A stretch of DNA of 64,000 bases from an uncultured Acidobacteriia bacterium (GTDB lineage: Bacteria > Acidobacteriota > Terriglobia > Bryobacterales > Bryobacteraceae), in the NCBI GenBank assembly GCA_903892565.1, contig CAITIX010000006.1, forward strand, positions 1-64,000. Reading direction: 5' to 3'. Made by a program: the position numbers and the translations under genes. The notes beneath the pieces are model-generated. The model saw only the letters and a list, made by a program, of their open reading frames with translations, did not search any database and was not told the origin of the DNA. Shown here one piece after another: positions 1 to 64,000 of the stretch; the first letter of the stretch is position 1, and every line of letters starts with the position of its first letter.

Positions 1-1
1 C

Positions 2-1279
2 GGCGCGCCGCTTGCCGCAGGACAGCAGGACGTCCCGTGGCCCTGCAATAAAGAAAAGCACATCGTGCATTTCCCGGAAACGCGCGAGATTTGGTCCTAC
101 GGTTCAGGCTACGGCGGCAACGCGCTGCTGGGCAAAAAATGCTTCGCGCTGCGCATCGCCTCCAACATGGCGCGCGATGAAGGCTGGATGGCGGAGCACA
201 TGTTGATCCTCGGCGTGGAAAATCCCGAGGGCGAAAAGACGTACGTCGCGGCGGCGTTCCCCAGCGCGTGCGGCAAGACGAACTTCGCGATGCTGATTCC
301 TCCCGCTGGATTCGACGGCTGGAAAATCTGGACCGTCGGCGACGACATCGCCTGGATTAAGCCCGATGCCAACGGCCGCCTGCGCGCCATCAATCCCGAA
401 GCCGGATTCTTCGGCGTTGCGCCCGGAACTTCCGTGAAGACGAATCCCAACGCGATGAAGACGCTCTCGCGCAATTCGATCTTTACCAACGTCGCGCTCA
501 CGCCTGAAGGCGGAGTGTGGTGGGAAGGCATGACGGACGAACCGCCTGCCGAATGCACCGATTGGCAGGGCAAGCGCTGGACTCCGCAAATCGCCAAGGA
601 AACCGGCGCCAAGGCCGCGCATCCCAACGCGCGCTTTACGTCGCCTGCATCGCAATGCCCCACGATCGACCCCGCGTGGGAGAATCCCGATGGCGTGCCG
701 ATCAGCGCGTTCATTTTCGGCGGACGCCGCCCCACCACGATGCCTCTCGTCTATCAGGCATTCAACTGGAGCGCCGGTGTGTACATCGGAGCCACGATGG
801 GTTCGGAAACCACGGCCGCTGCGGCTGGCGCGGTTGGTAAAGTCCGCCGCGATCCCATGGCCATGCTGCCTTTCGCGGGCTATCACATGGGCGATTATTT
901 CCGTCACTGGATCAAGATGCAGCGCAGCTTGACCGAAACTCCGCGCATCTTCCACGTGAATTGGTTCCGCAAGGACGCGCAAGGCAATTTTATTTGGCCC
1001 GGCTATAGCGAAAACATGCGCGTGCTGAAGTGGATCGTGGATCGTGCCCATGGCCGTGCCTTGGGTCGCGAAACGCCCATCGGCTGGATGCCTCGCTATG
1101 AGGACATGCACTGGAAGGGTATGGACTTCTCGAAGGAGCAGTTCGACGAGCTCCAGAAGTTCGACAACGCCGCCTGGCGCCAGGAAGTGCTCGGCCATGA
1201 GGAATTATTCCTCGACCTGCACGATCACCTGCCGCCGGAAATGATCTACGAGCGCGAATTGCTCATCTGCCGGATCTAG
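2..1279 (+). CDS. pckG: Phosphoenolpyruvate carboxykinase (GTP), 5' partial
   Basis: Gluconeogenic enzyme that interconverts oxaloacetate and PEP using GTP/GDP in the cytoplasm. The reading frame is open from base 2, so the listed ATG at 65 is internal and the N-terminus lies outside the window; 425 residues remain of a family usually near 600. Seen in the sequence: the GTP-PEPCK substrate region [15 protein letters not shown], the Cys-containing P-loop FPSACGKTN and the metal-binding GDDIAW. The ATP-type enzyme lacks this Cys-containing loop, so the GTP type is confident. A perfect hairpin terminator follows 22 bases after the stop, so this gene probably ends its transcript. Confidence 0.97.
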
Positions 1280-1300
1280 TTTCGGCTGCGTGAAACTCAC

Positions 1301-1334
1301 AGAGCCCCATGCGCGAGCGTGGGGCTCTTCTTGC
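1301..1334 (+). terminator. Rho-independent-like terminator after pckG
   Basis: Perfect 9-bp stem AGAGCCCCA / TGGGGCTCT with a 10-base loop, followed by TCTT. It begins 22 bases after the pckG stop codon. The T tract is short, so termination may be partial. Confidence 0.7.
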
Positions 1335-1403
1335 GAATGCAGGTCTTCGCCCAACGGCTCTTCACCCTTCTGCATCGCCCCGCATGTTAAAATTTCTTTA
1401 TCA

Positions 1404-2786
1404 ATGCACAAAGTATGTGCGCTTGCGTGCGTGTTCGCTGCCCTGGGGTTGGCCGAGGATAATTTATCCCTGGCGGACCGCGCCCATCAATATCTCATCG
1501 ATCTGGTTCGCCTGGATTCTTCCAATCCTCCGGGCAACGAAACTCGTGTTGCCGAATACCTGAAACAGGTTGCCGATTCTCAAGGCATCCCGGCCGAGCT
1601 TGTGGGAGCCGAGCCGCGCCGCATGAACTTCATCGCGCGCTTGAAGGGCAACGGCAAGAATCGGCCTTTATTATTGATGGCGCACTCCGACGTCGCGCCC
1701 GTCGACCGCGCGCAGTGGACCGTGGATCCTTTCTCTGCGGAACTGCGCAATGGCCTCATTTACGGCCGCGGCACATGGGACGACAAATCCCTCTTGGCCG
1801 CCGAACTCGCGGTGATGGTGGAGATCAAGCGCCGGAACATCAAACTGAACCGCGATATCATTCTCCTCTCGGAAGTGGACCAGGAAGAAGGCGCTGGAGG
1901 AATCCAGTGGCTTCTCCAGCACGTCCCGCAGAAGATTGACGCCGAATTCGCGCTCAATGAAGGCGGTTCGATTCTCGAGACCAAGGAAGGTCCCAAGATC
2001 TTTCAAATTCAGACTGCGGAGAAAATTCCCGTGCGGATCTTGCTGAATGCCAAGGGCACCGCAGGACATGCCGCAGTGCCGCGCGACGATAATCCGATCG
2101 TCAGGCTTTCGCGCGCGGTCGTGAAAGTGACGGATACCGAGCAGCCGGCGCGTTTGAATCCCGTCGCGCGCCGCTATTTCCACGAGATCGCAAAGCTATC
2201 CGAATATGCTTGGCTCACGCCGCTTCTGCCAAGGCTTGAAAATCCAGCGACCATCCAGGCCGCCGCCGCCCAAATCCGCATGCGCGATCCGGAGCTCGAC
2301 TCGTTCCTGCGCACCACCGTCTCTCCCACCATCACGCGCGCTGGGACCAAGATTAACGTCATTCCGAACGCCGCCGAAGCGCAGTTGGACGTCCGCCGCT
2401 TGCCGATCGAAACTCGCGACGAAGTTCTCGAACGCATCCGTCAAATCGTCAACGATCCTGCCGTCGATGTGAGCTTCGCTCCCGGTGCTTTGGCGCCAGG
2501 CGCGGAACCTAGCTCCACCACCACCACTCTTTACCGCGCCCTGGAGCACGCCATCTCCCACGTCTTCCCGCGCGATGTAGTGGCTCCCTATATTGCCCGC
2601 GCCGCGACCGATAGTCCCTTCCTCCGCGTTCGTGGCATTCCCGTCTACGGCGTCCCTATTTTCACCCGCGAATCCGAGGAAAGCCGCTCTCACGGTAACG
2701 ACGAGCACATCTCCGCGAAGAACATCGAAGATGGGGCGGAGCTGCTGTGGCAAATGGTCCTCGAAGGCGCCGGACCCGCTCTCTAA
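1404..2786 (+). CDS. M20 family metallopeptidase (exported)
   Basis: Zinc-dependent exopeptidase or deacylase of the ArgE/DapE/carboxypeptidase G2 superfamily, 460 aa from the chosen ATG. The track ORF starts 114 bases earlier, inside the pckG terminator hairpin; the ATG at 1404 gives a short hydrophobic signal-like N-terminus (ALACVFAALGLA). Metal and catalytic motifs appear in order: MAHSDVAPVD near residue 94, GRGTWDDKS near 125, DQEEGAGG near 160 and a C-terminal SHGNDEH. The dimerisation domain sits between them. The substrate cannot be told from sequence. Peptide scavenging in the periplasm is likely if the signal is real. Confidence 0.88.
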   Translation: MHKVCALACVFAALGLAEDNLSLADRAHQYLIDLVRLDSSNPPGNETRVAEYLKQVADSQGIPAELVGAEPRRMNFIARLKGNGKNRPLLLMAHSDVAPVDRAQWTVDPFSAELRNGLIYGRGTWDDKSLLAAELAVMVEIKRRNIKLNRDIILLSEVDQEEGAGGIQWLLQHVPQKIDAEFALNEGGSILETKEGPKIFQIQTAEKIPVRILLNAKGTAGHAAVPRDDNPIVRLSRAVVKVTDTEQPARLNPVARRYFHEIAKLSEYAWLTPLLPRLENPATIQAAAAQIRMRDPELDSFLRTTVSPTITRAGTKINVIPNAAEAQLDVRRLPIETRDEVLERIRQIVNDPAVDVSFAPGALAPGAEPSSTTTTLYRALEHAISHVFPRDVVAPYIARAATDSPFLRVRGIPVYGVPIFTRESEESRSHGNDEHISAKNIEDGAELLWQMVLEGAGPAL

Positions 2787-2918
2787 CCGGCCCCGCCCTC
2801 TAAATCGTCCCGACGATCTGGACTGCACGCTCCGGCCACTTTCGGCGTCTAACTATCTGAAGGGCTACCCAAAGGTCGTGGTGTCCTTATTGGTTTCAAT
2901 CAGTTACCGCTTTCTGAC

Positions 2919-4133
2919 ATGGCCGAGTGGACGCTAAAATACGCCGACGCACGCGGGGAAATCCACCAACAGGTGGCCGAGGCGAATTCCGAGGGCGAAC
3001 TGAGGGATCGCTACACCCAGCAGGGTTACTTGGTCTATGCCGTCAAACCCCGTTCGGAAATCGCGGCCATCACCACCGGGTTCCGGCCCTCCGGACGGAA
3101 GCTGAACCTCGAAACCTTCCTCATCTTCAATCACCAATTCGTGACACTGATTCGTGCCGGGCTTCCGATTCCCAAGGCACTCGATCTGCTGGCCGATCGC
3201 CTCACGGATCCGAAACTTGCGCCGTATATCCGCGGCGTCCGCGACGAGGTCCGGAACGGGGCGTTGCTTTCGGAAGCCTTCGCGCGCCAGCATATCTTTC
3301 CACCCATCTATGTGACCAGCGTGCTGGCCGGGGAACGCAGCGGCGCGCTTGCCGACGTGATTGAGCGTTTCAACGCTTATCAGAAGCTCACGCTATCGGT
3401 CCGCAAGAAGCTGATGGTCGCGCTACGGTATCCGGCGTTGCTGGTTGTGATGGTCGTTGGGTTAATCACGTTGTTGATCACCTATGTGGTTCCGAACTTC
3501 GCCGAACTGTACTCCAGTATGAATGCGCAATTACCCGGACCCACGCTGTTCCTCATCGCGCTGGGAACCACGGCTCGCGGCTACGTGCTGTTCGTGATCG
3601 CAGCACTCGTCGTCGGAGCCTTCGCCTTTCGCGCCTGGTATCGCACGGCGCCTGGAAAAGAAGCGGTGGATCGCGTCATTCTGAAAATTCCCATCGCTGG
3701 CGAAGTGTGGCTCAAGTACGAAATCGCGCAGCTATCGCGCGTATTGAGCACGTTGCTTGTCGGTGGCATTCCCTTGATGCAAGCTCTTGTGACTTCGGCG
3801 GATTCACTAGGTACGCAAGTCATCAAGAAGGATCTCGACAAGGCCGCAAAGCTGGTGCGTGAGGGGCAATCTCTCTCGGGCTCGCTGCGCGCCACCGGCG
3901 TGTTTCCCGGGCTCGCGATTGACATGATCGAAGTCGGCGAATCCACCGGTGCGTTGCCCAGCATGCTCGGCAGCGTCGCCGAATTTTACGAGGACGACGT
4001 TGCGAATAGCGTCGCTTCGGCGCTCACTCTAATCGAGCCCGTCATCATGATCTTCATGGGCGTGTTCGTGGCCTATATCTTAATCTCGTTGTACCTGCCG
4101 ATCTTCTCGCTGGCGGATACCATTCGGCAATAA
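2919..4133 (+). CDS. gspF: Type II secretion / type IV pilus inner-membrane platform protein (GspF/PilC)
   Basis: Polytopic inner-membrane platform that couples the assembly ATPase to pseudopilin polymerisation. The 404 aa match the family length. Two T2SSF domains (about residues 65-190 and 270-400) are each followed by hydrophobic segments, including VVMVVGLITLLITYVV and IMIFMGVFVAYILISL. The typical GspF N-terminal region is present (start MAEWTLKYADARG). First gene of a seven-gene operon; its stop lies 2 bases before the GspE ATG, indicating translational coupling. The 130 bases upstream show no promoter I would defend. Confidence 0.93.
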   Translation: MAEWTLKYADARGEIHQQVAEANSEGELRDRYTQQGYLVYAVKPRSEIAAITTGFRPSGRKLNLETFLIFNHQFVTLIRAGLPIPKALDLLADRLTDPKLAPYIRGVRDEVRNGALLSEAFARQHIFPPIYVTSVLAGERSGALADVIERFNAYQKLTLSVRKKLMVALRYPALLVVMVVGLITLLITYVVPNFAELYSSMNAQLPGPTLFLIALGTTARGYVLFVIAALVVGAFAFRAWYRTAPGKEAVDRVILKIPIAGEVWLKYEIAQLSRVLSTLLVGGIPLMQALVTSADSLGTQVIKKDLDKAAKLVREGQSLSGSLRATGVFPGLAIDMIEVGESTGALPSMLGSVAEFYEDDVANSVASALTLIEPVIMIFMGVFVAYILISLYLPIFSLADTIRQ

Positions 4134-4135
4134 CT

Positions 4136-5755
4136 ATGGCGACGGAACCCATTCTCCCCAAAGATCCCTCCCAGGAAATAGCGCAAGCCCGCGCGCTCGC
4201 CAAGCGCTATTTCCACGACTTTGTGGATCTCAAGGAAGAACGCATCGATCACGATCTCTTCCACTCCGTCCCCGTGGACTTGATGTTCCGTTACAACTTC
4301 GTGCCCATGCACGCGGAAAACGGGTCGATGGAAATTGCCCTCGCCGATCCGCGCAACCTCAGCCTGATCGACGAGCTCGCAGTGTTGCTCAACAAAAAGC
4401 TACGCGTAAGGGTTGCCACGCTGTCGCAGATCTCCGATCTTCTGAAGAAGACCGAGCAATCGCAGCGCGTGCTGGAAGAAGTCACCGAAGGTTTCACGCT
4501 CGACGTCATCAGCGAAGACAACGCCGACGAGACTCTTTCCATCGATCGCCTCGCTGCAGGCGATTCCGATATCGCGCCGGTCATCAAGCTGGTCGATACG
4601 ACCATCTTCAATGCGCTCGAACGGCGCGCCAGCGACATCCACATCGAAACGCGCGATCAGGAAGTCGCCATCAAGTATCGTATTGACGGTGTGTTGCATT
4701 ACGCCATGCCACCGATCTCCAAGGACTGGCACTCCACCATCATTTCGCGCATCAAGGTCATGTCCGAGCTCGACATCGCCGAGCGCCGCGTCCCGCAGGA
4801 CGGCCGTTTCCGCGTGCGCTACAAAACGCGTCTCATCGACTTCCGCGTGTCGATCATGCCGACGATTCATGGCGAGGACGCAGTGCTCCGCGTGCTCGAC
4901 AAAGAATCCATGAGTGAGAAGTTCGCGCAGCTTTCGCTCGAAGTTGTGGGCTTTTCGGATGCGGATCTGGTCAAATTCCGGCGCTACATCAAAGAGCCGT
5001 ACGGCATGGTGCTGGTCACGGGACCCACGGGCTCCGGTAAAACGACGACACTCTACGCCGCAGTTAGCGAAATCAAGAACGATGAGGACAAGATCGTCAC
5101 CATCGAAGATCCCGTCGAATACCAGCTGAAAGGCATCACGCAAATTCCGGTGAACGAAAAGAAAGGCCTGACGTTTGCGCGCGGCCTGCGCTCCATTTTG
5201 CGTCACGATCCCGACAAAATCATGGTCGGCGAAATTCGCGATCAGGAGACGGCGCAAATCGCGATCAACGCCGCGCTCACCGGCCACCTGGTGTTCACCA
5301 CCGTTCACGCCAACAACGTTCTCGATGTGCTCGGGCGATTTCTCAATATGGGCGTCGAGCCTTACAACTTCGTCTCGGCGCTGAATTGTATTTTGGCGCA
5401 GAGGCTGGTGCGCGTGATTTGCGACCATTGCAAGAAGCCGGTGAGTTATCCGGATTCGTATTTAGTCGAAAGCGGTCTCGATCCTGCGTTATGGCGAGAT
5501 GTTCCATTCTACGAAGGCGCCGGTTGTTTCGAATGCGGCGGCACGGGTTTCCGTGGCCGTAGCGCGATCCACGAACTGCTGGATCTATCCGAGCGTATCC
5601 GTGAAATGATCTTGAGCCGCCGGCCCGCGTCGGAAATCCGGCGCGCCGCACGCGAAGAAGGAATGACCTTTCTGCGGGAGTCGGCGCTGGCGAAGGCGCG
5701 CGAGGGAATCACCACGTTGCGAGAGATCAACAAGACCACGTTTATTGAGAGCTGA
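4136..5755 (+). CDS. gspE: Type II secretion / type IV pilus assembly ATPase (GspE/PilB)
   Basis: Cytoplasmic hexameric ATPase powering pseudopilus or pilus extension, 539 aa. An N-terminal GspE-N domain (about 40-150) precedes the RecA-like core. Visible motifs: Walker A GPTGSGKTTT near residue 295, Asp box TIEDPVEYQ, Walker B region DPDKIMVGEIRD, His box TGHLVFTTVHAN, and the tetracysteine zinc site CDHC...CFEC near 428-466, which is diagnostic of GspE/PilB rather than the retraction ATPase PilT. It directly follows gspF and is followed 6 bases later by the PilM-like gene. Confidence 0.95.
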   Translation: MATEPILPKDPSQEIAQARALAKRYFHDFVDLKEERIDHDLFHSVPVDLMFRYNFVPMHAENGSMEIALADPRNLSLIDELAVLLNKKLRVRVATLSQISDLLKKTEQSQRVLEEVTEGFTLDVISEDNADETLSIDRLAAGDSDIAPVIKLVDTTIFNALERRASDIHIETRDQEVAIKYRIDGVLHYAMPPISKDWHSTIISRIKVMSELDIAERRVPQDGRFRVRYKTRLIDFRVSIMPTIHGEDAVLRVLDKESMSEKFAQLSLEVVGFSDADLVKFRRYIKEPYGMVLVTGPTGSGKTTTLYAAVSEIKNDEDKIVTIEDPVEYQLKGITQIPVNEKKGLTFARGLRSILRHDPDKIMVGEIRDQETAQIAINAALTGHLVFTTVHANNVLDVLGRFLNMGVEPYNFVSALNCILAQRLVRVICDHCKKPVSYPDSYLVESGLDPALWRDVPFYEGAGCFECGGTGFRGRSAIHELLDLSERIREMILSRRPASEIRRAAREEGMTFLRESALAKAREGITTLREINKTTFIES

Positions 5756-5761
5756 TATCCA

Positions 5762-6634
5762 GTGTCCCTTCTTCATAGTCTCGAAAATCTTTTGAAAGAG
5801 CCGCCGCCGAGTTACGCTTTTGAACTCTCCGAGGCGGGCATCGCGTATTCGCGGCCTTCCGCCGGCAAAGATTTCGAAACCGGATTTGCTCCTTTCGATC
5901 CAGGTACGCTCGTCACATCGCCCACGGAAGACAACGTGCGTAGAGCGGATGTGATTGCCGCACAAATCGCGCGCATCTCGCCGTTGCAAGACGTAAAGAA
6001 ACGGCGCCCCGCGGCTCTTATTCTTCCCGATTACGCAGCCCGTGTCAGTGTTTTGGATTTCGATTCACTCCCCGACAAGCCGGACGAGCAACTGGCGTTG
6101 GTGCGGTTTCGTTTGAAGAAAACACTACCGTTCGATATCGATTCGGCCGCCCTGAGCTACTTCGTTCAGCCCAGCGCGGATCCCAAGCGCAAAGAAGTGG
6201 TCGCGGTGAGCGTCGCGCTCGAAATCATCGCCCGCTATGAAGCGCTTTTCCGCGCGGCGGCATTCCATCCCGGCACCGTCACCACCTCGGGACTCGCGGC
6301 ATTGAATCTCTATCGTGGCGAAGGGCCAACGGTGATCGCCAAGCTCGAAGGCCGCGTGCTCACGGTCATGGCTCTCGTCGAGGGATCTCTGAAATTGTTC
6401 CGCTGTGTCGAAATGGAAGATGCAACGGAAGAAGACGTCCTTGGCGTGCTGCAGCCCACCTTCGCGTATATGGAAGATGAGTTCGCGTCACCGAATAGCC
6501 GCTTGGTGTTGTGTGGATTTCCGGCAGGCGCTCTGGCCGGTTGGCGGGAGTCCGAGACCATGAGCGGGCGCTTCGGTGCACCCGGGCCCTTTAACGCCGG
6601 CCTGCTGGGCTATCTGGAAGGAGTGCGCAATTGA
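5762..6634 (+). CDS. pilM: PilM/GspL-cytoplasmic-domain-like protein
   Basis: Actin-like-fold cytoplasmic component that binds the N-terminal tail of a PilN-like partner in type IV pilus systems, or forms the cytoplasmic half of GspL in type II secretion. 290 aa with no signal peptide or membrane segment. GTG start 7 bases after gspE; the stop overlaps the TTG start of the next gene by 4 bases. The assignment rests on position between the ATPase and PilN/PilO-like genes, on size, and on features such as AALILPDYAARVSVLDF and RFRLKKTLPFD that match PilM-type proteins. The sequence is divergent, so family membership is likely but not certain. Confidence 0.72.
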   Translation: MSLLHSLENLLKEPPPSYAFELSEAGIAYSRPSAGKDFETGFAPFDPGTLVTSPTEDNVRRADVIAAQIARISPLQDVKKRRPAALILPDYAARVSVLDFDSLPDKPDEQLALVRFRLKKTLPFDIDSAALSYFVQPSADPKRKEVVAVSVALEIIARYEALFRAAAFHPGTVTTSGLAALNLYRGEGPTVIAKLEGRVLTVMALVEGSLKLFRCVEMEDATEEDVLGVLQPTFAYMEDEFASPNSRLVLCGFPAGALAGWRESETMSGRFGAPGPFNAGLLGYLEGVRN

Positions 6635-7206
6635 GCGTTCGCATTCCCGTCAATCTCGCGAGTGAGCCCTTTCGTGGCGATCGGCCTCTGGTGGTCGTCT
6701 CCGCCGCGTGTTCCGTATTGCTCGCGTTGTTGCTCGGAACACTCAGCTATCTGATCATCGCGGAGCGCAGTCGCGCGGCGGATGCCCGTGTCGCCGTGGA
6801 ACGCTTGTCTGCCGATGTTCGCAATATGGCCACCCAGCAGGCCAAGCTCGACGGCGTGTTGCGGCAGCCCGACAATGCCTCTGTTCTGGAACGCAGCGTG
6901 TTGTTGAATACGTTAGTGGATCGCAAGTCCGTCAGTTGGACGCGCATCTTTGCGGATCTGGAAAAAGTTCTGCCGCCAAACGTGCGCGTGATTCAAGTGC
7001 GGCTTCCGCAAATCGACGCGCGCAATCAAGTGCTGCTCGATATGGTGATTGGCGCGCAAGGGCCCGGTCCCGTGATTGAATTTCTGCGCAACCTGCAAGC
7101 CTCGCCGCGTTTCGGACCAGCAACGGTCCACAATTCGACGTCGCCCACCGACAACGAACCTCTCTACCGCTACCGCGTGAGTGTGAATTATGCCCAGAAA
7201 CTTTAG
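6631..7206 (+). CDS. pilN: PilN-like membrane assembly protein
   Basis: Bitopic inner-membrane protein, 191 aa. A short cytoplasmic tail contains INLASEPF, resembling the PilN INLLPWR-type element that docks on PilM. It is followed by one transmembrane helix (about residues 20-42), an alpha-helical stretch and a small periplasmic domain (about 85-190) with a ferredoxin-like ring-building pattern. The start is TTG, in a 4-base TTGA overlap with the PilM-like stop. The 3' end overlaps the next gene by 17 bases. Fimbrial assembly family PilN (PF05137) is the best guess. Confidence 0.75.
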   Translation: MSVRIPVNLASEPFRGDRPLVVVSAACSVLLALLLGTLSYLIIAERSRAADARVAVERLSADVRNMATQQAKLDGVLRQPDNASVLERSVLLNTLVDRKSVSWTRIFADLEKVLPPNVRVIQVRLPQIDARNQVLLDMVIGAQGPGPVIEFLRNLQASPRFGPATVHNSTSPTDNEPLYRYRVSVNYAQKL

Positions 7207-7780
7207 CACACGCATGCCGGCGGCAACTCTGTGGCGCATCGTCCTGGGCGTCTTGCTCGCCGCGAATCTCATTGCCGCCGCGCTCGTGATGTATCCTCCG
7301 GGGGGCTCCGCCGATCAGTTGGAACTGGAGCGCTCGAACTTGCAGTTACAGGCCGCCACGCGCCGCGCGCAGCTGGCGCAAACCACGCAGCATGCGGCGT
7401 CGGTGGAAAAAGGACGCACGGAGGGCGATAAGTTCCTGGGCGATTATTTCCTGGCGCGCCGCACGGCATATTCCACGTTGCTCACGGAACTCGTTGCCGC
7501 GGCCGATGCCGCACACATCAAGCCTAAGGAACACGCCTACGCCACCGAACCGATCGAAGGCTCCGATACGCTCAGCATGATGACCATCACGGCGAACTAC
7601 GAAGGGACCTACGCAAACCTCATGCAGTTCGTGCATCAGATCGACGGCTCGCCGCGCATGTTGATTATTGAAGGGCTCAACGCCGCGCCGCAACAAGGTA
7701 GTGGTAATCTCGCGATCAGCATGAAGATCGATGCCTTCGTGCGCGAAGACGGCAGCGGGCTGGAGGCACCTTCGGAATGA
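7190..7780 (+). CDS. pilO: PilO/GspM-like membrane assembly protein
   Basis: Bitopic inner-membrane protein, 196 aa: one N-terminal transmembrane helix (LWRIVLGVLLAANLIAAALV), a coiled-coil segment rich in Leu, Gln and Ala (about 45-80), then a periplasmic ferredoxin-like domain. This is the PilO layout, and the position after PilM- and PilN-like genes agrees. It overlaps the previous gene by 17 bases and the next by 4 (ATGA). Role by family: heterodimer with PilN, forming the alignment complex between ATPase, platform and outer parts. Confidence 0.72.
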   Translation: MPRNFSTRMPAATLWRIVLGVLLAANLIAAALVMYPPGGSADQLELERSNLQLQAATRRAQLAQTTQHAASVEKGRTEGDKFLGDYFLARRTAYSTLLTELVAAADAAHIKPKEHAYATEPIEGSDTLSMMTITANYEGTYANLMQFVHQIDGSPRMLIIEGLNAAPQQGSGNLAISMKIDAFVREDGSGLEAPSE

Positions 7781-8514
7781 AACTCGTTCCCTCCGGTCTC
7801 GGTGCGGAGCCGAAGAAACTCGCCTTCCTCGGCGGGCTTCTCGTCGTGCTCGTCACCGTCTATTTCATGAACCGCACGCCGGATTCAGGCTCCTCTGCCT
7901 CCGTGACGACTTCCCCCGCGGTGCCAGCGTTGAAATCTATGCCTGCGCCCGCGGGTGTCGCAAGCCGCGCGATCGATTCCGTGACGCCTATGCCCTCGCG
8001 ACGTTCGCAGCCTTCGCAACGCAGTTCGGAAACGTCGATTCAGGATTTCAAGCCCACACTGAAACCGGCAGACGGAGCCGATGTCAGCCGTATTGATCCT
8101 ACGCTGCATCTGGAGCAGATCGCAAAGCTTCGGACGCTCGCGCTCGAAGGCGGCGCGCGCAGCATTTTCGATTTCGGTGCAGCTCCGCCTCCGAAGCTCC
8201 CCACGGTTGCACCCATCAAGCCCGTGGCGGTGACGCCTGTGCCAGTGGTGCCCAGTCCCGTAGCTCCGGTGGTCCCGCCGCAACCGGTCGTGATCCCGAT
8301 TCCGCTGAGGTATTACGGATATGTGAATAGCTCGGCGGGTCCTGCGCGGCGCGCGTTTTTCCTCTTGAATGATGATATTTTTGTCGCTGGAGAAAATGAT
8401 GTGGTCGGCGGCCACTACAAAATTCTCCGCATCTCGGCCACTGCGGCGATTGTGGAAGATAGCACCACCAAAAACCAGCAGACCTTGCCGTTGACGGAGG
8501 AACTGCCCGGGTGA
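7777..8514 (+). CDS. GspC/PilP-like periplasmic connector
   Basis: 245 aa with one N-terminal transmembrane helix (LAFLGGLLVVLVTVYFM), a long Pro/Ser/Val-rich linker (about 45-165, e.g. PVVPSPVAPVVPPQPVV) and a small C-terminal beta domain (about 170-245) containing YYGYVNSS and GENDVVGGHYKILRI. That architecture matches GspC homology-region or PilP domains, which contact the secretin in other systems. It starts in an ATGA overlap and ends in a GTGA overlap with the pseudopilin. A connector without any secretin gene nearby is notable. Confidence 0.65.
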   Translation: MKLVPSGLGAEPKKLAFLGGLLVVLVTVYFMNRTPDSGSSASVTTSPAVPALKSMPAPAGVASRAIDSVTPMPSRRSQPSQRSSETSIQDFKPTLKPADGADVSRIDPTLHLEQIAKLRTLALEGGARSIFDFGAAPPPKLPTVAPIKPVAVTPVPVVPSPVAPVVPPQPVVIPIPLRYYGYVNSSAGPARRAFFLLNDDIFVAGENDVVGGHYKILRISATAAIVEDSTTKNQQTLPLTEELPG

Positions 8515-10223
8515 CTCTCGTGTCGAAAGTGTCTCGCGCCCATTCGGATCGCCGCATGATCTTGCCACCGGCGTCGCGGCGAGGCGAACGCGGCTTTGCG
8601 CTTTTGGTCGTGATGCTGATGGCGGCGGCCATTGCCTTCAGTTTGTATATCCAGATTCCTCGCTACGCGTTCGAGACCATGCGCGAGCGTGAACAACTGC
8701 TGCAGGATCGCGGGAATCAATACAAGCGCGCCATCCAGGTTTACTACGGCGTCAACAAACGCTATCCGGCCCGCTTGGAAGACCTTGAGAAATCGAACGA
8801 CAAGCGTTTCCTGCGCCGGCGCTACAAAGATCCGATGACCGGCAAAGACGAGTGGCGCTTGATCCACACCAACGGGAGCGCCCTCACCGATTCTCTCGTG
8901 CAGAAGCCTCCGGCTCAGAATGCGAACGGAACTCCTGGAGCGGGAATCCTTCCTGGCGGCGGACCCTTGGGTGCGAACAATTTGAACTCGTTTTCGGCCC
9001 TATCCCCAGCATCCAATCCAACCGCTGCTGCCAATGGTGTTCCACAAAATGGTGTTCCGCAGCCAGTTCCCGTGAACCCCGCGGCGCTGCGTCGTCCCAG
9101 CGACCGGAACTCCGGTCTCCCAACGCCGATGCCGACGCCGAATCTGCCACAGGATTCAAACTACAATGCGGGTCTTTTTTCTCCCGGCTACAATCCCAAC
9201 GATCCGAGCACGTGGCCGGCGATCACGCTCGCGCCCACCACTCCGCAGAACGGTGTGTCAGGACAGCCGGGACCATCGGGGCAAATCCTGCAACCGGGGC
9301 AAAGTTTTCAGCAGGGACAGAATGCGCAGCCTGGGCAGCCCATGGGCATCCCAGGATTTGGCGGACAAAACGCAGCGCCCGGGCAGCCCACCACGCAGAT
9401 TACACCGTTGCCCTTTGGTCCCCAAGACCAAGGGGTGCAGACACCATTGCCGTTTGGGCCGCAGGCAACTCCGTTTGGTGATCCCTTCAATGGCTCACCG
9501 CAGCAAGGCAACAATGGTTTGCAACAAGGCAATGGGTTCCCACAACAAGGCACTGGCTTTCCGCAACAAGGGAACGGACTGGTGCAACCGAACCCTGTCC
9601 CACTGCAGGCGCAATCGGGGATTCCCGGCCAGGGTCCGGGGCAAGGCGGTCTCAATCCGCAGCCCACGCAAATCTACAACCCCGGATTCGGATTCGCGGG
9701 TAATCCACTGGCCCCGGATCCGACTCCGCAGCCAATCAACCCCGCAGTGCCCGTGGATATCGGCAATCAGTTGACGAATCCTCGGGCCCAGGTGCCAGTG
9801 CCCGGTGCAGCGCTGCCTGGCGGTGGGCTTCCCGGCGGTGCGAACGCGCAGAATCCGCAAGCAGGACCTGGAATTGCTGGCGTTGCCAGTACGTTTGAAG
9901 GCGTGAGTATCAAAACTTACAACAAACGCACCAAGTACAAAGAGTGGGAATTTGTTTTCGACCCATCCGCAGGTGCGATTCCCGGTCAGCAGCAAAATGC
10001 AGCAGGGCAAGGTCTCGGACAACCTGGACAAGGGCTGGGTCAAACTGGACAAGGCCAAGCGCCGGGTCAGCAGGGTGCAAGCGGCGCCTTTAACCTTGGG
10101 CAAAACCCGTTTGCGCCGAACCAGAATCCGCAAAATCCGAATCAACCAGGATCGATGAACGCCACGCCCGCACCGAATCCTTTTGGGCAGACACCGAATC
10201 CGTTTGGCGCGCCAACCCAATAG
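8511..10223 (+). CDS. GspK-like pseudopilin with long Gln/Pro/Gly/Asn-rich tail
   Basis: 570 aa. The N-terminus carries a type IV prepilin signal: a basic leader ending RRGERG, then FALLVVMLMAAAIAFSLYI. The usual Glu at mature position 5 is Val, as in GspK-type minor pseudopilins. A short globular part follows (to about residue 125: YYGVNKRYPARLEDL, KDPMTGKDEW), resembling GspG/GspH-type domains. From about 130 to 570 the protein is low complexity, rich in P, Q, G and N with PQQG-type repeats, and is interrupted by a short ordered-looking stretch (FEGVSIKTYNKRTKYKEWEF, about 465-485). GTG start overlapping the previous stop; last gene of the operon. Confidence 0.75.
   Translation: MTLVSKVSRAHSDRRMILPPASRRGERGFALLVVMLMAAAIAFSLYIQIPRYAFETMREREQLLQDRGNQYKRAIQVYYGVNKRYPARLEDLEKSNDKRFLRRRYKDPMTGKDEWRLIHTNGSALTDSLVQKPPAQNANGTPGAGILPGGGPLGANNLNSFSALSPASNPTAAANGVPQNGVPQPVPVNPAALRRPSDRNSGLPTPMPTPNLPQDSNYNAGLFSPGYNPNDPSTWPAITLAPTTPQNGVSGQPGPSGQILQPGQSFQQGQNAQPGQPMGIPGFGGQNAAPGQPTTQITPLPFGPQDQGVQTPLPFGPQATPFGDPFNGSPQQGNNGLQQGNGFPQQGTGFPQQGNGLVQPNPVPLQAQSGIPGQGPGQGGLNPQPTQIYNPGFGFAGNPLAPDPTPQPINPAVPVDIGNQLTNPRAQVPVPGAALPGGGLPGGANAQNPQAGPGIAGVASTFEGVSIKTYNKRTKYKEWEFVFDPSAGAIPGQQQNAAGQGLGQPGQGLGQTGQGQAPGQQGASGAFNLGQNPFAPNQNPQNPNQPGSMNATPAPNPFGQTPNPFGAPTQ
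9501..9577 (+). repeat. Imperfect Gln/Gly-coding repeats in the pseudopilin tail
   Basis: Several imperfect units built on CAACAAGGC-type sequence encode QQGNNG, QQGNGF, PQQGTGF and PQQGNG. They are in frame and sit within the low-complexity tail. The pattern suggests expansion by slippage, so tail length may vary between strains. Confidence 0.7.
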
Positions 10224-10239
10224 CGCGCGTTCATAACAC

Positions 10240-11256
10240 TCACACCGCGCGATTGGCGTAGTTGTTTTCGTAATAGCGTTGATACTCGCCGGACTTTACG
10301 CGAGCCACCCACGCGGCGTTTTGCCGATACCAATCAATGGTCGCCTTGAGGCCTTCTTCGAACCGTTGCGAGGCTGCCCATCCGGTTTCTCGCATGACCT
10401 TTTCGCTGGAAAGCGCATAGCGCCGATCATGTCCCGGCCGATCGGTCACCGTCTGCATAAGCGAATATGGCTTGCCCACCGCATCCAGAATCTTGTGGAC
10501 AACGTCAACATTCGGAAGCGAGCGGCTGCCGCCAATGTTGTAGACTTCGCCCTCGCGTCCGCGTTCGATCACGGCGAGGATCGCGCGGCAATGATCGTCC
10601 ACGTAAAGCCAATCGCGGATCTGCATCCCGTCGCCGTAAATGGGCAGCGCCTTGTCTTCGAACGCATTCGAGATCATCAGCGGAATCAGCTTTTCCGGAA
10701 ATTGAAACGGTCCGTAATTGTTCGATGCGCGCGTCACCGTCACGGGCATCTTGTACGTCACGAAGTAGGACAGCGCGAGCAAATCCGACCCGGCCTTCGA
10801 CGCCGAATACGGACTGCTGGCCTTCAATGGATAGTTTTCGTCGGCATCGTGCGGAGCATCAATGCTGCCGTAGACCTCGTCCGTCGAAACATGCAGGAAC
10901 CGCGGAGTTTTGTGCGTGCGCGCGGCTTCGAGCAGCGTAAACGTTCCGCGCAGATTGGTTTCGAATACCGGAGTGGGCGAAAGAATGCTGCGATCCACGT
11001 GCGACTCAGCGGCGAAGTTGACGATCACATCGGGCCGCTCCGCCTCCACCACTTCATTCACCAAATTGGCGTCGCAAATATCGCCCTGCACGAACCGGTA
11101 GCGCGGATCGTTCGCGACGGAAGCCAGATTTTCCAGATTTCCCGCGTAGGTCAGCTTGTCAAAATTGATCAAACGTGTGGCGCTCGTTGCGCCGAGCATC
11201 ATCCGGACGAACGCGCTGCCGATGAACCCGGCGCCGCCGGTTACAAACACTTTCAT
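10240..11256 (-). CDS. rfbB: dTDP-glucose 4,6-dehydratase
   Basis: NAD-dependent extended SDR converting dTDP-glucose to dTDP-4-keto-6-deoxyglucose, a precursor of rhamnose and related sugars. 338 aa from the chosen ATG at 11256; the 69 upstream codons in the track ORF have no homology-like features, and TGGAGFIGS directly follows the chosen start. Also seen: STDEVYGS, the catalytic YSASKAGSD (YxxxK) and RASNNYGPFQFPEKLIP. The rfbC-like epimerase gene lies just upstream on the same strand, separated by 88 bases. The nucleotidyltransferase (rfbA) and reductase (rfbD) are not in the window. Convergent with the pseudopilin gene, 16 bases apart. Confidence 0.96.
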   Translation of the reverse strand: MKVFVTGGAGFIGSAFVRMMLGATSATRLINFDKLTYAGNLENLASVANDPRYRFVQGDICDANLVNEVVEAERPDVIVNFAAESHVDRSILSPTPVFETNLRGTFTLLEAARTHKTPRFLHVSTDEVYGSIDAPHDADENYPLKASSPYSASKAGSDLLALSYFVTYKMPVTVTRASNNYGPFQFPEKLIPLMISNAFEDKALPIYGDGMQIRDWLYVDDHCRAILAVIERGREGEVYNIGGSRSLPNVDVVHKILDAVGKPYSLMQTVTDRPGHDRRYALSSEKVMRETGWAASQRFEEGLKATIDWYRQNAAWVARVKSGEYQRYYENNYANRAV

Positions 11257-11344
11257 GGGCGAAAGAATCCCTTCTCGTGGGCAATAGCCGCTCGCGAGCA
11301 TCGCGAAACAGCGCGCGAGTATCGCAAAACGGGGCTGTAGAAGC

Positions 11345-11905
11345 TCATTTGTGCTGCAGTTCCCAATCGTAGGCGATGGCCGGATCGTTGTACGGAATGC
11401 GCCCCTCATCTTTCGGGTCGTACAGACGGCTGGTGACGTAAACCAGCATGGCCGCGCTCTCACCCACCACTTTGTAGCCGTGTCCCACGCCAGGAGGAAT
11501 CAGAATCTGCCACGGCTTCAGCGCTCCTACGTAGAGCGTGTTCTTCAGTCCGTAGGTCGGCGAATCGGGACGCAAGTCCACCAGCGCGACCTGGAAAACG
11601 CCTTGCGATGGCACCCACAAATCGGTTTGGTGAAGATGAAAGTGGAATGCCTTTATTGCTGCCGGATAGCTCAGTGCCGCCGAAACTTGTGTCGTTTCCG
11701 GAGGAAAATCCGCCGCCAAGCCTTGTCCCAATCGCTGGACTTCCAAAAAGTAGCCGCGGTCATCCGGCCATAGATCAAAGGCTTTAACTCGGACTCCGGA
11801 GATTAAATCCTGTGAGTCGGGTGTGCGAATAATCTTTCCGATACCGGCCTCGCATTCCGGAATCGCAATCTGAACTGCCGAGGGAGTTGTACCGTGCTTA
11901 GTCAC
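11345..11905 (-). CDS. rfbC: dTDP-4-dehydrorhamnose 3,5-epimerase family protein
   Basis: Cupin-fold epimerase of the RmlC family, 186 aa, acting after RfbB in dTDP-rhamnose synthesis. Family features: DDRGYFLEV, VALVDLRPDSPTYG and a cupin-end IPPGVGHGYKV. The active-site strand is unusual: where most RmlC proteins have GLHYQ, this one reads AFHFHLHQTD, which keeps a candidate His but changes its surroundings. It could therefore be a 3-epimerase or a 3,5-epimerase with different specificity. GTG start at 11905. It sits upstream of rfbB in a probable two-gene unit. Confidence 0.85.
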   Translation of the reverse strand: MTKHGTTPSAVQIAIPECEAGIGKIIRTPDSQDLISGVRVKAFDLWPDDRGYFLEVQRLGQGLAADFPPETTQVSAALSYPAAIKAFHFHLHQTDLWVPSQGVFQVALVDLRPDSPTYGLKNTLYVGALKPWQILIPPGVGHGYKVVGESAAMLVYVTSRLYDPKDEGRIPYNDPAIAYDWELQHK

Positions 11906-11992
11906 GCTGAGCCTAGGTTAGCGCGGTTACAGTCTCCGAGGAAATCCCCCGCTTCAAGTTATGCTTGCGGCGCCTGCGCCACATCGCAAGAG

Positions 11993-12427
11993 TCAAACGC
12001 GCCAGTTGTCGGCCCGCCAGTTCTTCACCGACTCCTTGATTGCTTTTCGGTCCAGATTTCCCGCTAGCGTTTTTTCCACCAGCCCGGGGATTTCACTATC
12101 CGACGCAAAACGCAGCGCGATCAGTTGCCCTTCGTTCAATTCGCTGGCGCGAGCGCGTAGCGGTTCGGGCAGCAGTGTTTGCAAGCGCAGGCGTTCTTCC
12201 AGGCGAATCACGCGATCCTGTACTTTCATCGCATACAACCGCACTTTGAACATCAGCACAATCAGCCAGAGCGCCGCGAAGATCCCCAGCGCACTCCACC
12301 ACGTGGGATATTGCACCATGTGGACGATGGACGCCACCAACATCACGAGCGAGCCGACGAAAAGAAAGCCGTGAAAGGCGGGGTCGAATTTCGCGTGGTT
12401 CGCGAGGTTCTGTTCACTTTGTGCCAT
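11993..12427 (-). CDS. DUF6526 family membrane protein
   Basis: 144 aa from the ATG at 12427; the track ORF adds 14 codons that run into the divergent gene's leader. Two close transmembrane helices (about residues 17-38 and 43-63) are followed by a charged cytoplasmic region with RVIRLEERLRL, LSEL-type helices and a C-terminal KNWRADNWRV. The N-terminus QNLANHAKFDPAFH matches what I know of DUF6526 proteins, which are small, conserved and of unknown role. It is divergent from the curA-like gene, with 27 bases between starts. Confidence 0.75.
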   Translation of the reverse strand: MAQSEQNLANHAKFDPAFHGFLFVGSLVMLVASIVHMVQYPTWWSALGIFAALWLIVLMFKVRLYAMKVQDRVIRLEERLRLQTLLPEPLRARASELNEGQLIALRFASDSEIPGLVEKTLAGNLDRKAIKESVKNWRADNWRV

Positions 12428-12454
12428 GGCGTGATAATAGAGTAGTTTCCCGCT

Positions 12455-13453
12455 ATGGTCAATCGTCAATTTGTACTCGCCGCCCGTCCCGAGGGAATGA
12501 TTCGGGAAACCGATTTCCGTATGGTGGAATCCACCGTTCCACCGATTCGCGAGGGAGAGTTCCTCGTGCGGGCTCGGTATCTTTCCGTGGACCCCTACAT
12601 GCGCGGTCGCATGAGCGCCGCTCGCAGCTACGCACCTTCCGTGGAGATTGGTCAGCTAATGACCGGCGGAGGCGTCGCGGAAGTCGTGGAATCGCGCAAC
12701 GCCAAATTTCGCACCGGCGACATCGTCAATTTCCAGATGGGCTGGCAGGAGTATGCGATCTCGAACGGCGAAAACGTGCGCAAGGTCGATCCCTCGCTCG
12801 CTCCGATATCCACGGCGGTGGGGATCTTAGGAATGCCCGGGCTCACGGCGTATTACGGCGTCACGGAAATTTGTGCCGTACAGCCGGGCGAAACCTTTGT
12901 CATCTCTGGAGCAGCCGGAGCCGTGGGATCTGCCGCCGGCCAACTCGCCAGCATTCGCGGCGCTCATGTTGTCGGAATCACGGGCGGGCCCAAGAAAGTC
13001 GACTACATCATCCGCGAGCTGGGCTTTCACGACGCCATCGACTACAAAGCGAACTCCGATATATCGGCCGCGTTGCGCGAGACGTGCCCGCATCGTATCG
13101 ATGCGTACTTTGACAACGTCGGCGGGACTACAACGGACGCCGTCGTCGCCTATCTGAACTTACATGCGCGCGTCGGCATCTGCGGACAAATTTCGCAAGC
13201 GAATGACAGCGCGCCATCGCTCGCACCTCGCATGTACCGGCATTTACTTGTTGCACGCGCGCGCGTGCAGGGCTTTCTCGTCTGGGATTTCACGCGCACG
13301 GAAGAGGCCTTGGTGGAACTTGCGGGTTGGATCGCATCCGGCGATCTCAAGTATCACGAGGACGTCATAGAAGGGTTTGAAAACATGCCGAAGGCCCTGA
13401 TCGGGCTCTTCCTCGGCGAAAACATTGGTAAGCGGGTTGTGCGAGTAGCATAG
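12455..13453 (+). CDS. curA: NADP-dependent medium-chain oxidoreductase (CurA/leukotriene B4 dehydrogenase type)
   Basis: Zinc-independent medium-chain reductase that reduces alpha,beta-unsaturated ketones and aldehydes using NADPH; 332 aa, the usual length. Diagnostic features: LSVDPYMRGRM near residue 47, the nucleotide-binding GAAGAVGSAAGQLA near 152 and a C-terminal catalytic lobe ending LGENIGKRVVRVA. Physiological substrate unknown. The 3' end overlaps the convergent MFS gene by 89 bases, which is long for unrelated genes; both reading frames look intact through the overlap. Confidence 0.9.
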   Translation: MVNRQFVLAARPEGMIRETDFRMVESTVPPIREGEFLVRARYLSVDPYMRGRMSAARSYAPSVEIGQLMTGGGVAEVVESRNAKFRTGDIVNFQMGWQEYAISNGENVRKVDPSLAPISTAVGILGMPGLTAYYGVTEICAVQPGETFVISGAAGAVGSAAGQLASIRGAHVVGITGGPKKVDYIIRELGFHDAIDYKANSDISAALRETCPHRIDAYFDNVGGTTTDAVVAYLNLHARVGICGQISQANDSAPSLAPRMYRHLLVARARVQGFLVWDFTRTEEALVELAGWIASGDLKYHEDVIEGFENMPKALIGLFLGENIGKRVVRVA

Positions 13454-14630
13454 CCGCGCTTACAGCGTAAACGCCACGCACGCCAAGCCATGTCGCGCAG
13501 CTACCCGCAAAGAGCATGGCCGCTGCTTGTGCTGCGGACATCATCGATACGGATACCGAGCTGACGCGTCCCCGCAGCTCCTCCGGCGTAAATTCTTTGA
13601 GTACGGCACTGGCGGCGATCATCGCGCTCGAGGCTCCTAATCCAATCCCCGCGGCACCCACGAATGTCCCCAGCTGTGAGGGATACAGCGCAAGACTCAG
13701 GATGCACGCGCCCACAATTCCCATGCCTGTTGCGATCAGCGTTTGGCGAGAGCAAGAGTTCACGATCTTACCCGCAACCAACGTTCCTGCCAGTGTCCCC
13801 GCTGCCGTCAGCGAGCCAGCGATCGCATAGGAAGCGGCCGTTGCATGCAATACGTCGCGAATGTAAATCGCCACCAGCGATGAATAGCATCCCGCAGCGA
13901 ATGTCCCGCCCGCCATGGCGCATGTGGCGAACGATACTTCGGAGTTTGTCAAAAGAAAGGCGAGCCCGGAACGCATGTCGCGTGCGACGTGGCTCGCTTT
14001 CGGCGCGATTGCTGTGGGCAATACGTGGCACGAGACATTCGTCAACAACGCGGCGGAGACCAAGAAACTCGCGGAATTTCCCCAGTAGCACGCATTTTCG
14101 CCAAAGCGCACGACGAGGGTTCCCGCGACCGCGGGACTCGCGATTCTCGCCACGTGCATCGTCTGCTGCATCAGGACACTGACCGGCAATAGTTCCTCGC
14201 GCTTTATCAATCTTGGAATCACTACCGCCTGCGCGGGAACAAAAAACGCAGAGACGCAACTGATCGCAAAACAAATCGAACACAATCGAATGAAGTCTAG
14301 GTGGGTTGACGTGCCGGCGCCGCTGCGCGTGGACGCCGCAAGCAACAGCACGAGCACTGCTCGTAGGCAGTCGCTCACGATCATGGTTCGCCGCGGATTC
14401 CAACGATCCGCGAACACTCCGGCCACCGGGCCGATCACAATCGCGGGCAACAGCGATGCCAGCCATACGATGCTGACCCCGTGCGCGGATTCTCGCAGGC
14501 GAAATACCAGCGCCGCCTGCACGGAAAACATCGCGAGGTAATCGCCGAAGATGCTGATCCCCTGCGCTATCCACAGGCATCGAAAGCTCGCGTTCTCCAA
14601 CGGTCCAGTCGGCGCGCACAGTCCTTGCAC
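13365..14630 (-). CDS. MFS transporter (EntS-type exporter family)
   Basis: 421 aa, about 12 transmembrane segments. Family features of the enterobactin-exporter-like MFS group: FRCLWIAQGISIFGDYL at the N-terminus, GVFADRWNPRRTMI (the MFS loop 2-3 motif) and FTPEELRGRVSSV in the second half. GTG start at 14630. Such proteins export siderophores, drugs or metabolites; the substrate cannot be told. The last residues lie inside the convergent curA-like coding region and look non-conserved (RRGRARSGPSACF), suggesting the original stop was lost and the protein extended. Confidence 0.85.
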   Translation of the reverse strand: MQGLCAPTGPLENASFRCLWIAQGISIFGDYLAMFSVQAALVFRLRESAHGVSIVWLASLLPAIVIGPVAGVFADRWNPRRTMIVSDCLRAVLVLLLAASTRSGAGTSTHLDFIRLCSICFAISCVSAFFVPAQAVVIPRLIKREELLPVSVLMQQTMHVARIASPAVAGTLVVRFGENACYWGNSASFLVSAALLTNVSCHVLPTAIAPKASHVARDMRSGLAFLLTNSEVSFATCAMAGGTFAAGCYSSLVAIYIRDVLHATAASYAIAGSLTAAGTLAGTLVAGKIVNSCSRQTLIATGMGIVGACILSLALYPSQLGTFVGAAGIGLGASSAMIAASAVLKEFTPEELRGRVSSVSVSMMSAAQAAAMLFAGSCATWLGVRGVYAVSAAMLLAQPAYQCFRRGRARSGPSACFQTLL

Positions 14631-14700
14631 GCTAGCAGCGTAAAGGCTCTGCCTGGTCTGCGGACGTTCCTGAAACCTCTAACTAGCGGACGCGTTAGGA

Positions 14701-15519
14701 CTATTCAGGCGGCGTCTGACTGTGATGGCGCGATTCGCGGCAAATGCCGCGCTTGCTCGATCGAATGAAGTGCGCCAGATGCAGCGTGTGCTCTGTCGGG
14801 ACTTCCGTTTCGATCTTCGTCAGTGCGTCAGCAAGCTTTAAGCCCGAGCGATACAGGATCTTGTACGCGTTCTTCAACGCCTGCATGTCACCGGCAGAAA
14901 ATCCCGCGCGCCGCAGGCCAACGCGATTCAACCCCATTGGCGTCACGTACAGCCCGGCGTACATGAAATACGGAGGCACATCCTTGTTCACGCGCGTTCC
15001 GCCACCGACCATCGCATAACATCCGATCTTCGAAAACTGGTGCGCGGCCACATTGCCCGAGACGAAAGCGTTGTCCGCCACCTCCACATATCCGGCCATG
15101 AGCGAACAACTGGCCAACACCACGCGGTTTCCAATGACGCAATTGTGCGCAATATGGCCCGATGTCATCACGTAGTTGTCATCGCCGATGATGGTGACCG
15201 ATTCGGGCTTCGTGCCGCGTGAAACGGTGAAATGCTCGCGGATAATATTACGGTGGCCGATCCGCAAATAGCTGCGATCGCCCTTGAAGTTCTTGTCCAG
15301 TGGATCACTGCCAAGGACCGTGCCTGCCGAAATTTCGTTGCCGTCTCCGAGCGTGGTCCAGCGTTTCACCCAAACATAAGGCTCCAGCTTCGTCGCCGCG
15401 CCGACGACCACGTCCTGTTCGACAATCGTGAAATCGCCAATCACAGAGCCTGGGCCGATCACCGCATCGGGATGAATGCGCGCAGTGGGAGCAATTTGTG
15501 CGGAAGGGTCAATGGGCAT
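14701..15519 (-). CDS. lpxA: Acyl-ACP--UDP-N-acetylglucosamine O-acyltransferase (LpxA)
   Basis: First enzyme of lipid A biosynthesis, a left-handed beta-helix acyltransferase in the cytoplasm, 272 aa. Hexapeptide repeats fill residues 1-190 (e.g. IHPDAVIGPGSVIGDFTIV). Diagnostic LpxA stretches: DKNFKGDRSYLRIG, IIREHFTVSRGT, the catalytic His region SGHIAHNCVIG, and the C-terminal helical domain (NRVGLRRAGFS...). It is the only lipid A gene here, outside the usual lpxD-fabZ-lpxA-lpxB cluster. The upstream oxidase subunit III gene ends 10 bases before its ATG, so co-transcription is likely. Confidence 0.93.
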   Translation of the reverse strand: MPIDPSAQIAPTARIHPDAVIGPGSVIGDFTIVEQDVVVGAATKLEPYVWVKRWTTLGDGNEISAGTVLGSDPLDKNFKGDRSYLRIGHRNIIREHFTVSRGTKPESVTIIGDDNYVMTSGHIAHNCVIGNRVVLASCSLMAGYVEVADNAFVSGNVAAHQFSKIGCYAMVGGGTRVNKDVPPYFMYAGLYVTPMGLNRVGLRRAGFSAGDMQALKNAYKILYRSGLKLADALTKIETEVPTEHTLHLAHFIRSSKRGICRESRHHSQTPPE

Positions 15520-15529
15520 ACGTTCTTGT

Positions 15530-16141
15530 TCAGGATATCGCCAGTAGTACGCCGAACAGAATCAGCCACAGAACGGTAAGGAAATGCCAGTAGTAGGCGA
15601 CCACATCCACCAACTCGCGGCTGCGGTTGGGCCGCAGCACGACGTAAAACAGCGCGACCATTCCTCCCAGCAAATGGGCCGCGTGCAAGCCCGTGAATAG
15701 ATAGAAGAACGATCCATGAGGGTTCTCCATCATGTAAGCGCCCTGATCGATGAGACGCTTCCACGCCGTCAACTGGCTTGCGACAAACGCTGCGCCGATC
15801 GTTCCGGTCAACAGCAGCATGCGGGATGCGATCCGCCATTCTCCGGCACCGTAGAACCGCCGCGCGAGCTCAAAGGTGATGCTGCTCACGACGATCAAGC
15901 CTGTACTCAACCAAAGAACGTTTGGAAATACCACGGAATCCCAGTAAGGTGGTGTTTGCGAACGCCAGATGAACGCGGCGACGAGTGCGGCAAAGAAAGC
16001 GAAAATCGAAAGGCAAAGCGTCAGCAGTAAGATGGTGTACGTTCCAGGCGGCGACTTCGTTGGATCTTCCAACGAGAACGGCAACACCACGACCTGGTCC
16101 GTCTTCTCGGCACGTTGGCTGACGATTCTACGCATCCGCAA
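15530..16141 (-). CDS. Haem-copper oxidase subunit III
   Basis: Membrane subunit of a cytochrome c or quinol oxidase, 203 aa with five predicted transmembrane helices, the short form of subunit III. Conserved features: the helix containing FEL (the buried Glu of the family), GLHAAHLLGG and a final helix starting YYWHFLTVLWLILFG. No subunit I, II, IV or assembly gene is nearby; it is wedged between an SDR and lpxA. It may serve an oxidase encoded elsewhere. It starts at ATG 16141, with an in-frame ATG two codons later. Confidence 0.9.
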   Translation of the reverse strand: MRMRRIVSQRAEKTDQVVVLPFSLEDPTKSPPGTYTILLLTLCLSIFAFFAALVAAFIWRSQTPPYWDSVVFPNVLWLSTGLIVVSSITFELARRFYGAGEWRIASRMLLLTGTIGAAFVASQLTAWKRLIDQGAYMMENPHGSFFYLFTGLHAAHLLGGMVALFYVVLRPNRSRELVDVVAYYWHFLTVLWLILFGVLLAIS

Positions 16142-16175
16142 CCACTATTCTACGCCCGCGACGCGTAGCCCGCCC

Positions 16176-17009
16176 TCACGTTTTCGCCGCGAAAGACCGG
16201 GCCCGCTCGCGTCTTTTTCGCGCATAGTGGATCGATATCGAGCGCATCAACGGTCCGGGAGTCATCCGAATGAATCGCGTGATCCAGCGATAGCGCCAAT
16301 CCGGAATCACAATGAGCGAGTTGCGATCGAAGCCACGCAGCGACTCCGCCACCACGAACTCCGCACGCAGCCAAAACGATTTCGGAATGGCCCGGCGATC
16401 CATTTTTAAGACATCGTGGAACTCTGAGTATGTGAAACCCGGGCACAAAGCCTGCACGCGCACCGCTGATCCAGCGGCAGCCAACTCCATCGATAGTCCT
16501 TTCATGAAGCTGTTGATCCACGCCTTCGTGGCGCAGTAGCTCACGTTAAACGGGGCCTGTTCGAATGCTGCGACCGACGAAACGCTAATAATTCCTCGAC
16601 CTGTGGAAGTCGATTCGCCTTGCCGCGTGAACGTTCGGAGCGCCGCATGCGTCAGATCGAGCGTCGCCAGAATATGCAGGCGATGCATCTGTTCTTGCGA
16701 TGCCAGATCGGCATCTGAAAAAGCGCCCTGCGTCCCGAAGCCTGCATTATTCACCAACAACGCGAGGTTGTCCGCCGCGAGAATGCGCGCGGTGGCACGT
16801 TCCCGGTCGGCATCCGTTGCCAGGTCCGCAACCAGGATCTCCGAGCGCGCGTTGCACGACTGCGCCAACTCGTCTGCGAGAGCCTGCAGGCGATCTTGCC
16901 TGCGCGCGATCAGCAGGAGATCGAAGCCCCGTGCTGCAAGCTGGCGCGCAAATTCTGCACCGATGCCGCTCGAAGCGCCGGTGATCGCCGCCAGAGCTCG
17001 ATTATTCAT
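16176..17009 (-). CDS. Short-chain dehydrogenase/reductase
   Basis: Classical SDR using NAD(P)H, 277 aa. Cofactor motif TGASSGIGAEFARQL at the N-terminus, NNAGFG in the middle, catalytic Ser in ISVSSVAAF and YxxxK as YCATK. The ATG at 17009 is preferred over the track start because it has a GGAGG ribosome-binding site 6 bases upstream and leaves the glycine motif at the usual position. It overlaps the upstream BrkB-type gene by 8 bases, pointing to translational coupling. The substrate is unknown; the C-terminal tail resembles membrane-associated SDRs. Confidence 0.88.
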   Translation of the reverse strand: MNNRALAAITGASSGIGAEFARQLAARGFDLLLIARRQDRLQALADELAQSCNARSEILVADLATDADRERATARILAADNLALLVNNAGFGTQGAFSDADLASQEQMHRLHILATLDLTHAALRTFTRQGESTSTGRGIISVSSVAAFEQAPFNVSYCATKAWINSFMKGLSMELAAAGSAVRVQALCPGFTYSEFHDVLKMDRRAIPKSFWLRAEFVVAESLRGFDRNSLIVIPDWRYRWITRFIRMTPGPLMRSISIHYARKRRERARSFAAKT

Positions 17010-17871
17010 GCGGTTCCTCCGTTGCCAGCGGTCCATCTAGCCTGTGGCCTCGTGCGGCCCACTCCGCGCCCCCCAAAACGAGCATCGACGCGAGGAAAGA
17101 CAGGAAAATCAGACTTGCCGAATACTGGAACACGCCGTACTCGCGAGACAGCTTTTGCTGAAATGCCGGCCACGCGAACGTATTGACGTATTTCATGAAT
17201 TCCAGGAGCAAGCCTACGCCGATTGCCGCCGGGATGATGCGACTCAGCGGTGGACGTCCATTCGGCAGGTAGCGGTACACCAAGAACAGAATCAGGACAG
17301 ACAGAGGTACCGCGGCCAGCTTGAAAAGGAGTAGCGAAAAAAGAGCCATTCCATGCCCGGCCGTGGATTGCAGCCAGCGCGGGAGCGCACCGGTTTGGAA
17401 GGATTGCTGGTTCAGAGCCGTAATCATCAACGACAACAATGCCAGGCCTCCGCAAACAAAGATGAGCGCAAGGCTGACGATCTGATTTCGCACGAAGCTG
17501 CGATTCTTGCGGATGCCCCAGATCCGGTTCAAAGCCACTTCCAGAGGTTCGAAAACCCCATTCGCGGTGAAGAGCAAGAGCGCAATCGAAATGAGGGGCA
17601 GTGGTCCTTGGTGCGGTAAATTTCGAACGAGGAAGACCTGCAGGGCGTCCGGGAAATAGTCGCGCAGCGCCAAATTGATGGCGCCCGATGCCGCTTGTTC
17701 TGGAAACACCATTCGCGACACCGAGAGACTGACCGTGAGGAAGGGAAAAAACGACAACAAAACGTTGGCGGCTACGGAAAATGCGTAGACGTGAACCTCC
17801 GTCTGCATCCAATAGTGCAAGGTAAGGCGGATGTTCTCGATGAAGCGCCGCATTTTTTCAGAGTAGTGCAT
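17002..17871 (-). CDS. YihY/BrkB-family inner-membrane protein
   Basis: 289 aa from the ATG at 17871, with about six transmembrane helices; the 58 extra codons of the track ORF run into the promoter region of the divergent ugd gene. Family signatures: VYAFSVAANVLLSFFPFLTV near the N-terminus, a long middle region with NGVFEPLEVALNRIWGI, and the last helices SASLIFLSFLASMLVLGGAEW. Formerly called ribonuclease BN-like; the function is unproven and some members affect membrane integrity or serum resistance. It is followed by the SDR with an 8-base overlap. Confidence 0.88.
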   Translation of the reverse strand: MHYSEKMRRFIENIRLTLHYWMQTEVHVYAFSVAANVLLSFFPFLTVSLSVSRMVFPEQAASGAINLALRDYFPDALQVFLVRNLPHQGPLPLISIALLLFTANGVFEPLEVALNRIWGIRKNRSFVRNQIVSLALIFVCGGLALLSLMITALNQQSFQTGALPRWLQSTAGHGMALFSLLLFKLAAVPLSVLILFLVYRYLPNGRPPLSRIIPAAIGVGLLLEFMKYVNTFAWPAFQQKLSREYGVFQYSASLIFLSFLASMLVLGGAEWAARGHRLDGPLATEEPHE

Positions 17872-17941
17872 TGGGGCAGACGGCTGCGGAAATCGCGTGG
17901 ATCGGCCGATAAACGGTAAGATAGTCCTTTCACTTAAACTT

Positions 17942-19306
17942 ATGAATGTTTCAATCATTGGAACCGGATACGTCGGTCTAACGACAGGCGCCTGTTTGGC
18001 ATTTCTCGGGCATAAAGTGACTTGCGTCGATGCCGACGAAAGCAAAATTAAGACACTGCAAGCCGGTAAAGTTCCATTTCATGAGCCGCATATGGAAGAT
18101 CTGGTTGCCGACGCGCGTGCCAATCTGCGCTTCACCACCGACTACGCGAGTGCGATTCCCCAGTCGGATGTCGTGTTCATTGCGGTCGGCACGCCTCCCG
18201 GTGCGAACGGCTCGCCGGATCTGCGCTATTTAGAAGCCGCGGCCCGCAGCATCGGAGAGAATCTGGGCGACCACTTCACGGTTGTCGTGAATAAGTCCAC
18301 GGTGCCTATCGGAAGTGGCAACTGGGTGGGCGCATTGGTTCGCGATGCCTATGAGGCGGCCAAGGGGCGCAAAGCGAATGGAGTTTTTGCCGTTGCCTCC
18401 AATCCCGAATTTCTGCGCGAAGGATCAGCCGTTCTCGATAGCCTCTTTCCGGATCGCGTCGTGATCGGCGCAGACGAACCGCGCACATCGGAAGTGCTGT
18501 ACACCCTGTACCGTCCCATCCTGGAGCAGACGTTCCAAGCTCCGCCCTATCAGCGCCGGCCCGAAAGCATGACCGCGGTGCCGTTAATCTCTACCGATTT
18601 GGCGTCGGCGGAACTCATCAAGTATGCTGCCAATGCGTTTTTGGCGCTGAAAATCAGTTATATCAACGAAATCGGGAATGTTGCGGAAAAGGTGGGTGCC
18701 GATATCCGCCAGATCGCGCGTGGCATCGGCCTCGATGGACGCATCGGCCCGCGTTTCTTACAGGCGGGTCTGGGGTGGGGCGGATCGTGCTTTGGCAAAG
18801 ATACTGCGGCTCTTGTCGCTACCGCAGCGGAGTATGGCGTGGAAGCGCAGATCGTAAAGGCCGCGCGTGAGGTCAATCGTTTACAGCGCGAACGCGTCGT
18901 CGAAAAACTCTTGGCCGAATTGAAGATTTTGAAGGGGCGCACGATTGGGCTTCTCGGGCTCGCCTTCAAGCCTCATACGGACGATTTGCGCGAAGCTCCT
19001 TCGCTGGACATTGCGCGCAAATTAATCGAACGGGGCGCGCGCGTGAAGGCGCACGATCCGGTGGCAATGGAACGCTTCCGCCGCGAAAATCCAGACCTTG
19101 CGGTCACGTGTTGCGCGTCGCCACTCGAAGTTGCCGTGGATGCGGATGCCCTTGTGGTGGTGACGGAGTGGCCCGAGTATGCCGAGCTCCATTGGGAACA
19201 GTTGGGCCAGAGCATGCGTTCTTCCATCATTCTGGATGGACGCCAATTGCTGGATCGCGATCGTCTGACGCGCGCCGGATTCAAATACATCGGCCTTCCT
19301 GGCTAG
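17942..19306 (+). CDS. ugd: UDP-glucose 6-dehydrogenase
   Basis: NAD-dependent two-step oxidation of UDP-glucose to UDP-glucuronate, a capsule/exopolysaccharide and lipid-modification precursor. 454 aa from the ATG at 17942, which places the Rossmann motif GTGYVGLTTGACLA at residue 6. Also visible: FVAVGTPPG-like FIAVGTPPGANG, NPEFLREGSAV and the catalytic Cys in GWGGSCFGKD. Three standard domains are present. galU, which makes its substrate UDP-glucose, lies at 34-35 kb. Divergent from the BrkB gene with 70 bases between starts. Confidence 0.96.
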   Translation: MNVSIIGTGYVGLTTGACLAFLGHKVTCVDADESKIKTLQAGKVPFHEPHMEDLVADARANLRFTTDYASAIPQSDVVFIAVGTPPGANGSPDLRYLEAAARSIGENLGDHFTVVVNKSTVPIGSGNWVGALVRDAYEAAKGRKANGVFAVASNPEFLREGSAVLDSLFPDRVVIGADEPRTSEVLYTLYRPILEQTFQAPPYQRRPESMTAVPLISTDLASAELIKYAANAFLALKISYINEIGNVAEKVGADIRQIARGIGLDGRIGPRFLQAGLGWGGSCFGKDTAALVATAAEYGVEAQIVKAAREVNRLQRERVVEKLLAELKILKGRTIGLLGLAFKPHTDDLREAPSLDIARKLIERGARVKAHDPVAMERFRRENPDLAVTCCASPLEVAVDADALVVVTEWPEYAELHWEQLGQSMRSSIILDGRQLLDRDRLTRAGFKYIGLPG

Positions 19307-19348
19307 CGTTGCCGCGTGGACGCGCGAAGCTTGCGAAAATAGAAGCAA

Positions 19349-20158
19349 GTGGAATTCAATCACCTGTGCCACATCCTCGAAGAGGACCCTCCGAAGGGCC
19401 GTCTGGACCGTGCAGCGCTGGAAATCGCCACCATCGACACTCCGGATCTCGAAGCCGAGCCCGTGCTGGAGCGTCTCAATGAGCTGGCCGCCAATCTCGG
19501 GGACCGGCTGCGCAATTTCAACGACGGGCGCGAGTTCGTCGAAAAAGCGCAAGCTTACCTGTTCGAAGAACTGGGCTTCCGCGGCAATGAGCAGGACTTC
19601 TTCGATTCCCGGAATAGCTGTCTGGACCAGGTGCTCGCGCGCCGCGTAGGGCTTCCCATCACGCTTTCCGTGCTCTACATGGAAATCGCCCGCAGACTCG
19701 CAATGCCTGTGTTTGGCATCGGCTTACCGCGCCATTTTGTGATTCAGTTCGACGACGGCAATTTCTCCGCCTATATCGATCCCTATCACGGCGGAAAAAT
19801 CGTTACGCCGGAGGAATGCTTTGCCTTGGCAGGCGTGCAGGTCGCGGATCCCATGCTGCTGCGCCCTGTTTCGAAGAAGGCGATTGTGATGCGCATGCTA
19901 CAGAATCTGCGCGGTGTCTATTTGCGGCGCGAGGACTGGACGAAGGCCGTGCGGACGCTGGATCTGCTACTGATCGGCGCGCCCGAAATGGCTTCCTGGT
20001 ACAAGCAGCGAGGAGTTCTGTACATGGAATTAAAACGCCAGCAGGCCGCACGCGCGGATCTGGAAACGTATCTCAAGATGGAGCCGGAAGCCCCCGATGC
20101 CGAAGCGATCCGCAAACAATTGCAGTCGATTCACGCGTGGCTCGCGCGTATGAACTAG
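19349..20158 (+). CDS. SirB1/transglutaminase-like and TPR protein
   Basis: 269 aa, GTG start. The N-terminal transglutaminase-like core-2 domain (about 30-165) contains DSRNSCLDQVLARRVGLPITLSVLY split by the family's conserved NSCLDQVL and RRxGLPI pattern, then GIGLPRHF and YIDPYHGG. The C-terminal half (about 185-269) has TPR-like helices (RGVLYMELKRQQAARADLE). This is the SirB1 layout, widespread in proteobacteria and acidobacteria with no settled enzymatic function. It follows ugd by 42 bases, so it may share that transcript. Confidence 0.85.
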   Translation: MEFNHLCHILEEDPPKGRLDRAALEIATIDTPDLEAEPVLERLNELAANLGDRLRNFNDGREFVEKAQAYLFEELGFRGNEQDFFDSRNSCLDQVLARRVGLPITLSVLYMEIARRLAMPVFGIGLPRHFVIQFDDGNFSAYIDPYHGGKIVTPEECFALAGVQVADPMLLRPVSKKAIVMRMLQNLRGVYLRREDWTKAVRTLDLLLIGAPEMASWYKQRGVLYMELKRQQAARADLETYLKMEPEAPDAEAIRKQLQSIHAWLARMN

Positions 20159-20171
20159 TGCCCGGGATTCC

Positions 20172-20498
20172 TTATTCCGGCGTTGTCAGCTCGCGGTCCA
20201 GCCATGCCAGATAGGGTTCCGATCCTTCGACAATCGGGATCGCGATCAGCTCCGGCACTTCGTACGTATGCCGTTTTTCTACGGCAGCGCGCAGTGCGGG
20301 GAACAAGTCGCGCCGCGATTTGATCACTAGCAACCATTCGGTGGAATCCTCGATCTGTTCTTTCCAGCGATAGATGCTACGTGCGCCCGGCACTATGTTG
20401 ACGCATGCCGCTACGCGCTCTTCGACCAGGGCGCGGGCCAGCTCGGCGGCACTCTTCTCCGAATCGCACGTTGTCAGTACAACGATCTTGTCCGTCAT
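20172..20498 (-). CDS. cutA: Divalent-cation tolerance protein CutA
   Basis: Small trimeric ferredoxin-like protein, 108 aa, linked in E. coli to copper tolerance but of unclear biochemical role. The full CutA pattern is present: TTCDSEKSAAELARALVEE, AACVNIVPGARSIYRWKEQI, EWLLVIKSRRDLFPAL, HTYEVPELIAIPI and the final YLAWL. Its ATG overlaps the stop of the upstream TPR gene (ATGA), so the two are translationally coupled. Convergent with the SirB1 gene, 13 bases apart. Confidence 0.95.
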   Translation of the reverse strand: MTDKIVVLTTCDSEKSAAELARALVEERVAACVNIVPGARSIYRWKEQIEDSTEWLLVIKSRRDLFPALRAAVEKRHTYEVPELIAIPIVEGSEPYLAWLDRELTTPE

Positions 20499-20962
20499 TT
20501 TTTCTTGTGTGGATCTTCCGGCAGCTTCTCGAGCTTTTTCTTCACCACTTCTGCGTCCTTGGCAGGAGGTTCAAGCGTCAAATATTTTGTGTAGGCTTCC
20601 CGCGCACCGGCGATATTGTGCAACTTCTCGTCGGCCTCGGCCAGCCTTAGCAGCGCTTCCTGCGATGTGGGATCCCACTTCGTGGCTTCCAAATAGCGGT
20701 TAGCCGCTGCCCGATAGTTGCCCTTCTTGAAGTAAAAATTGCCCGCGATGATGTTGCGTCCCGCTTCCAAAGGATTAAACGAGTATTCCTTAGGCTTGAG
20801 ATCGGGATCTTCTTCCGGTGGCTCCTGCTCCTCAGCGTTCGCCGGAGGCGTAGCGTCCTTGTGCGATTTCATCTGCGCCTGCGAAGGCAACACAAGGAAG
20901 AGCGCGCAGAAAAGAAGAAGGCTCGCTTTCAACTGCCAACCGAGCGGTAAGACGCGTGCCAC
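20495..20962 (-). CDS. Exported TPR-domain protein
   Basis: About 155 aa. I prefer the GTG at 20962, which gives a signal-peptide-like start (LKASLLLFCALFLVLPSQAQ); the track start at 21016 would add 18 codons and overlap the divergent uvrC leader. After an acidic Pro/Glu-rich spacer come two to three TPR units (AGNFYFKKGNYRAAANRYLE, RLAEADEKLHNIAGAREAY) and a Lys-rich tail. The pattern recalls short BamD-like lipoproteins, but there is no lipobox. Coupled to cutA by a 4-base overlap; divergent from uvrC. Confidence 0.75.
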   Translation of the reverse strand: MARVLPLGWQLKASLLLFCALFLVLPSQAQMKSHKDATPPANAEEQEPPEEDPDLKPKEYSFNPLEAGRNIIAGNFYFKKGNYRAAANRYLEATKWDPTSQEALLRLAEADEKLHNIAGAREAYTKYLTLEPPAKDAEVVKKKLEKLPEDPHKKK

Positions 20963-21039
20963 AATTAAAGTATAAGGCTGAAAAAAGCCTTTGGCCGGAG
21001 CGGATTTCCGCCGCAACCGCCTCGCACGGATCTTCGCTC

Positions 21040-22854
21040 ATGACAGATCTCCGCCAGCGCGCCTCTGAGCTACCAACCGAGCCCGGAGTGTATCTGTACA
21101 AAGACGCCCACGGCACTGTCATCTACGTCGGCAAGGCCATCAATCTTCGCAATCGCGTCCGCAGCTATTTCTCGGCCGACAAAATGGCCGACATGAAAAC
21201 TGGGACGCTGCTTGGCGAAGCCCGCAATATCGATTTCATCCAGGTCGATAACGACCGCGAAGCGCTGGCGCTCGAAAACAACCTCATCAAGCAGTATCAA
21301 CCGCGCTTCAATGTTCTGCTGCGCGATGACAAGACCTACCCGTATATCAAATTGACCGGTGAGAAATCCCCCCGCGTCTATGTGACGCGCCGCATCAAGA
21401 AAGACGGGGCGCAATATTTCGGCCCGTATTTTCCGGCGAGCCTCGCGTACCGGCTGGTACATTTGATCCATCGCTACTTCAAAGTGCCTTCGTGCCGGAT
21501 CGACATGACGCGGACGCACACGCATCCATGCCTGGAGTATCACATCCACCGTTGCCTGGGTCCTTGCGTGCAGGGGCTGACGACGGACCACGCATACGGC
21601 GACGCTGTCCAGTCCGTGCGCCTCTTTCTCGAAGGCCGGCACAAGGACTTGGCGCGTGACCTCGAAGCCCGCATGACGGAGGCGAGCGCGGCGATGCGCT
21701 ATGAGGAAGCCGCGGCCCTCCACAATTTGAAGCAAACGGTGGAAGAGCTCGGGGAAAAGCAGAAGATGGCGACGGTGGATGGAGCCGACACCGATATTTT
21801 CGGCTATCATGCCGAGTCTCCCCTGGTTGCGGTAAACCTTTTTCACTTCCGCAACGCGCGCGTTGTGGATCGCCGCGAGTTCTTCTGGGAAGACCGGCAC
21901 GATTTCGATGCACCCGAGTTCTTTTCGTCGCTGCTCAAGCAGCTCTACTTGGATGAGCCCCATATTCCCGGGCAGATCCATGTGCCCGTGGATTTTGAAG
22001 ATCGCGAAACGCTCGAAGCTCTGCTCAGCGCGCGCCGCGGACGCAAAGTGGAAATTCACACTCCGCAGCGCGGAACCAAGAAGGCGATGCTCGATCTGGT
22101 GGAATCCAACTCCCAGTTGAGCTTTGAACAGCGTTTTCGCGTGCTCAAGCCTTCGGCCAAAGCGATTGAAGCCGCATTGCAAGATGCACTTTCCCTGGAA
22201 CAGGCGCCCCGGCGCATTGAATGCTTCGACATTTCGCACATCCAGGGGACCGATAAGGTCGCCAGCATGGTGGTGTGGGAAAACGGACGGATGAAGAAAG
22301 CGGACTACCGCAAGTTCATCATCAAGACCGTGGAAGGCAACGACGATTTCGCGTCGATGCGCGAAGTCATCACGCGCCGCTACGAACGTTTGCAGGAAGA
22401 GGGGAAGGAACGGCCGGGGCTCGTTTTAGTGGACGGCGGATTAGGACAGCTCCATGCGGCCTCGGGAGCACTCGAAGCGCTCGGCATCACGGATCAACCG
22501 CTTGCCTCCATCGCTAAGCGCGACGAATGGATCTACGTTTACGGGCAGGAGGACGAGCCCATCGTGCTCGACAAGTTCTCACCCGTGTTGCACTTGGTAC
22601 AAATGGTGCGCGACGAAGCGCATCGCTTTGCCGTGACGTTTCATCGCACACGGCGCAATGCCAGCCGCCTGCGCAGTGAACTCGATCAAATTCCAGGTGT
22701 GGGAGAAAAGACGGTAACGAAATTACTGCGGCACTTCGGAAGTGTGGAGTTAGTGCGGAAGGCGCCGGAGGAGGAACTCGCTGCCGTTGCCGGCGCCGCG
22801 ATCGCGCGGAAAATCAAAACCGGGATGCTGGAGAGCCTCGTTCCACCGGAATAG
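21040..22854 (+). CDS. uvrC: UvrABC system protein C
   Basis: Dual-incision endonuclease of nucleotide excision repair, 604 aa. The ATG at 21040 is chosen so that the GIY-YIG domain begins at the usual distance (GVYLYKDAHGTVIYVGKA). Domains in order: GIY-YIG (about 10-95), Cys-rich stretch (SCRIDMTRTHTHPCLEYHI..RCLGPC), UVR motif (about 205-240), RNase H-like 5' nuclease (ECFDISHIQGTDKVASMVV, VLVDGGLGQL) and the tandem HhH (IPGVGEKTVTKLLRHFG). All segments look intact. A perfect 6-bp hairpin (22939-22955) without a T tract lies before the convergent roadblock gene. Confidence 0.97.
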   Translation: MTDLRQRASELPTEPGVYLYKDAHGTVIYVGKAINLRNRVRSYFSADKMADMKTGTLLGEARNIDFIQVDNDREALALENNLIKQYQPRFNVLLRDDKTYPYIKLTGEKSPRVYVTRRIKKDGAQYFGPYFPASLAYRLVHLIHRYFKVPSCRIDMTRTHTHPCLEYHIHRCLGPCVQGLTTDHAYGDAVQSVRLFLEGRHKDLARDLEARMTEASAAMRYEEAAALHNLKQTVEELGEKQKMATVDGADTDIFGYHAESPLVAVNLFHFRNARVVDRREFFWEDRHDFDAPEFFSSLLKQLYLDEPHIPGQIHVPVDFEDRETLEALLSARRGRKVEIHTPQRGTKKAMLDLVESNSQLSFEQRFRVLKPSAKAIEAALQDALSLEQAPRRIECFDISHIQGTDKVASMVVWENGRMKKADYRKFIIKTVEGNDDFASMREVITRRYERLQEEGKERPGLVLVDGGLGQLHAASGALEALGITDQPLASIAKRDEWIYVYGQEDEPIVLDKFSPVLHLVQMVRDEAHRFAVTFHRTRRNASRLRSELDQIPGVGEKTVTKLLRHFGSVELVRKAPEEELAAVAGAAIARKIKTGMLESLVPPE

Positions 22855-22973
22855 AAATTCCGCGCCGAGGCATCTCCTCCCCTTTTAGCCCGTGAACGCG
22901 GTCTTGCGAGAGACGGCGGGGCAAGCTCAATCCGCGCGCCGAGCTTCCCGCTCGGACACGCGGTCAGAACAAT

Positions 22974-23339
22974 CTAGAACAGCTCGCCAATTTCTTTTGC
23001 CGTGTTGCGCGCTTCCAGGTGAATGAGTCCAGCGTTGCCGCCTTGCGGACTCAGAACCGCCAGGACCGCCTTCGCACCTGCGGAGTACACGAACAACGCG
23101 CCCTCGTCCGCCTGCACGCTGACTTCGCCGAGCGTTCCCGCACTCATCGTTTCGCTGATGCGACGTCCGAGGCTGGATGCCGCTGCCGCCATCGCCGCCA
23201 CCCGATTGGGATCGGCACCGTTGGTGAGAGCGTGAGCGATCGGCAGTCCCTCGTTGGACGCCAATAATACGCCCTTCAGTTCGGGAATCGAATTACGCAA
23301 CCCCTCGAGGGCAATCTTCAAAGCTTCGCCTTTTGCCAT
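22974..23339 (-). CDS. Roadblock/LC7-domain protein
   Basis: 121-aa single-domain roadblock/LC7 (MglB-like) protein. The pattern starts with an N-terminal helix (ALKIALEGLRNSIPELKGVL), then LLASNEGLPIAH, AAMAAAASSLGRRI and a terminal sheet with VLAVLSPQGGNAGLI. In bacteria such proteins often regulate small Ras-like GTPases (MglA) that set polarity or motility, but no MglA-like gene is in the window. It is divergent from the repeat-rich zinc-ribbon gene, sharing a 356-base intergenic region with it. Confidence 0.9.
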   Translation of the reverse strand: MAKGEALKIALEGLRNSIPELKGVLLASNEGLPIAHALTNGADPNRVAAMAAAASSLGRRISETMSAGTLGEVSVQADEGALFVYSAGAKAVLAVLSPQGGNAGLIHLEARNTAKEIGELF

Positions 23340-23403
23340 TTTGATTTCCTTTCTGGCCCGTTTCGGGGCCTGCGACCGATATCTGCGCGGTCTGCGCAGT
23401 GAC

Positions 23404-23435
23404 TTATCGGCAGCAGTACTGAAGTTATCGGCGGC
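23404..23435. promoter_or_regulatory. TTATCGGC(R)GC direct repeat, possible operator
   Basis: TTATCGGCAGC at 23404 and TTATCGGCGGC at 23425 are 11-base near-identical direct repeats 21 bases apart, i.e. on the same DNA face. They lie between divergent genes, 65-96 bases upstream of the roadblock start. No regulator is identified; a chance repeat cannot be excluded. Confidence 0.4.
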
Positions 23436-23565
23436 TAGGGAATAAACTTTATGCCGCTCTACGGCGAAACGGACGCCGACGGGCTGTAAAACCAGCGAGT
23501 TCGCTCTATTAGGAACGGCAGGACGCGCCAGACGCGGCGCCGGGTAGTTACGAAACCAAAGAACC

Positions 23566-23619
23566 AGCCCCTAAGGGCAATCCCTTAAGAGCGCACTGGG
23601 GGAAATCCCCAGAAGGGCT
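23566..23619 (+). ncRNA. Putative structured leader (three-way junction)
   Basis: Closing stem AGCCC (23566-23570) / GGGCT (23615-23619) encloses two hairpins: AAGGG-CAAT-CCCTT and CTGGGG-GAAAT-CCCCAG. All three helices are perfect by eye. The element ends 76 bases before the ATG at 23696, so it would be in the 5' leader of that gene. Class unknown; whether it folds or regulates is inference. Confidence 0.4.
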
Positions 23620-23695
23620 CCATAAGCACTTTACCGTACAGAAACCTCAAAGATTGGTCTTTAGCATTTGGAGGAAAAGGACGATCAACTACATC

Positions 23696-25618
23696 ATGAA
23701 GTGTCTGTATTGCGGCAAGGACGTGCCGCTGTTGAAACGTTTGGCGAAAGGTGAATTCTGCTCGGATGAGCACCGCGTCAGCTATCAACAGGAATACAGC
23801 CAGTTGGCGCTCAATCGATTGCTGCAAACCTATTCGCCCGAAGAAACACGCAAGGCGGCTCAGGCCCAGGCGGATTCCAAGGTTACGGTAACCGAAAAGA
23901 CTTCGCCGAAGCACTCTTCCGAGAGTCGGACGGCGCCCGTGGAGCACGCTGCGACGGATCATTCCTCGGCTCCTCCACCACCGGCGCGTCCTGCTTCCCC
24001 GCGTCCTTCCGATGCCGCGCATCTTGCCCCTGTCGCGCATCTTGCCCCTGCCGCGCATCTTGCTCCGGCACCTCATTCTCCTGCACCTCATTCCAAGGAG
24101 GTGAGGGCGCTTCCAACGGCAACGATGGAGATCCAGCCGCAGCCTGCAAAAACGATTGAGCCGGCGCCCAAGTCATCGCGAAAGCCGGAGCCGAAGCCAA
24201 TGCTGTCGGAGCTACCTGCTCCTACCCATGCCCGGGGGGCGGAAAATCATACGCACGCTCAGGCGCCGAAGCTAACGCTCTCACTGAACCAATCTTCACC
24301 GGCAAATCAGACTGGCACTGCAACCCCAACTGCAAACCCAAGCCGGACGAAGAAAGCTCCGCAGCCCGCAGCAGGCGAAGATGGCCGGCCTGAACCGAAA
24401 CGATGGTCGTCGCCAAAGACCGGAGTCGCTGCACTGGCGCAAGCCGTCTCGCACCATCCGTCACAAGAGCACGCGCAGGAACACGCGCCGGTCACAACCT
24501 CTCTGGCGAATTCCACAACAGCGGTTTTGCCGGCGCAGGAAGCGTCGCCTGCGAGCTGTTCCTCGCCCACACCATCGCACGAGTTAACGCCCGAGTCATC
24601 GCACGGATCCGTGCCCGAGTTAACGCCTGAGTCAACCCACCCGCTCACGACGGAAGCTGCGCCCCCGTTGGCCACTGCGGCCGAGCCTGTTGAGTCTGAG
24701 CCTGTTGAGTCTGAGGCTGTTGAGTCTGAGCCTGTTGACTCTGAGCCTGTTGACTCTGACGCACGGCAACACCCATCCTTGGCCGACAACGTGTTCCTGC
24801 TTCCCCCCGGTGTTGACGAACCTTTCCGTTTGCGTCGAGCTGCGGAGACATTGATTTCATCGCTTTCTCCCGCGCTGCCGCGTGCAAGCATGAACCCGCT
24901 CCCGCCGAATGTAAGGATGGCGGATTGTCTCTCTTCCAGCACCTTTGTAGATGCGTTGAAACCGCCCCCGAATTCGCGCCCCGTGCGGCTGGAGTTTCGA
25001 GAGTTCGCCCGCCGAGAGCTGGTCTTTGAATTCCGCTCCACCATCCAGGGACCACGCCTGGATTTGGCGACGCAACCAACAGCCCTTCCTTTTACGCCCA
25101 TAACGCCGCGGTCGACGCCGCTGCTCTGGGTAGGTCCGGCTCTAGAATTTCCGCCGATGGAAGATCACAGTCACGCGACCGCAGCCTTGCACCTGCCTTT
25201 GCCCGAACGCCCGGCTGCGATCACCCCGCCAGCGGAGGGTCGGGCGGGAAGCTCGTCCACGCAAAGTGAATCTCCGGTAATCGTGGATGCCTCGGCGGAA
25301 CCCGAATCAATTTTGACCGCGTTGCCCATGGTGTTTGAAGGTATTCCAGGGGGGCGAGCAAAGCCCGTTCAAGTATTTGCGTCGACGCTTCGTGCTGCCG
25401 CGGTGGTGGACATCCCGCGCTACGAAGCGCTGCCCATGCGCGCCGTGATCGTCGTCGAGAGGACTGGCGCGCCGCAGGCCCCAGTCGCGAATCGGAATGG
25501 TGGGGTAGAGGAAAGCATCCACGGTTGGCTAAAATCTCGCGGCGACTCGACCTTCTTAGTGGAGTCTTTCGACGGTCTAGAAGAGGCTGTGGGATCGAGG
25601 ATGCAGCAAAAACCATAA
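23696..25618 (+). CDS. Pro/Glu/Ser-rich protein with N-terminal zinc-ribbon-like motif
   Basis: 640 aa, family not recognised. The ATG at 23696 is chosen because it places a treble-clef-like CLYCGKDVPLLKRL...FCSDEHR motif at the very N-terminus, a small zinc knuckle seen in other acidobacterial proteins. The TTG at 23654 would add 14 codons; the GGAGG at 23670 is too far from the ATG to decide. Residues 60-360 are low complexity with two tandem repeats (HLAPxA units and ESEPV units). The last 270 residues look more ordered, rich in beta-type segments (RLEFREFARRELVFEFRS, ALPMRAVIVVERTG). No signal peptide or membrane helix. Confidence 0.7.
   Translation: MKCLYCGKDVPLLKRLAKGEFCSDEHRVSYQQEYSQLALNRLLQTYSPEETRKAAQAQADSKVTVTEKTSPKHSSESRTAPVEHAATDHSSAPPPPARPASPRPSDAAHLAPVAHLAPAAHLAPAPHSPAPHSKEVRALPTATMEIQPQPAKTIEPAPKSSRKPEPKPMLSELPAPTHARGAENHTHAQAPKLTLSLNQSSPANQTGTATPTANPSRTKKAPQPAAGEDGRPEPKRWSSPKTGVAALAQAVSHHPSQEHAQEHAPVTTSLANSTTAVLPAQEASPASCSSPTPSHELTPESSHGSVPELTPESTHPLTTEAAPPLATAAEPVESEPVESEAVESEPVDSEPVDSDARQHPSLADNVFLLPPGVDEPFRLRRAAETLISSLSPALPRASMNPLPPNVRMADCLSSSTFVDALKPPPNSRPVRLEFREFARRELVFEFRSTIQGPRLDLATQPTALPFTPITPRSTPLLWVGPALEFPPMEDHSHATAALHLPLPERPAAITPPAEGRAGSSSTQSESPVIVDASAEPESILTALPMVFEGIPGGRAKPVQVFASTLRAAAVVDIPRYEALPMRAVIVVERTGAPQAPVANRNGGVEESIHGWLKSRGDSTFLVESFDGLEEAVGSRMQQKP
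24014..24067 (+). repeat. 18-bp tandem repeat (3 units) coding HLAPxA
   Basis: Three head-to-tail 18-base units, GCCGCGCATCTTGCCCCT and near copies, encode AHLAPV, AHLAPA and AHLAPA in frame in the Pro-rich protein. Differences are one base between units 1 and 2 and two in the last. Confidence 0.85.
24683..24757 (+). repeat. 15-bp tandem repeat (5 units) coding EPVES/EPVDS
   Basis: Five head-to-tail copies of GAGCCTGTTGAGTCT with single-base variants (GAGG in unit 3, GACTCT in units 4 and 5). In frame, giving a strongly acidic segment of the same Pro-rich protein. Confidence 0.9.
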
Positions 25619-25621
25619 CGG

Positions 25622-25780
25622 GTGGCGGGTGGTGTGGAAGACGCCATGGAAGACGCCATGGAAGATGCCATGGAAGATGCCGTGGCAGATGCCGTGGCAG
25701 ATGCCGTGGCAGATGCTGTGACACCCAAACGGCAACGGACTGATGCGGGATATATCGCGTCAGCCAAAGATGACAAGTGA
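25622..25780 (+). CDS. Small ORF with EDAM/ADAV repeats, in frame after a stop
   Basis: A 52-codon open frame (GTG start, stop 25778-25780), too short for the ORF track. It is in the same frame as the preceding 640-aa protein, separated from it only by the TAA at 25616-25618 and one codon. It encodes VEDAMEDAMEDA then VADAVADAVADA, then TPKRQRTDAGYIASAKDDK. No ribosome-binding site is evident. It may be a former or read-through C-terminus of the upstream protein, an independent small protein, or non-coding minisatellite that happens to stay open. Translation is unproven. Confidence 0.35.
   Translation: MAGGVEDAMEDAMEDAMEDAVADAVADAVADAVTPKRQRTDAGYIASAKDDK
25634..25717 (+). repeat. 12-bp minisatellite, seven units
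   Basis: Seven tandem 12-base units: GTGGAAGACGCC, three ATGGAAGAYGCC, then three GTGGCAGATGCY. The first four and last three form two homogeneous blocks. The unit length keeps frame. It lies between the Pro-rich gene and the TPR gene and is a candidate variable-number locus. Confidence 0.92.
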
Positions 25781-25832
25781 GACGGGCAGTTTCGCGAAGA
25801 TCCGCGAAGCACGTGGAATAGGGAATCAGGGA

Positions 25833-27512
25833 ATGTCGGATTCAGTTCAACAAAATGTCTTCTTCGTAGATGACGAATTAATTGAAAGGCTGATGCGTGG
25901 CGACGACCTCGCGCCAGCCGGCAAGCCCAAACGCGCTGTGCAATCCGTGGCCTTGGCGCGAGCGCTCGAGCTTGTGTCGAATGGTCTGTTGGAAGACGCC
26001 ATCCGCGAACTAGAGCAAGCCGCCCAGCAAGGTGAAAACACCACCGACATTCATTCCTCCCTCGCTCATCTCTATTTTGAGCGCCAATCCTGGGAACCGG
26101 CCGCAGCGGAATATCGCAAAGTTCTTGCACTCGATCCTTTCCATCGCGCCGCTCACTACAACTTGGGACTGTGTCTCGAGCGCATGGAAGCCTTCGAGGA
26201 AGCCTCACGGGAATTCGAGGCGGAATCGCAAATCGATCCCAACAGCTGGCAGTCGGTGCTCGGTCGCGGGTTCTGTCTCTTGAAGCTGGGCAAACCGGAA
26301 GACGCGCTTGCGTGCTTCGATACCGCTCTCGAACTCAGCGGCCGCCAAGAAAAAAGCGTGAATCAGGACCGCATCCTGACGGGCCGCGCGATTGCGTTAC
26401 AGCAAATGGGACGTATGGAGGAAGCCGCCGACCTCTACAAGAAGCTGCTGCCTGCGGACCCGAACTCGCCCGGCCTATTGAGTAACTTTATCGCCGTCTC
26501 CATGGGGCGCAAGGACGACGCGCGCGTGAAGGAACTCGCCGAACGCCTGTTAAAGGTGCAGCCCGACGCTCCGCTCGCGCTCCAAGGGCTCACTGCCGTT
26601 GCGATCTCGCGCGGGGATTATAGCGCCGCGGTGCAGCACTGTTCGCAGCTGGTGAAAGTTGCGCCCGATTCCTACATTGGATGGTTCAACCTCGGCATCG
26701 CGTATCAGAAGACCGGTCGCTGGGAACAAGCCGGGAACGCCTACAAGGAAGCTGCTCTCATTCGCCCGTCGGCGATTGAGGCGAGCGCCAATCTGGGTGG
26801 TGTCCTGCAAGAGCGTGGCGATCTGCCTGGAGCCCGGCGTGCCTACGAGCGCGTCTTGAATGCGGCGCCGGAGTTGCCCGGTGCATTGTGGAACCTCGCC
26901 TTGCTCGCCGAACGCGAAGATCGTCCGGATGAAGCCGAATCGCTCTACCGCAGATTGGTCGCCGTAAATCCAGACTGGGAAGACTCCGCCTTCCGTCTCG
27001 GATTTTTGCAGCTCAAGAAGGGCAAATACACGGATGCGGCGCGAAGCTTTGAAATCTGTTTCCAGAAGCAGCCGAATGCGCCGGAACCGCTGCTGAATCA
27101 AGCCTTGGCCTACTGGAAGGGCGGGGATCTGCAGGCGGCTGCCGTGACCTACCAAAAACTCTTGGCGCTGGATCCCTCTCACTTGGATGCCATGCGCGCG
27201 TTGACCGCGATTGCCATTGAACGCAAAGATGCGAATGATGCGCTGGCAGCGCACGAAACATTTGTAGCCGCGGGCGGGCGTTCGGCGGAACTTTCCTTCA
27301 ACCTGGGATTACTGTTGCAGTCGCTGGGCGATTCCGCCCGCGCTGCGCAATTGTATCGCGCAGCGCTTGAAGTCCGGCCTGAATTCGGCGAGGCCCTGCT
27401 CAATCTGGGCCATGCATTGAAAGCCTCCGGTCAGGAGCAAGACGCCAAACAGGCTTGGAGCAAAGCCGTAGAAGCATCCCCCGAACTCGCGGCAAAGTAT
27501 TTTCCGCGATAG
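25833..27512 (+). CDS. Large tetratricopeptide-repeat protein
   Basis: 559 aa from the ATG at 25833, preferred over 25743 because the first 30 track codons overlap the minisatellite ORF frame and look non-conserved. Almost the entire protein is TPR units (about 12), e.g. AAHYNLGLCLERMEAFEEAS, IGWFNLGIAYQKTGRWEQA and GEALLNLGHALKASGQEQDA. No signal peptide, so a cytoplasmic scaffold is likely. The N-terminal segment FVDDELIERLMRGDDL precedes the repeats. Partners unknown; it is followed 20 bases later by a membrane protein gene in the same direction. Confidence 0.88.
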   Translation: MSDSVQQNVFFVDDELIERLMRGDDLAPAGKPKRAVQSVALARALELVSNGLLEDAIRELEQAAQQGENTTDIHSSLAHLYFERQSWEPAAAEYRKVLALDPFHRAAHYNLGLCLERMEAFEEASREFEAESQIDPNSWQSVLGRGFCLLKLGKPEDALACFDTALELSGRQEKSVNQDRILTGRAIALQQMGRMEEAADLYKKLLPADPNSPGLLSNFIAVSMGRKDDARVKELAERLLKVQPDAPLALQGLTAVAISRGDYSAAVQHCSQLVKVAPDSYIGWFNLGIAYQKTGRWEQAGNAYKEAALIRPSAIEASANLGGVLQERGDLPGARRAYERVLNAAPELPGALWNLALLAEREDRPDEAESLYRRLVAVNPDWEDSAFRLGFLQLKKGKYTDAARSFEICFQKQPNAPEPLLNQALAYWKGGDLQAAAVTYQKLLALDPSHLDAMRALTAIAIERKDANDALAAHETFVAAGGRSAELSFNLGLLLQSLGDSARAAQLYRAALEVRPEFGEALLNLGHALKASGQEQDAKQAWSKAVEASPELAAKYFPR

Positions 27513-27532
27513 CGAATCGCTATCATAGTTGT

Positions 27533-28549
27533 TTGGCTGACCAAGAATCGAAAAGCGTCCGCAAGAAGGCGCTGCTTGTCGTCATCAATGCACTTTCGAT
27601 CGCCAGTCTGTATTGGGCTCTGCGCGACGCGCACCTGAGCGAGCTCCGGGACGATCTGACAACGCTCAGTTGGTGGTGGGTTGTCATCGCATTGATCTGC
27701 GGAGCGGCCATGTACTTATGGCAGGCGGTTCGCTGGCAAACACTGCTGCGGCCTGTGGAAGGCATCGGCTTCTGGGAACTGGCTCGCGCCATCTACGTGG
27801 GCATGTTCGCCAACGAAATTTTGCCGCTGCGCGCAGGCGAAGTGCTCCGCTGCTATCTGCTCAGCTCGCGCACCCCTCTTCCCTTCTCCGTATCGCTGAC
27901 CAGCGCACTTCTCGAACGCGTCTTTGACGGCATCTGGTTGTGCCTGTCGATATTTCTGGTCGTGGGTTTCGTGCCCATGCCGCACGCCCAACATCTTTGG
28001 CTGGTGGATAGTGGCGCCGTGTTAGCGCTCCTTGTTTTTGCCGGTGCCCTGCTACTCAGTTTCGCTCTCTTCCGCCGGCATCATGCGCCCTCTGTGCTCC
28101 CGGAGGGCCGTTGGAAAAAGCAGTTTAACGTGCTGGTCGCCGATTTGGAAATCATCGGCCACTCGCGCTATCTTTCCATCTCGTTCCTGCAGAGCCTTCC
28201 CTTCTTGCTCATCCAAGCTGTCCCCATGTACGCTGCGTTTCGCGCGTATGGGTTCGATCTGCCGTGGGAAGCGGCGTTCGCTGTCGCCGTCATTCTGCGA
28301 CTGGGTTCGGCAGTGCCGCAAGCGCCCGGAAATCTCGGGTTGTTCCAATTCCTGACACGAGAATGTCTGGAAAAGATCTTCAACGTGGTGCCGGATGAAG
28401 CCGCGCGCTTCTCGCTTGTGTTGTGGGGGCTCGTAACACTGCCGCTGCTGGTTTCCGGCGCCATCTCGCTCGCCGTGACCGGAATCAAACTGGGCGACTT
28501 GCATCAGGCTGCGCAAAACCAGAACGAAGAACTATCGCGCTCCCGCTAG
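27533..28549 (+). CDS. UPF0104/lysylphosphatidylglycerol synthase transmembrane-domain-type protein
   Basis: About 338 aa from a TTG at 27533, the first start after the TPR gene's stop; the GTG at 27562 is an alternative. About eight transmembrane helices with the family signature LRAGEVLRCYLLSSR near residue 100 and VPQAPGNLGLFQFLTRE in the last third (the conserved P-G-xx-G-xx-E of UPF0104/AglD2-like proteins). There is no aminoacyl-transfer domain, so this is the stand-alone flippase-like membrane module, often beside glycosyltransferases. A convergent glycosyltransferase gene overlaps its end by 18 bases. Confidence 0.85.
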   Translation: MADQESKSVRKKALLVVINALSIASLYWALRDAHLSELRDDLTTLSWWWVVIALICGAAMYLWQAVRWQTLLRPVEGIGFWELARAIYVGMFANEILPLRAGEVLRCYLLSSRTPLPFSVSLTSALLERVFDGIWLCLSIFLVVGFVPMPHAQHLWLVDSGAVLALLVFAGALLLSFALFRRHHAPSVLPEGRWKKQFNVLVADLEIIGHSRYLSISFLQSLPFLLIQAVPMYAAFRAYGFDLPWEAAFAVAVILRLGSAVPQAPGNLGLFQFLTRECLEKIFNVVPDEAARFSLVLWGLVTLPLLVSGAISLAVTGIKLGDLHQAAQNQNEELSRSR

Positions 28550-29566
28550 GAGCGACTGGTAAACATCCCACGTCTTCGTAACCGCCGCTTCCCACGGAAA
28601 CATTCGCGCACGCACCAGTCCGCGTTGCGCCATCTGCGCGCGTAGTTCATCACTCGCCGCCAGTCGCTTCAACTCCACCGCAAGCTGATCCACGTTGGTC
28701 GGATCCACCAGAATCGCCGCATCTCCCGCGGCTTCCGGCAGCGCCGAGCGATCTGACGTGATCACGGGAATTCCATGTGCCATCGCCTCCAGCACCGGAA
28801 TGCCGAATCCTTCGTCGAGCGACGGGAACGCAAAGATGCTCGCGCGCGCATACAGCGATTCCAGCACAGCATTGCTCACGTAACCCAACACATCAATGCT
28901 GGCTTTGCGCGGGCTCTCCTCGATCGCACGCAACTCGGGCGCAGCTTCGAACCCATCCGTCGCGCCGGCTAGCGTGAGCCGCCAACCCGCGGGCATACTC
29001 TCAAACGCCCTCACTAGGCGAGCGACATTCTTGCGACGCTGAATGGCGCCCACAAAGAGCACCAGTTTTTCGCGCGCCACAGGAGCCCCCGCGCCTGCCA
29101 CCATGCGCACACCATGAGGGATCACGTGAATTCGCGAGGCTTCCACGCCCAGCAGTTCCTTCACGTGCGCGGCGGTGAACTGCGATACGGCGATGATCGC
29201 GTCGCTATTCTGCGCAGCGTGCCGTGCCTGCTCGGCAAACCGTGCCCGAAACTCGGGGGTGGAGTATTCTCCGGTGAGGGCGAACAGGTCGTGAAACGTG
29301 CACACGGTGCGACGCGCCCGAACATCCACACGCTGATTCAGCGCATGGAACAGGTCCCCGCCGGGAGCGCCGCGCAGAAGCCGCCGCGATGCGTTCGACG
29401 GCAGCGAATCCCCGAACGACTTCCACAGCCGGTGAGGACGATAGTAGTAAAGAAACCGCTGCTCCGGATGCGCGCGCGCCAATCCAAATAGGATTTCGCG
29501 CGAATACACGCCGACTCCCGAGAGATTCCGGCCAAGGCTATAGGTGGCGTCGAGGGCGATTCGCAA
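28532..29566 (-). CDS. Glycosyltransferase family 4 protein
   Basis: GT-B-fold sugar transferase, about 344 aa. The track ORF is 464 aa, but its first 120 codons overlap the upstream response-regulator gene antisense-like and contain no family features; the typical GT4 beginning RIALDATYSLGRNLSGVGVY follows a TTG codon at 29566, 8 bases after the upstream stop. Donor-side motifs: LFVGAIQRRKNVARLVRAF, FAFPSLDEGFGIPVLEAMA (EX7E) and ITSDRSALPEAAGDAAILVDP. The substrate is unknown; the neighbourhood suggests cell-surface glycan. It is the third gene of a minus-strand series. Confidence 0.88.
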   Translation of the reverse strand: MRIALDATYSLGRNLSGVGVYSREILFGLARAHPEQRFLYYYRPHRLWKSFGDSLPSNASRRLLRGAPGGDLFHALNQRVDVRARRTVCTFHDLFALTGEYSTPEFRARFAEQARHAAQNSDAIIAVSQFTAAHVKELLGVEASRIHVIPHGVRMVAGAGAPVAREKLVLFVGAIQRRKNVARLVRAFESMPAGWRLTLAGATDGFEAAPELRAIEESPRKASIDVLGYVSNAVLESLYARASIFAFPSLDEGFGIPVLEAMAHGIPVITSDRSALPEAAGDAAILVDPTNVDQLAVELKRLAASDELRAQMAQRGLVRARMFPWEAAVTKTWDVYQSLLAGAR

Positions 29567-29574
29567 CTCGACTG

Positions 29575-30438
29575 TTATGTTCGCATGGCCATGACCTTCG
29601 GCGTAAGGTCCATCTCGGCCTGTTCGATCAATATTTCGAGCGGAGCGGGATGCGAAAAATCGAACATTGCCGCGCCAATCGCAATCTGGTTCTCGCGGGC
29701 GGCAGTATGAATGCGTGACCAGGCGGCTTCGAGCGATTCGCCAGCGGAGTCGAACAAGGTCAGCCCAAAACGAAACTCTGCCACGCGCGCGACAATGTCG
29801 GTCGGCGCAGCGACGCGCCGCAACCACTCCGCGCTTTCGATCAAGAGAAGATCCTGCCGCTCGCCCACATCCTGCGCCCGCGCCATACTTTCGCGTGGTT
29901 CGGCGATCACCAGCATCCAGCGGCAACAGAATCTTTCCGCCAGCTTGCGGTCGCGTTCGGCCAGCGCCAAAAATGCCGTGCGATTCAGTAAGCCGGTCAG
30001 TGGATCATCCATGCGTGCCGCCCGCGCCCCCGCCAGTATCCGATGCCGCTCGATGGCGTTCCCCAGCGAGCGCGCCAAAGGCTCCGCGTCCACGTCGTGT
30101 GAGATCAGGAAGTCCTGCGCCCCTTCGCGCATGAGCCGGATCGCAAGGTCCACATCATCCGGTTGCGCAATCAGCACGACGGGCGTTTGTGGCGCGGCGG
30201 CTTGCAGACGGCGGAATTCATCCAGCGCCCGAGTGCCGCATAGTGCCAAGTCCAGCACAATCGCATCCACGGGCGAGTCCGTCACAATCTCCACCGCGAA
30301 GTCAATCGACAGCGCGTGCAGTGCTTGAATATTCACCCAGCCCCGCCAATGCCTGCCGTTCTGGATCTCTTCCACAACATCCTGCAGAAATAGGATCTGT
30401 TCGGAACTGTCGGTTGCAATCAGGATCTTGAGACTCAT
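29575..30438 (-). CDS. Receiver-like and degenerate GGDEF protein
   Basis: 287 aa. Residues 1-140 resemble a CheY-type receiver: ILIATDSSEQ, the phospho-acceptor-like VLDLALCG and GAQDFLISHD, where the usual Lys is absent. Residues 145-280 have a GGDEF-domain frame that keeps DDPLTGLLNRTAF. The signature loop, normally VARYGGDEFAVLL, reads VARVAEFRFGLTL, so the catalytic GGDEF is lost and diguanylate cyclase activity is not expected. It could be a c-di-GMP or protein-binding platform. It sits 87 bases downstream of the sigma-54 activator, which has no receiver of its own. Confidence 0.82.
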   Translation of the reverse strand: MSLKILIATDSSEQILFLQDVVEEIQNGRHWRGWVNIQALHALSIDFAVEIVTDSPVDAIVLDLALCGTRALDEFRRLQAAAPQTPVVLIAQPDDVDLAIRLMREGAQDFLISHDVDAEPLARSLGNAIERHRILAGARAARMDDPLTGLLNRTAFLALAERDRKLAERFCCRWMLVIAEPRESMARAQDVGERQDLLLIESAEWLRRVAAPTDIVARVAEFRFGLTLFDSAGESLEAAWSRIHTAARENQIAIGAAMFDFSHPAPLEILIEQAEMDLTPKVMAMRT

Positions 30439-30525
30439 GGCTGACAAATTAGTGCGCGAAAAACAGGAAGTTTCTCAAGAGATTCTGGGAGCTTTCCGCA
30501 GCGCACGTCGGATTGCCCTGAAACA

Positions 30526-31539
30526 TTAACAGGCGAGTTCGTATTCCTTCAATTTCCGGTAGAGAGTCGTGCGTCCGATGCCCAGCAGATGCGCGGCCAC
30601 CGCTCGATCGCCCTTCGTGCAGTCCAGCGCATTGAGAATCGCGCGGCGTTCGAGTTCCGCCAGCGGAACAATGGTCGGCACAGACGATGGCTCCGTCGAC
30701 AAGTCTCCGAAATCCTGGCGCGACATGCCGGCGTCGGCTCCCGCAGCGGCCATCAGGTAGTTCGACTTCTTCTGGATCAGATGGTTCTGCAGATTCGAAG
30801 GGAGATCGGCCACGTGCAGCAGTGGACCCGAGTTCACGGCCACCATATGTTGCACGCAATTTTCCAACTCGCGGATGTTACCTGGCCAATCGTAGGAGAT
30901 CAGAACTTCCAGCGCTTCCGAAGTCAGCGAATAGTTGCCGCCGACGCGCGTCAGAAAGTGGTTGATCAACGATGGAATATCTTCCTTGCGTTCGCGCAGC
31001 GGCGAAAGGCGGATGTTGATCACGTTCAGGCGGAAGTACAGGTCGCGCCGGAACGTTCCTTTTTCCACTTCCTTTGCCAAGTCGCGATTCGTCGCCGCGA
31101 TGATGCGGAAATCCGAACGGCGGCTCGTGAGCGATCCCACCGGGCGGAATTCTTTTTCCTGCAACACGCGCAGCAGTTTGGCCTGCAAGTCCAGCGGGAG
31201 CTCGCCGATTTCGTCGAAGAAGGCCGTGCCACCATTGGCCGCTTCAATTAATCCGATCTTGGTCATTGCCGCGCCGGTAAAAGCACCCTTCACGTGACCG
31301 AACAATTCGCTTTCCATCAACGGCCCGACCATGGCCGAACAATCGATGGTGACGAACGGTCCCTGCGGGTTTATATTATGGATGGCGCGCGCCACTACCT
31401 CTTTACCAGTGCCGGTCTCTCCCAAAAGGAGAGCCGGCCACCGGCATTTGCCCAGTTTCTCGATCATGCGGATCACTTGACGAGTCCGCGGGGATTCTCC
31501 GATAAGGACGTGGCGAGTTTCTTCTAGATTCGCTAGCAT
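30526..31539 (-). CDS. Sigma-54-dependent transcriptional activator without receiver
   Basis: 337-aa bacterial enhancer-binding protein of AAA+ plus Fis-type HTH. Seen: Walker A GETGTGKE, the sigma-54 contact loop KGAFTGA, Walker B GGTAFFDEIGE, arginine-finger region RRDLYFRLNV and a C-terminal HTH (AVAAHLLGIGRTTLYRKL). There is only about 20 residues before the AAA+ domain, so it has no sensor or receiver and must be controlled by another protein or by its level. The downstream receiver/GGDEF-like protein is a candidate partner. A 7-bp inverted repeat lies 26-49 bases upstream of its ATG. Confidence 0.94.
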   Translation of the reverse strand: MLANLEETRHVLIGESPRTRQVIRMIEKLGKCRWPALLLGETGTGKEVVARAIHNINPQGPFVTIDCSAMVGPLMESELFGHVKGAFTGAAMTKIGLIEAANGGTAFFDEIGELPLDLQAKLLRVLQEKEFRPVGSLTSRRSDFRIIAATNRDLAKEVEKGTFRRDLYFRLNVINIRLSPLRERKEDIPSLINHFLTRVGGNYSLTSEALEVLISYDWPGNIRELENCVQHMVAVNSGPLLHVADLPSNLQNHLIQKKSNYLMAAAGADAGMSRQDFGDLSTEPSSVPTIVPLAELERRAILNALDCTKGDRAVAAHLLGIGRTTLYRKLKEYELAC

Positions 31540-31564
31540 TTTTTAGGCTTCGATTAAGGTTTTT

Positions 31565-31588
31565 CGTACAGCGAAATTAAACTGTACG
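31565..31588. promoter_or_regulatory. Inverted repeat CGTACAG-N10-CTGTACG
   Basis: Perfect 7-bp arms with a 10-base AT-rich spacer (CGAAATTAAA), just upstream of the sigma-54 activator start. The geometry suits a dimeric repressor or autoregulatory site for a Fis-type HTH. Only one copy is seen in the window. Confidence 0.5.
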
Positions 31589-31672
31589 CCGGATTTCTCG
31601 CTTCCTCAAGACCCGCCAACCGGGACTACGACTCATGTTCTTTAGGGTGGTGGCTACCCCCCTCTGAGGGGG

Positions 31673-32650
31673 TTACGGCACAATTGCTTCCATTTCGGGA
31701 CTGTAGCCTCCCAATTCAGGCACCACAATGGCCGCGCCCGTCTGTTTCCGGACGCGCATGGCAAGCGCCGCGGCCTGCTCCCGGGTCATCTCGCGCCCCA
31801 CCAAAACCTTCCACAGAGGAGGATTGCGCGAGGCGTCCACCAGCGTGCGAGCTACCGCAAATGCTTCCGTCATTGTCATACGGAGCGCCTCGGCGCGTTC
31901 CCGATCCACGAAGGCTCCCGCTTGGACGACGAAACGCGGCATCGACACGGTTACTGATGTGGGTGCTGAGGTTGCTTTCGAACGTGTTTCGGCCCGTGCA
32001 TCAGACGATGCATCAGGCGCCGCATACGACGACGCCCCCGAAGTTTGCTCCAGCGGGGACGGTGGTGCAGCGGCCGATTTTGTTTCTGCCGCCGTCGTCG
32101 TCGAAATTGTCGGCGGAGAAATCGTCGGTGGCGAAACTGCTGTCGGAGAAATTATCGTGGGAGAAGAGATTGCCGGAGTAGACATCGTCGGCGAAGTTGA
32201 CGCTGGAGAAGATGACGCCGGAAAACGTTTTGCCGGACCTGCCACCACCGTTAATCGAACACGCGCCGTGCCCGTACCGAGCATGTCGATTTCTTTTGCC
32301 GCCGTCTGCGAGAGATCGATCACGCGATGTCCCACGAACGGACCTCGATCGTTGATGCGAACGTCCACGCGTTTTCCGTTCGAGAGATTTTCTACTTCAA
32401 CCCAAGTTTGAAACGGAAGCTTGCGATGCGCGGCGGTGAGATTGTACATGTCATAGGTCTCTCCTGAGGCCGTTTGTCTTCCGTGATACGGAGTGCCGTA
32501 CCAACTCGCGACACCAACTTCCGTTTTTTTTATTCGCGCTGGTGGCGGAGCAAGTGCGCCGCGATTTGTGTGGTGAGCGCAGCTCGCCACGATCGCGGCA
32601 AATGCGATGATGAGCGTCTCACCCGCATGAATAGGCCTTGTGATGCGCAT
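31673..32650 (-). CDS. rlpA: RlpA-like lytic transglycosylase lipoprotein with SPOR domain
   Basis: Outer-membrane-anchored septal-ring protein that cleaves stem-less peptidoglycan in characterised homologues. 325 aa: lipobox AAIVASC at about residue 24, RlpA double-psi barrel (about 45-140; [36 protein letters not shown]), a Ser/Thr/Pro-rich linker (about 145-235) with repeats such as [16 protein letters not shown], and a C-terminal SPOR domain (about 240-315; [17 protein letters not shown]). A hairpin ACCCCC/GGGGGT directly follows the stop, without a T tract. Transcribed divergently from the small Lys/Ala gene. Confidence 0.93.
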
Positions 32651-32753
32651 CCGTTCCTTGAAACAATTCTACTATTTTACGTTTTTGCGTGCCGAGCGAT
32701 GTTTGCTCTGCCTCCATCGTCCTCTTCGTGTCAAGAGGCGATGCATTTTTTTC

Positions 32754-32782
32754 TTGACATTCTTATGTAAACCACCTTATAA
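32754..32782 (+). promoter_or_regulatory. Near-consensus sigma-70 promoter
   Basis: Perfect -35 TTGACA (32754-32759), 17-base spacer, -10 TTATAA (32777-32782). It points at the 21-codon gene; the expected start site near 32790 gives a leader of about 55 bases. It is the best promoter seen in the window. Confidence 0.8.
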
Positions 32783-32844
32783 AGGGGACACGACCGCGCT
32801 CTCTTTTGAGATGCGCGAAATCTGATGTAAAGGGAGAATCAATC

Positions 32845-32910
32845 ATGAAGAACGCAACCAAGAAGAAGGCGGCCCCGAAGAAGAAAGCTGCTGCGAAGAA
32901 AAAGAAGTAG
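32845..32910 (+). CDS. 21-aa Lys/Ala-rich small protein (histone-H1-tail-like)
   Basis: Missed by the ORF track because of its length. 21 codons, ATG 32845 to TAG 32908-32910, with AGGGAGA at 32831 as a plausible ribosome-binding site. The product is MKNATKKKAAPKKKAAAKK plus KK: 12 Lys, 6 Ala and almost nothing else, so it cannot fold alone and should bind nucleic acid or acidic surfaces. The composition resembles the C-terminal tails of histone H1 and bacterial H1-like proteins such as HctA and AlgP. It is a stand-alone transcription unit: near-consensus promoter upstream and three tandem terminators downstream. That packaging argues for a real, strongly expressed gene or RNA. Function unknown. 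Confidence 0.7.
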   Translation: MKNATKKKAAPKKKAAAKKKK

Positions 32911-32946
32911 CTCTATCGGGCTCGCAATAGCGAGTTTGATCTAACC

Positions 32947-33037
32947 CGGCCCCGAGCAATCGGGGCCGTTTTTATTTGTGTCCCGAGCAATCGGGGCCGT
33001 TTTTATTTGTGTCCCGAGCAATCGGGGCTTTCTTATT
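32947..33037 (+). terminator. Tandem triplicated rho-independent terminator
   Basis: First hairpin: perfect 9-bp stem CGGCCCCGA-GCAA-TCGGGGCCG then TTTTTATTT. The 31-base segment beginning CCCGAGCAATCGGGGCCG is then repeated exactly at 32982 and with changes at 33013 (ending CTTTCTTATTT), giving three successive GCAA-loop hairpins each followed by T-rich sequence. The bases from 33043 to the convergent thioredoxin-like gene show nothing I can name. Confidence 0.93.
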
Positions 33038-33201
33038 TGCAGAAAGCGATACTGAGCACAACGAACGCCCGGGCAGAGGCATGGTAAACCCCGGACGTGA
33101 GTGCGGGGATATACTTGCAGGCGCGATCACGCGTGGATATCTCCTCGGCTTCGCGGCTCGCGGTTCTACTTCCCGCCGTCCACCACAATGCCGAAGACGT
33201 C

Positions 33202-34134
33202 CTAGAGGATCTTCTGGATCGCCGCGCGCACATCCTCGTAGGTCATCACTCCGGGATGATAGAGCCGCACAACGCCCAGCTTGTCGATCAACACAAACGT
33301 CGGAATCGTACTCGCGCCGTAGCGGACGAAGTTGGTTTCGTTGACGATGGTCGGCCCTTCCATCAAGCCGCCATAGAGCGATTCGCGCACGTGTTCGATG
33401 TAGGCAAGCTCCACGCCGGGCGTTGCTTCCACACCGCCAGCGGCGTATCCGTACTTCTGTGTCGGGAAAACGATTTTCAATCCCTTCGCCGCAAACTCAG
33501 CCTTGATGCGCGCCAATACCGGGATATCGGTTTTGCAGTCTCCGCACCAGTGCGCCCAAAAGAAGAGCAGCGTCGGTTGTCCCTTGGGGATCGCGAAGCC
33601 GGCAACGGCCGGTGCGGGCTTGCCCTCTAACGTCAGCAGTAAAAGATTTTTGTGGATGCGCGTGCGGATTGACGTCGCGGCGTACATCATCTCCTGTTGT
33701 TCCAGGTAAGAGATCGCTTCGGCGCGGCGTCCTTGCGCGGCCAGCGTATCGGCCTGCACTTCGATGGCGGCACCCAGCGCAATGGGCAGATGCGGTTCGC
33801 GATCCAGCGGACGGCTTTTCAGTAAGGCCGTCGAAAGATCATAGACCTCTTGTGAGAACTGCGCCGCTTGCGCATAGCGGCGGCTGTTGAGCTCCACGCG
33901 CGCCAGCCAGCTTTCCGCTTCCAGGTATTCGGGAGTTGCGCCTCGCACCGAACGATAGGCCTGCAACTGTTGCAGTGCTCCCGCTTCACTGCCTTGCCCC
34001 AACGCAGCTTGTACCGATTCCACGATGCCCATCGGAGCCCGCGCCACTTGCGCAGAACCTGGGATCACGGCGGCGAAAAAGAAAATCGCCTCACCCAAGG
34101 CCAGTCCGATCCAGCGAGAAGAGATTCGCGGCAT
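33202..34134 (-). CDS. Exported thioredoxin-like (TlpA/redoxin) protein with N-terminal helical domain
   Basis: 310 aa. N-terminal signal-like segment (about 10-28), then an all-helical TPR-like region (about 35-170; YLEAESWLARVELNSRRYAQ), then a TlpA-type thioredoxin fold (about 175-305). The active site is CxxC in FFWAHWCGDCKTDIPVL, and the cis-Pro is in STIPTFVLID. It probably acts in periplasmic thiol redox or cytochrome maturation. The fusion to a helical repeat domain is less common. The gene ends 165 bases from the triple terminator, which may also serve the opposite strand weakly. Confidence 0.88.
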   Translation of the reverse strand: MPRISSRWIGLALGEAIFFFAAVIPGSAQVARAPMGIVESVQAALGQGSEAGALQQLQAYRSVRGATPEYLEAESWLARVELNSRRYAQAAQFSQEVYDLSTALLKSRPLDREPHLPIALGAAIEVQADTLAAQGRRAEAISYLEQQEMMYAATSIRTRIHKNLLLLTLEGKPAPAVAGFAIPKGQPTLLFFWAHWCGDCKTDIPVLARIKAEFAAKGLKIVFPTQKYGYAAGGVEATPGVELAYIEHVRESLYGGLMEGPTIVNETNFVRYGASTIPTFVLIDKLGVVRLYHPGVMTYEDVRAAIQKIL

Positions 34135-34147
34135 TACATTCGACGCA

Positions 34148-35032
34148 TTACAGCGGAAGATTTTTCAGATAGGCGCGGAACGCTTCGCCCAGATCGTGAC
34201 GCTTCAGCGCGAACTCCACCGTCGCCTGCAGGAATCCGAGTTTGTCACCCGCGTCGTAGCGCTTTCCTTCAAAGCGATAGCCGTAAATCGGACGGCTGCG
34301 CAGGACGTGCTTCAAGCCATCCGTTAACTGAATCTCGCCACCGCTGCCGGGCTCCACCGCGTCGAGAGACGTGAAGACTTCCGGCGTCAACACGTAGCGC
34401 CCGATAATCGCCAGGTTCGACGGAGCTTCCGAAGCTTTCGGTTTTTCCACCATATTGCGGATGCGATAGAGTCGATCTTTCCCACCGTTGTGTGAAATAG
34501 GTTCGGCATCCACCACGCCGTAGGACGAAATACTGTCGCGCGGCACTTCCATCAGTGCGACCACCGGAGCATTGTAGAACTCGTAAATATCCAGCAGCTG
34601 CCGCAGGCAGGGAGTATCGCCGTCAATGATGTCGTCGGACAGGATCACCGCAAACGGTTCATGCCCGACCAGTTCTTTCGCGCGCAACACGGCATGTCCC
34701 AAGCCAAGCGCTTCTTTCTGCCGGACGTAGGAAACGTCGATCATGTCGGAGATCGCACGAACCGTTGCCAGCAGGTCGCGCTTGTGGCGCGTTTCGAGCA
34801 AGTGCTCCAGTTCGAAGCTGACATCGAAGTGATCTTCAATGGCACTCTTGCCGCGTCCCGTGACGATGATAATATTCTGGACGCCCGATTGCATCGCCTC
34901 TTCGACGCCGTATTGGATCAGCGGCTTGTCGACCACCGGCAGCATCTCTTTCGGCTGCGCCTTGGTAGCCGGAAGAAATCGCGTGCCGAGTCCTGCTGCC
35001 GGGAATACCGCCTTACGAACTTTTGCAATCAT
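34148..35032 (-). CDS. galU: UTP--glucose-1-phosphate uridylyltransferase
   Basis: Makes UDP-glucose from UTP and glucose-1-phosphate, feeding ugd (17.9 kb) and glycan synthesis. 294 aa, the standard GalU length. Motifs: KAVFPAAGLGTRFLPATKAQPKE at the N-terminus (nucleotide-binding and catalytic Lys), PLIQYGVEEA, FAVILSDDIIDG and GKRYDAGDKLGFLQATVEFAL at the C-terminus. The downstream thioredoxin-like gene begins 13 bases after its stop, so they probably share a transcript. Confidence 0.97.
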   Translation of the reverse strand: MIAKVRKAVFPAAGLGTRFLPATKAQPKEMLPVVDKPLIQYGVEEAMQSGVQNIIIVTGRGKSAIEDHFDVSFELEHLLETRHKRDLLATVRAISDMIDVSYVRQKEALGLGHAVLRAKELVGHEPFAVILSDDIIDGDTPCLRQLLDIYEFYNAPVVALMEVPRDSISSYGVVDAEPISHNGGKDRLYRIRNMVEKPKASEAPSNLAIIGRYVLTPEVFTSLDAVEPGSGGEIQLTDGLKHVLRSRPIYGYRFEGKRYDAGDKLGFLQATVEFALKRHDLGEAFRAYLKNLPL

Positions 35033-35107
35033 GCCGTTCCCATTCTATCGGTTGAATAAGGCAAAAGAATATGGCGGCCCACACATGGGGGCCCCGAAGA
35101 CGCCTGT

Positions 35108-36958
35108 TTACGGCGCGAACGCCAGTAAAACATTTCCGGAAATGCCGCCGAAGCGCGAGTATCCCGAATTCACCAGCACCATGCCTCCCACCACCACAGG
35201 CCCAGGGCCATCCATCGACCCGCCGCTGGCTTTCACGCCATTCACCGTGGTGAAAGATCGCACCGTGTTGAAGTCGTACAGGACCTTGCCGTCTTCCGCG
35301 TTGTACGCGCGCAGGTGCCCGTCCATCGATCCCGAGAACACCACGCCCGGGATCGCCGTCACCGCGGAAGATTGCGCGGGACTGCAACCCGACGGCGCGT
35401 CGTCCTTACAAACAATCGGCGGAGCGTACCAAACCTTACTGCCATCGGAGATGCGCAGCGCCGTCAGTCCTCCGCCCTGTTTGGGATCCAGAATGTTGCG
35501 CCGGATATCCAGCGGATCCTTGGGAGGCGTGCGCCCCGGAGACGACGTCGCCGCATACACCTTCTGTCCATCCGTCGCCATGCCCCACTGCACACCCACC
35601 GAGGGCGACGCGCCCGGAAATTGCGTCGCGATGCGGACCTGCCACAGCAGTTCGCCCTTCTTGTCGGGATCAAGCGCATACACCATTCCCGATTTCTGTC
35701 CCGCCAAAAGCACATCGCGCCCGTTCGGCAGCTTCGTGAGAATGGCCGAGGAGCCGAAATCGTAATCGGGTCCGTCTTCCTCGGGGCAGTTTTGTTTGTC
35801 GGTGCCGCAAGAAGAGTTGTAGGCGTCGTTCGGAAACGTCTGCTTCGACCACACCACTTTGCCCGTGGAGATCTGGATCGCCACGACTGCATCCGACATG
35901 TTCGTTGCCGGCGTGGAATAGTTATCGCCCGTGGTGATGTACATCAGCCCGCGCTTTTCATCCAGCGTCGGCGTAGCCCACACACCTGCGCCCGAGGGAC
36001 CGAACGTCGGCGTCCCGCGCTTGGTCTTGCCGGTCTGCTTGGGCGTCTCGGTGACCATGTACGATTTGTAGACTTGCGTGCCATCGCTGATCTTCAGCGC
36101 CATAATGCTGCCGCGGAACGTGCAGCATGGATAGTTCGGATCAAGCGAGCGCGTTTCCTCCCACGACGCGGCGGGAACGTACACCACTCCCTTGTACGCA
36201 ATCGGCGTGGCCGTCAGGCGTGCGGCGTCGTGCTCTTCGATTTTCCGTTTCCAGATTTGCTTGCCGGTCTCCGCCTCCAATCCGTAGAACCAACCGGTCT
36301 GATCGCCGAACAGAAGAGTGTGTTTCTCGCCCTGAGGCACGGAGATCACCGACGAGCGTACAGGTCCGTTTGTCTCGTAGGTCCACTGGATGCAGCCCGT
36401 GTCGGCGCGCAGCGCGTAGATCACGCCGCCGGCGCTGCCCACGAACACTTGTCCATCAATCACGGAAGGTTGCGAGAACGATGTGATGTCACCGTCAAAT
36501 CCAAACGCCCATTTCAGCTTCAGGTTTTTTACTTGATCGATGCTGAGCCCCGCTGCGCTCGCGGTTTGGTAGCGCGCGTTGTTCGCGCCGCTGCTCCATC
36601 CATTCCAGGAGAATTTTGGCGTGTTCGAAACCTTTACACTGCGATCGGAGCAATACGCGCTCGCCGGGAGCGAGATCAAGGGAGCCTTGGTGCCCAGGTA
36701 GGCCGCCACGGCCTCGCGATCCTCGCGCGCCATGGGATAGGCCACCGTCATCATGGCGCCGAAATCCAGCGTCTTCATGATGCGCGCCGCCGGCATCTGC
36801 GTGAGTGACGTGCGCGGAGGAATCCGCGGATTGGTTTGATCGTGACAACCCGCACAGCGCTGCTTATAGACTGCTTCGCCCGAAGGGGCGGCGGTGCCCA
36901 CGGACGCAAATAGTAATGTCAATCCGATGGAAGCCAGGACGAACGACGAGGTACGCAT
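35108..36958 (-). CDS. PQQ-type beta-propeller protein with N-terminal cytochrome c domain (PVA dehydrogenase-like)
   Basis: 616 aa, exported (signal about 1-23). Residues 28-95 form a small cytochrome c domain with haem motif CAGCH. The rest is an eight-bladed PQQ-like propeller with repeated blade motifs such as VIYALRADTGCIQWTYETNG, WFYGLEAETGKQIWKRKI and LRAYNAEDGKVLYDF. This order (haem domain first) matches polyvinyl-alcohol-dehydrogenase-like proteins rather than methanol dehydrogenase. Likely a periplasmic alcohol oxidation enzyme passing electrons to a c-type cytochrome; whether PQQ actually binds is not decidable here. Stand-alone gene. Confidence 0.88.
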   Translation of the reverse strand: MRTSSFVLASIGLTLLFASVGTAAPSGEAVYKQRCAGCHDQTNPRIPPRTSLTQMPAARIMKTLDFGAMMTVAYPMAREDREAVAAYLGTKAPLISLPASAYCSDRSVKVSNTPKFSWNGWSSGANNARYQTASAAGLSIDQVKNLKLKWAFGFDGDITSFSQPSVIDGQVFVGSAGGVIYALRADTGCIQWTYETNGPVRSSVISVPQGEKHTLLFGDQTGWFYGLEAETGKQIWKRKIEEHDAARLTATPIAYKGVVYVPAASWEETRSLDPNYPCCTFRGSIMALKISDGTQVYKSYMVTETPKQTGKTKRGTPTFGPSGAGVWATPTLDEKRGLMYITTGDNYSTPATNMSDAVVAIQISTGKVVWSKQTFPNDAYNSSCGTDKQNCPEEDGPDYDFGSSAILTKLPNGRDVLLAGQKSGMVYALDPDKKGELLWQVRIATQFPGASPSVGVQWGMATDGQKVYAATSSPGRTPPKDPLDIRRNILDPKQGGGLTALRISDGSKVWYAPPIVCKDDAPSGCSPAQSSAVTAIPGVVFSGSMDGHLRAYNAEDGKVLYDFNTVRSFTTVNGVKASGGSMDGPGPVVVGGMVLVNSGYSRFGGISGNVLLAFAP

Positions 36959-37006
36959 GGGCGCAGTCTATCACGCCCGTGCGATCGTCTGCCGAAAACG
37001 GCCATG

Positions 37007-37834
37007 CTATTTTGACGCAGTACTAGCCGGGGCCGGGTCGTCGGGCTTGGCGGGTTCCCCGAGCACACCCTGCTCATTGAGGATGACGATATCCACGCGG
37101 CGATTCCGTGTCCGGCCCTCTTCGGTATCGTTCGAGGCGATGGGCGCCGTATCGGCATAGCCCGCCACCGAAATGTGCCCCTGCGGCACGTTGAAGCGGT
37201 GGGTCAGGATGTCGAGCAAGGCGATGCTGCGCGCGGTGGAGAGCTCCCAATTGCTATGAAAGCGCTTGGTATTAATGCGGCGCGAATCCGTGTGTCCTTC
37301 TAAGCGCACCGGATTGGGGATCTTCGTGATCGCCGCAGCAACTTTGTCCAGGCTCGGCAACGAGTCCGGGGCAATGCCATCTTCGCCGGAGGGAAACAAC
37401 GCCGCTTGCTTGAAACTCACCACCAGGCCACGTTGCTCCATGCTGACCTGAATGCTCCCCGCGTCGATCTCGGTTTTCAATTCCTGCGAAAGCACGTGTA
37501 GCGAGGGCAGCAATGCGACCAGTTTGTCCTCCTTCTTGGGCGGCTCCTCCTTCTTCGGCTCCATACGCTTTTCGCCGCCGGGGCCGTGCATCTGTGCGTT
37601 GCCCTGGCCCACATCGTCTTTCGTTCCGCCCAGCACCTTGGCGATCGCCGTCGTTACCTGATCATGGTCCAACGCGTTCTTGACGGAATCCGATACCTGC
37701 TGGGCCTTGCCCTTATCCGCTTGCGAGCTGGCAAACATCACCACGAAAAACGCGAACAGCAGCGTAATGAAGTCGGCATACGAGACCAGCCAGCGCTCGT
37801 GATTGACGTGCTCCTCGTGCTTCTTGCGGGGCAT
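37007..37834 (-). CDS. motB: Flagellar motor protein MotB
   Basis: Stator subunit that couples ion flow to rotation and anchors to peptidoglycan. 275 aa. N-terminal plug and single transmembrane helix with the essential Asp in SYADFITLLFAFFVVMFASS, then a periplasmic linker and an OmpA-like peptidoglycan-binding domain (about 140-255; RLEGHTDSRRINTKRFHSNWELS). C-terminal Pro/Ala tail. It follows motA by 64 bases in the unit flbD-motA-motB. Confidence 0.94.
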   Translation of the reverse strand: MPRKKHEEHVNHERWLVSYADFITLLFAFFVVMFASSQADKGKAQQVSDSVKNALDHDQVTTAIAKVLGGTKDDVGQGNAQMHGPGGEKRMEPKKEEPPKKEDKLVALLPSLHVLSQELKTEIDAGSIQVSMEQRGLVVSFKQAALFPSGEDGIAPDSLPSLDKVAAAITKIPNPVRLEGHTDSRRINTKRFHSNWELSTARSIALLDILTHRFNVPQGHISVAGYADTAPIASNDTEEGRTRNRRVDIVILNEQGVLGEPAKPDDPAPASTASK

Positions 37835-37898
37835 TCTTGTTCGCCTTCTTCTTGCGATCTACTTCTAAACACCCCGCGTTGGGGTAGCGCGTCCGCCG

Positions 37899-38747
37899 TT
37901 ACGCGTTGGCTTCGGCGGGCGATCCTGCTTCCGCCGAATTCTGTGCGGACGCCGCGCTCTTGTGTGCTGCGGCACCGTGCGTAAATGCATCCAATTTTTG
38001 GCGGATCAATTTTGGATTCAGGCCCTCCACAATGCCGCACACACCCTCCAGAATCAGTTCCAGACGTTGCGTTTCCGTTTTCGCGCGCGCTTTCATCTTC
38101 GCCGCTGCGGGAAGAAAGACCAGGTTAGAGACGGCCACGCCGTAAATCGTCGCCACGAACGCCACCGCGATCCCGTGCCCCACTTCGTCGATGTTCGCCA
38201 GGTTCTTCATCACTTGGATTAATCCCAGTACGGCGCCGATGATGCCGATCGTCGGCGCAAAGCCGCCGGCATTTTCGAAAACCTTGGCCTCGGAATCCGC
38301 GTGATGCTCCAGCATGCCGATTTCGAGCTCCAGCATTTTGCGAATCTCCTGCAGATCCGTACCATCCACCGCCAGGTTTAACGCCTTCCGCAAAAATGGA
38401 TCGTTGATCCCGAGCGCTTCCTGCTCCAATCCCACTAGTCCCTGTTTGCGAGCCTTCGTGGCGTAGCCGATCATCTCTTCAATCAAGTCGTCGTAAGGCG
38501 CCGTGTTATCCATCAGCACGCCGCTGAAGCGTTTTGCGGCGCCCAGCAAAACATGCATCGGAGTGGACACCATCACGGCGCCGAGCGTGCCGCCCAGTAC
38601 AATCATCGCGGCCGTCACCTGCGCGATGTCCTTGATCTTGCCGCCTTCGAGCGTCAGACCACCGATGATGCACCCCAGCGCCACCACGATGCCCGCAATG
38701 CTCGCTAGGTCCGGTTTTGCTCCCGCCTTCTTCGTGTTCTCAGCCAT
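37899..38747 (-). CDS. motA: Flagellar motor stator protein MotA
   Basis: Four-helix stator subunit, 282 aa. Features: LASIAGIVVALGCIIGGLTLEGG at the N-terminus, the cytoplasmic loop, the signature AGGFAPTIGIIGAVLGLIQVM, and the fourth helix GIAVAFVATIYGVAVSNLVFLPAA. A C-terminal Ala/Ser/His-rich extension (about 255-282) is longer than in E. coli. Its ATG overlaps the end of flbD by 8 bases. Confidence 0.95.
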   Translation of the reverse strand: MAENTKKAGAKPDLASIAGIVVALGCIIGGLTLEGGKIKDIAQVTAAMIVLGGTLGAVMVSTPMHVLLGAAKRFSGVLMDNTAPYDDLIEEMIGYATKARKQGLVGLEQEALGINDPFLRKALNLAVDGTDLQEIRKMLELEIGMLEHHADSEAKVFENAGGFAPTIGIIGAVLGLIQVMKNLANIDEVGHGIAVAFVATIYGVAVSNLVFLPAAAKMKARAKTETQRLELILEGVCGIVEGLNPKLIRQKLDAFTHGAAAHKSAASAQNSAEAGSPAEANA

Positions 38748-38967
38748 TTGTGTTTTGAGGTGCCGCGTGAGGTATCGCCTGAGGCATTGTGTGAATGAAT
38801 CGCCGGAAGTCGATCACGCGCTTCACCACTTCCTCCACGCTCTCCAGCACTACAAGCTTCTGCCCGTTCGTCAGACTGATGACCGTATCGGGCGTGGATT
38901 CCATATGCTCGATCAAGTCGGCATTCAGGACCAATGGCAGATGGTTAATGCGAGTCACCTGGATCAT
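38740..38967 (-). CDS. flbD: Flagellar FlbD-family protein
   Basis: 75 aa from the ATG at 38967, which gives the family start MIQVTRINHLPLVLNADLI; the track ORF adds four codons. Also seen: TNGQKLVVLESVEEVVKRVI. Small FlbD (SwrD) proteins sit beside motA in many Gram-positive and acidobacterial flagellar loci and increase stator function. Overlaps motA by 8 bases. Other flagellar genes are not in the window. Confidence 0.9.
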   Translation of the reverse strand: MIQVTRINHLPLVLNADLIEHMESTPDTVISLTNGQKLVVLESVEEVVKRVIDFRRFIHTMPQAIPHAAPQNTNG

Positions 38968-39113
38968 AGGGCGCCGCACGGGTCGGCAATTTCCTTATCG
39001 GACGCTCCCCGTTGGTTATGAGAAAAGCAGGTTTTGAGAAGAACAGATAGGAGAAAAGCAGGGAAGAGAAAGCAGTGCAGAGAAAAGGAGATGCAGCGAA
39101 AAGCGCGCGACGC

Positions 39114-39533
39114 CTACTTCAGCATATCGACGATGGCGCGCAGTTCTTTGCGGATTTCTTCCACCAAAGGCCCAGGGTCGGGAGCGAACAAATCCGCCTG
39201 CTTCTTTTGGGCGGCGGGGCGCAGGCGCTTCGATGACGCGGGCACCACCTGCGGCTTGACGCGATCTTCCAAAAACTTCCGTGCGCCTTCGATCGTAAAA
39301 CGCTGTTCGTAAAGGAGCCGCTTGATTTCCAGTACCAGTTCGACATCCTTGCGGCGGAACAGGCGATGTCCCGTGCCCGACTTCTTCGGGCCCAGCCCCG
39401 GGAACTCGGTTTCCCAAAACCGCAGGACATAGGGCTTGATGCCCGCCAGTCGCGCCACTTCGCCAATCCGGAAATAGAGCTTATCCGGAATTTCCTGCGA
39501 AGGGCCAATCGGGATGTCTTCTTGCGCGTTCAT
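39114..39533 (-). CDS. MerR-family transcriptional regulator
   Basis: 139 aa. N-terminal MerR winged helix: LYFRIGEVARLAGIKPYVLR, FWETEFPGL and a wing with TGHRLFRRKDVELVLEI. A short helical C-terminal part (FTIEGARKFLEDR) and a small tail ending LRAIVDMLK follow; there is no Cys metal-sensing loop, so it is of the short, ligand-unknown type common near flagellar and translation-factor genes in acidobacteria and deltaproteobacteria. It is divergent from rlmB with 84 bases between starts. Confidence 0.92.
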   Translation of the reverse strand: MNAQEDIPIGPSQEIPDKLYFRIGEVARLAGIKPYVLRFWETEFPGLGPKKSGTGHRLFRRKDVELVLEIKRLLYEQRFTIEGARKFLEDRVKPQVVPASSKRLRPAAQKKQADLFAPDPGPLVEEIRKELRAIVDMLK

Positions 39534-39617
39534 CTACAAACCATTCAGCTAGGACTGGGTGTCGCCCACCCATTACGCTACCGCACTATGTAAAGCCGTG
39601 TGCATGGCGTACCCTTA

Positions 39618-40379
39618 ATGATAGTGTCCCCGTTGGTAGGAATCCATCCCGTCCGCGAAGCCCTGCGCGCAGGCCGCGCTCTTGATCGTGTCTTGATTGC
39701 GAAAGGCGCCAAAGGCCCGCGCCTCGATGAACTGGTCGAGCTGTGCCGCGAACGTAAGATCCCCGTGCGCTACGAAGCGCGCGAGCAGCTCGATCGTTAC
39801 GGCAGCGGAGCGCAGCATCAGAACGTGGTGGCTTTCGGTGTCACGGAGCGCCAAGCGTCGCTCGAACAGACCATGGCCACCGGTGGCCTGCACATCGTGC
39901 TCGATGGCGTGGAGGATCCTCACAACCTCGGCGCGATCATCCGCACCGCGCACGCCGCGGGCGCTGCCGCCGTCATCATCCCCGAACGCCGCGCCGCCGG
40001 CGTCACGGAAACTGTCGCGCGCACCTCTGCCGGAGCGCTGGCGTACATTCCCGTGGTCCGCGTGGTGAACACCGGACGCGCGCTCGAACAGTTGAAAGCC
40101 AACGGCTACTGGATCTACGGGCTCGACGAACGCGGCACCGTTACGTATGATCGCGTGGAGTTCACCAAACCGTCGGCCATTGTGCTGGGCGCGGAAGGCA
40201 GCGGCCTCCACGAGCATGTGGCGAAGAAGTGCGACTTTCTGGTGCGCATTCCCATGGCCGGCGAAGCTGGCTCTGGCCAAGGACAATCCGGCAAAGGCCA
40301 ATCTGGCGTGGCTTCTTTGAACGTCAGTGTCGCGGCCGGGGTCGTGCTCTTCGAATGGAAACGCCGCCAAGGCGCTTAA
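39618..40379 (+). CDS. rlmB: 23S rRNA (guanosine-2'-O)-methyltransferase RlmB (SpoU family)
   Basis: SAM-dependent trefoil-knot (SPOUT) methyltransferase, in E. coli modifying G2251 of 23S rRNA. 253 aa from the ATG at 39618, which gives the typical start IVSPLVGIHPVREALRAG. SpoU motifs: LDGVEDPHNLGAIIRTAHAAG (motif 1), IVLGAEGSGL (motif 2) and ASLNVSVAAGVVLFEW (motif 3). Near the C-terminus is a small Ser/Gly/Gln insertion (GSGQGQSGKGQSG) not usual for RlmB. Confidence 0.95.
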   Translation: MIVSPLVGIHPVREALRAGRALDRVLIAKGAKGPRLDELVELCRERKIPVRYEAREQLDRYGSGAQHQNVVAFGVTERQASLEQTMATGGLHIVLDGVEDPHNLGAIIRTAHAAGAAAVIIPERRAAGVTETVARTSAGALAYIPVVRVVNTGRALEQLKANGYWIYGLDERGTVTYDRVEFTKPSAIVLGAEGSGLHEHVAKKCDFLVRIPMAGEAGSGQGQSGKGQSGVASLNVSVAAGVVLFEWKRRQGA

Positions 40380-40428
40380 CCGATAACACAGCACCGAACC
40401 GCGAATGTAAATGAGCGGACAAACGAGA

Positions 40429-41100
40429 TCAGCGTCCCGTCCGCTTCAACTTCGACAAATCCAGCAACGGCGCGCACGCGCCGCCCACGCGCCCCGCTTG
40501 AAACGTCCTGCCATCGGTCATCGCCAGGCTCTGCTCCATGACCTTCGTCAGGATCTTCGTATGCGGAATCGTCACCAAATGTTCGGGGATGGCCCACACG
40601 TCTTCGAACGTCGTCATCCATTTCACAGAACGATCGAAGCGCGCGAGATTCACTGGCTTGGAAAACGCCCGCAGCGATTTCTCGCCGCGCAGGTTGTAAT
40701 AGTCCTCGAAGTAACTCATTGCGAGTTCGCGAATCGTCGCATACACCGGTTCGCGTGAACGCAGTCCCGTATAATCCGATTTCGCGACCGATCCCCAATG
40801 CCCGTTCACACGATAGACCGCTAAGACGTGGTCGGAATCGCGCACGGCTTCTAAATCCAGAAGCAGCGGGGGGAATCCCAAGCGCCGCAGGGCCATCGCT
40901 GCCAGCAACGCGCCTTCCATGCAATGCGCCACACGTTCCTGCAACACTCTGCGAGGCGAATGGCACGTCTCACCGTGAGGCTCTTTGTTGTAGCCGATCT
41001 CCTCGTCGAGAAATTGCTGAATTTTCGCGGGCGAACTCAACTTGCGGAACGCGGCTTGTTCTGAGGCAGTATAGTCAGGCTGCTTGAGATCTTCGGTCAC
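40429..41100 (-). CDS. Transglutaminase-like cysteine-protease-fold protein
   Basis: 223 aa, GTG start. A papain-like core can be read: Cys in VAHCMEGALLAAMALRRLG, His in DSDHVLAVYRVNGHWGSV and Asp in AKSDYTGLRSREPVYATI. This spacing matches transglutaminase-like proteins of unknown role found in soil bacteria. No signal peptide. Stand-alone gene, convergent with rlmB (49 bases apart) and divergent from the small cytochrome gene. Enzymatic activity is inference. Confidence 0.72.
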   Translation of the reverse strand: MTEDLKQPDYTASEQAAFRKLSSPAKIQQFLDEEIGYNKEPHGETCHSPRRVLQERVAHCMEGALLAAMALRRLGFPPLLLDLEAVRDSDHVLAVYRVNGHWGSVAKSDYTGLRSREPVYATIRELAMSYFEDYYNLRGEKSLRAFSKPVNLARFDRSVKWMTTFEDVWAIPEHLVTIPHTKILTKVMEQSLAMTDGRTFQAGRVGGACAPLLDLSKLKRTGR

Positions 41101-41143
41101 ATTTGTCAGACTAGCGTAGTTGGTGGGGCGGCCTTTAGGCTGC

Positions 41144-41161
41144 GGCAGGCTTCAGCCTGCC
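41144..41161. repeat. REP-like palindrome GGCAGGCTTCAGCCTGCC
   Basis: Perfect palindrome-like hairpin with 8-bp arms (GGCAGGCT / AGCCTGCC) around TC, in the divergent intergenic region before the small cytochrome gene. A motif of this kind is familiar to me as an interspersed extragenic palindrome in soil bacteria; only one copy is in this window. Confidence 0.6.
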
Positions 41162-41189
41162 CGTCACTCACAGAGGAGAGGTTTCGATC

Positions 41190-41600
41190 ATGACCCTGGC
41201 ACGATTTGCTTTTTTCGCCGCGATGGCCGCGGGCTGCACGGTGGCCTCGGCCCAGTCGCTCGACTTCGACTATTACAAGACCAAGGTCGAACCCATCTTC
41301 TCCAAACATCGTGAAGGACACGCGCGCTGCGTGGTGTGCCATTCGCAATCGAGCAATTCGTTCCGCTTGGCCGAGTGGGGTCCCGATACCACGGCCTTCA
41401 CCGAAGAACAATCGCGCGCCAACTTTGCGGTGATCTCGAAGCTCGTCAATAAGAATGACGCAGACAAGAGCGTACTGCTGCTGCATCCTCTGTCGAAAGA
41501 CGCTGGCGGACACGAGTTCCACAGCGGCGGTCGCCAGTTCGAGTCGAAGGACGATCCCGATTGGAAGACGCTGCAGGCTTGGGTGAAGGGCGCGAAATAG
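41190..41600 (+). CDS. Small exported c-type cytochrome-like protein
   Basis: 136 aa with a clear signal peptide (RFAFFAAMAAGCTVASAQS). One haem-attachment motif CVVCH lies near residue 48 in the context FSKHREGHARCVVCHS; downstream LLLHPLSKDAGGHEFHSG and a final WVKGA follow the pattern of single-haem domains found in Planctomycetes and Acidobacteria. It may pass electrons in the periplasm. A GAGGAG ribosome-binding site lies upstream. It is convergent with the YVTN propeller gene, with an inverted pair of interspersed repeats between them. Confidence 0.8.
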   Translation: MTLARFAFFAAMAAGCTVASAQSLDFDYYKTKVEPIFSKHREGHARCVVCHSQSSNSFRLAEWGPDTTAFTEEQSRANFAVISKLVNKNDADKSVLLLHPLSKDAGGHEFHSGGRQFESKDDPDWKTLQAWVKGAK

Positions 41601-41630
41601 CGCCGCGAGCGTGTTCCGAGTGCAGCCAAC

Positions 41631-41660
41631 AGCAGATTCCTCACTGCGTTCGGAATGACC
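41631..41660 (-). repeat. Interspersed repeat arm (GGTCATTCCGAACGCAGTGA type)
   Basis: Read on the minus strand this is GGTCATTCCGAACGCAGTGA followed by GGAATCTGCT. It is an inverted, imperfect copy of the element at 41723-41760. Such elements of the GTCATTCCGA...GGAATCTGCT type are abundant between acidobacterial genes in my experience. It lies in a convergent intergenic gap. Confidence 0.7.
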
Positions 41661-41722
41661 GGGCGCGACAGAAATAGAGAAAGCTGAGGACGCTCTCTAC
41701 GCTATTCAAACGCTAAACGCCG

Positions 41723-41760
41723 GGTCATCCCGAACCGCGAAGCGCGTGAGGGATCTGCTT
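41723..41760 (+). repeat. Interspersed repeat arm (GGTCATCCCGAACCGCGAAG type)
   Basis: GGTCATCCCGAACCGCGAAG followed by CGCGTGAGGGATCTGCTT and a T run. Inverted mate of the element at 41631-41660, with an internal CGCGAAGCGCG hairpin. The pair could fold as a long transcript hairpin and serve as a bidirectional terminator. Confidence 0.7.
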
Positions 41761-41787
41761 TTTTGAGCGAAAACTTCCGGTAGAAAG

Positions 41788-42783
41788 CTACGGCAAAATC
41801 GCCGTGCTGTTACGCTTCGGCACTTGACCCACGTGAATCTTGGCGACCTCGCGCTTTGCTGCGATATCCACCACCGACACTGAATCCGCCGCCGCGCACG
41901 CCACGTAGGCCATCTTGCCATCCGGCGTCAGCGTGACCCAATCGGGCGATTTGCCCACTTCGATGCTGGCTTGCAGTTTCAAATCCGGCAGCGAGTACAA
42001 GTACACGGAGCTGTTCAAGCGGCTATTGACCACCAGCGTCTTTTGATCGGGCGTCACCGCCATACCGTGCGATTCGTTGCCGCCGAACATGTACTTCGCT
42101 TTGCCCGCGGGCAGTTCCGGCAGGGTAATGCGTTGAAGTTCCTTGTGCGTGGCGAAATCTACCACGGCGAAGCCGTTGAAATCCGACAACTGCACCAGGA
42201 TCCATTTCGTGGACCCATCGGCATTGGTTGTAAACGCCATCGGCCGGATGCCGAGATCCATCTCCATCACCCATGCAATCTCTTCGGTCTTCTGATTGAT
42301 CACGGTAATGGTTTTGCCGGGGATCGATCCAGCCACAACCCATTGCCCATCGGGCGTGACGTAGGTGTTGTGCACGCCGCCCTTGATTGGAATCGTCTTC
42401 ACGCGCTCCTGCGAAGCGGTATCGATGACGTCGACGTAGCCCGGAGCCCGCACGATCGCGACATACACGCGCTTGCCGTCTTTGCTGATGGAAATGTTGT
42501 TGGGATGCGCAGTGAGCGGCACGCTCTTGATGATCTTCAGAGTCTTCGCGTCCACGATTTCGAGCGTGCTGCGCGATTCGTTGCTGATATAGAACTTGCT
42601 GCCGTCGGGAGCGGCGGCGGCGCCGTGGTTTACCTCGATGCCCTTGATCGTGCCGACCACCTTATTGGTGGCGGGGTCTATCAGCGAAACGTCGTCGCCC
42701 GCGCTATTCGTCTGGATGATGCGAACGCTGGCGGCATGCATGCACAGCGACGCCGAAAGCAGCAGGGAAAGAGACCATTTCAT
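41788..42783 (-). CDS. Exported YVTN/YncE-type beta-propeller protein
   Basis: 331 aa from the ATG at 42783, chosen for its AAGGAGG ribosome-binding site and the signal peptide that follows (MKWSLSLLLSASLCMHAASV). Seven-bladed propeller with 40-45-residue repeats, e.g. DVSLIDPATNKVVGTIKG, STLEIVDAKTLKIIKSVPL and VSVVDIAAKREVAKIHVG. YncE-type proteins bind ligands or partners in the periplasm; no enzyme function is indicated. It is convergent with the small cytochrome gene. Confidence 0.88.
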   Translation of the reverse strand: MKWSLSLLLSASLCMHAASVRIIQTNSAGDDVSLIDPATNKVVGTIKGIEVNHGAAAAPDGSKFYISNESRSTLEIVDAKTLKIIKSVPLTAHPNNISISKDGKRVYVAIVRAPGYVDVIDTASQERVKTIPIKGGVHNTYVTPDGQWVVAGSIPGKTITVINQKTEEIAWVMEMDLGIRPMAFTTNADGSTKWILVQLSDFNGFAVVDFATHKELQRITLPELPAGKAKYMFGGNESHGMAVTPDQKTLVVNSRLNSSVYLYSLPDLKLQASIEVGKSPDWVTLTPDGKMAYVACAAADSVSVVDIAAKREVAKIHVGQVPKRNSTAILP

Positions 42784-42866
42784 GGCGGATAAACCTCCTT
42801 GAATCAACGGGCTTAGGATACGAAGCGGGGCTGGTAAAGTCAAGCGCGACTGTCATATGTAATCTC

Positions 42867-43184
42867 ATGCGCGGTGGCTCGAAACACACAGGCGATGTTA
42901 TACTCACGAACGTGCGGGAGCTCCGCCTCGGCGATATTATCGATGACTGGTGCGTGAAATGCCGCCGGTTAACCAATCACGCGATCGTGTCGTTGTTGGA
43001 AAACGACGCCGCCAAGGTGCGCTGCCGTAGCTGTTACAGCGATCACGATTACCTCAAAGAGATCGCGCCGCCCTCCAAAAAAGATTTGAAGCGAATGGCC
43101 GAAGCCGCGCTTTCGGGCGAACCCGATATCGAGATCCCACCGCCCGCGCCCCCAAAAGTAAAAAGCATTCGCAAGCGCCGCTAA
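42867..43184 (+). CDS. Small zinc-ribbon protein
   Basis: 105 aa, or 90 aa if the GTG at 42912 is used. The core is a four-cysteine zinc ribbon: WCVKCRRLTNH and RCRSCYSDHDYL about 25 residues apart. It is followed by a Lys/Pro-rich tail (PPSKKDLKRMAEAAL, PPPAPPKVKSIRKRR) that looks suited to nucleic-acid contact. The family is not recognised beyond the ribbon. It stands alone; the 208 bases between it and metH contain no feature I can name. Confidence 0.7.
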   Translation: MRGGSKHTGDVILTNVRELRLGDIIDDWCVKCRRLTNHAIVSLLENDAAKVRCRSCYSDHDYLKEIAPPSKKDLKRMAEAALSGEPDIEIPPPAPPKVKSIRKRR

Positions 43185-43392
43185 TTGCGGGCTGATTGGC
43201 CGAAACCGCGGTGTGCCAATTCGAGGAAGCCGCGTGCGATAAGTCACGGGCAATCAACTTGTTGAAAATAGACGCATCGCAAGGCCCTGTTTAGGGGTAA
43301 GGGTGCGGAAAATCGCCTCGTGCGCTCCTAGCAGCCCTAGCGCCTCAGGAAACACGTGTCGCGTATACGGGACAAAATTGCCCGATCTGCCT

Positions 43393-46300
43393 TTACGCTT
43401 TCATGCCGACTTCGTCGGGTGTCGAGGCAGCCGCCTCACTGGCCGTGAAATACGCGCAATCGGGATGCTGGAACACGAGCGCACTGACGCTCGCCTCGGG
43501 ATCCATCATGAAACCTTCAGTCAAGTGCACGCCGATTTCCTCGGGACGCAGCAGCGTCCAGATTCCCTGCTGATCTTCCAGGCTGGGGCATGCGGGATAG
43601 CCGAAGCTGTAGCGCTTGCCGCGATAGCGCGACGTGAAACGTTCCTGCATCGTGAGCGTTGCGGGATCCGGAAAGCCCCAATCCTCGCGCATGCGCCGAT
43701 GCAGCCACTCGGAACACGCTTCCGCCGTCTCGATGGCCAGCGCTTGAATGGCATGCGCTTTCAAATATTCGCCCCGATTCTTGGCATCTTCCGAACGCTG
43801 CCGCACGCCTTCGCCGGCGGTGACGACGAACAAGCCAATATGGTCACGGTGGCCGTCTTTCTTATCGAGCACGTAGTCGCTGAGACACAAGCCTCCCGCC
43901 ATGGGCTGGCGTCCGAAATGGAACACGTGAATCGGATCCGCGGCGCCCGGCGCGAACAATTGAATCGCATTCTCGCGGCGCTCGGCTTCGAAAAACTGCC
44001 ACACGGCGCGGACTTTCATCCAACCTGTGGCTTCTTCCTTCACGCGCTCGACTGCGGCGAACAGATCCATCGCTTTGGGATCGCGCTCGGCGAGTAATTT
44101 TTCGAAATTGCCCTTGAAGCCCAGGTGCCGTCCGTAGAGCATGAACGGATTGATGTAGCTCCACATTTCGCTCAGATTCGGGACGTCGCGCACGCGCCGA
44201 TCCAGATACGCCACCGACGGGATCGGAAGGTCTGTGCGCACCTTGGGGCTGCGCTCGGTGCTGAGGTTTACCATGGGCGCGGCGTCGTGGAGGGGGGCGC
44301 CCGCGGTTGTGAAAATATGCGTGCTGATGACGATGTCGCGCTGCGCCGGGTCCATCAATTCGTTCATGATGCGCAGTCCGGTCATGGCGTCCTTCGCGTA
44401 GAACGTGGGAGCTCCATAGGCAGGGCCGATGCGCGTCGTCGTGAATTTTTCGGAAAGCGCCGCGCCGCCCACCAGCAGCGGAGTTTCCACGCCGTGATCT
44501 TTGAAATCGGACGCGGTCGTGACCATTTGATGGGCGCTCTTGACGAGCAAGCCGGAAAGTCCAATGGCATCGGGCTTGTGCTCGCGCCACGCGCTGATCA
44601 AATCCTCGGGCGCCACTTTGATGCCAAGGTTCACTACCGTATAGCCGTTGTTCGACAGAATAATCTCGACTAGATTCTTGCCGATGTCGTGGACGTCGCC
44701 CTTCACTGTCGCGAGCACGATCTTGCCGCGCGCGGCCGTATCGGCCTTCTCCATGAACTGTTCCAGATGCCCAACGGCGGCTTTCATGGCTTCGGCCGAT
44801 TGCAGCACTTCGGCCACGATCAATTCGTTGTTGTTAAACAAGCGCCCGACTTCGGTCATGCCGGTCATCAACGGTCCGTTGATAATGTCGAGCGGCGCAG
44901 TGCCTTCGGCGCGCTTCAAGTCAAGATCGGGAATGAGTCCGTCTTTCGTGCCTTCGATGATGTAATTCGCCAGACGCTCGTTGAGCGGCAAGGCTGCGGC
45001 TTTGGTTTTTTCTTTCTTGACGGTCTTACGGAAGTAATCGGAAATCGCCGCGATGTGGAATTGATTGATGGCAGCGCGCGTTTCTTTAGACTGTTGTCTC
45101 CAGTCCTCAGGAGCCTTGCGTAAAGCTTCGTCCGCTGCAGGATCTTTCGGAGGAAAGTTGAACAGCAGGTCTTCCGCCAGGCGGCGTTCTTCTTCCGGCA
45201 GCGACGCGTAGCGTTCCAGCTTTTGCGAATTGACGATGGCCAGATCGAGCCCGGCTTTCGTCGTGTGATACAAGAACACGGAGTTGACCGTTTCGCGCGC
45301 GGTCGCAGGAAGTCCGAAGGAAATATTCGATACGCCGAGAATCGTTTTGACGTAAGGAATGTGCTGCTTGATCAGCCGCAGCGCCTCGATGGTTTCCACC
45401 GCGCCGCCAATGTAGTTCTCGTCGCCGGTAGCGCAAGGAAATACAAGTGGATCGATGATGATGTCCTCGGGCGGCACGCCGTATTTTTCGGTCAGGAGCT
45501 TGACGGAACGCTGCGCCACGGCCAGTTTACGTTCGCGCGTGAAGGCCTGGGCTTGCAGCTTATCTTCGTCGATGGTGCCGACCACCAGCGCCGCGCCGTA
45601 GGTTTTCGCGATGGGGCAAATGCGCTCGAACTTCTCTTCGCCGTCCTCCAGGTTGATGGAGTTGATGATGCTCTTGCCCTGGCACCACATCAACGCGCTC
45701 TCAATGGCCTGAGGGTCCGTAGTGTCGATCATCACCGGAGCCTTGATCTTCGGCATCAGCTTGCCATAGAACGGATTGATATCGCCGAGCTCTTCGCGAT
45801 CGGACGACTGCAAGCAAACATCCACGATATGCGCGCCGTTGCGGACCTGCCAGCGCGCCACTTCACTCGCCTCTTCCCATTTCTCTTCGGCCACCATCTG
45901 CTTGAAGAGCCGTGAGCCAATCACATTAGTGCGCTCGCCGACGATCAACGGACGATTGCTGTCTTCGGCCTCCACCAGATCGATGCCCGAATAGTAAGCG
46001 CGGTGCGATGGAGGATTCACTGCATGAGGCTTGCGCCCTTCCGCCGTTTGCGCGATGGCGCGAATATGATCGGGCGTAGTGCCGCAGCATCCGCCGACAA
46101 TATTCAGCCAGCCGCGGTCCATGAACTTTTCGAGCTGCTTGGCCAGGGAATCGGGCGTTTCGAGATACTTATCTTCTTCGTTCGGCAGGCCGGCGTTGGG
46201 ATAGCAGGAAATCCGCGTGGAGGCCATTTCGGCCAGCGTGCGGATGTGGTCGGTCATCAGATCCGGGCCCGTGGCGCAGTTCAGGCCGATCGACATTAAG

Positions 46301-46965
46301 TCGGCATGCGCGAGCGAAGCATAGAACGCGTCCACCGGCTGGCCGGCGAGCATCGCGCCCCAACGTTCGATGGTGCCAGAGACCATCACCGGCAGTTTGT
46401 GGCCGAGCTCTTTTTCCAACTGCTGGATCGCGACCAGTGCCGATTTCACGTTGCGCGTGTCGAATCCTGTTTCTATTAAGAGGATGTCCGCGCCGCCTTC
46501 GATCAAGCCCTTCGCCTGGACGTAGTAGCTATCGCGCAGTTCCCCGAACGTCACATCGCCGCGCAGTGTGATGGATTTCGTGGTCGGCCCGAGCGATCCG
46601 GCCACAAAGCGGGGCTTGTCGGGTGTCGAAAACTCGTCTGCTGCTTTGCGCGCCAGTTGCGCGGCCAAGACGTTCAGGTGGTGGCTTTTATCGGCTAAGT
46701 CGAATTCCGCCAGGACGATGGGCGATCCCTGAAAGCTATTCGTTTCAATGATATCGGAGCCTGCGGCCAAATAGGCGCGGTGCACGTCGATGACCCATTC
46801 CGGGCGTGTCTGGCACAGGTTCTCGTTGCAGTTTTCCAGATGCGCGCCGCCGAAATCCTCGAGCGTGGGACGATGTTCTTGCAGCATGGTGCCCATCGCG
46901 CCGTCGAGCACAAGAATCCGCGAGGCGAGCGAGTCTTCGAGCAGCTGATGGCGTGAATGGGTCAT
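43393..46965 (-). CDS. metH: Cobalamin-dependent methionine synthase
   Basis: Transfers a methyl group from methyltetrahydrofolate to homocysteine via cobalamin. 1190 aa, all four modules: homocysteine domain (1-330; DGAMGTMLQEH, zinc Cys in GLNCATGP and GGCCGTTPDH), pterin domain (345-600; ERTNVIGSRLF, NGAHIVDV), cobalamin cap and Rossmann domain (650-880; axial His in KGDVHDIGKN) and AdoMet reactivation domain (900-1180; RGKRYSFGYPACPS). Full-length; E. coli MetH is 1227. AAGGA ribosome-binding site. An 8-bp hairpin lies in its leader. Confidence 0.98.
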   Translation of the reverse strand: MTHSRHQLLEDSLASRILVLDGAMGTMLQEHRPTLEDFGGAHLENCNENLCQTRPEWVIDVHRAYLAAGSDIIETNSFQGSPIVLAEFDLADKSHHLNVLAAQLARKAADEFSTPDKPRFVAGSLGPTTKSITLRGDVTFGELRDSYYVQAKGLIEGGADILLIETGFDTRNVKSALVAIQQLEKELGHKLPVMVSGTIERWGAMLAGQPVDAFYASLAHADLMSIGLNCATGPDLMTDHIRTLAEMASTRISCYPNAGLPNEEDKYLETPDSLAKQLEKFMDRGWLNIVGGCCGTTPDHIRAIAQTAEGRKPHAVNPPSHRAYYSGIDLVEAEDSNRPLIVGERTNVIGSRLFKQMVAEEKWEEASEVARWQVRNGAHIVDVCLQSSDREELGDINPFYGKLMPKIKAPVMIDTTDPQAIESALMWCQGKSIINSINLEDGEEKFERICPIAKTYGAALVVGTIDEDKLQAQAFTRERKLAVAQRSVKLLTEKYGVPPEDIIIDPLVFPCATGDENYIGGAVETIEALRLIKQHIPYVKTILGVSNISFGLPATARETVNSVFLYHTTKAGLDLAIVNSQKLERYASLPEEERRLAEDLLFNFPPKDPAADEALRKAPEDWRQQSKETRAAINQFHIAAISDYFRKTVKKEKTKAAALPLNERLANYIIEGTKDGLIPDLDLKRAEGTAPLDIINGPLMTGMTEVGRLFNNNELIVAEVLQSAEAMKAAVGHLEQFMEKADTAARGKIVLATVKGDVHDIGKNLVEIILSNNGYTVVNLGIKVAPEDLISAWREHKPDAIGLSGLLVKSAHQMVTTASDFKDHGVETPLLVGGAALSEKFTTTRIGPAYGAPTFYAKDAMTGLRIMNELMDPAQRDIVISTHIFTTAGAPLHDAAPMVNLSTERSPKVRTDLPIPSVAYLDRRVRDVPNLSEMWSYINPFMLYGRHLGFKGNFEKLLAERDPKAMDLFAAVERVKEEATGWMKVRAVWQFFEAERRENAIQLFAPGAADPIHVFHFGRQPMAGGLCLSDYVLDKKDGHRDHIGLFVVTAGEGVRQRSEDAKNRGEYLKAHAIQALAIETAEACSEWLHRRMREDWGFPDPATLTMQERFTSRYRGKRYSFGYPACPSLEDQQGIWTLLRPEEIGVHLTEGFMMDPEASVSALVFQHPDCAYFTASEAAASTPDEVGMKA

Positions 46966-46989
46966 GCGTCCTTAATTTATTATCGAGTA

Positions 46990-47055
46990 TCACTTCTTAC
47001 CGATGCCTTTTGGGCAAGGCATCAACGAATCCAGATATGTTGATATGATAAGTGA
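46990..47055 (-). promoter_or_regulatory. Possible structured leader of metH
   Basis: On the minus strand: outer stem TCACTT / AAGTGA (47055-47050 with 46995-46990) enclosing a perfect 8-bp hairpin GATGCCTT-GCCCAA-AAGGCATC (47023-47002). It ends about 25 bases from the metH ATG. I could not fit SAM-I, SAM-II, SAH or cobalamin riboswitch cores, so the class is unknown and regulation is inference. Confidence 0.4.
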
Positions 47056-47389
47056 CGCAACGGCCGACCGTCAACCTTGCGGCGTGTTGGGCAGCGCGCC
47101 GCTTCCGGAGATTCTCGGGATTTTAACAAGGCATTTAAAGACGACTTGCGGCCTATATCCCCGCTCCATGACTGTCGCGGCTCCGTTATGTAAGCAAGGC
47201 CCAAATCGAGCCGCGAGAATCATCGAGCGGGGGTTCGTGCGTTTCAGTACGCGCATCGCCGGCCATGACGCATGCATTTGGGATCATGCATCCGGCTCAT
47301 GTCCTGAAGGAGTTCTGCGAGCAAACGGAAAGAATCTTTTTTTTATTCATTCCAAAGGAGATCTGTCGTGTCCTGGGGCCCTTGTCGGC

Positions 47390-47419
47390 TTGACAGAAAT
47401 CGCGTTACGGCGGTAATAT
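47390..47419 (+). promoter_or_regulatory. Sigma-70-type promoter for the metabolic cluster
   Basis: Perfect -35 TTGACA (47390-47395), 18-base spacer, -10 TAATAT (47414-47419). The expected start near 47427 gives a leader of about 50 bases before the Gfo/Idh/MocA ATG. Confidence 0.72.
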
Positions 47420-47476
47420 CAGACATTTGAAGTGTCCCCGCATCGAATCGCCATCTTTTAGTAAAGGAACTACAAC

Positions 47477-48526
47477 ATGAAACAAATCAACTTAGGCATC
47501 ATTGGAACCGGTTGGTGCGGCGGTATTCGCGCCGTCACCGCCGCGAACAGCCCGTGGGTGAAGGATCTCCACATTGCGGAGATCAAGCCGGAGCGTCTCA
47601 AAGAGATCGCGGATATGACGAATCCGAAGACCGCTTCGATCGACTATGCTCCCATCATTGCGGACAAGTCCATCGACGCCGTGATGATCTCCACCACGCC
47701 GGAGCCGACCCACTACCCCATCGCCAAGGAAGCGCTGAACGCGGGCAAGCATGTGTTCCTCGAAAAGCCGATCGCCATGGAAATGTGGGAAGCCGACGAG
47801 CTGATCGCACTCGCGAAGAAGAAGGGCCTTTCCTTCACCATTGGATATTCGCAGCGTTTCAATCCCAAGTTTGCCTATGTGAAGCGTTCCATCGAAGACG
47901 GCACCATCGGCGAGCCGGTGAGCGCGCTGGTCAGCCGCCACATCACGCGTGGCCTGGGCAAGAAAATCGGCGGACGCGTGAAGCTCTCGCCGGCCGCGAT
48001 GGAAGCGACGCACGATATCGATTTCGTGCTGTGGTGCCTTGCTCCGCGCAAGCCGATTCGTGTGTATGCGCAGGAAGTGCGCAAGATCATGAAGGGCGAG
48101 TTCAACGTGCCCGATTGCGTGTGGATCGTGGTCACGATGGACGATGGCACGGCGTTCACGATCGGCGCCGGTTGGGTGCTGCCGCCCGCCTATCCGAACT
48201 TCTCTTCGACGTGGATCGAATTCGTCGGAACCGAAGGCGCCGTGATGGTCGATGACACGCATCGCGATGTTTACTCCACCACGCTGCAGAGGGGCATCCA
48301 GTTCCCGATTTCGTCCATGCCGGGCGAATTCGTGAATCACACCTACGCGGGTCCCATGGAACGCGAGACGATTCACTTTGTGGAATGCATCGCAAAGGGG
48401 CGTCAGCCGCTGGTGACGGGCGAACAGGCTCGCATGGCAATGATGGTCTATCAGGCTGCCGATGTTTCCGTGGAAACCAACCAGCCGGTGGATCTGGTGC
48501 ACGAACCCGCTGCGCAGCTGGTCTAG
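47477..48526 (+). CDS. Gfo/Idh/MocA family oxidoreductase
   Basis: NAD(P)-dependent sugar or inositol-type dehydrogenase, 349 aa. N-terminal Rossmann motif GIIGTGWCGGIRA, the family EKP signature in HVFLEKPIAMEMWEAD (catalytic Lys), and a C-terminal alpha/beta domain with GYSQRFNPKFA and the His/Asp-containing MEATHDIDFVLWCLAP. The substrate cannot be assigned. First gene of a same-strand series of seven; an MFS transporter follows 50 bases later, fitting uptake and oxidation of a sugar-like compound. Confidence 0.92.
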   Translation: MKQINLGIIGTGWCGGIRAVTAANSPWVKDLHIAEIKPERLKEIADMTNPKTASIDYAPIIADKSIDAVMISTTPEPTHYPIAKEALNAGKHVFLEKPIAMEMWEADELIALAKKKGLSFTIGYSQRFNPKFAYVKRSIEDGTIGEPVSALVSRHITRGLGKKIGGRVKLSPAAMEATHDIDFVLWCLAPRKPIRVYAQEVRKIMKGEFNVPDCVWIVVTMDDGTAFTIGAGWVLPPAYPNFSSTWIEFVGTEGAVMVDDTHRDVYSTTLQRGIQFPISSMPGEFVNHTYAGPMERETIHFVECIAKGRQPLVTGEQARMAMMVYQAADVSVETNQPVDLVHEPAAQLV

Positions 48527-48576
48527 TATCACGTAAGAAACGCCGCATAGAACCGTAACGGGAATCGGGAGCTAAA

Positions 48577-49929
48577 TTGGCCTCGCAACGCACTGCCGTG
48601 TCCGACAAAGCCGCTGGCAGTAATGGTGGCTTAGCTCCCGATTCCCTTTCCTCCCGTCCCACCAAGGTTCGCTGGTGGATCCTGCTGCTGATCAGCTTCA
48701 TGTACCTGATCTGCTATATGGACCGCAGCAACATCTCCGTCGCACAACCTGAAATCGCCAAAGCCTTCGGCCTGAGCAAGAAAGACATGGGCTATGTGCT
48801 GGCGGCGTTCGCCTGGGCTTACGCTCTGGGGCAAGTACCCGCTGGATGGTTCGGCGATCGCTTCGGGCCCAAGAAAGTTCTTACGGTCATCATGTCGTGG
48901 TGGTCCGTTGCGGCCATCGCTACGGGCGCCGCTTTGGGAATGCCGACACTTTTCGGCGCACGCTTCTTACTTGGACTCGGCGAGGCCGGAGCATTTCCCG
49001 TGGCAAGCCGCGGCATGCAAACCTGGTTTGCTCGCGTGGAACGAGGCCGCGTGCAGGGCATCACCCATTTTTTCAGCCGTTTTGCTGTGGCGATTACGCC
49101 CTTTGTGGCCGGAACGATTCTGACCGCCTTCGGCTGGCGCTGGATCTTCTACATTTTCGGATCGCTCGGTGTGGTTTGGGCACTGGCCTTCTTTACGATG
49201 TATCGCGATCATCCCGAAGATCAAAAGGCCGTGAATCAGGCGGAGCTTGCAGAAATTCGCGGGCTGAATGCGGATGGAACGGTGAAGGTGCTTGATCGGT
49301 CGCGGCCGGCGACGCCGTGGAAGTCGATCCTGGGATCGTCCAACATGTGGTTTATCGCCGTGGGCTACGGCTGCTTCTTCTTCGGTTCGAATTTCTATTT
49401 AACGTGGTACCCCACGTATCTGCGCGAGTATCGTCATCTTTCGATTAAGTCGCTGGGCTTGCTCGGTTCGCTGCCGCTCTTTATTGGCATGACGGGCGAT
49501 GTCATCGGTGGATGGCTCACCGACAGGATTTATCACAAGACAGGAAATGCGAAGCTGGCGCGGCGTGCCGTTGCTGCGCCTGCGTTTATTCTCGCCGGTA
49601 TTTTTGTGATTCCGGCGGCGATGACGACCGATACCACGACGTCGATCCTGTGTCTTGCGGCCTCGTTCTTCTCGCTCGAAATGGTGATTGGCCCGGCCTG
49701 GGCTGTTCCTATGGATGTCGGTGGACAATTTAGCGGCACCGTGACGGGGATCATGAATATGGTGGGTGCGCTCGGCGCGTCCATGACGGCCTTGATCTAC
49801 GGGTACTTGTTCGACAAAGGGCTGTGGGTGGCTCCGTTTTTGGTTTCCGCTGGGGTGATGGCGCTGGGCGCGTTGATTTGGATTTTCCTGATCGATCCCG
49901 AAAAGTCGGTGGTGGACGGGGTTGCATAA
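48577..49929 (+). CDS. MFS transporter, anion:cation symporter (ACS) family
   Basis: 450 aa, about 12 transmembrane helices. The start is uncertain: a TTG at 48577 opens the frame and a GTG at 48598 is in frame. ACS-family signs: LICYMDRSNISVAQPEIAKAF in the first helix and GWFGDRFGPKKVL in loop 2-3. Characterised members import hexuronates, glucarate, galactonate or phthalate-like acids. With the neighbouring dehydrogenases this suggests uptake of an organic acid. It resembles the MFS gene at 61.3 kb in family but not closely in sequence. Confidence 0.88.
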   Translation: MASQRTAVSDKAAGSNGGLAPDSLSSRPTKVRWWILLLISFMYLICYMDRSNISVAQPEIAKAFGLSKKDMGYVLAAFAWAYALGQVPAGWFGDRFGPKKVLTVIMSWWSVAAIATGAALGMPTLFGARFLLGLGEAGAFPVASRGMQTWFARVERGRVQGITHFFSRFAVAITPFVAGTILTAFGWRWIFYIFGSLGVVWALAFFTMYRDHPEDQKAVNQAELAEIRGLNADGTVKVLDRSRPATPWKSILGSSNMWFIAVGYGCFFFGSNFYLTWYPTYLREYRHLSIKSLGLLGSLPLFIGMTGDVIGGWLTDRIYHKTGNAKLARRAVAAPAFILAGIFVIPAAMTTDTTTSILCLAASFFSLEMVIGPAWAVPMDVGGQFSGTVTGIMNMVGALGASMTALIYGYLFDKGLWVAPFLVSAGVMALGALIWIFLIDPEKSVVDGVA

Positions 49930-50056
49930 AGATCCGGTTGTATAAATATCGCCCTGTCAAAAGCAGGGGTTGCGCTTGTGGAATTCGCGGTTTTCGGGCC
50001 GATTCTTGCCCCGTACTGCAAGAAGAAACAGAAATCGATATAGTATGAGGAGGTCT

Positions 50057-51121
50057 ATGTTAAAGCCACGTTGGGCGTCTCGCCCGCAGCTAGCCGCACT
50101 AGCGGTGCTTGTGATGTCCGCCCTGCCTGTCTCCGCGCAATTGTCAGGCAAATGGGAGCAAATCGCTCCATTCCCCGAACAGCACGAAGAATTGTTCGGC
50201 GCCACGGCGAACAACAAGCTCTACGTCTTCGGCGGATTCATTCCGTTCTGGAAGGTCGCGGGCGTCGTGTACGAATACGATCCTGCAACCAATAAGTGGA
50301 CCGAGAAAAAGAAAATGGCGCGTCCGGCGCATCACTTGGCGCTGACGGGCTACAACGGCAAAATCTATATTTTTGGTGGATTTGAGCCTCCTCCGGGAAC
50401 CACGCCGGGTTGGGTGCCGCTCAACAATGCCTGGGAATACGATCCGGTTGCCGACACGTGGAAGGCGCTCGCGCCCATGCCCACCAAGCGCGGAGCCGCG
50501 CAGGCTGCCGAAATCAACGGCAAGATCTACGTGATCGGCGGAGGCACGCTCGCGCCAGGGGCCGAAAAGCCGTACCTGGATTTCCAAACTCCGCAGAACT
50601 CGCTCAATATCGTGGAAGAATACGATCCGAAGACCAACACGTGGCGCACGCGGTCGCCCATGCCGACGCCCCGCAATCACGTGGCGATGGGCGCGATCAA
50701 TGGAAAAATTTATGTGGCTGGCGGCCGTGTGGGAGCGCCGTACATTTCGCTCGGTACCGACGTTTCGCTGGTGGAAGTGTACGATCCGGTGAAGGACAAC
50801 TGGTACGCCACGTTGCCGCAGCGCATGCCGACCGCTCGGAGCGGCGTCGGATTTGGAGTTTACAACGGACGTTTGCTGGTGGCTGGCGGAGAGTTCCAGG
50901 ACAGTATCCAGCAGACCGCGTTCCGCGCTTTTGAAGCCTACGATCCCGTGACGGATACGTGGCAATCGCTGCCGTCGATGGTGATCGCGCGTCATGGCGT
51001 GGCCAGTGCGGTGGTGGGCGATAAGTTTTACGTAGTCAGTGGTGATGTTCAATCCTCGGGCAGCGGCATCATGGCCTCAACCACCAGAGCCGACGCATTT
51101 GTGTTTTCTCCCGGCAAATAA
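50057..51121 (+). CDS. Exported kelch-repeat beta-propeller protein
   Basis: 354 aa. The ATG at 50057 is chosen because GAGGAGG lies 4 bases upstream and a signal peptide follows (LAALAVLVMSALPVSAQ). Six kelch blades, each with the GG and W/Y pattern: NKLYVFGGFIPFW, GKIYIFGGFEPPPG, GKIYVIGGGTLAPG, GKIYVAGGRVGAPY, GRLLVAGGEFQDS and DKFYVVSGDVQSS. Some bacterial homologues are sugar epimerases (NanM) or galactose-oxidase-like, but no catalytic residues for those are identifiable by eye. A CCCTG/CAGGG hairpin without T tract lies about 90 bases before the start. Confidence 0.88.
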   Translation: MLKPRWASRPQLAALAVLVMSALPVSAQLSGKWEQIAPFPEQHEELFGATANNKLYVFGGFIPFWKVAGVVYEYDPATNKWTEKKKMARPAHHLALTGYNGKIYIFGGFEPPPGTTPGWVPLNNAWEYDPVADTWKALAPMPTKRGAAQAAEINGKIYVIGGGTLAPGAEKPYLDFQTPQNSLNIVEEYDPKTNTWRTRSPMPTPRNHVAMGAINGKIYVAGGRVGAPYISLGTDVSLVEVYDPVKDNWYATLPQRMPTARSGVGFGVYNGRLLVAGGEFQDSIQQTAFRAFEAYDPVTDTWQSLPSMVIARHGVASAVVGDKFYVVSGDVQSSGSGIMASTTRADAFVFSPGK

Positions 51122-51372
51122 GGGGTAGAGAAGCAAAGCGAAGAAGCAAGGGGAAAGAGTTTCGCGCAATCCCCGCCGGGTTGTTGTGTGCTTGGCGGGA
51201 CGATTGCGATGTAGTGGCGCGCCGATTGTTCTTTGGGCCTGGTAGTTCGCTGGCTCGCGAACAGAGGGGCGTGGTTCGTAAGGCAAGTTGTTGTTAGGGG
51301 CGTTGCTCCGCTAAAAGTTTATTCGCAGAAAAAATACCGATCTATTGGAACTTCCAGGAAGAAAAGGACAAC

Positions 51373-52737
51373 ATGAGCTATAACCTTGATCAATACTTCA
51401 TTCAGCATCCGCATGAATACGACCCGAAGCGGTTGTATAGCCAGAACAACGCGGATTGGCAGTATCGCGTCGATCACGACCGGATGCGCAAGGAGCGTCT
51501 TTCCAAGCTGCAGACGCAGCTGAAGACCCGCGACATCGGTGCGATGGTGGTCTACGCCGGCGCCAACGTGCGCTACGCCACGGGTTCTTATCAGGGTAAC
51601 TGGAAGTACAACATCAACATCCGTTACGCCGTTGTGCCGGCCTCGGGCGATCCGGTGCTGTTTGAAACCGCTGGATCGGATTTCCACTGCGCGCACATCG
51701 ATCTTCCGTGGATGGGCAGCAACAACATCCGTCCCGCGATGACGTGGCAGTGGGCTGAAGGCGCCGTGCCGCACATGGTGGGCAAGATGGTCGGCGGCAT
51801 CGTCGACGTGCTGAAGGAACACAACCTGATGAAGGAGCGCGTCGCCATCGATAACCTCGATATGGCTGCTCTCCGCGGCTTCCAGGAAGCGGGCGTCAAC
51901 ATCGTGGACGGCTGGCCGGTGATCTCGGCTGCCCGCGTCATCAAGACGCGCGACGAAATCGAATTGCTCAAGATGGCCTCGTCGATTGGCGACGCCGCCA
52001 TGTGGAAGATCAAGCACGAATGGCTGAAGCCGGGCGTTCGTGAACGTGAAATCGAAGCCAAGGTGCACGAGTTCATGCTCGAGCGCGGCTGCGAAATCAT
52101 CTATGACATCATCGTGGCGTCGGGCGGTAACACCAGCCCCTATCGCCGTTGGGCCACCGATAAGATGATCCGCCAGGGCGACATGGTCATCATCGACATC
52201 AATGCCGTTGGACCTGGTGGTTACTTCATCGACTTCGTCCGCAACTTCAAGTGCGCCCAGAAGATGAACCAGCAGGAAATCGATCTGTACAAGGAAGTTT
52301 ACGATTCCATGTACGCCGGTATCGAAATGCTGAAGCCGGGCAACACGACGGCCGACGTGGTCGCGAAGTTCCCCAAGTACGACGACGACGTGTACGGCAC
52401 TTGCACCCTGCAGCAGTTCGCGCACTCCATCGGTCTCACGCTGTACGAAGGCATGTGGATGTCCCGCGGTTACTCCTTGAAGTACCCGGCCGAGATCAAA
52501 GAGAACATGTACTTCGCGATCGAAACCTTCGCCGGCCACCCGAAGCTCCGCCAGACGTCGCGTCTGGAAGAGAACGTTCTGGTCAGCAAGGACGGCCCCG
52601 TGGTGTTCACCCAGATGGAACACATGGAAGAAACCGGTTGCAAGTGGGAACCGACGCACGGCATCTACGCCCCGGTTAAGTGGACCGCTGACGACGTCAC
52701 CGTGGTTCCGGAAGGCATCACATGGCAAAAAAAGTAA
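51373..52737 (+). CDS. M24-family (creatinase/prolidase-fold) metalloenzyme
   Basis: 454 aa. N-terminal creatinase-like domain (about 35-195), C-terminal pita-bread domain (about 200-440). All five M24 metal ligands can be read: Asp near 275 and 287 (VIIDINAVGPGGYFIDFVR), His near 351 (QFAHSIGL), Glu near 384 (AIETFAG) and Glu near 399 (SRLEENVLV). The family covers prolidases, creatinase and the DMSP lyase DddP; which applies is unknown. Codon choice here and in the next two genes looks strongly biased (AAG, CTG, ATC), as for abundant proteins. The 3' end contains a slippery heptamer and overlaps the next gene by 16 bases. Confidence 0.88.
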   Translation: MSYNLDQYFIQHPHEYDPKRLYSQNNADWQYRVDHDRMRKERLSKLQTQLKTRDIGAMVVYAGANVRYATGSYQGNWKYNINIRYAVVPASGDPVLFETAGSDFHCAHIDLPWMGSNNIRPAMTWQWAEGAVPHMVGKMVGGIVDVLKEHNLMKERVAIDNLDMAALRGFQEAGVNIVDGWPVISAARVIKTRDEIELLKMASSIGDAAMWKIKHEWLKPGVREREIEAKVHEFMLERGCEIIYDIIVASGGNTSPYRRWATDKMIRQGDMVIIDINAVGPGGYFIDFVRNFKCAQKMNQQEIDLYKEVYDSMYAGIEMLKPGNTTADVVAKFPKYDDDVYGTCTLQQFAHSIGLTLYEGMWMSRGYSLKYPAEIKENMYFAIETFAGHPKLRQTSRLEENVLVSKDGPVVFTQMEHMEETGCKWEPTHGIYAPVKWTADDVTVVPEGITWQKK

Positions 52738-53699
52738 TCGCCGTTACCGACTCTCCGTTTCCGAATCTGGATTCCGCCCGCGCGACGGTAGCCAAGATCG
52801 GCGGCGAAATTGTCCAGGCAAAATCCGGCACACCCGAGGCGATCCTAGAGGTCGCCCGGAATGCCGATGCGATTTTGACCACGTACGCGAAGGTCACGAC
52901 CGAAGTGGTTTCGGCCTTGACCCAGTGCAAGATCATTGCGCGCTTCGGCATCGGCGTGGATAACGTCGATATCGATATGGCCACCAAGAAGGGAATCGTC
53001 GTCACGAAGGTTCCCGACTATTGCATCGACGAAGTTTCGGATCACGCGATGGCGCTGTTGCTCTCCATCGTGCGCAAGATTCCGTATTCCAACAAGCTGG
53101 TGCAGGGCGGACGTTGGGAAATGCCGGCCGTGGTGCCGATCGCGCGTTTGCGCGGACGGACGCTCGGTTTGGTGGGCTTCGGACGCATCCCGCAGCTGGT
53201 CGCTCCCAAGGCGCAAGCGTTCGGGATCAACGTGGTCACCTACGATCCGTTTGTTCCCAAGGACGTTCTGGCGAAGGCCAACGTAAAGCACGTGGAGTTT
53301 GAGGAACTGCTCAAGATCTCCGATTACGTTTCGCTGCACTGCCCGTTGATGCCGGAAACCAAGCACATCATGAACGCCAAAACGTTCGCCATGATGAAGC
53401 CGGGTTCCTACATCGTAAACACCGGCCGCGGTCCACTGATCGACGAAGCCGCTCTCGCGGTAGCGCTCGATAAGGGCCAGCTCGCTGGTGCGGCGCTCGA
53501 CGTGGTGGAGAAGGAACCACCGACCGATTCGCCGATTATGGGACGCGATAACGTAATCATCACGCCCCACACTGCGTTCTATTCCGAAGAAGCGCTTCTC
53601 GACCTGCAGACCAAGGCAGCCGAGGAAGTGGTGCGCGTTCTCTCCGGTGAGGCTCCGAAAAATCCCGTTAATCCCGACGCGTTGAAAGTGGCGGGCTAG
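52722..53699 (+). CDS. D-2-hydroxyacid dehydrogenase (CtBP/SerA-like)
   Basis: NAD-dependent 2-hydroxyacid dehydrogenase, 325 aa. Catalytic triad present: Arg in VNTGRGPLIDEAAL, Glu in VVEKEPP, His in ITPHTAFYSEEA. The Rossmann motif reads GFGRIPQ, with Pro at the third Gly position. No ACT or regulatory domain. The ATG overlaps the M24 gene by 16 bases and has GGAAGG 6 bases upstream, inside that gene, so independent initiation is possible. Alternatively it is reached by -1 frameshifting, since VIAVTDS follows directly from the slippery site in this frame. Confidence 0.92.
   Translation: MAKKVIAVTDSPFPNLDSARATVAKIGGEIVQAKSGTPEAILEVARNADAILTTYAKVTTEVVSALTQCKIIARFGIGVDNVDIDMATKKGIVVTKVPDYCIDEVSDHAMALLLSIVRKIPYSNKLVQGGRWEMPAVVPIARLRGRTLGLVGFGRIPQLVAPKAQAFGINVVTYDPFVPKDVLAKANVKHVEFEELLKISDYVSLHCPLMPETKHIMNAKTFAMMKPGSYIVNTGRGPLIDEAALAVALDKGQLAGAALDVVEKEPPTDSPIMGRDNVIITPHTAFYSEEALLDLQTKAAEEVVRVLSGEAPKNPVNPDALKVAG
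52727..52734 (+). promoter_or_regulatory. In-register A_AAA_AAG slippery heptamer
   Basis: In the M24 frame the last codons are CAA AAA AAG TAA, which presents A_AAA_AAG, the heptamer used for -1 frameshifting in E. coli dnaX. Slipping back one base avoids the TAA and enters the hydroxyacid dehydrogenase frame (GTA ATC GCC). A Shine-Dalgarno-like GGAAGG lies 11 bases upstream. No downstream stem was verified. Confidence 0.6.
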
Positions 53700-53730
53700 T
53701 TCGAAATTTATAGCAAAAGGAATATATAGA

Positions 53731-54975
53731 ATGTCCCAACAAGAACCCTGGAAGACAGATAAGTGGTTTGTAAGCCCGTGGAACTTTGCTCCGGAAGTGG
53801 TGTCGCAACTCCACTTCCCCAAGCAGGTGAAGTTCTACGACATCACGCTGCGTGACGGCGAACAGCAGGCCGGCGTCATTTTCACGAAGGACGACAAGAT
53901 CCGCATCGCCGAAGGTCTGGCCGAAGCCGGTGTGCATCGCATCGAAGCCGGAATGCCGGTGGTTTCGCCCGCCGACACCGCTGCGATCAAAGAGATCGTG
54001 AAGCGCAACCTTGGACCGCAGGTGTTCGCGTTCTCCCGCTGCATGGTGGATGATGTGAAGCGCGCGGTGGATTGCGGCGTTTCGGGCATCGTCATGGAAG
54101 TGCCCTCCAGCCCGCACATCATCGAATACGCCTACAAGTGGCCGCTGCAGAAGGCCATCGATCTTTCGATCGAATCCACGGCGTATGCGAAGTCGCAGGG
54201 CCTGGAAGTGGTCTTCTTCCCGATCGACTTTACGCGTTCCGACATCAAGTGGGTGTTGGACCTCATCACGAAGGTCGCCACCGAAGGTCACATGGACGCT
54301 CTCGCGCTGGTCGACACGTTCGGCGTGACCTCGCCGCACGCCATGCAGTACCTGGTGCGCGAAGTGAAGAAGCGCGTCAACAAGCGTCTGGAAGCGCACT
54401 TCCACATGGACTTCGGCATGGGCATCGCGAACACCGTGATGGCCGTGGCGGAAGGCGTCGAAGTGATCCACTCCACCGTGCTCGGACTCGGCGAGCGCGC
54501 CGGCAACGTGCCGATGGAAGAAACCGCCATGGCGCTGTTGACCATGTACGGCCTCGACACCGGCATTAAGTACGACAAGCTGTTCGGCTTGTCCAAACTG
54601 GTCGAAAAGCTCTCCGGCCACAAGGTTCCGTCGAACCGTCCGGTCGTGGGCGACAGCCTGTTCCACGTCGAAAGCGGCATCATCGCCAGCTGGTGGATGA
54701 ATTGCGGTCAGGACAAACCGACCGAACTGTTCCCCTACACGTGGGACGTGGTGGGCCAGCCTCCTCCGAAGATCGTCGTCGGCAAGGGCAGCGGCATCGA
54801 CACCATCAAGGCGCGCCTGAAGGCCCTGAACGTCACCGCGACCGAAGAGGAAGCGATGAAGGTTGTGATGGCCGTGAAGGAATACTCCATGTCGACCAAG
54901 GATCTTCTCACCGACGAGGAGTTCAATAAGGTCCTCAAAGCCACGTTGCCCGTTGCGGCAGCGAGCGTGAAGTAA
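53731..54975 (+). CDS. HMGL/LeuA-like TIM-barrel enzyme (isopropylmalate/homocitrate synthase-like)
   Basis: 414 aa, single catalytic TIM barrel plus C-terminal helical part; no LeuA regulatory domain. Family motifs: FYDITLRDGEQQAGV, EAGMPVVSPAD and the metal-binding HxH in HFHMDFGMG near residue 223. Typical LeuA and NifV proteins have HxHNDxG, so the Asn is Met here, suggesting a distinct acceptor or a lyase reaction. It should either condense an acyl-CoA with a 2-oxoacid or cleave a 3-hydroxyacyl-type substrate. It lies 31 bases after the dehydrogenase and 12 before the zinc dehydrogenase. Confidence 0.85.
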   Translation: MSQQEPWKTDKWFVSPWNFAPEVVSQLHFPKQVKFYDITLRDGEQQAGVIFTKDDKIRIAEGLAEAGVHRIEAGMPVVSPADTAAIKEIVKRNLGPQVFAFSRCMVDDVKRAVDCGVSGIVMEVPSSPHIIEYAYKWPLQKAIDLSIESTAYAKSQGLEVVFFPIDFTRSDIKWVLDLITKVATEGHMDALALVDTFGVTSPHAMQYLVREVKKRVNKRLEAHFHMDFGMGIANTVMAVAEGVEVIHSTVLGLGERAGNVPMEETAMALLTMYGLDTGIKYDKLFGLSKLVEKLSGHKVPSNRPVVGDSLFHVESGIIASWWMNCGQDKPTELFPYTWDVVGQPPPKIVVGKGSGIDTIKARLKALNVTATEEEAMKVVMAVKEYSMSTKDLLTDEEFNKVLKATLPVAAASVK

Positions 54976-54987
54976 TCAACCTTCCAC

Positions 54988-55998
54988 ATGAAAGCAATTG
55001 TTCTACGAGCCCCAGGTCAACTGGGGCTCGACTCTTTAGACCGGCCCGATCCAGGGCCGAATCGTGTGCTGGTGCGCGTGACGCACTCCGGCATTTGCGG
55101 AACTGACCTCGGCATCTTCAGCGGCCGGATTCCCGTGAAATATCCGCGTGTGATGGGTCACGAAATGGCCGGTGAAGTCGTTGAAGGCGGCGATTCCATC
55201 AAAGCCGGCACGCGCGTGATTATCGATCCCGCGTACAATTGCGGCACCTGCTTCTTCTGCAAAGAGGGCTTGTTCAATCTTTGCCCGAATGGTGGATTGA
55301 TTGGCCGCGACACGGACGGTGGCTTTGCCGAATACCTAGCCGTGCCGCGGAAGCTCGTATTTCCGCTGCCGGAATCTCTCCCCAATAAAAATGTGCCGTT
55401 GATCCAGGTCTTGACCACCTGCTATCACGGGCAGCAGCGCATTACGATTCGTCCGGGCGATACGGTTGTCGTGCTTGGCCTCGGCGTGGGTGGAATGCTG
55501 CACGCGCAATTGGCGAAGGCCGCGGGTGCGAAGGTCATCGGCGTGGCGCGTAGTGAATGGAAGCGTGGACTCGCGAAGAAGCTCGGCGCGGACATCGTTC
55601 TTCCGAGTGATGCGACTACGGTGGGCGCAGTGAAAGAAGCCACCGATGGGCGTGGTGCGGACATCGTCATCGAATGCACGGGGAAACTGCCTGTGCTGAG
55701 CGAAGGCATCGCGATGGCGCGTCCTGGCGCACAGATTCTGTTGTTCGGAATCACGTCGGCAAAAGAAGGCGCTCTGCCGTTTTATGATCTCTACTTCAAA
55801 GAGCTCACGGTGCAGAATGGCCGTGCGGCGGTGGGGAAAGATTTCGAACCGTCCATCGCACTCGCTGCGAGCGGGAAAGTGCAGCTTGATCCGTTGATCA
55901 CGCATCGTCTGCCGATTACCGAAGCGGTGGAATCGATGAAGATGCTGGAGAACGACGTGGATGGCCGGATGAAGATTATTCTCGAGAATACGTTCTAG
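54988..55998 (+). CDS. Zinc-dependent medium-chain alcohol/polyol dehydrogenase
   Basis: 336 aa. Catalytic zinc ligands: Cys in SGICGTD, His-Glu in MGHEMAGEV. Structural zinc site: four Cys in NCGTCFFCKEGLFNLC. NAD-binding fold with VLGLGVGGMLHAQLA (GxGxxG variant). Closest in pattern to threonine, sorbitol or galactitol-phosphate dehydrogenases. It is the last gene of the same-strand cluster, starting 12 bases after the LeuA-like gene; convergent with Uma2, 17 bases apart. Confidence 0.92.
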   Translation: MKAIVLRAPGQLGLDSLDRPDPGPNRVLVRVTHSGICGTDLGIFSGRIPVKYPRVMGHEMAGEVVEGGDSIKAGTRVIIDPAYNCGTCFFCKEGLFNLCPNGGLIGRDTDGGFAEYLAVPRKLVFPLPESLPNKNVPLIQVLTTCYHGQQRITIRPGDTVVVLGLGVGGMLHAQLAKAAGAKVIGVARSEWKRGLAKKLGADIVLPSDATTVGAVKEATDGRGADIVIECTGKLPVLSEGIAMARPGAQILLFGITSAKEGALPFYDLYFKELTVQNGRAAVGKDFEPSIALAASGKVQLDPLITHRLPITEAVESMKMLENDVDGRMKIILENTF

Positions 55999-56015
55999 TA
56001 AAACGGATCTGCTCT

Positions 56016-56513
56016 CTACTCGAAGGTGCCCTTGGGGCCTAATTCTACTCCCAACTCGGGCACCTTCAAGCTTTCCACTTCCTGCAATCCGGATTCGTAC
56101 CTGTAAAGATGCCGCCCGTGCGGATCTACCAGCCACACGTGTGCCACGCCCCACTTTTGGAAGGCTTCGAGCTTGTCGCGCACCTGAGTAAGGCGATCAT
56201 CGGGCGATAGAATCTCAATAACAATTAACGGCGGCGCGTCCGGAATTTGCGAAGGCTCCACGCCGTGGAATACCGCGACGTCCGGGATCAGGTACAGGCC
56301 TTCGCGCAGCTTCATGCGCACTTCACTGCAGGGGAAGATCGAGAGCGATTGGCGCAAGGCTCCGAAAAACAGCAGCAGGAGCATCTGCGTTTTTCCGTGC
56401 AGGTAATCGGGCAAAGTTCTCTCCAGAACGTCGCCATCCCGATACTCACGATCCAAGTCCGGGTATGAAGTACGAAGATAAACTTCGACCGGCATTCCGG
56501 GTCCTGCGCTCAT
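56016..56513 (-). CDS. Uma2 family PD-(D/E)XK endonuclease-like protein
   Basis: 165 aa of the Uma2/DUF820 family, restriction-endonuclease fold, abundant in cyanobacteria and acidobacteria and functionally unresolved. Core pattern: LIPDVAVFHG, PLIVIEILSPDD (the D/ExK strand) and DKLEAFQKWGVAHVWLVDPH. No mobile-element genes flank it. Single gene, 60 bases beyond the end of the lipocalin-like gene. Confidence 0.9.
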   Translation of the reverse strand: MSAGPGMPVEVYLRTSYPDLDREYRDGDVLERTLPDYLHGKTQMLLLLFFGALRQSLSIFPCSEVRMKLREGLYLIPDVAVFHGVEPSQIPDAPPLIVIEILSPDDRLTQVRDKLEAFQKWGVAHVWLVDPHGRHLYRYESGLQEVESLKVPELGVELGPKGTFE

Positions 56514-56573
56514 GGTTTCAGGATAGCTCGCAAGGGAGTAGTGTCGAAGCCGCGAGAAAACTCTCGACCCAAC

Positions 56574-57083
56574 TTAGCGCGCCCGTTCCCAGATGAGGCG
56601 GTTTTCGTTCGGACCGTTCGGATACTTGAGCAGTATCCGATCCTTGGTAAGAAATTCAGCGGATCGAACTCTATCAAGTCCCGCTGCTCCTGGTCTAACG
56701 TCTCCCCTTGTGTGATGTGTCACCGTGTGCTTCGTTTCGTCAACCTCGAAGGCGCCAAAGTATGAAATGCAGCCGCCCAAAACTTCTAAAGCATGTTCGA
56801 AATTCAGTTCCTTCACCCACGCTAGATTACCGCCCGGGTTGGGAAGTTTGCGGCGATCTGCATTCATAATCTGCGCTGACATCCGTCCACTCGCGTCATA
56901 GATAATCTGTCCAACGGCATTCTTGCCGCATGGGTACGTAATCTCTCCGGTCGCGGCGTTCGTTTCGTCCCAGGAGATCAGGTCCCACGCGCCAAGTATC
57001 CTCTCGCGAATCGACGGTTGCTTCGTTTGCGCGCCCACCAACGGTGCGGCGACGATCACTGAAAACACATGTCGGCGGTTCAT
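56574..57083 (-). CDS. Exported lipocalin-like domain protein
   Basis: 169 aa from the ATG at 57083, which has GGAG upstream and begins a short signal (MNRRHVFSVIVAAPLVGAQ). The track ORF is 45 codons longer and runs through the divergent amidase promoter. One lipocalin-5-type domain: RILGAWDLISWD, YDASGRMSAQIMNADR, LGGCISYFGAFEVDETKHTV and LIWER at the end. These small calycins are common beside enzymes in soil bacteria and of unknown ligand. It is divergent from the long amidase. Confidence 0.82.
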   Translation of the reverse strand: MNRRHVFSVIVAAPLVGAQTKQPSIRERILGAWDLISWDETNAATGEITYPCGKNAVGQIIYDASGRMSAQIMNADRRKLPNPGGNLAWVKELNFEHALEVLGGCISYFGAFEVDETKHTVTHHTRGDVRPGAAGLDRVRSAEFLTKDRILLKYPNGPNENRLIWERAR

Positions 57084-57232
57084 CCGGAGCTCCTTGACTT
57101 GGGATGTTACCACACGCATCACGAACGACCACGTGCGCGGCGAGCCCGCGTCTTGACCCCTTCCCGCGGGCTGTGCTGTAATTGCCGACATCCGGTCCCC
57201 CGTTAAGGCCGGTCCCATCGGGAGGAACTAAA

Positions 57233-59659
57233 GTGTATCGAAAGACATCGGCAGTTACCTGGATATTCGCCGGCGCGGCCGCATTAGTTGTTTCCGTGAT
57301 GCCGCCGCAAGGGGCGGAGGCGCAACAGGCTGCACCGCCCGCAGCCACTTTCCGATTCCATTTGCAGGAAGCCACTATTAGCGACATCCATCGGGCCATA
57401 CGCGGAGGCCAGCTCACGTGCCACCAACTTGTGCAGCTATATCTGAATCGCGCGAAAGCATACAACGGCACAAGTGATCGTCTGATCACCGCAGACGGCG
57501 CGCCGATCCCGCAAGCGTTCGGGACCATGCGCGCGCTATCGCCCATCAAGTTTCCCACGGAGACGGTGGGTATTCGAACGCTCGTGCCCGATTACGATCA
57601 ATACATCGGCACGCCGCTGGAGTTCGGACGCATGGAATCCACGGCATCCGATCCGAGCGTGCAGCAGCAATATGGCATGACGATCGGCACGCCGAACTCG
57701 GCACAGATCAACGCGCTCGCGACGCTGAACATCCGGGGAGAGCGCTCCATCACCTGCAAAGGTGATCGCGATAAACCGCTGTCCGCAGGGCCGCTGCCTG
57801 TCGGGTCGCCTGCCGTCTGCGAACAATTTCGCCGCCTGCCCGATGCGCTCGAACGCGCGTCCGAGCTCGACCAGCAGTATGGCCGCAATCCCGATCTCAA
57901 TGCGATGCCCATGTACTGCGTCGTGTTTTCGTTCAAGGATCCCTTCGACACGATGGACATGCACAGCGCGGGCGGTGGCGACGCGCGTTACGACATCGAT
58001 TTCCCCGCGCGCGATCACACGCTCGTCGCCCAGTTGCGCAAAAAGGGCGCGATTATTTGCGCGAAGGCGGTCAATACGGAATACAATGGGCGTCCGGCGG
58101 ATCCGGGCGGAAAGAACAAGCCGACGGTGCAGTTGCTCTCGACGCAAGGGTATCAACGCAGCTCGTGGGCGGGAAATCCCAGTAGCGCGTATGACAGCAC
58201 TCGTGCGGGATCGCTGGGCTCGAGTTCAGGATCGGGCGCGTCGGTTAGCGCGAACCTCGTCACATGCAGCCTGTGCGAGGAAACCAGTTTGAGTTGTCGA
58301 GGGCCTGCGAATCACAACTCGGTAGCGCTGATCTTGCCACACAAGTCGATGATCTCGTTCCACGGCGGCGGCATCGGCGCGGACGTTTATGAGGACCGCA
58401 CTGGCATTCATTGCCGCTATATCGGCGATTCTGCCAAGGTGCTCGATGCGTTGAAAGATCCCGTGAACGGCTACTACGATCCACGCGATGTTTTCACGAC
58501 CGTTCCGCGAACCAGCATTTATCCCGGCTCCTTCGCAAAAGCCGCAGCCGAGCCGGGCGCGCGGGGATCGCTCAAGGGCATGCGCATCGGCGTGATTCGC
58601 GAATCGATGCTGAAATTCCCTGGCGTGAAGGCGGATGAGCCGATTGTGGATGCGGCGGCCAAGGAAATCAAGAACGTGCTGGGCGATTTCCTTGGGGCGA
58701 CGCTCGTGGAATCGACCGATCCTCTGTGGCCGGACGATCCGCAGATCGACAACATGAAGCCGTCCTACAATCAGGCGCTCGCGCAGTTGGTCAGCTTGTT
58801 CTATCCGGAGATGCTCTATCAACTGAACCGGGCGGGGCAGCCCGAGTTTCCGGAATTCGTAGCGCGCATCAAGCCGACCGAATTCGCGCCGGGAAAAGTC
58901 TTCGGCACGGGCACGATGGCGCCGATCGATTACATGCTGGCATTGGCCGAGGGCCGCGAGCCGCTGCCGAAGAATCTCAACATCCGTTATATCCAGCAGG
59001 TGGTGGAATCGAACGCCTTCCGCTACCATTTCACGCAGTACGCCGAGCGCCGCGCGGCCGATTGGAAAGAGCGCGGCTTCACGGAAACGCTTGTGAATTT
59101 CCACGAGCTCAACTTGCGCTCGAAGTTTTGGGGCGACGACCAACGGGCTGGGTTCAAGAACTGGGAAGAAATCGACGATATGCGGCGTCCGGTCGACGAG
59201 CGCCAGGGTGTCGATCACAAATTGAAGCTGCGCGAGTTGCTGCGTCGCCTCGACATGAAAGTGATGATGGAAAATAAACTGGACTTGGTGGTGCGGCTGC
59301 ATTATTCGTTGCCGCCCGGCAAGATCGGCCTCGCGCCGCAGCCTGCACCCGTGGGAGATGTGCGCGGCGAAATCCGTTACGGGCCGCACGCCGGCGTGAC
59401 CGAGGTGCTGATCCCTGCGGGCTACGTGCGCACGGTGTATGATCCGACGTACCGCCTCAGTCCCGATAAAAAGCGCTATATACCGACGAACAATGACACG
59501 CCGACGATGCTGCCGGAGCCCGGCGTGCCGTTTTCACTGGTGTTTCGCGCCGATCCGGGACGTGAGGATGTGATCCTGAAGGTCGCCTCGGCGTATCAGA
59601 TGGCTTCGAAACGGCGCGTTCCACCACCGATGTACAAGCCGCTGGCGGGCGAGCCGTAG
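57233..59659 (+). CDS. Exported long-form amidase (amidase-signature family)
   Basis: 808 aa, much longer than the usual 450-550. GTG start at 57233 with GGAGG 7 bases upstream and a signal peptide after it (WIFAGAAALVVSVMPPQGAEA). The Ser-cisSer-Lys triad can be placed: Lys in GAIICAKAVNTEY near 280, cis-Ser in GSSSGSGASVS near 328 and nucleophile region EETSLSCRGPA near 352, which replaces the standard ETGGSIRxPA. Insertions between residues 130 and 260 and about 250 extra residues at the C-terminus account for the size. It hydrolyses an amide; the substrate is unknown. Convergent with doxX-like, 19 bases apart. Confidence 0.85.
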   Translation: MYRKTSAVTWIFAGAAALVVSVMPPQGAEAQQAAPPAATFRFHLQEATISDIHRAIRGGQLTCHQLVQLYLNRAKAYNGTSDRLITADGAPIPQAFGTMRALSPIKFPTETVGIRTLVPDYDQYIGTPLEFGRMESTASDPSVQQQYGMTIGTPNSAQINALATLNIRGERSITCKGDRDKPLSAGPLPVGSPAVCEQFRRLPDALERASELDQQYGRNPDLNAMPMYCVVFSFKDPFDTMDMHSAGGGDARYDIDFPARDHTLVAQLRKKGAIICAKAVNTEYNGRPADPGGKNKPTVQLLSTQGYQRSSWAGNPSSAYDSTRAGSLGSSSGSGASVSANLVTCSLCEETSLSCRGPANHNSVALILPHKSMISFHGGGIGADVYEDRTGIHCRYIGDSAKVLDALKDPVNGYYDPRDVFTTVPRTSIYPGSFAKAAAEPGARGSLKGMRIGVIRESMLKFPGVKADEPIVDAAAKEIKNVLGDFLGATLVESTDPLWPDDPQIDNMKPSYNQALAQLVSLFYPEMLYQLNRAGQPEFPEFVARIKPTEFAPGKVFGTGTMAPIDYMLALAEGREPLPKNLNIRYIQQVVESNAFRYHFTQYAERRAADWKERGFTETLVNFHELNLRSKFWGDDQRAGFKNWEEIDDMRRPVDERQGVDHKLKLRELLRRLDMKVMMENKLDLVVRLHYSLPPGKIGLAPQPAPVGDVRGEIRYGPHAGVTEVLIPAGYVRTVYDPTYRLSPDKKRYIPTNNDTPTMLPEPGVPFSLVFRADPGREDVILKVASAYQMASKRRVPPPMYKPLAGEP

Positions 59660-59678
59660 AGTTGGTGTATTTGCCGAG

Positions 59679-60125
59679 CTACCTGCCCATCATGGCGTCG
59701 ACCGACAAGCCGTTGAGCTCTTCGCGATGCTTCAGCAGGAAATAATAGATGAGCGCGTAGGTTAACTGCAGTCCTGCGATGCCCCAGTCCTGCGCGAGGT
59801 TTGTGCCGAAGGCCAGCATCGCGAGCACGAGGCTTCCCGCGATCAACGCAAAGCGGGTGAAAGCGCCGAACAGGACCAGGGTGCCGAGGATCGTCTCCGC
59901 CCACGTGATGAAGATCGCGAAGAACGGGAGAATTTCTTTCGGCATGAGGGCCGTCTTCTCGAAGTAGTGGTTCAGGTAGGCGAGAAACGCGGCCTGCCCG
60001 CCAATCACGCGGCTGATGCCGTGCAGCGCGATGTTGATGCCCAAGGTCAGGCGCAGCACGCCGTACGCGATGGTGGCGTCGGACATGCCTTTCTTTGGCG
60101 AGTTGTTGCTGGCGGCTTCAGACAT
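59679..60125 (-). CDS. DoxX-family membrane protein
   Basis: 148 aa from the ATG at 60125; the track ORF adds 59 codons of upstream sequence. Four transmembrane helices. Family features: YGVLRLTLGINIALHGISRV at the start, then HYFEKTAL...LPFFAIFITWAETILGTLVL and LAFGTNLAQDWGIAGLQLTY. DoxX proteins are quinone-linked membrane subunits or redox-stress partners (as in the actinobacterial SodA-SseA complex); the partner here is unknown. Confidence 0.88.
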   Translation of the reverse strand: MSEAASNNSPKKGMSDATIAYGVLRLTLGINIALHGISRVIGGQAAFLAYLNHYFEKTALMPKEILPFFAIFITWAETILGTLVLFGAFTRFALIAGSLVLAMLAFGTNLAQDWGIAGLQLTYALIYYFLLKHREELNGLSVDAMMGR

Positions 60126-60199
60126 CGTGGTCTCCTGTTCGACTTGAGTGGTAGCGTTTATTATGCCTGATTGCGCGCACGCGGCGGGGAGCGTCGATG

Positions 60200-61186
60200 C
60201 TAAGGCCGAACTCCGGCGCCGGCAATATTGAGACGAATTTTGTAGATGCTGGTACGAGCCGTGATGTATAGCGTCTTGCCATCTGCATCGCCCCACGCGC
60301 AATTCGCGGGGATCTCGGGAGTCACGATCGTCCCTAGGCGCTTGCCGCTCGGCGAGAACACTTGAACGCCAGTCAGAGCTGTTCCGTAGATATTGCCCGC
60401 GCGATCCACTTTCATGCCGTCGGGAACGCCTTCGCCCGGTTCAGTCGTGACGTCGGCGAACTTGCGGCCGTTTGCGATGCCGCCATCGGGCTTCACGTCG
60501 TACACCATCCAATACTTGTCGGGACGCGAACTCGACACGTACATCTTCTTTTCATTGGGCGAGAAGGCAATGCCGTTGGGATATTGCACGTCCTTGGTTA
60601 ACAGCTCGACTTTGCCCGCGGCGGAAATGCGAAACACTCCGTTGTAGCCGAGCTCCGGCTGCGGCTTGCCGGGGCCATCGGGCCAGGTACGATACAGGCC
60701 AACCGGGTCGGTGAAATAAACATCGCCGTTCTTGCGCACGACTACGTCATTGGGGCTATTGATGCGCTTGCCTTCGTAGCGATCCGCGAGCGTCGTGATC
60801 TTGCCGTCCTTCTCCATGCGCGAGATGCGGCGATTGCCGTGCTCGGCGGCGACGATGCGCCCTTGCGGATCGAACGCTAAGCCGTTCGTCCCGATCTGCA
60901 CACCATCGGGGAACGAATCGGTGAACACGGGCTTACGAAACACTTCGGTCGCGCCGCCCGGGGTCCATTTCATCAAGGCGTTGCTGGGGAGGTCGCTGAA
61001 ATAAAGAAAACCTGCGCGTGCCCACAGAGGGCCTTCCGCAAACTTAATCCCGCTGACGACCTTTTCGATTTTGGCGTTCTTGGGAACGATCTTATCGAGC
61101 GCCGGATCCAGGCGCTCGATCTCGCCGGAGGGTGATTGTGCGAACAGAGGAAGTGCGGCAGCGAATACGAGAAATGCTTTTTTCAT
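60200..61186 (-). CDS. Exported SMP-30/gluconolactonase-type lactonase
   Basis: 328 aa from the ATG at 61186, preferred because a signal peptide follows (KKAFLVFAAALPLFAQS). Six-bladed propeller with metal-site segments: Glu in FAEGPLWARAG, Asn in INSPNDVVVRKNGDVYFTDP, Asn in YPNGIAFSPNEKKMYV and Asp in GVPDGMKVDRAGN. Known relatives hydrolyse sugar lactones in the periplasm. An ACS-type MFS gene is divergent (111 bases between starts), fitting sugar-acid uptake. Confidence 0.9.
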   Translation of the reverse strand: MKKAFLVFAAALPLFAQSPSGEIERLDPALDKIVPKNAKIEKVVSGIKFAEGPLWARAGFLYFSDLPSNALMKWTPGGATEVFRKPVFTDSFPDGVQIGTNGLAFDPQGRIVAAEHGNRRISRMEKDGKITTLADRYEGKRINSPNDVVVRKNGDVYFTDPVGLYRTWPDGPGKPQPELGYNGVFRISAAGKVELLTKDVQYPNGIAFSPNEKKMYVSSSRPDKYWMVYDVKPDGGIANGRKFADVTTEPGEGVPDGMKVDRAGNIYGTALTGVQVFSPSGKRLGTIVTPEIPANCAWGDADGKTLYITARTSIYKIRLNIAGAGVRP

Positions 61187-61296
61187 GAGGAGGCTTCTAG
61201 GGCGGTATCGTACCACGGTGGCACGCGCTAGCGCCCCTTGGATCCTCACCGCGCTATTCTAGGGAGAGTTTGCCGACCTCTCCGAGTTCACCAGCC

Positions 61297-62601
61297 ATGA
61301 ACGAACTGGCCGAGCGCACGCGCCGCAAGATCACGCGCCGCCTAGTGCCGTTCCTTTTCATCCTGTACATCATTTCGTATTTGGATCGCGTGAACCTGGG
61401 CTACGCGTCGTTGAACATGACGCGCGAGCTCAATTTTTCCAACGAGATTTTCGGTATCGGCGCGGGCATCTTTTTCGTTGGCTATTTTTTGATCGAGATT
61501 CCGGCAACGGTTCTGGTGGAAGTGTGGAGCGCGCGGAAGTGGATCGCGCGCATCATGATCACCTGGGGCGTGCTCGCATCCATGACGGGACTGGTGCACT
61601 CGGCGCGGGAGTTGTACTGGGCTCGCTTCTTTCTGGGCCTCGCCGAAGCGGGATTCTTCCCGGGCATGATCGTTTACCTGACGCACTGGTTCCGTGCGAA
61701 AGATCGCGCACGAGCGGTCGCGTTGTTTATGACGGCGATCCCGATTTCGCAGTTGATCGGCGCTCCTGTTTCCGGATTGCTGATGCGCGTGAACTGGATG
61801 GGCTTGTCCGGCTGGCGCTGGCTGCTGATTTTAGAGGGCGTGCCTGCGGTGGTCTTCGGCGTGGTTACGATCTTCTATTTGACCGATTGGCCGAACGAAG
61901 CGCACTGGCTGCAGCCCGACGAGCGCGACTGGATCATGGGCGAGCTGGAGCGCGAAAAACAGGCCAAAAAGGCGGTCAAGGCGCTCACGGTTTGGAAAGC
62001 GTTGCGCGATCCCGATGTCTTGAAGTTGACGCTCGCGGCGTTTTGCGGGTTGACCTCGATTTACGGATTTGGTTTCTGGCTGCCGAAAATCGTGCAGCGG
62101 CTTTCCGGATTGAGTGTGTTGCAAGTGACGTTGATTGCAGGCATCCCCTATCTGGCGGCGTTTCCTGCCATGGTCTGGAATGGCTGGCACTCGGACAAAA
62201 CAGGCGAGCGGCGCTGGCATACGGCTCTCGCGCTTGCGTTCGGAGGAGTGCTGCTGGTGGCGAGCGCGGCGTTCAGCGGGAGCCTGGTGATTTCGATTCT
62301 GCTGTTCTCGCTCGCGGCGATGTGCGCGCATAGCTACATCCCTGTGTTCTGGCAGCTGCCCACAAGTTTTCTCACCGAGGCTGCTGCGGCGGCGTGTATT
62401 GGCATGATCAATTCCTTCGGAAATCTCGGCGGATTTGCTGGACCCTACGTCATCGGCTATCTGACAGATCGCACCAAGGGATACGGAGCCGGTATCATTT
62501 ATTTGGGCTTCATGGCGATTGCCGGCGCAGCGCTCGTGTTATCGGTTAGCGCAGCGCGTTCCGGGCGCCGCGAAGATTCTGCGGAAGGGAGTAACGCATA
62601 G
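61297..62601 (+). CDS. MFS transporter, ACS family
   Basis: 434 aa from the ATG at 61297; a TTG at 61270 would add nine codons but the AGGGAGAG in front of it is too close. About 12 transmembrane helices, with YLDRVNLGYASLNMTREL in the first helix as in tartrate/hexuronate transporters, GVPAVVFGVVTIFYLTDWP in the middle and FGNLGGFAGPYVIGYLTD near the end. A likely importer of an organic or sugar acid, perhaps one made or opened by the divergent lactonase. Its stop codon abuts the ATG of the next gene. Confidence 0.9.
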   Translation: MNELAERTRRKITRRLVPFLFILYIISYLDRVNLGYASLNMTRELNFSNEIFGIGAGIFFVGYFLIEIPATVLVEVWSARKWIARIMITWGVLASMTGLVHSARELYWARFFLGLAEAGFFPGMIVYLTHWFRAKDRARAVALFMTAIPISQLIGAPVSGLLMRVNWMGLSGWRWLLILEGVPAVVFGVVTIFYLTDWPNEAHWLQPDERDWIMGELEREKQAKKAVKALTVWKALRDPDVLKLTLAAFCGLTSIYGFGFWLPKIVQRLSGLSVLQVTLIAGIPYLAAFPAMVWNGWHSDKTGERRWHTALALAFGGVLLVASAAFSGSLVISILLFSLAAMCAHSYIPVFWQLPTSFLTEAAAAACIGMINSFGNLGGFAGPYVIGYLTDRTKGYGAGIIYLGFMAIAGAALVLSVSAARSGRREDSAEGSNA

Positions 62602-63114
62602 ATGGGCCTCGAAGAAGAGCTGAAAGAAAAGATGGAAGAAGCGCGCGATCCGTTCGATAAGCGCGTTGCCGGAACGATGGCCATTATGGCTGCCGCTCTT
62701 GCCGTGGTCTCGGTCATGGGACATATGGCGACGACGGAAGAGATCGTGAATCAGGCGAAGGCGTCCGATCAGTGGGCGTATTATCAGGCGAAATCCATCC
62801 GCCGCTACGAATCGGAAATCGCGCGCGACACGCTGGCGGCGCAACCGGCGAAGGTCGCGGAGTACTCCAAGAACGTCGAAAAATATACGAAAGAGGGCGA
62901 GGAGATCCAGAAAGAAGCGCAAGCGCTGGAGAACGAAAGCAAGGCGAAGGGCCACGAGGCGGCGCGCATGGAATTCGCCGAGATCTTCCTGGAAGTGGCG
63001 ATTGTATTGGCTTCGCTGGCGATTCTTACGAAAATCCCAACAGTGTGGTGGTTTTCGATTCTTACGGGATTAGGCGGCGTGGGTGTGGCGCTTACGGCGC
63101 TTGGCTTGAAGTAG
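62602..63114 (+). CDS. DUF4337 membrane protein
   Basis: 170 aa. One N-terminal transmembrane helix (GTMAIMAAALAVVSVMG), a long charged helical segment predicted as coiled coil (about 55-125; NVEKYTKEGEEIQKEAQALE), then two C-terminal helices (IFLEVAIVLASLAILT, WWFSILTGLGGVGVALTALG). The start pattern ARDPFDKRVAGTMAI matches DUF4337, a family of unknown function. It begins immediately after the MFS stop codon, so it is translationally linked to the transporter. Confidence 0.85.
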   Translation: MGLEEELKEKMEEARDPFDKRVAGTMAIMAAALAVVSVMGHMATTEEIVNQAKASDQWAYYQAKSIRRYESEIARDTLAAQPAKVAEYSKNVEKYTKEGEEIQKEAQALENESKAKGHEAARMEFAEIFLEVAIVLASLAILTKIPTVWWFSILTGLGGVGVALTALGLK

Positions 63115-63139
63115 CGGAGTTCTCGGCAGCGAAAAAAGA

Positions 63140-63172
63140 AAAGGGCGATGGTCTTCGCGACCGCCGCCCTTT
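63140..63172. terminator. Bidirectional terminator between convergent genes
   Basis: Stem AAAGGGCG / CGCCCTTT with an inner GGTC-TTCGC-GACC hairpin, flanked by A-rich sequence on the left and TTCTTCTTTG on the right, so T tracts exist on both strands. It lies between the DUF4337 gene (+) and the MBL gene (-). Confidence 0.8.
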
Positions 63173-63194
63173 CTTCTTTGTGGTGAGTCCGCTA

Positions 63195-64000
63195 TTATTT
63201 ACGGCGCGCGACGTTCGCTTCCGAACACAGCTCCATCGTCTGCAGGAACTTCTGGTATTCGGCTCCGCCCACGATGAACGGATTCGGATCGCCCTTCTTG
63301 CGGGACTGGATTTGGTCGAGCATGGCAGGCAGGTTGTACATCAGTGGGTGGTTCTGCATGATCGTATCCGCCTTGGCCTTTTTCGTTTCCGCCTGGAACT
63401 TCTTCACGGATTGCACGTACAGTTTCAGATTGTCGTCGGAGATCGGACCCGGCGTAAGGATCGTCCCGCCATAGATGCCGACCGTGTGCTTCTTGCCGTT
63501 GTCCATCACTTGGAATATGTAGCCCGTGGAGCCGGGCGTGTGGCCGGGGATCGCATACGGCGTCATCTTGAAATCGCCGAGCACGATCGGTTGGCCTTCC
63601 ACCACATCGGCATCATGTTTGGGGATTACCTGCGGAGGTCCCTTCTTCTTCGCGTCGGCCGGCGCCGGCTTCTCCATGACATCCCAGTCGGCCTTGGAGA
63701 TATACACCTTGGATCCGAAGTGCTCCTGGAAATAGGGCGAGCCGCCGAAGTGATCCGCGTGGCCGTGGCCCATCACGATGATCTTCACGTCCGCCGGATT
63801 CAGGCCGAGCTTCTGGAAGCCGGGGAGCAGTTGTGTCTCCACCTGATTCGTCGCCAGAGAATCGAACATCAGTAAACCGGCCGAGGTTTTGAAAACGTAG
63901 GCGGCGGTTCCCGAGTTCCCGATGATGTAACCGTTGTCGAAGATCTTCGTGGCCGGGATCACCGGATCGTCAGCGCGGTTGGCGCGCGGCGCTTCGCAAA
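63195..64000 (-). CDS. Metallo-beta-lactamase-fold hydrolase, 5' partial
   Basis: At least 267 aa; the GTG at 63962 used in the track is probably internal because the frame stays open to the window edge (reading EAPRANRADDP before it), so the start and any signal peptide are outside. Zinc-site motifs: MGHGHADHFGG (HxHxDH), GHTPGSTGYIF and a final His in QNHPLMYN. The arrangement recalls subclass-B3-like proteins of Acidobacteria, which include both true beta-lactamases and other hydrolases. Whether it hydrolyses beta-lactams cannot be told from sequence. Confidence 0.88.
   Translation of the reverse strand, partial: CEAPRANRADDPVIPATKIFDNGYIIGNSGTAAYVFKTSAGLLMFDSLATNQVETQLLPGFQKLGLNPADVKIIVMGHGHADHFGGSPYFQEHFGSKVYISKADWDVMEKPAPADAKKKGPPQVIPKHDADVVEGQPIVLGDFKMTPYAIPGHTPGSTGYIFQVMDNGKKHTVGIYGGTILTPGPISDDNLKLYVQSVKKFQAETKKAKADTIMQNHPLMYNLPAMLDQIQSRKKGDPNPFIVGGAEYQKFLQTMELCSEANVARRK

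Follow-up and report, generated by a model that had tools for sequence, protein, structure and literature searches.

Seven metabolic genes lie in a row on one strand in the genome of an uncultured Acidobacteriia bacterium, of the soil type; do they encode one pathway, and what would it do? The genes, called A to G here (Table 1), are part of a window of 64,000 nucleotides, which is the whole stretch of DNA that was analysed (contig CAITIX010000006.1, positions 1 to 64,000). The initial annotation read them as an uncharacterised pathway, and the ORF list places all seven on the + strand between 47477 and 55998, at the coordinates given by that annotation, between metH (43393-46965, - strand) and a short ORF (56016-56513, - strand). 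The open-access literature, whose coverage is partial, yielded no pathway with this gene set, in agreement with the earlier statement that no named pathway with these genes is known.

Table 1. Features of the gene cluster (positions in the window; CAI, codon adaptation index)
Feature	Position	Strand	Remarks
Promoter-like TTGACA-N18-TAATAT	47390..47419	+	57 bp upstream of gene A; number of matches in the region at chance level
Gene A (core), Gfo/Idh/MocA-family dehydrogenase	47477..48526	+	Profile matches, ortholog counts; CAI rank 3/51
Gene B, MFS transporter of the ACS/galactonate type	48577..49929	+	Start at TTG 48577 or a later codon; profile matches
Gene C, exported kelch beta-propeller	49970..51121	+	N-terminus signal-peptide-like by eye; kelch repeats
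Gene D (core), M24-fold metalloenzyme	51373..52737	+	Metal ligands D275, D287, H351, E384, E400; CAI rank 1/51
Gene E (core), D-2-hydroxyacid dehydrogenase, CtBP/PGDH-like	52722..53699	+	Profile matches; orthologs in genomes with D
Gene F (core), DRE-TIM (LeuA/HMGL-like) metallolyase without the Claisen Glu-His dyad	53731..54975	+	CAI rank 2/51
Gene G, zinc-dependent medium-chain alcohol/polyol dehydrogenase	54988..55998	+	Profile matches

Genes D to G leave little or no space between them: the start of E overlaps the end of D by 16 nt, and the gaps between E and F and between F and G are 31 and 12 nt. The 251 nt between C and D are non-coding, so that the cluster may possibly be transcribed as two transcripts. 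The real start of C is probably downstream of TTG 49970. The element upstream of A had been taken for a near-consensus promoter, but the region holds 6 matches of this type against 5.0 ± 2.2 in shuffled sequences, which is what chance gives. The GC content of the cluster (58.0%) is close to that of the window (58.6%), and base composition therefore gives no sign of a foreign insert. A search of the window against Rfam returned no match. Beyond the cluster, a long ORF (57182-59659; 825 codons from a TTG, about 786 from a later start) looks by eye like a large exported amidase.

The middle three genes had also been described as codon-optimised. When the 51 genes of the window are ranked by CAI, with the ribosomal genes of the same genome as the reference set, the top three are D (0.747), F (0.721) and A (0.709). 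All three exceed the mean of the ribosomal genes (0.665); C and E have average values. The claim is thus correct for A, D and F and not for the middle three, and judging from codon usage these core genes look highly expressed.

Co-occurrence and distribution of the core genes

D is present in 14 of the 399 genomes of the host class, the window genome included, and in none of the other 22 genomes of the same genus that were searched. E is found in 12 of the 14 genomes with D against 2 of the 385 without it, A in 10 of 14 against 3 of 385 (13 of the 399 in all), and F in 12 of 14 against 22 of 385. Over these 399 genomes, which are not independent of each other, the p values for co-occurrence are 2.9e-19 (D-E), 1.1e-14 (D-A) and 1.6e-12 (D-F); at the level of genera, p is 1.7e-5 for both D-E and D-A. 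These tests rule out a chance neighbourhood.

The genomes that have A or E yet lack D contain F and D2, a related M24 gene whose product is about 33% identical to D, typically as a D2-PPDK-E-F run. Every genome of the class with a close E or A has D or D2, close orthologs of E being found solely in such genomes (the D2 genomes were chosen from loci with F, so that this statement is biased towards F and towards the outcome). The core consisting of A, D (or D2), E and F is one conserved functional module. Since the four genes recur together in distant bacteria, they almost certainly belong to a single pathway, real but undescribed.

Orthologs of D with 67-94% identity occur in 75 database loci, mostly from Acidobacteriota and Alphaproteobacteria; in the tree of D the Alphaproteobacteria are almost separate from the other phyla. 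F was looked for in 40 genomes that the database search had shown to carry D, and 35 of them contain it at an identity of at least 47%, often far from D; orthologs of E and A are present in 24 and 18 of 30 of these genomes. In G085, the three TAG stops reported for D leave its open frame of 418 codons intact. The gene set is retained in small marine genomes (OCS116/Rhodobiaceae assemblies of 1.3-1.5 Mb); it is also present in soil and groundwater Acidobacteriota and in cultured Rhodoplanes strains (R. elegans DSM 11907 and R. serenus DSM 18633). Searches of plasmids with A, E and F gave distant family members only.

Gene order in other genomes

The comparison of neighbourhoods that the initial annotation called for shows that conservation reaches far past close strains, into distant bacteria. 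The complete run of seven genes was seen in the window only. Its nearest relative is locus L046, from another genus of the same family (D 94% identical), whose order is A-B-C-D-F-E, with G absent and E and F swapped; L172 reads A-B-C-E-F and has no D. Acidobacteriota and one Anaerolineae record show D-E-F-G or D-E-G. The gene that precedes G is F or E in many Acidobacteriota and E in Alphaproteobacteria. The A-B pair occurs in L046, L172, L208, L209 and L210, and as a separate pair in other Acidobacteriota. For C, a position immediately next to the core was seen in the window and in L046 and L172. B and C are accessory genes.

Marine Alphaproteobacteria have A, D, E, F and G dispersed over about 40 kb, and in a Rhodospirillales genome (L199-L201) a stretch of about 40 kb holds D2, PPDK, D, F, a molybdenum hydroxylase, G, E, TctABC and A. 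In OCS116 genomes, F, another M24 gene and two 2-hydroxyacid dehydrogenase genes stand in a row. Molybdenum hydroxylases repeatedly adjoin D or F in Acidobacteriota, Deltaproteobacteria and Alphaproteobacteria, and organic-acid transporters and GntR-type (FCD/GntR) regulators adjoin the genes. Solute-binding protein genes lie next to D in Rhodoplanes and L106 and next to A in L201 (TctC). None of the neighbouring genes is enough by itself to name the substrate. A 2-hydroxyacid dehydrogenase, Ldh_2 and TctABC occurring together might suggest sulfolactate.

Several other associations were observed in these loci. A gene for a divergent KdsB-like protein (CMP-Kdo synthetase) lies directly after D in 29 alphaproteobacterial loci (L074:10716-11477 and 28 others), small OCS116 genomes included; the protein scores under every profile cut-off. 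Relatives of F at about 50% identity, from other lineages of the class, directly precede a phosphotransbutyrylase-like gene, several with a butyrate/acetate kinase gene as well (L178:9856-13287, L176, L177 and L179-L187). D2-type M24 genes are followed, in Acidobacteriota and Alphaproteobacteria, by a gene for a PEP-synthase-like protein that has two domains, PPDK_N and PEP-utiliser, and no C-terminal domain (L171:7561-12582, L173-L175 and L199:6950-9623). The haloarchaeal plasmid CP050017.1 of Haloarcula sp. JP-L23 (L222, 13603-29372) carries an ortholog of D (57%) in an island with genes for a molybdenum hydroxylase, SDRs, a HisD-like protein, a cyclase, an amidohydrolase and a CtBP-like 2-hydroxyacid dehydrogenase; F was looked for on this plasmid and not found.

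Features of the encoded enzymes

Pfam and NCBIfam profiles uphold the families proposed initially (Gfo/Idh/MocA, MFS, kelch repeats, Peptidase_M24, D-2-hydroxyacid dehydrogenase, HMGL-like and zinc ADH), and none of the seven proteins reaches an NCBIfam cut-off. D belongs to the M24 superfamily (PF00557, 110.9 bits), and its five metal ligands D, D, H, E and E are invariant in all 74 sequences of D. From this sequence evidence we infer a dinuclear metal site. Its AlphaFold model (pLDDT 57) is too poor for use.

The best NCBIfam match of D is the M24 DMSP lyase DddP (NF043017), with which it shares the fold, a creatinase-type N-domain, a near full-length match and five of six metal ligands. The cluster might accordingly degrade a sulfonium compound by DMSP-lyase-like chemistry, an idea already hinted at for this locus and in keeping with the presence of metH beside the cluster and of a rhodanese-like sulfurtransferase gene after E-G in some Alphaproteobacteria. 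However, the match amounts to 119.7 bits, far under the cut-off of 600, the active-site residues Asp297, Tyr366 and Asp377 of DddP (PMC4108388) are replaced by N277, L346 and L357 in D, and the distribution includes anaerobic, groundwater and soil lineages. We consider this explanation very improbable, and DMSP lysis itself is rejected on the active-site residues. A peptidase function was rejected too: the similarity is at the level of the family, yet catalytic residues have changed, the second His of the HE motif of prolidase (Xaa-Pro dipeptidase, 1pv9) being an invariant Tyr358 in D.

F belongs to the DRE-TIM metallolyase superfamily, with a TIM barrel and invariant R41, D42, H223, H225 and N259. 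Like isopropylmalate and homocitrate synthases, it has the Arg-Asp of RDGEQ, HxH, GERxGN and a similar C-terminal region; it differs from them in the condensing dyad, the Claisen Glu being Ile at 165 and the His being Ile or Val at 318 in 58 of 58 orthologs, which retain the metal ligands and the conserved Arg. The signature of HMG-CoA lyases is a glycine-loop with a catalytic Cys, and F has GERAGN where this loop is expected. The AlphaFold model of F (pLDDT 87) superposes best on homocitrate synthase (6ktq; Z 38.7, 274 residues, rmsd 1.6), against Z 32 for HMG-CoA lyase and Z about 31 for class II pyruvate aldolases.

In MAM synthase, a relative of F, alanine at either the Glu or the His position leaves no detectable activity (PMC11532901). 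Because both residues of the dyad are lost, F is probably not a LeuA-type synthase, and the formation of a C-C bond by this LeuA-like enzyme, which was one of the two alternatives first suggested for a step of the pathway, is unlikely. The modelled fold is that of the superfamily, and the lost dyad argues against LeuA-type condensation, while leaving the actual reaction unspecified. Biosynthetic chain elongation, in which F would condense an acyl-CoA with a 2-oxo acid, draws on this fold, on the closest solved relatives of F (homocitrate and isopropylmalate synthases) and on the Ptb-Buk genes next to related genes; but the catalytic His and the supporting Glu are replaced throughout, F has no recurrent neighbour of the aconitase or isocitrate dehydrogenase type, and the transporters and FCD/GntR regulators indicate catabolism, which makes us regard chain elongation as quite improbable.

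As for the other proteins, A matches inositol 2-dehydrogenase (IolG) over its full length and has the Gfo/Idh/MocA fold, but scores 142.7 bits against a cut-off of 355 (TIGR04380), and no other inositol gene is recognised. B is nearest to the galactonate-type family TIGR00893 (263.9 bits, cut-off 395). C scores 75.9 bits against N-acetylneuraminate epimerase (NanM, NF010730; cut-off 416). E has both Pfam domains of the CtBP/PGDH-like D-2-hydroxyacid dehydrogenases and matches PGDH and glyoxylate reductase best, but is under every equivalog cut-off. G is closest to scyllo-inosose and other polyol dehydrogenases, below the cut-off.

A putative catabolic pathway

The module is likely catabolic, because of the transporters, the GntR/FCD regulators and the patchy distribution: the absence of D from nearly all genomes of the same genus fits a catabolic role, and not an essential biosynthetic one. 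We propose that the cluster represents a variant of a catabolic pathway not yet described, whose fixed core consists of A, E, F and an M24 enzyme (D or D2) and in which F acts as a C-C lyase or aldolase, a proposal whose chances we judge to be about even. The pathway most likely breaks down an imported small organic acid; its direction, its substrate class and the order of its steps are what we infer from the gene families and their neighbours.

In the window the importer of the acid would be B; in other genomes it would be TctABC, a Liv-type ABC system or a TRAP system. A may carry out an NAD(P)-linked oxidation or isomerisation of the imported acid, and D, with its putative dinuclear metal site, the hydrolysis or elimination of a substituent. 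E would interconvert a 2-hydroxy acid and a 2-oxo acid. F, whose metal site is kept and whose condensing dyad is gone, may cleave a C-C bond in a retro-aldol or retro-Claisen reaction, and the product would be oxidised by G or, in other genomes, by a molybdenum hydroxylase or an SDR. Against a catabolic reading, the model of F superposes best on condensing synthases and not on lyases, and the Ptb and butyrate/acetate kinase genes beside the 50% relatives of F could fit synthesis that consumes acyl-CoA as well.

The substrate could be a sugar acid of the uronate or aldonate type, imported by B and oxidised by A and G, with E and F making a 4-hydroxy-2-oxo acid and cleaving it to pyruvate and an aldehyde. 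The nearest families of A, B and G, all below cut-off, point in this direction, as do the structural match of F to class II pyruvate aldolases and the resemblance of molybdenum subunits in other loci to glyceraldehyde dehydrogenase. Every one of these matches is at the level of the superfamily, however, no sugar-acid dehydratase or kinase is recognised among the neighbours, and the M24 enzyme has no obvious role, so that we find this version unlikely.

It may also be that the pathway degrades an N-heterocyclic or aromatic acid, the molybdenum hydroxylase hydroxylating the ring, D opening a C-N bond, and the dehydrogenases and F processing the chain. Xanthine-dehydrogenase-type complexes adjoin D or F in Acidobacteriota, Deltaproteobacteria, Alphaproteobacteria and the haloarchaeal plasmid, accompanied by cyclase, amidohydrolase and FAA-hydrolase genes. 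On the contrary, such a complex is absent beside the cluster of the window and from many loci, and D resembles DddP and prolidase rather than any known ring amidase. We hold the probability of this version to be low; the evidence does not separate it from the sugar-acid version.

Coming back to the catabolic pathway that we propose, it is conceivable, with a confidence that stays somewhat below even, that it is widespread in Acidobacteriota, Alphaproteobacteria, Deltaproteobacteria and, at least partly, a haloarchaeon, and that the chemistry of the two enzymes on which it is built is new: one would be a LeuA-branch member of the DRE-TIM proteins which became a C-C lyase by losing its condensing dyad, the other an M24-fold enzyme that is neither a peptidase nor a DMSP lyase. 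If so, the use of some common organic acid is missed by current annotation, because it calls the key enzymes a peptidase and an isopropylmalate synthase. Since cultured Rhodoplanes strains carry the gene set, the substrate can be found by experiment.

Finally, the window genome has a second M24 gene, 31% identical to D, behind dicarboxylate-symporter-like and HIBADH-like genes (L221, G000:C335, 1584-3850). Modules of this type, with 2-oxoacid dehydrogenase genes, are also found in L188, L189 and a Phaeobacter plasmid (L226).
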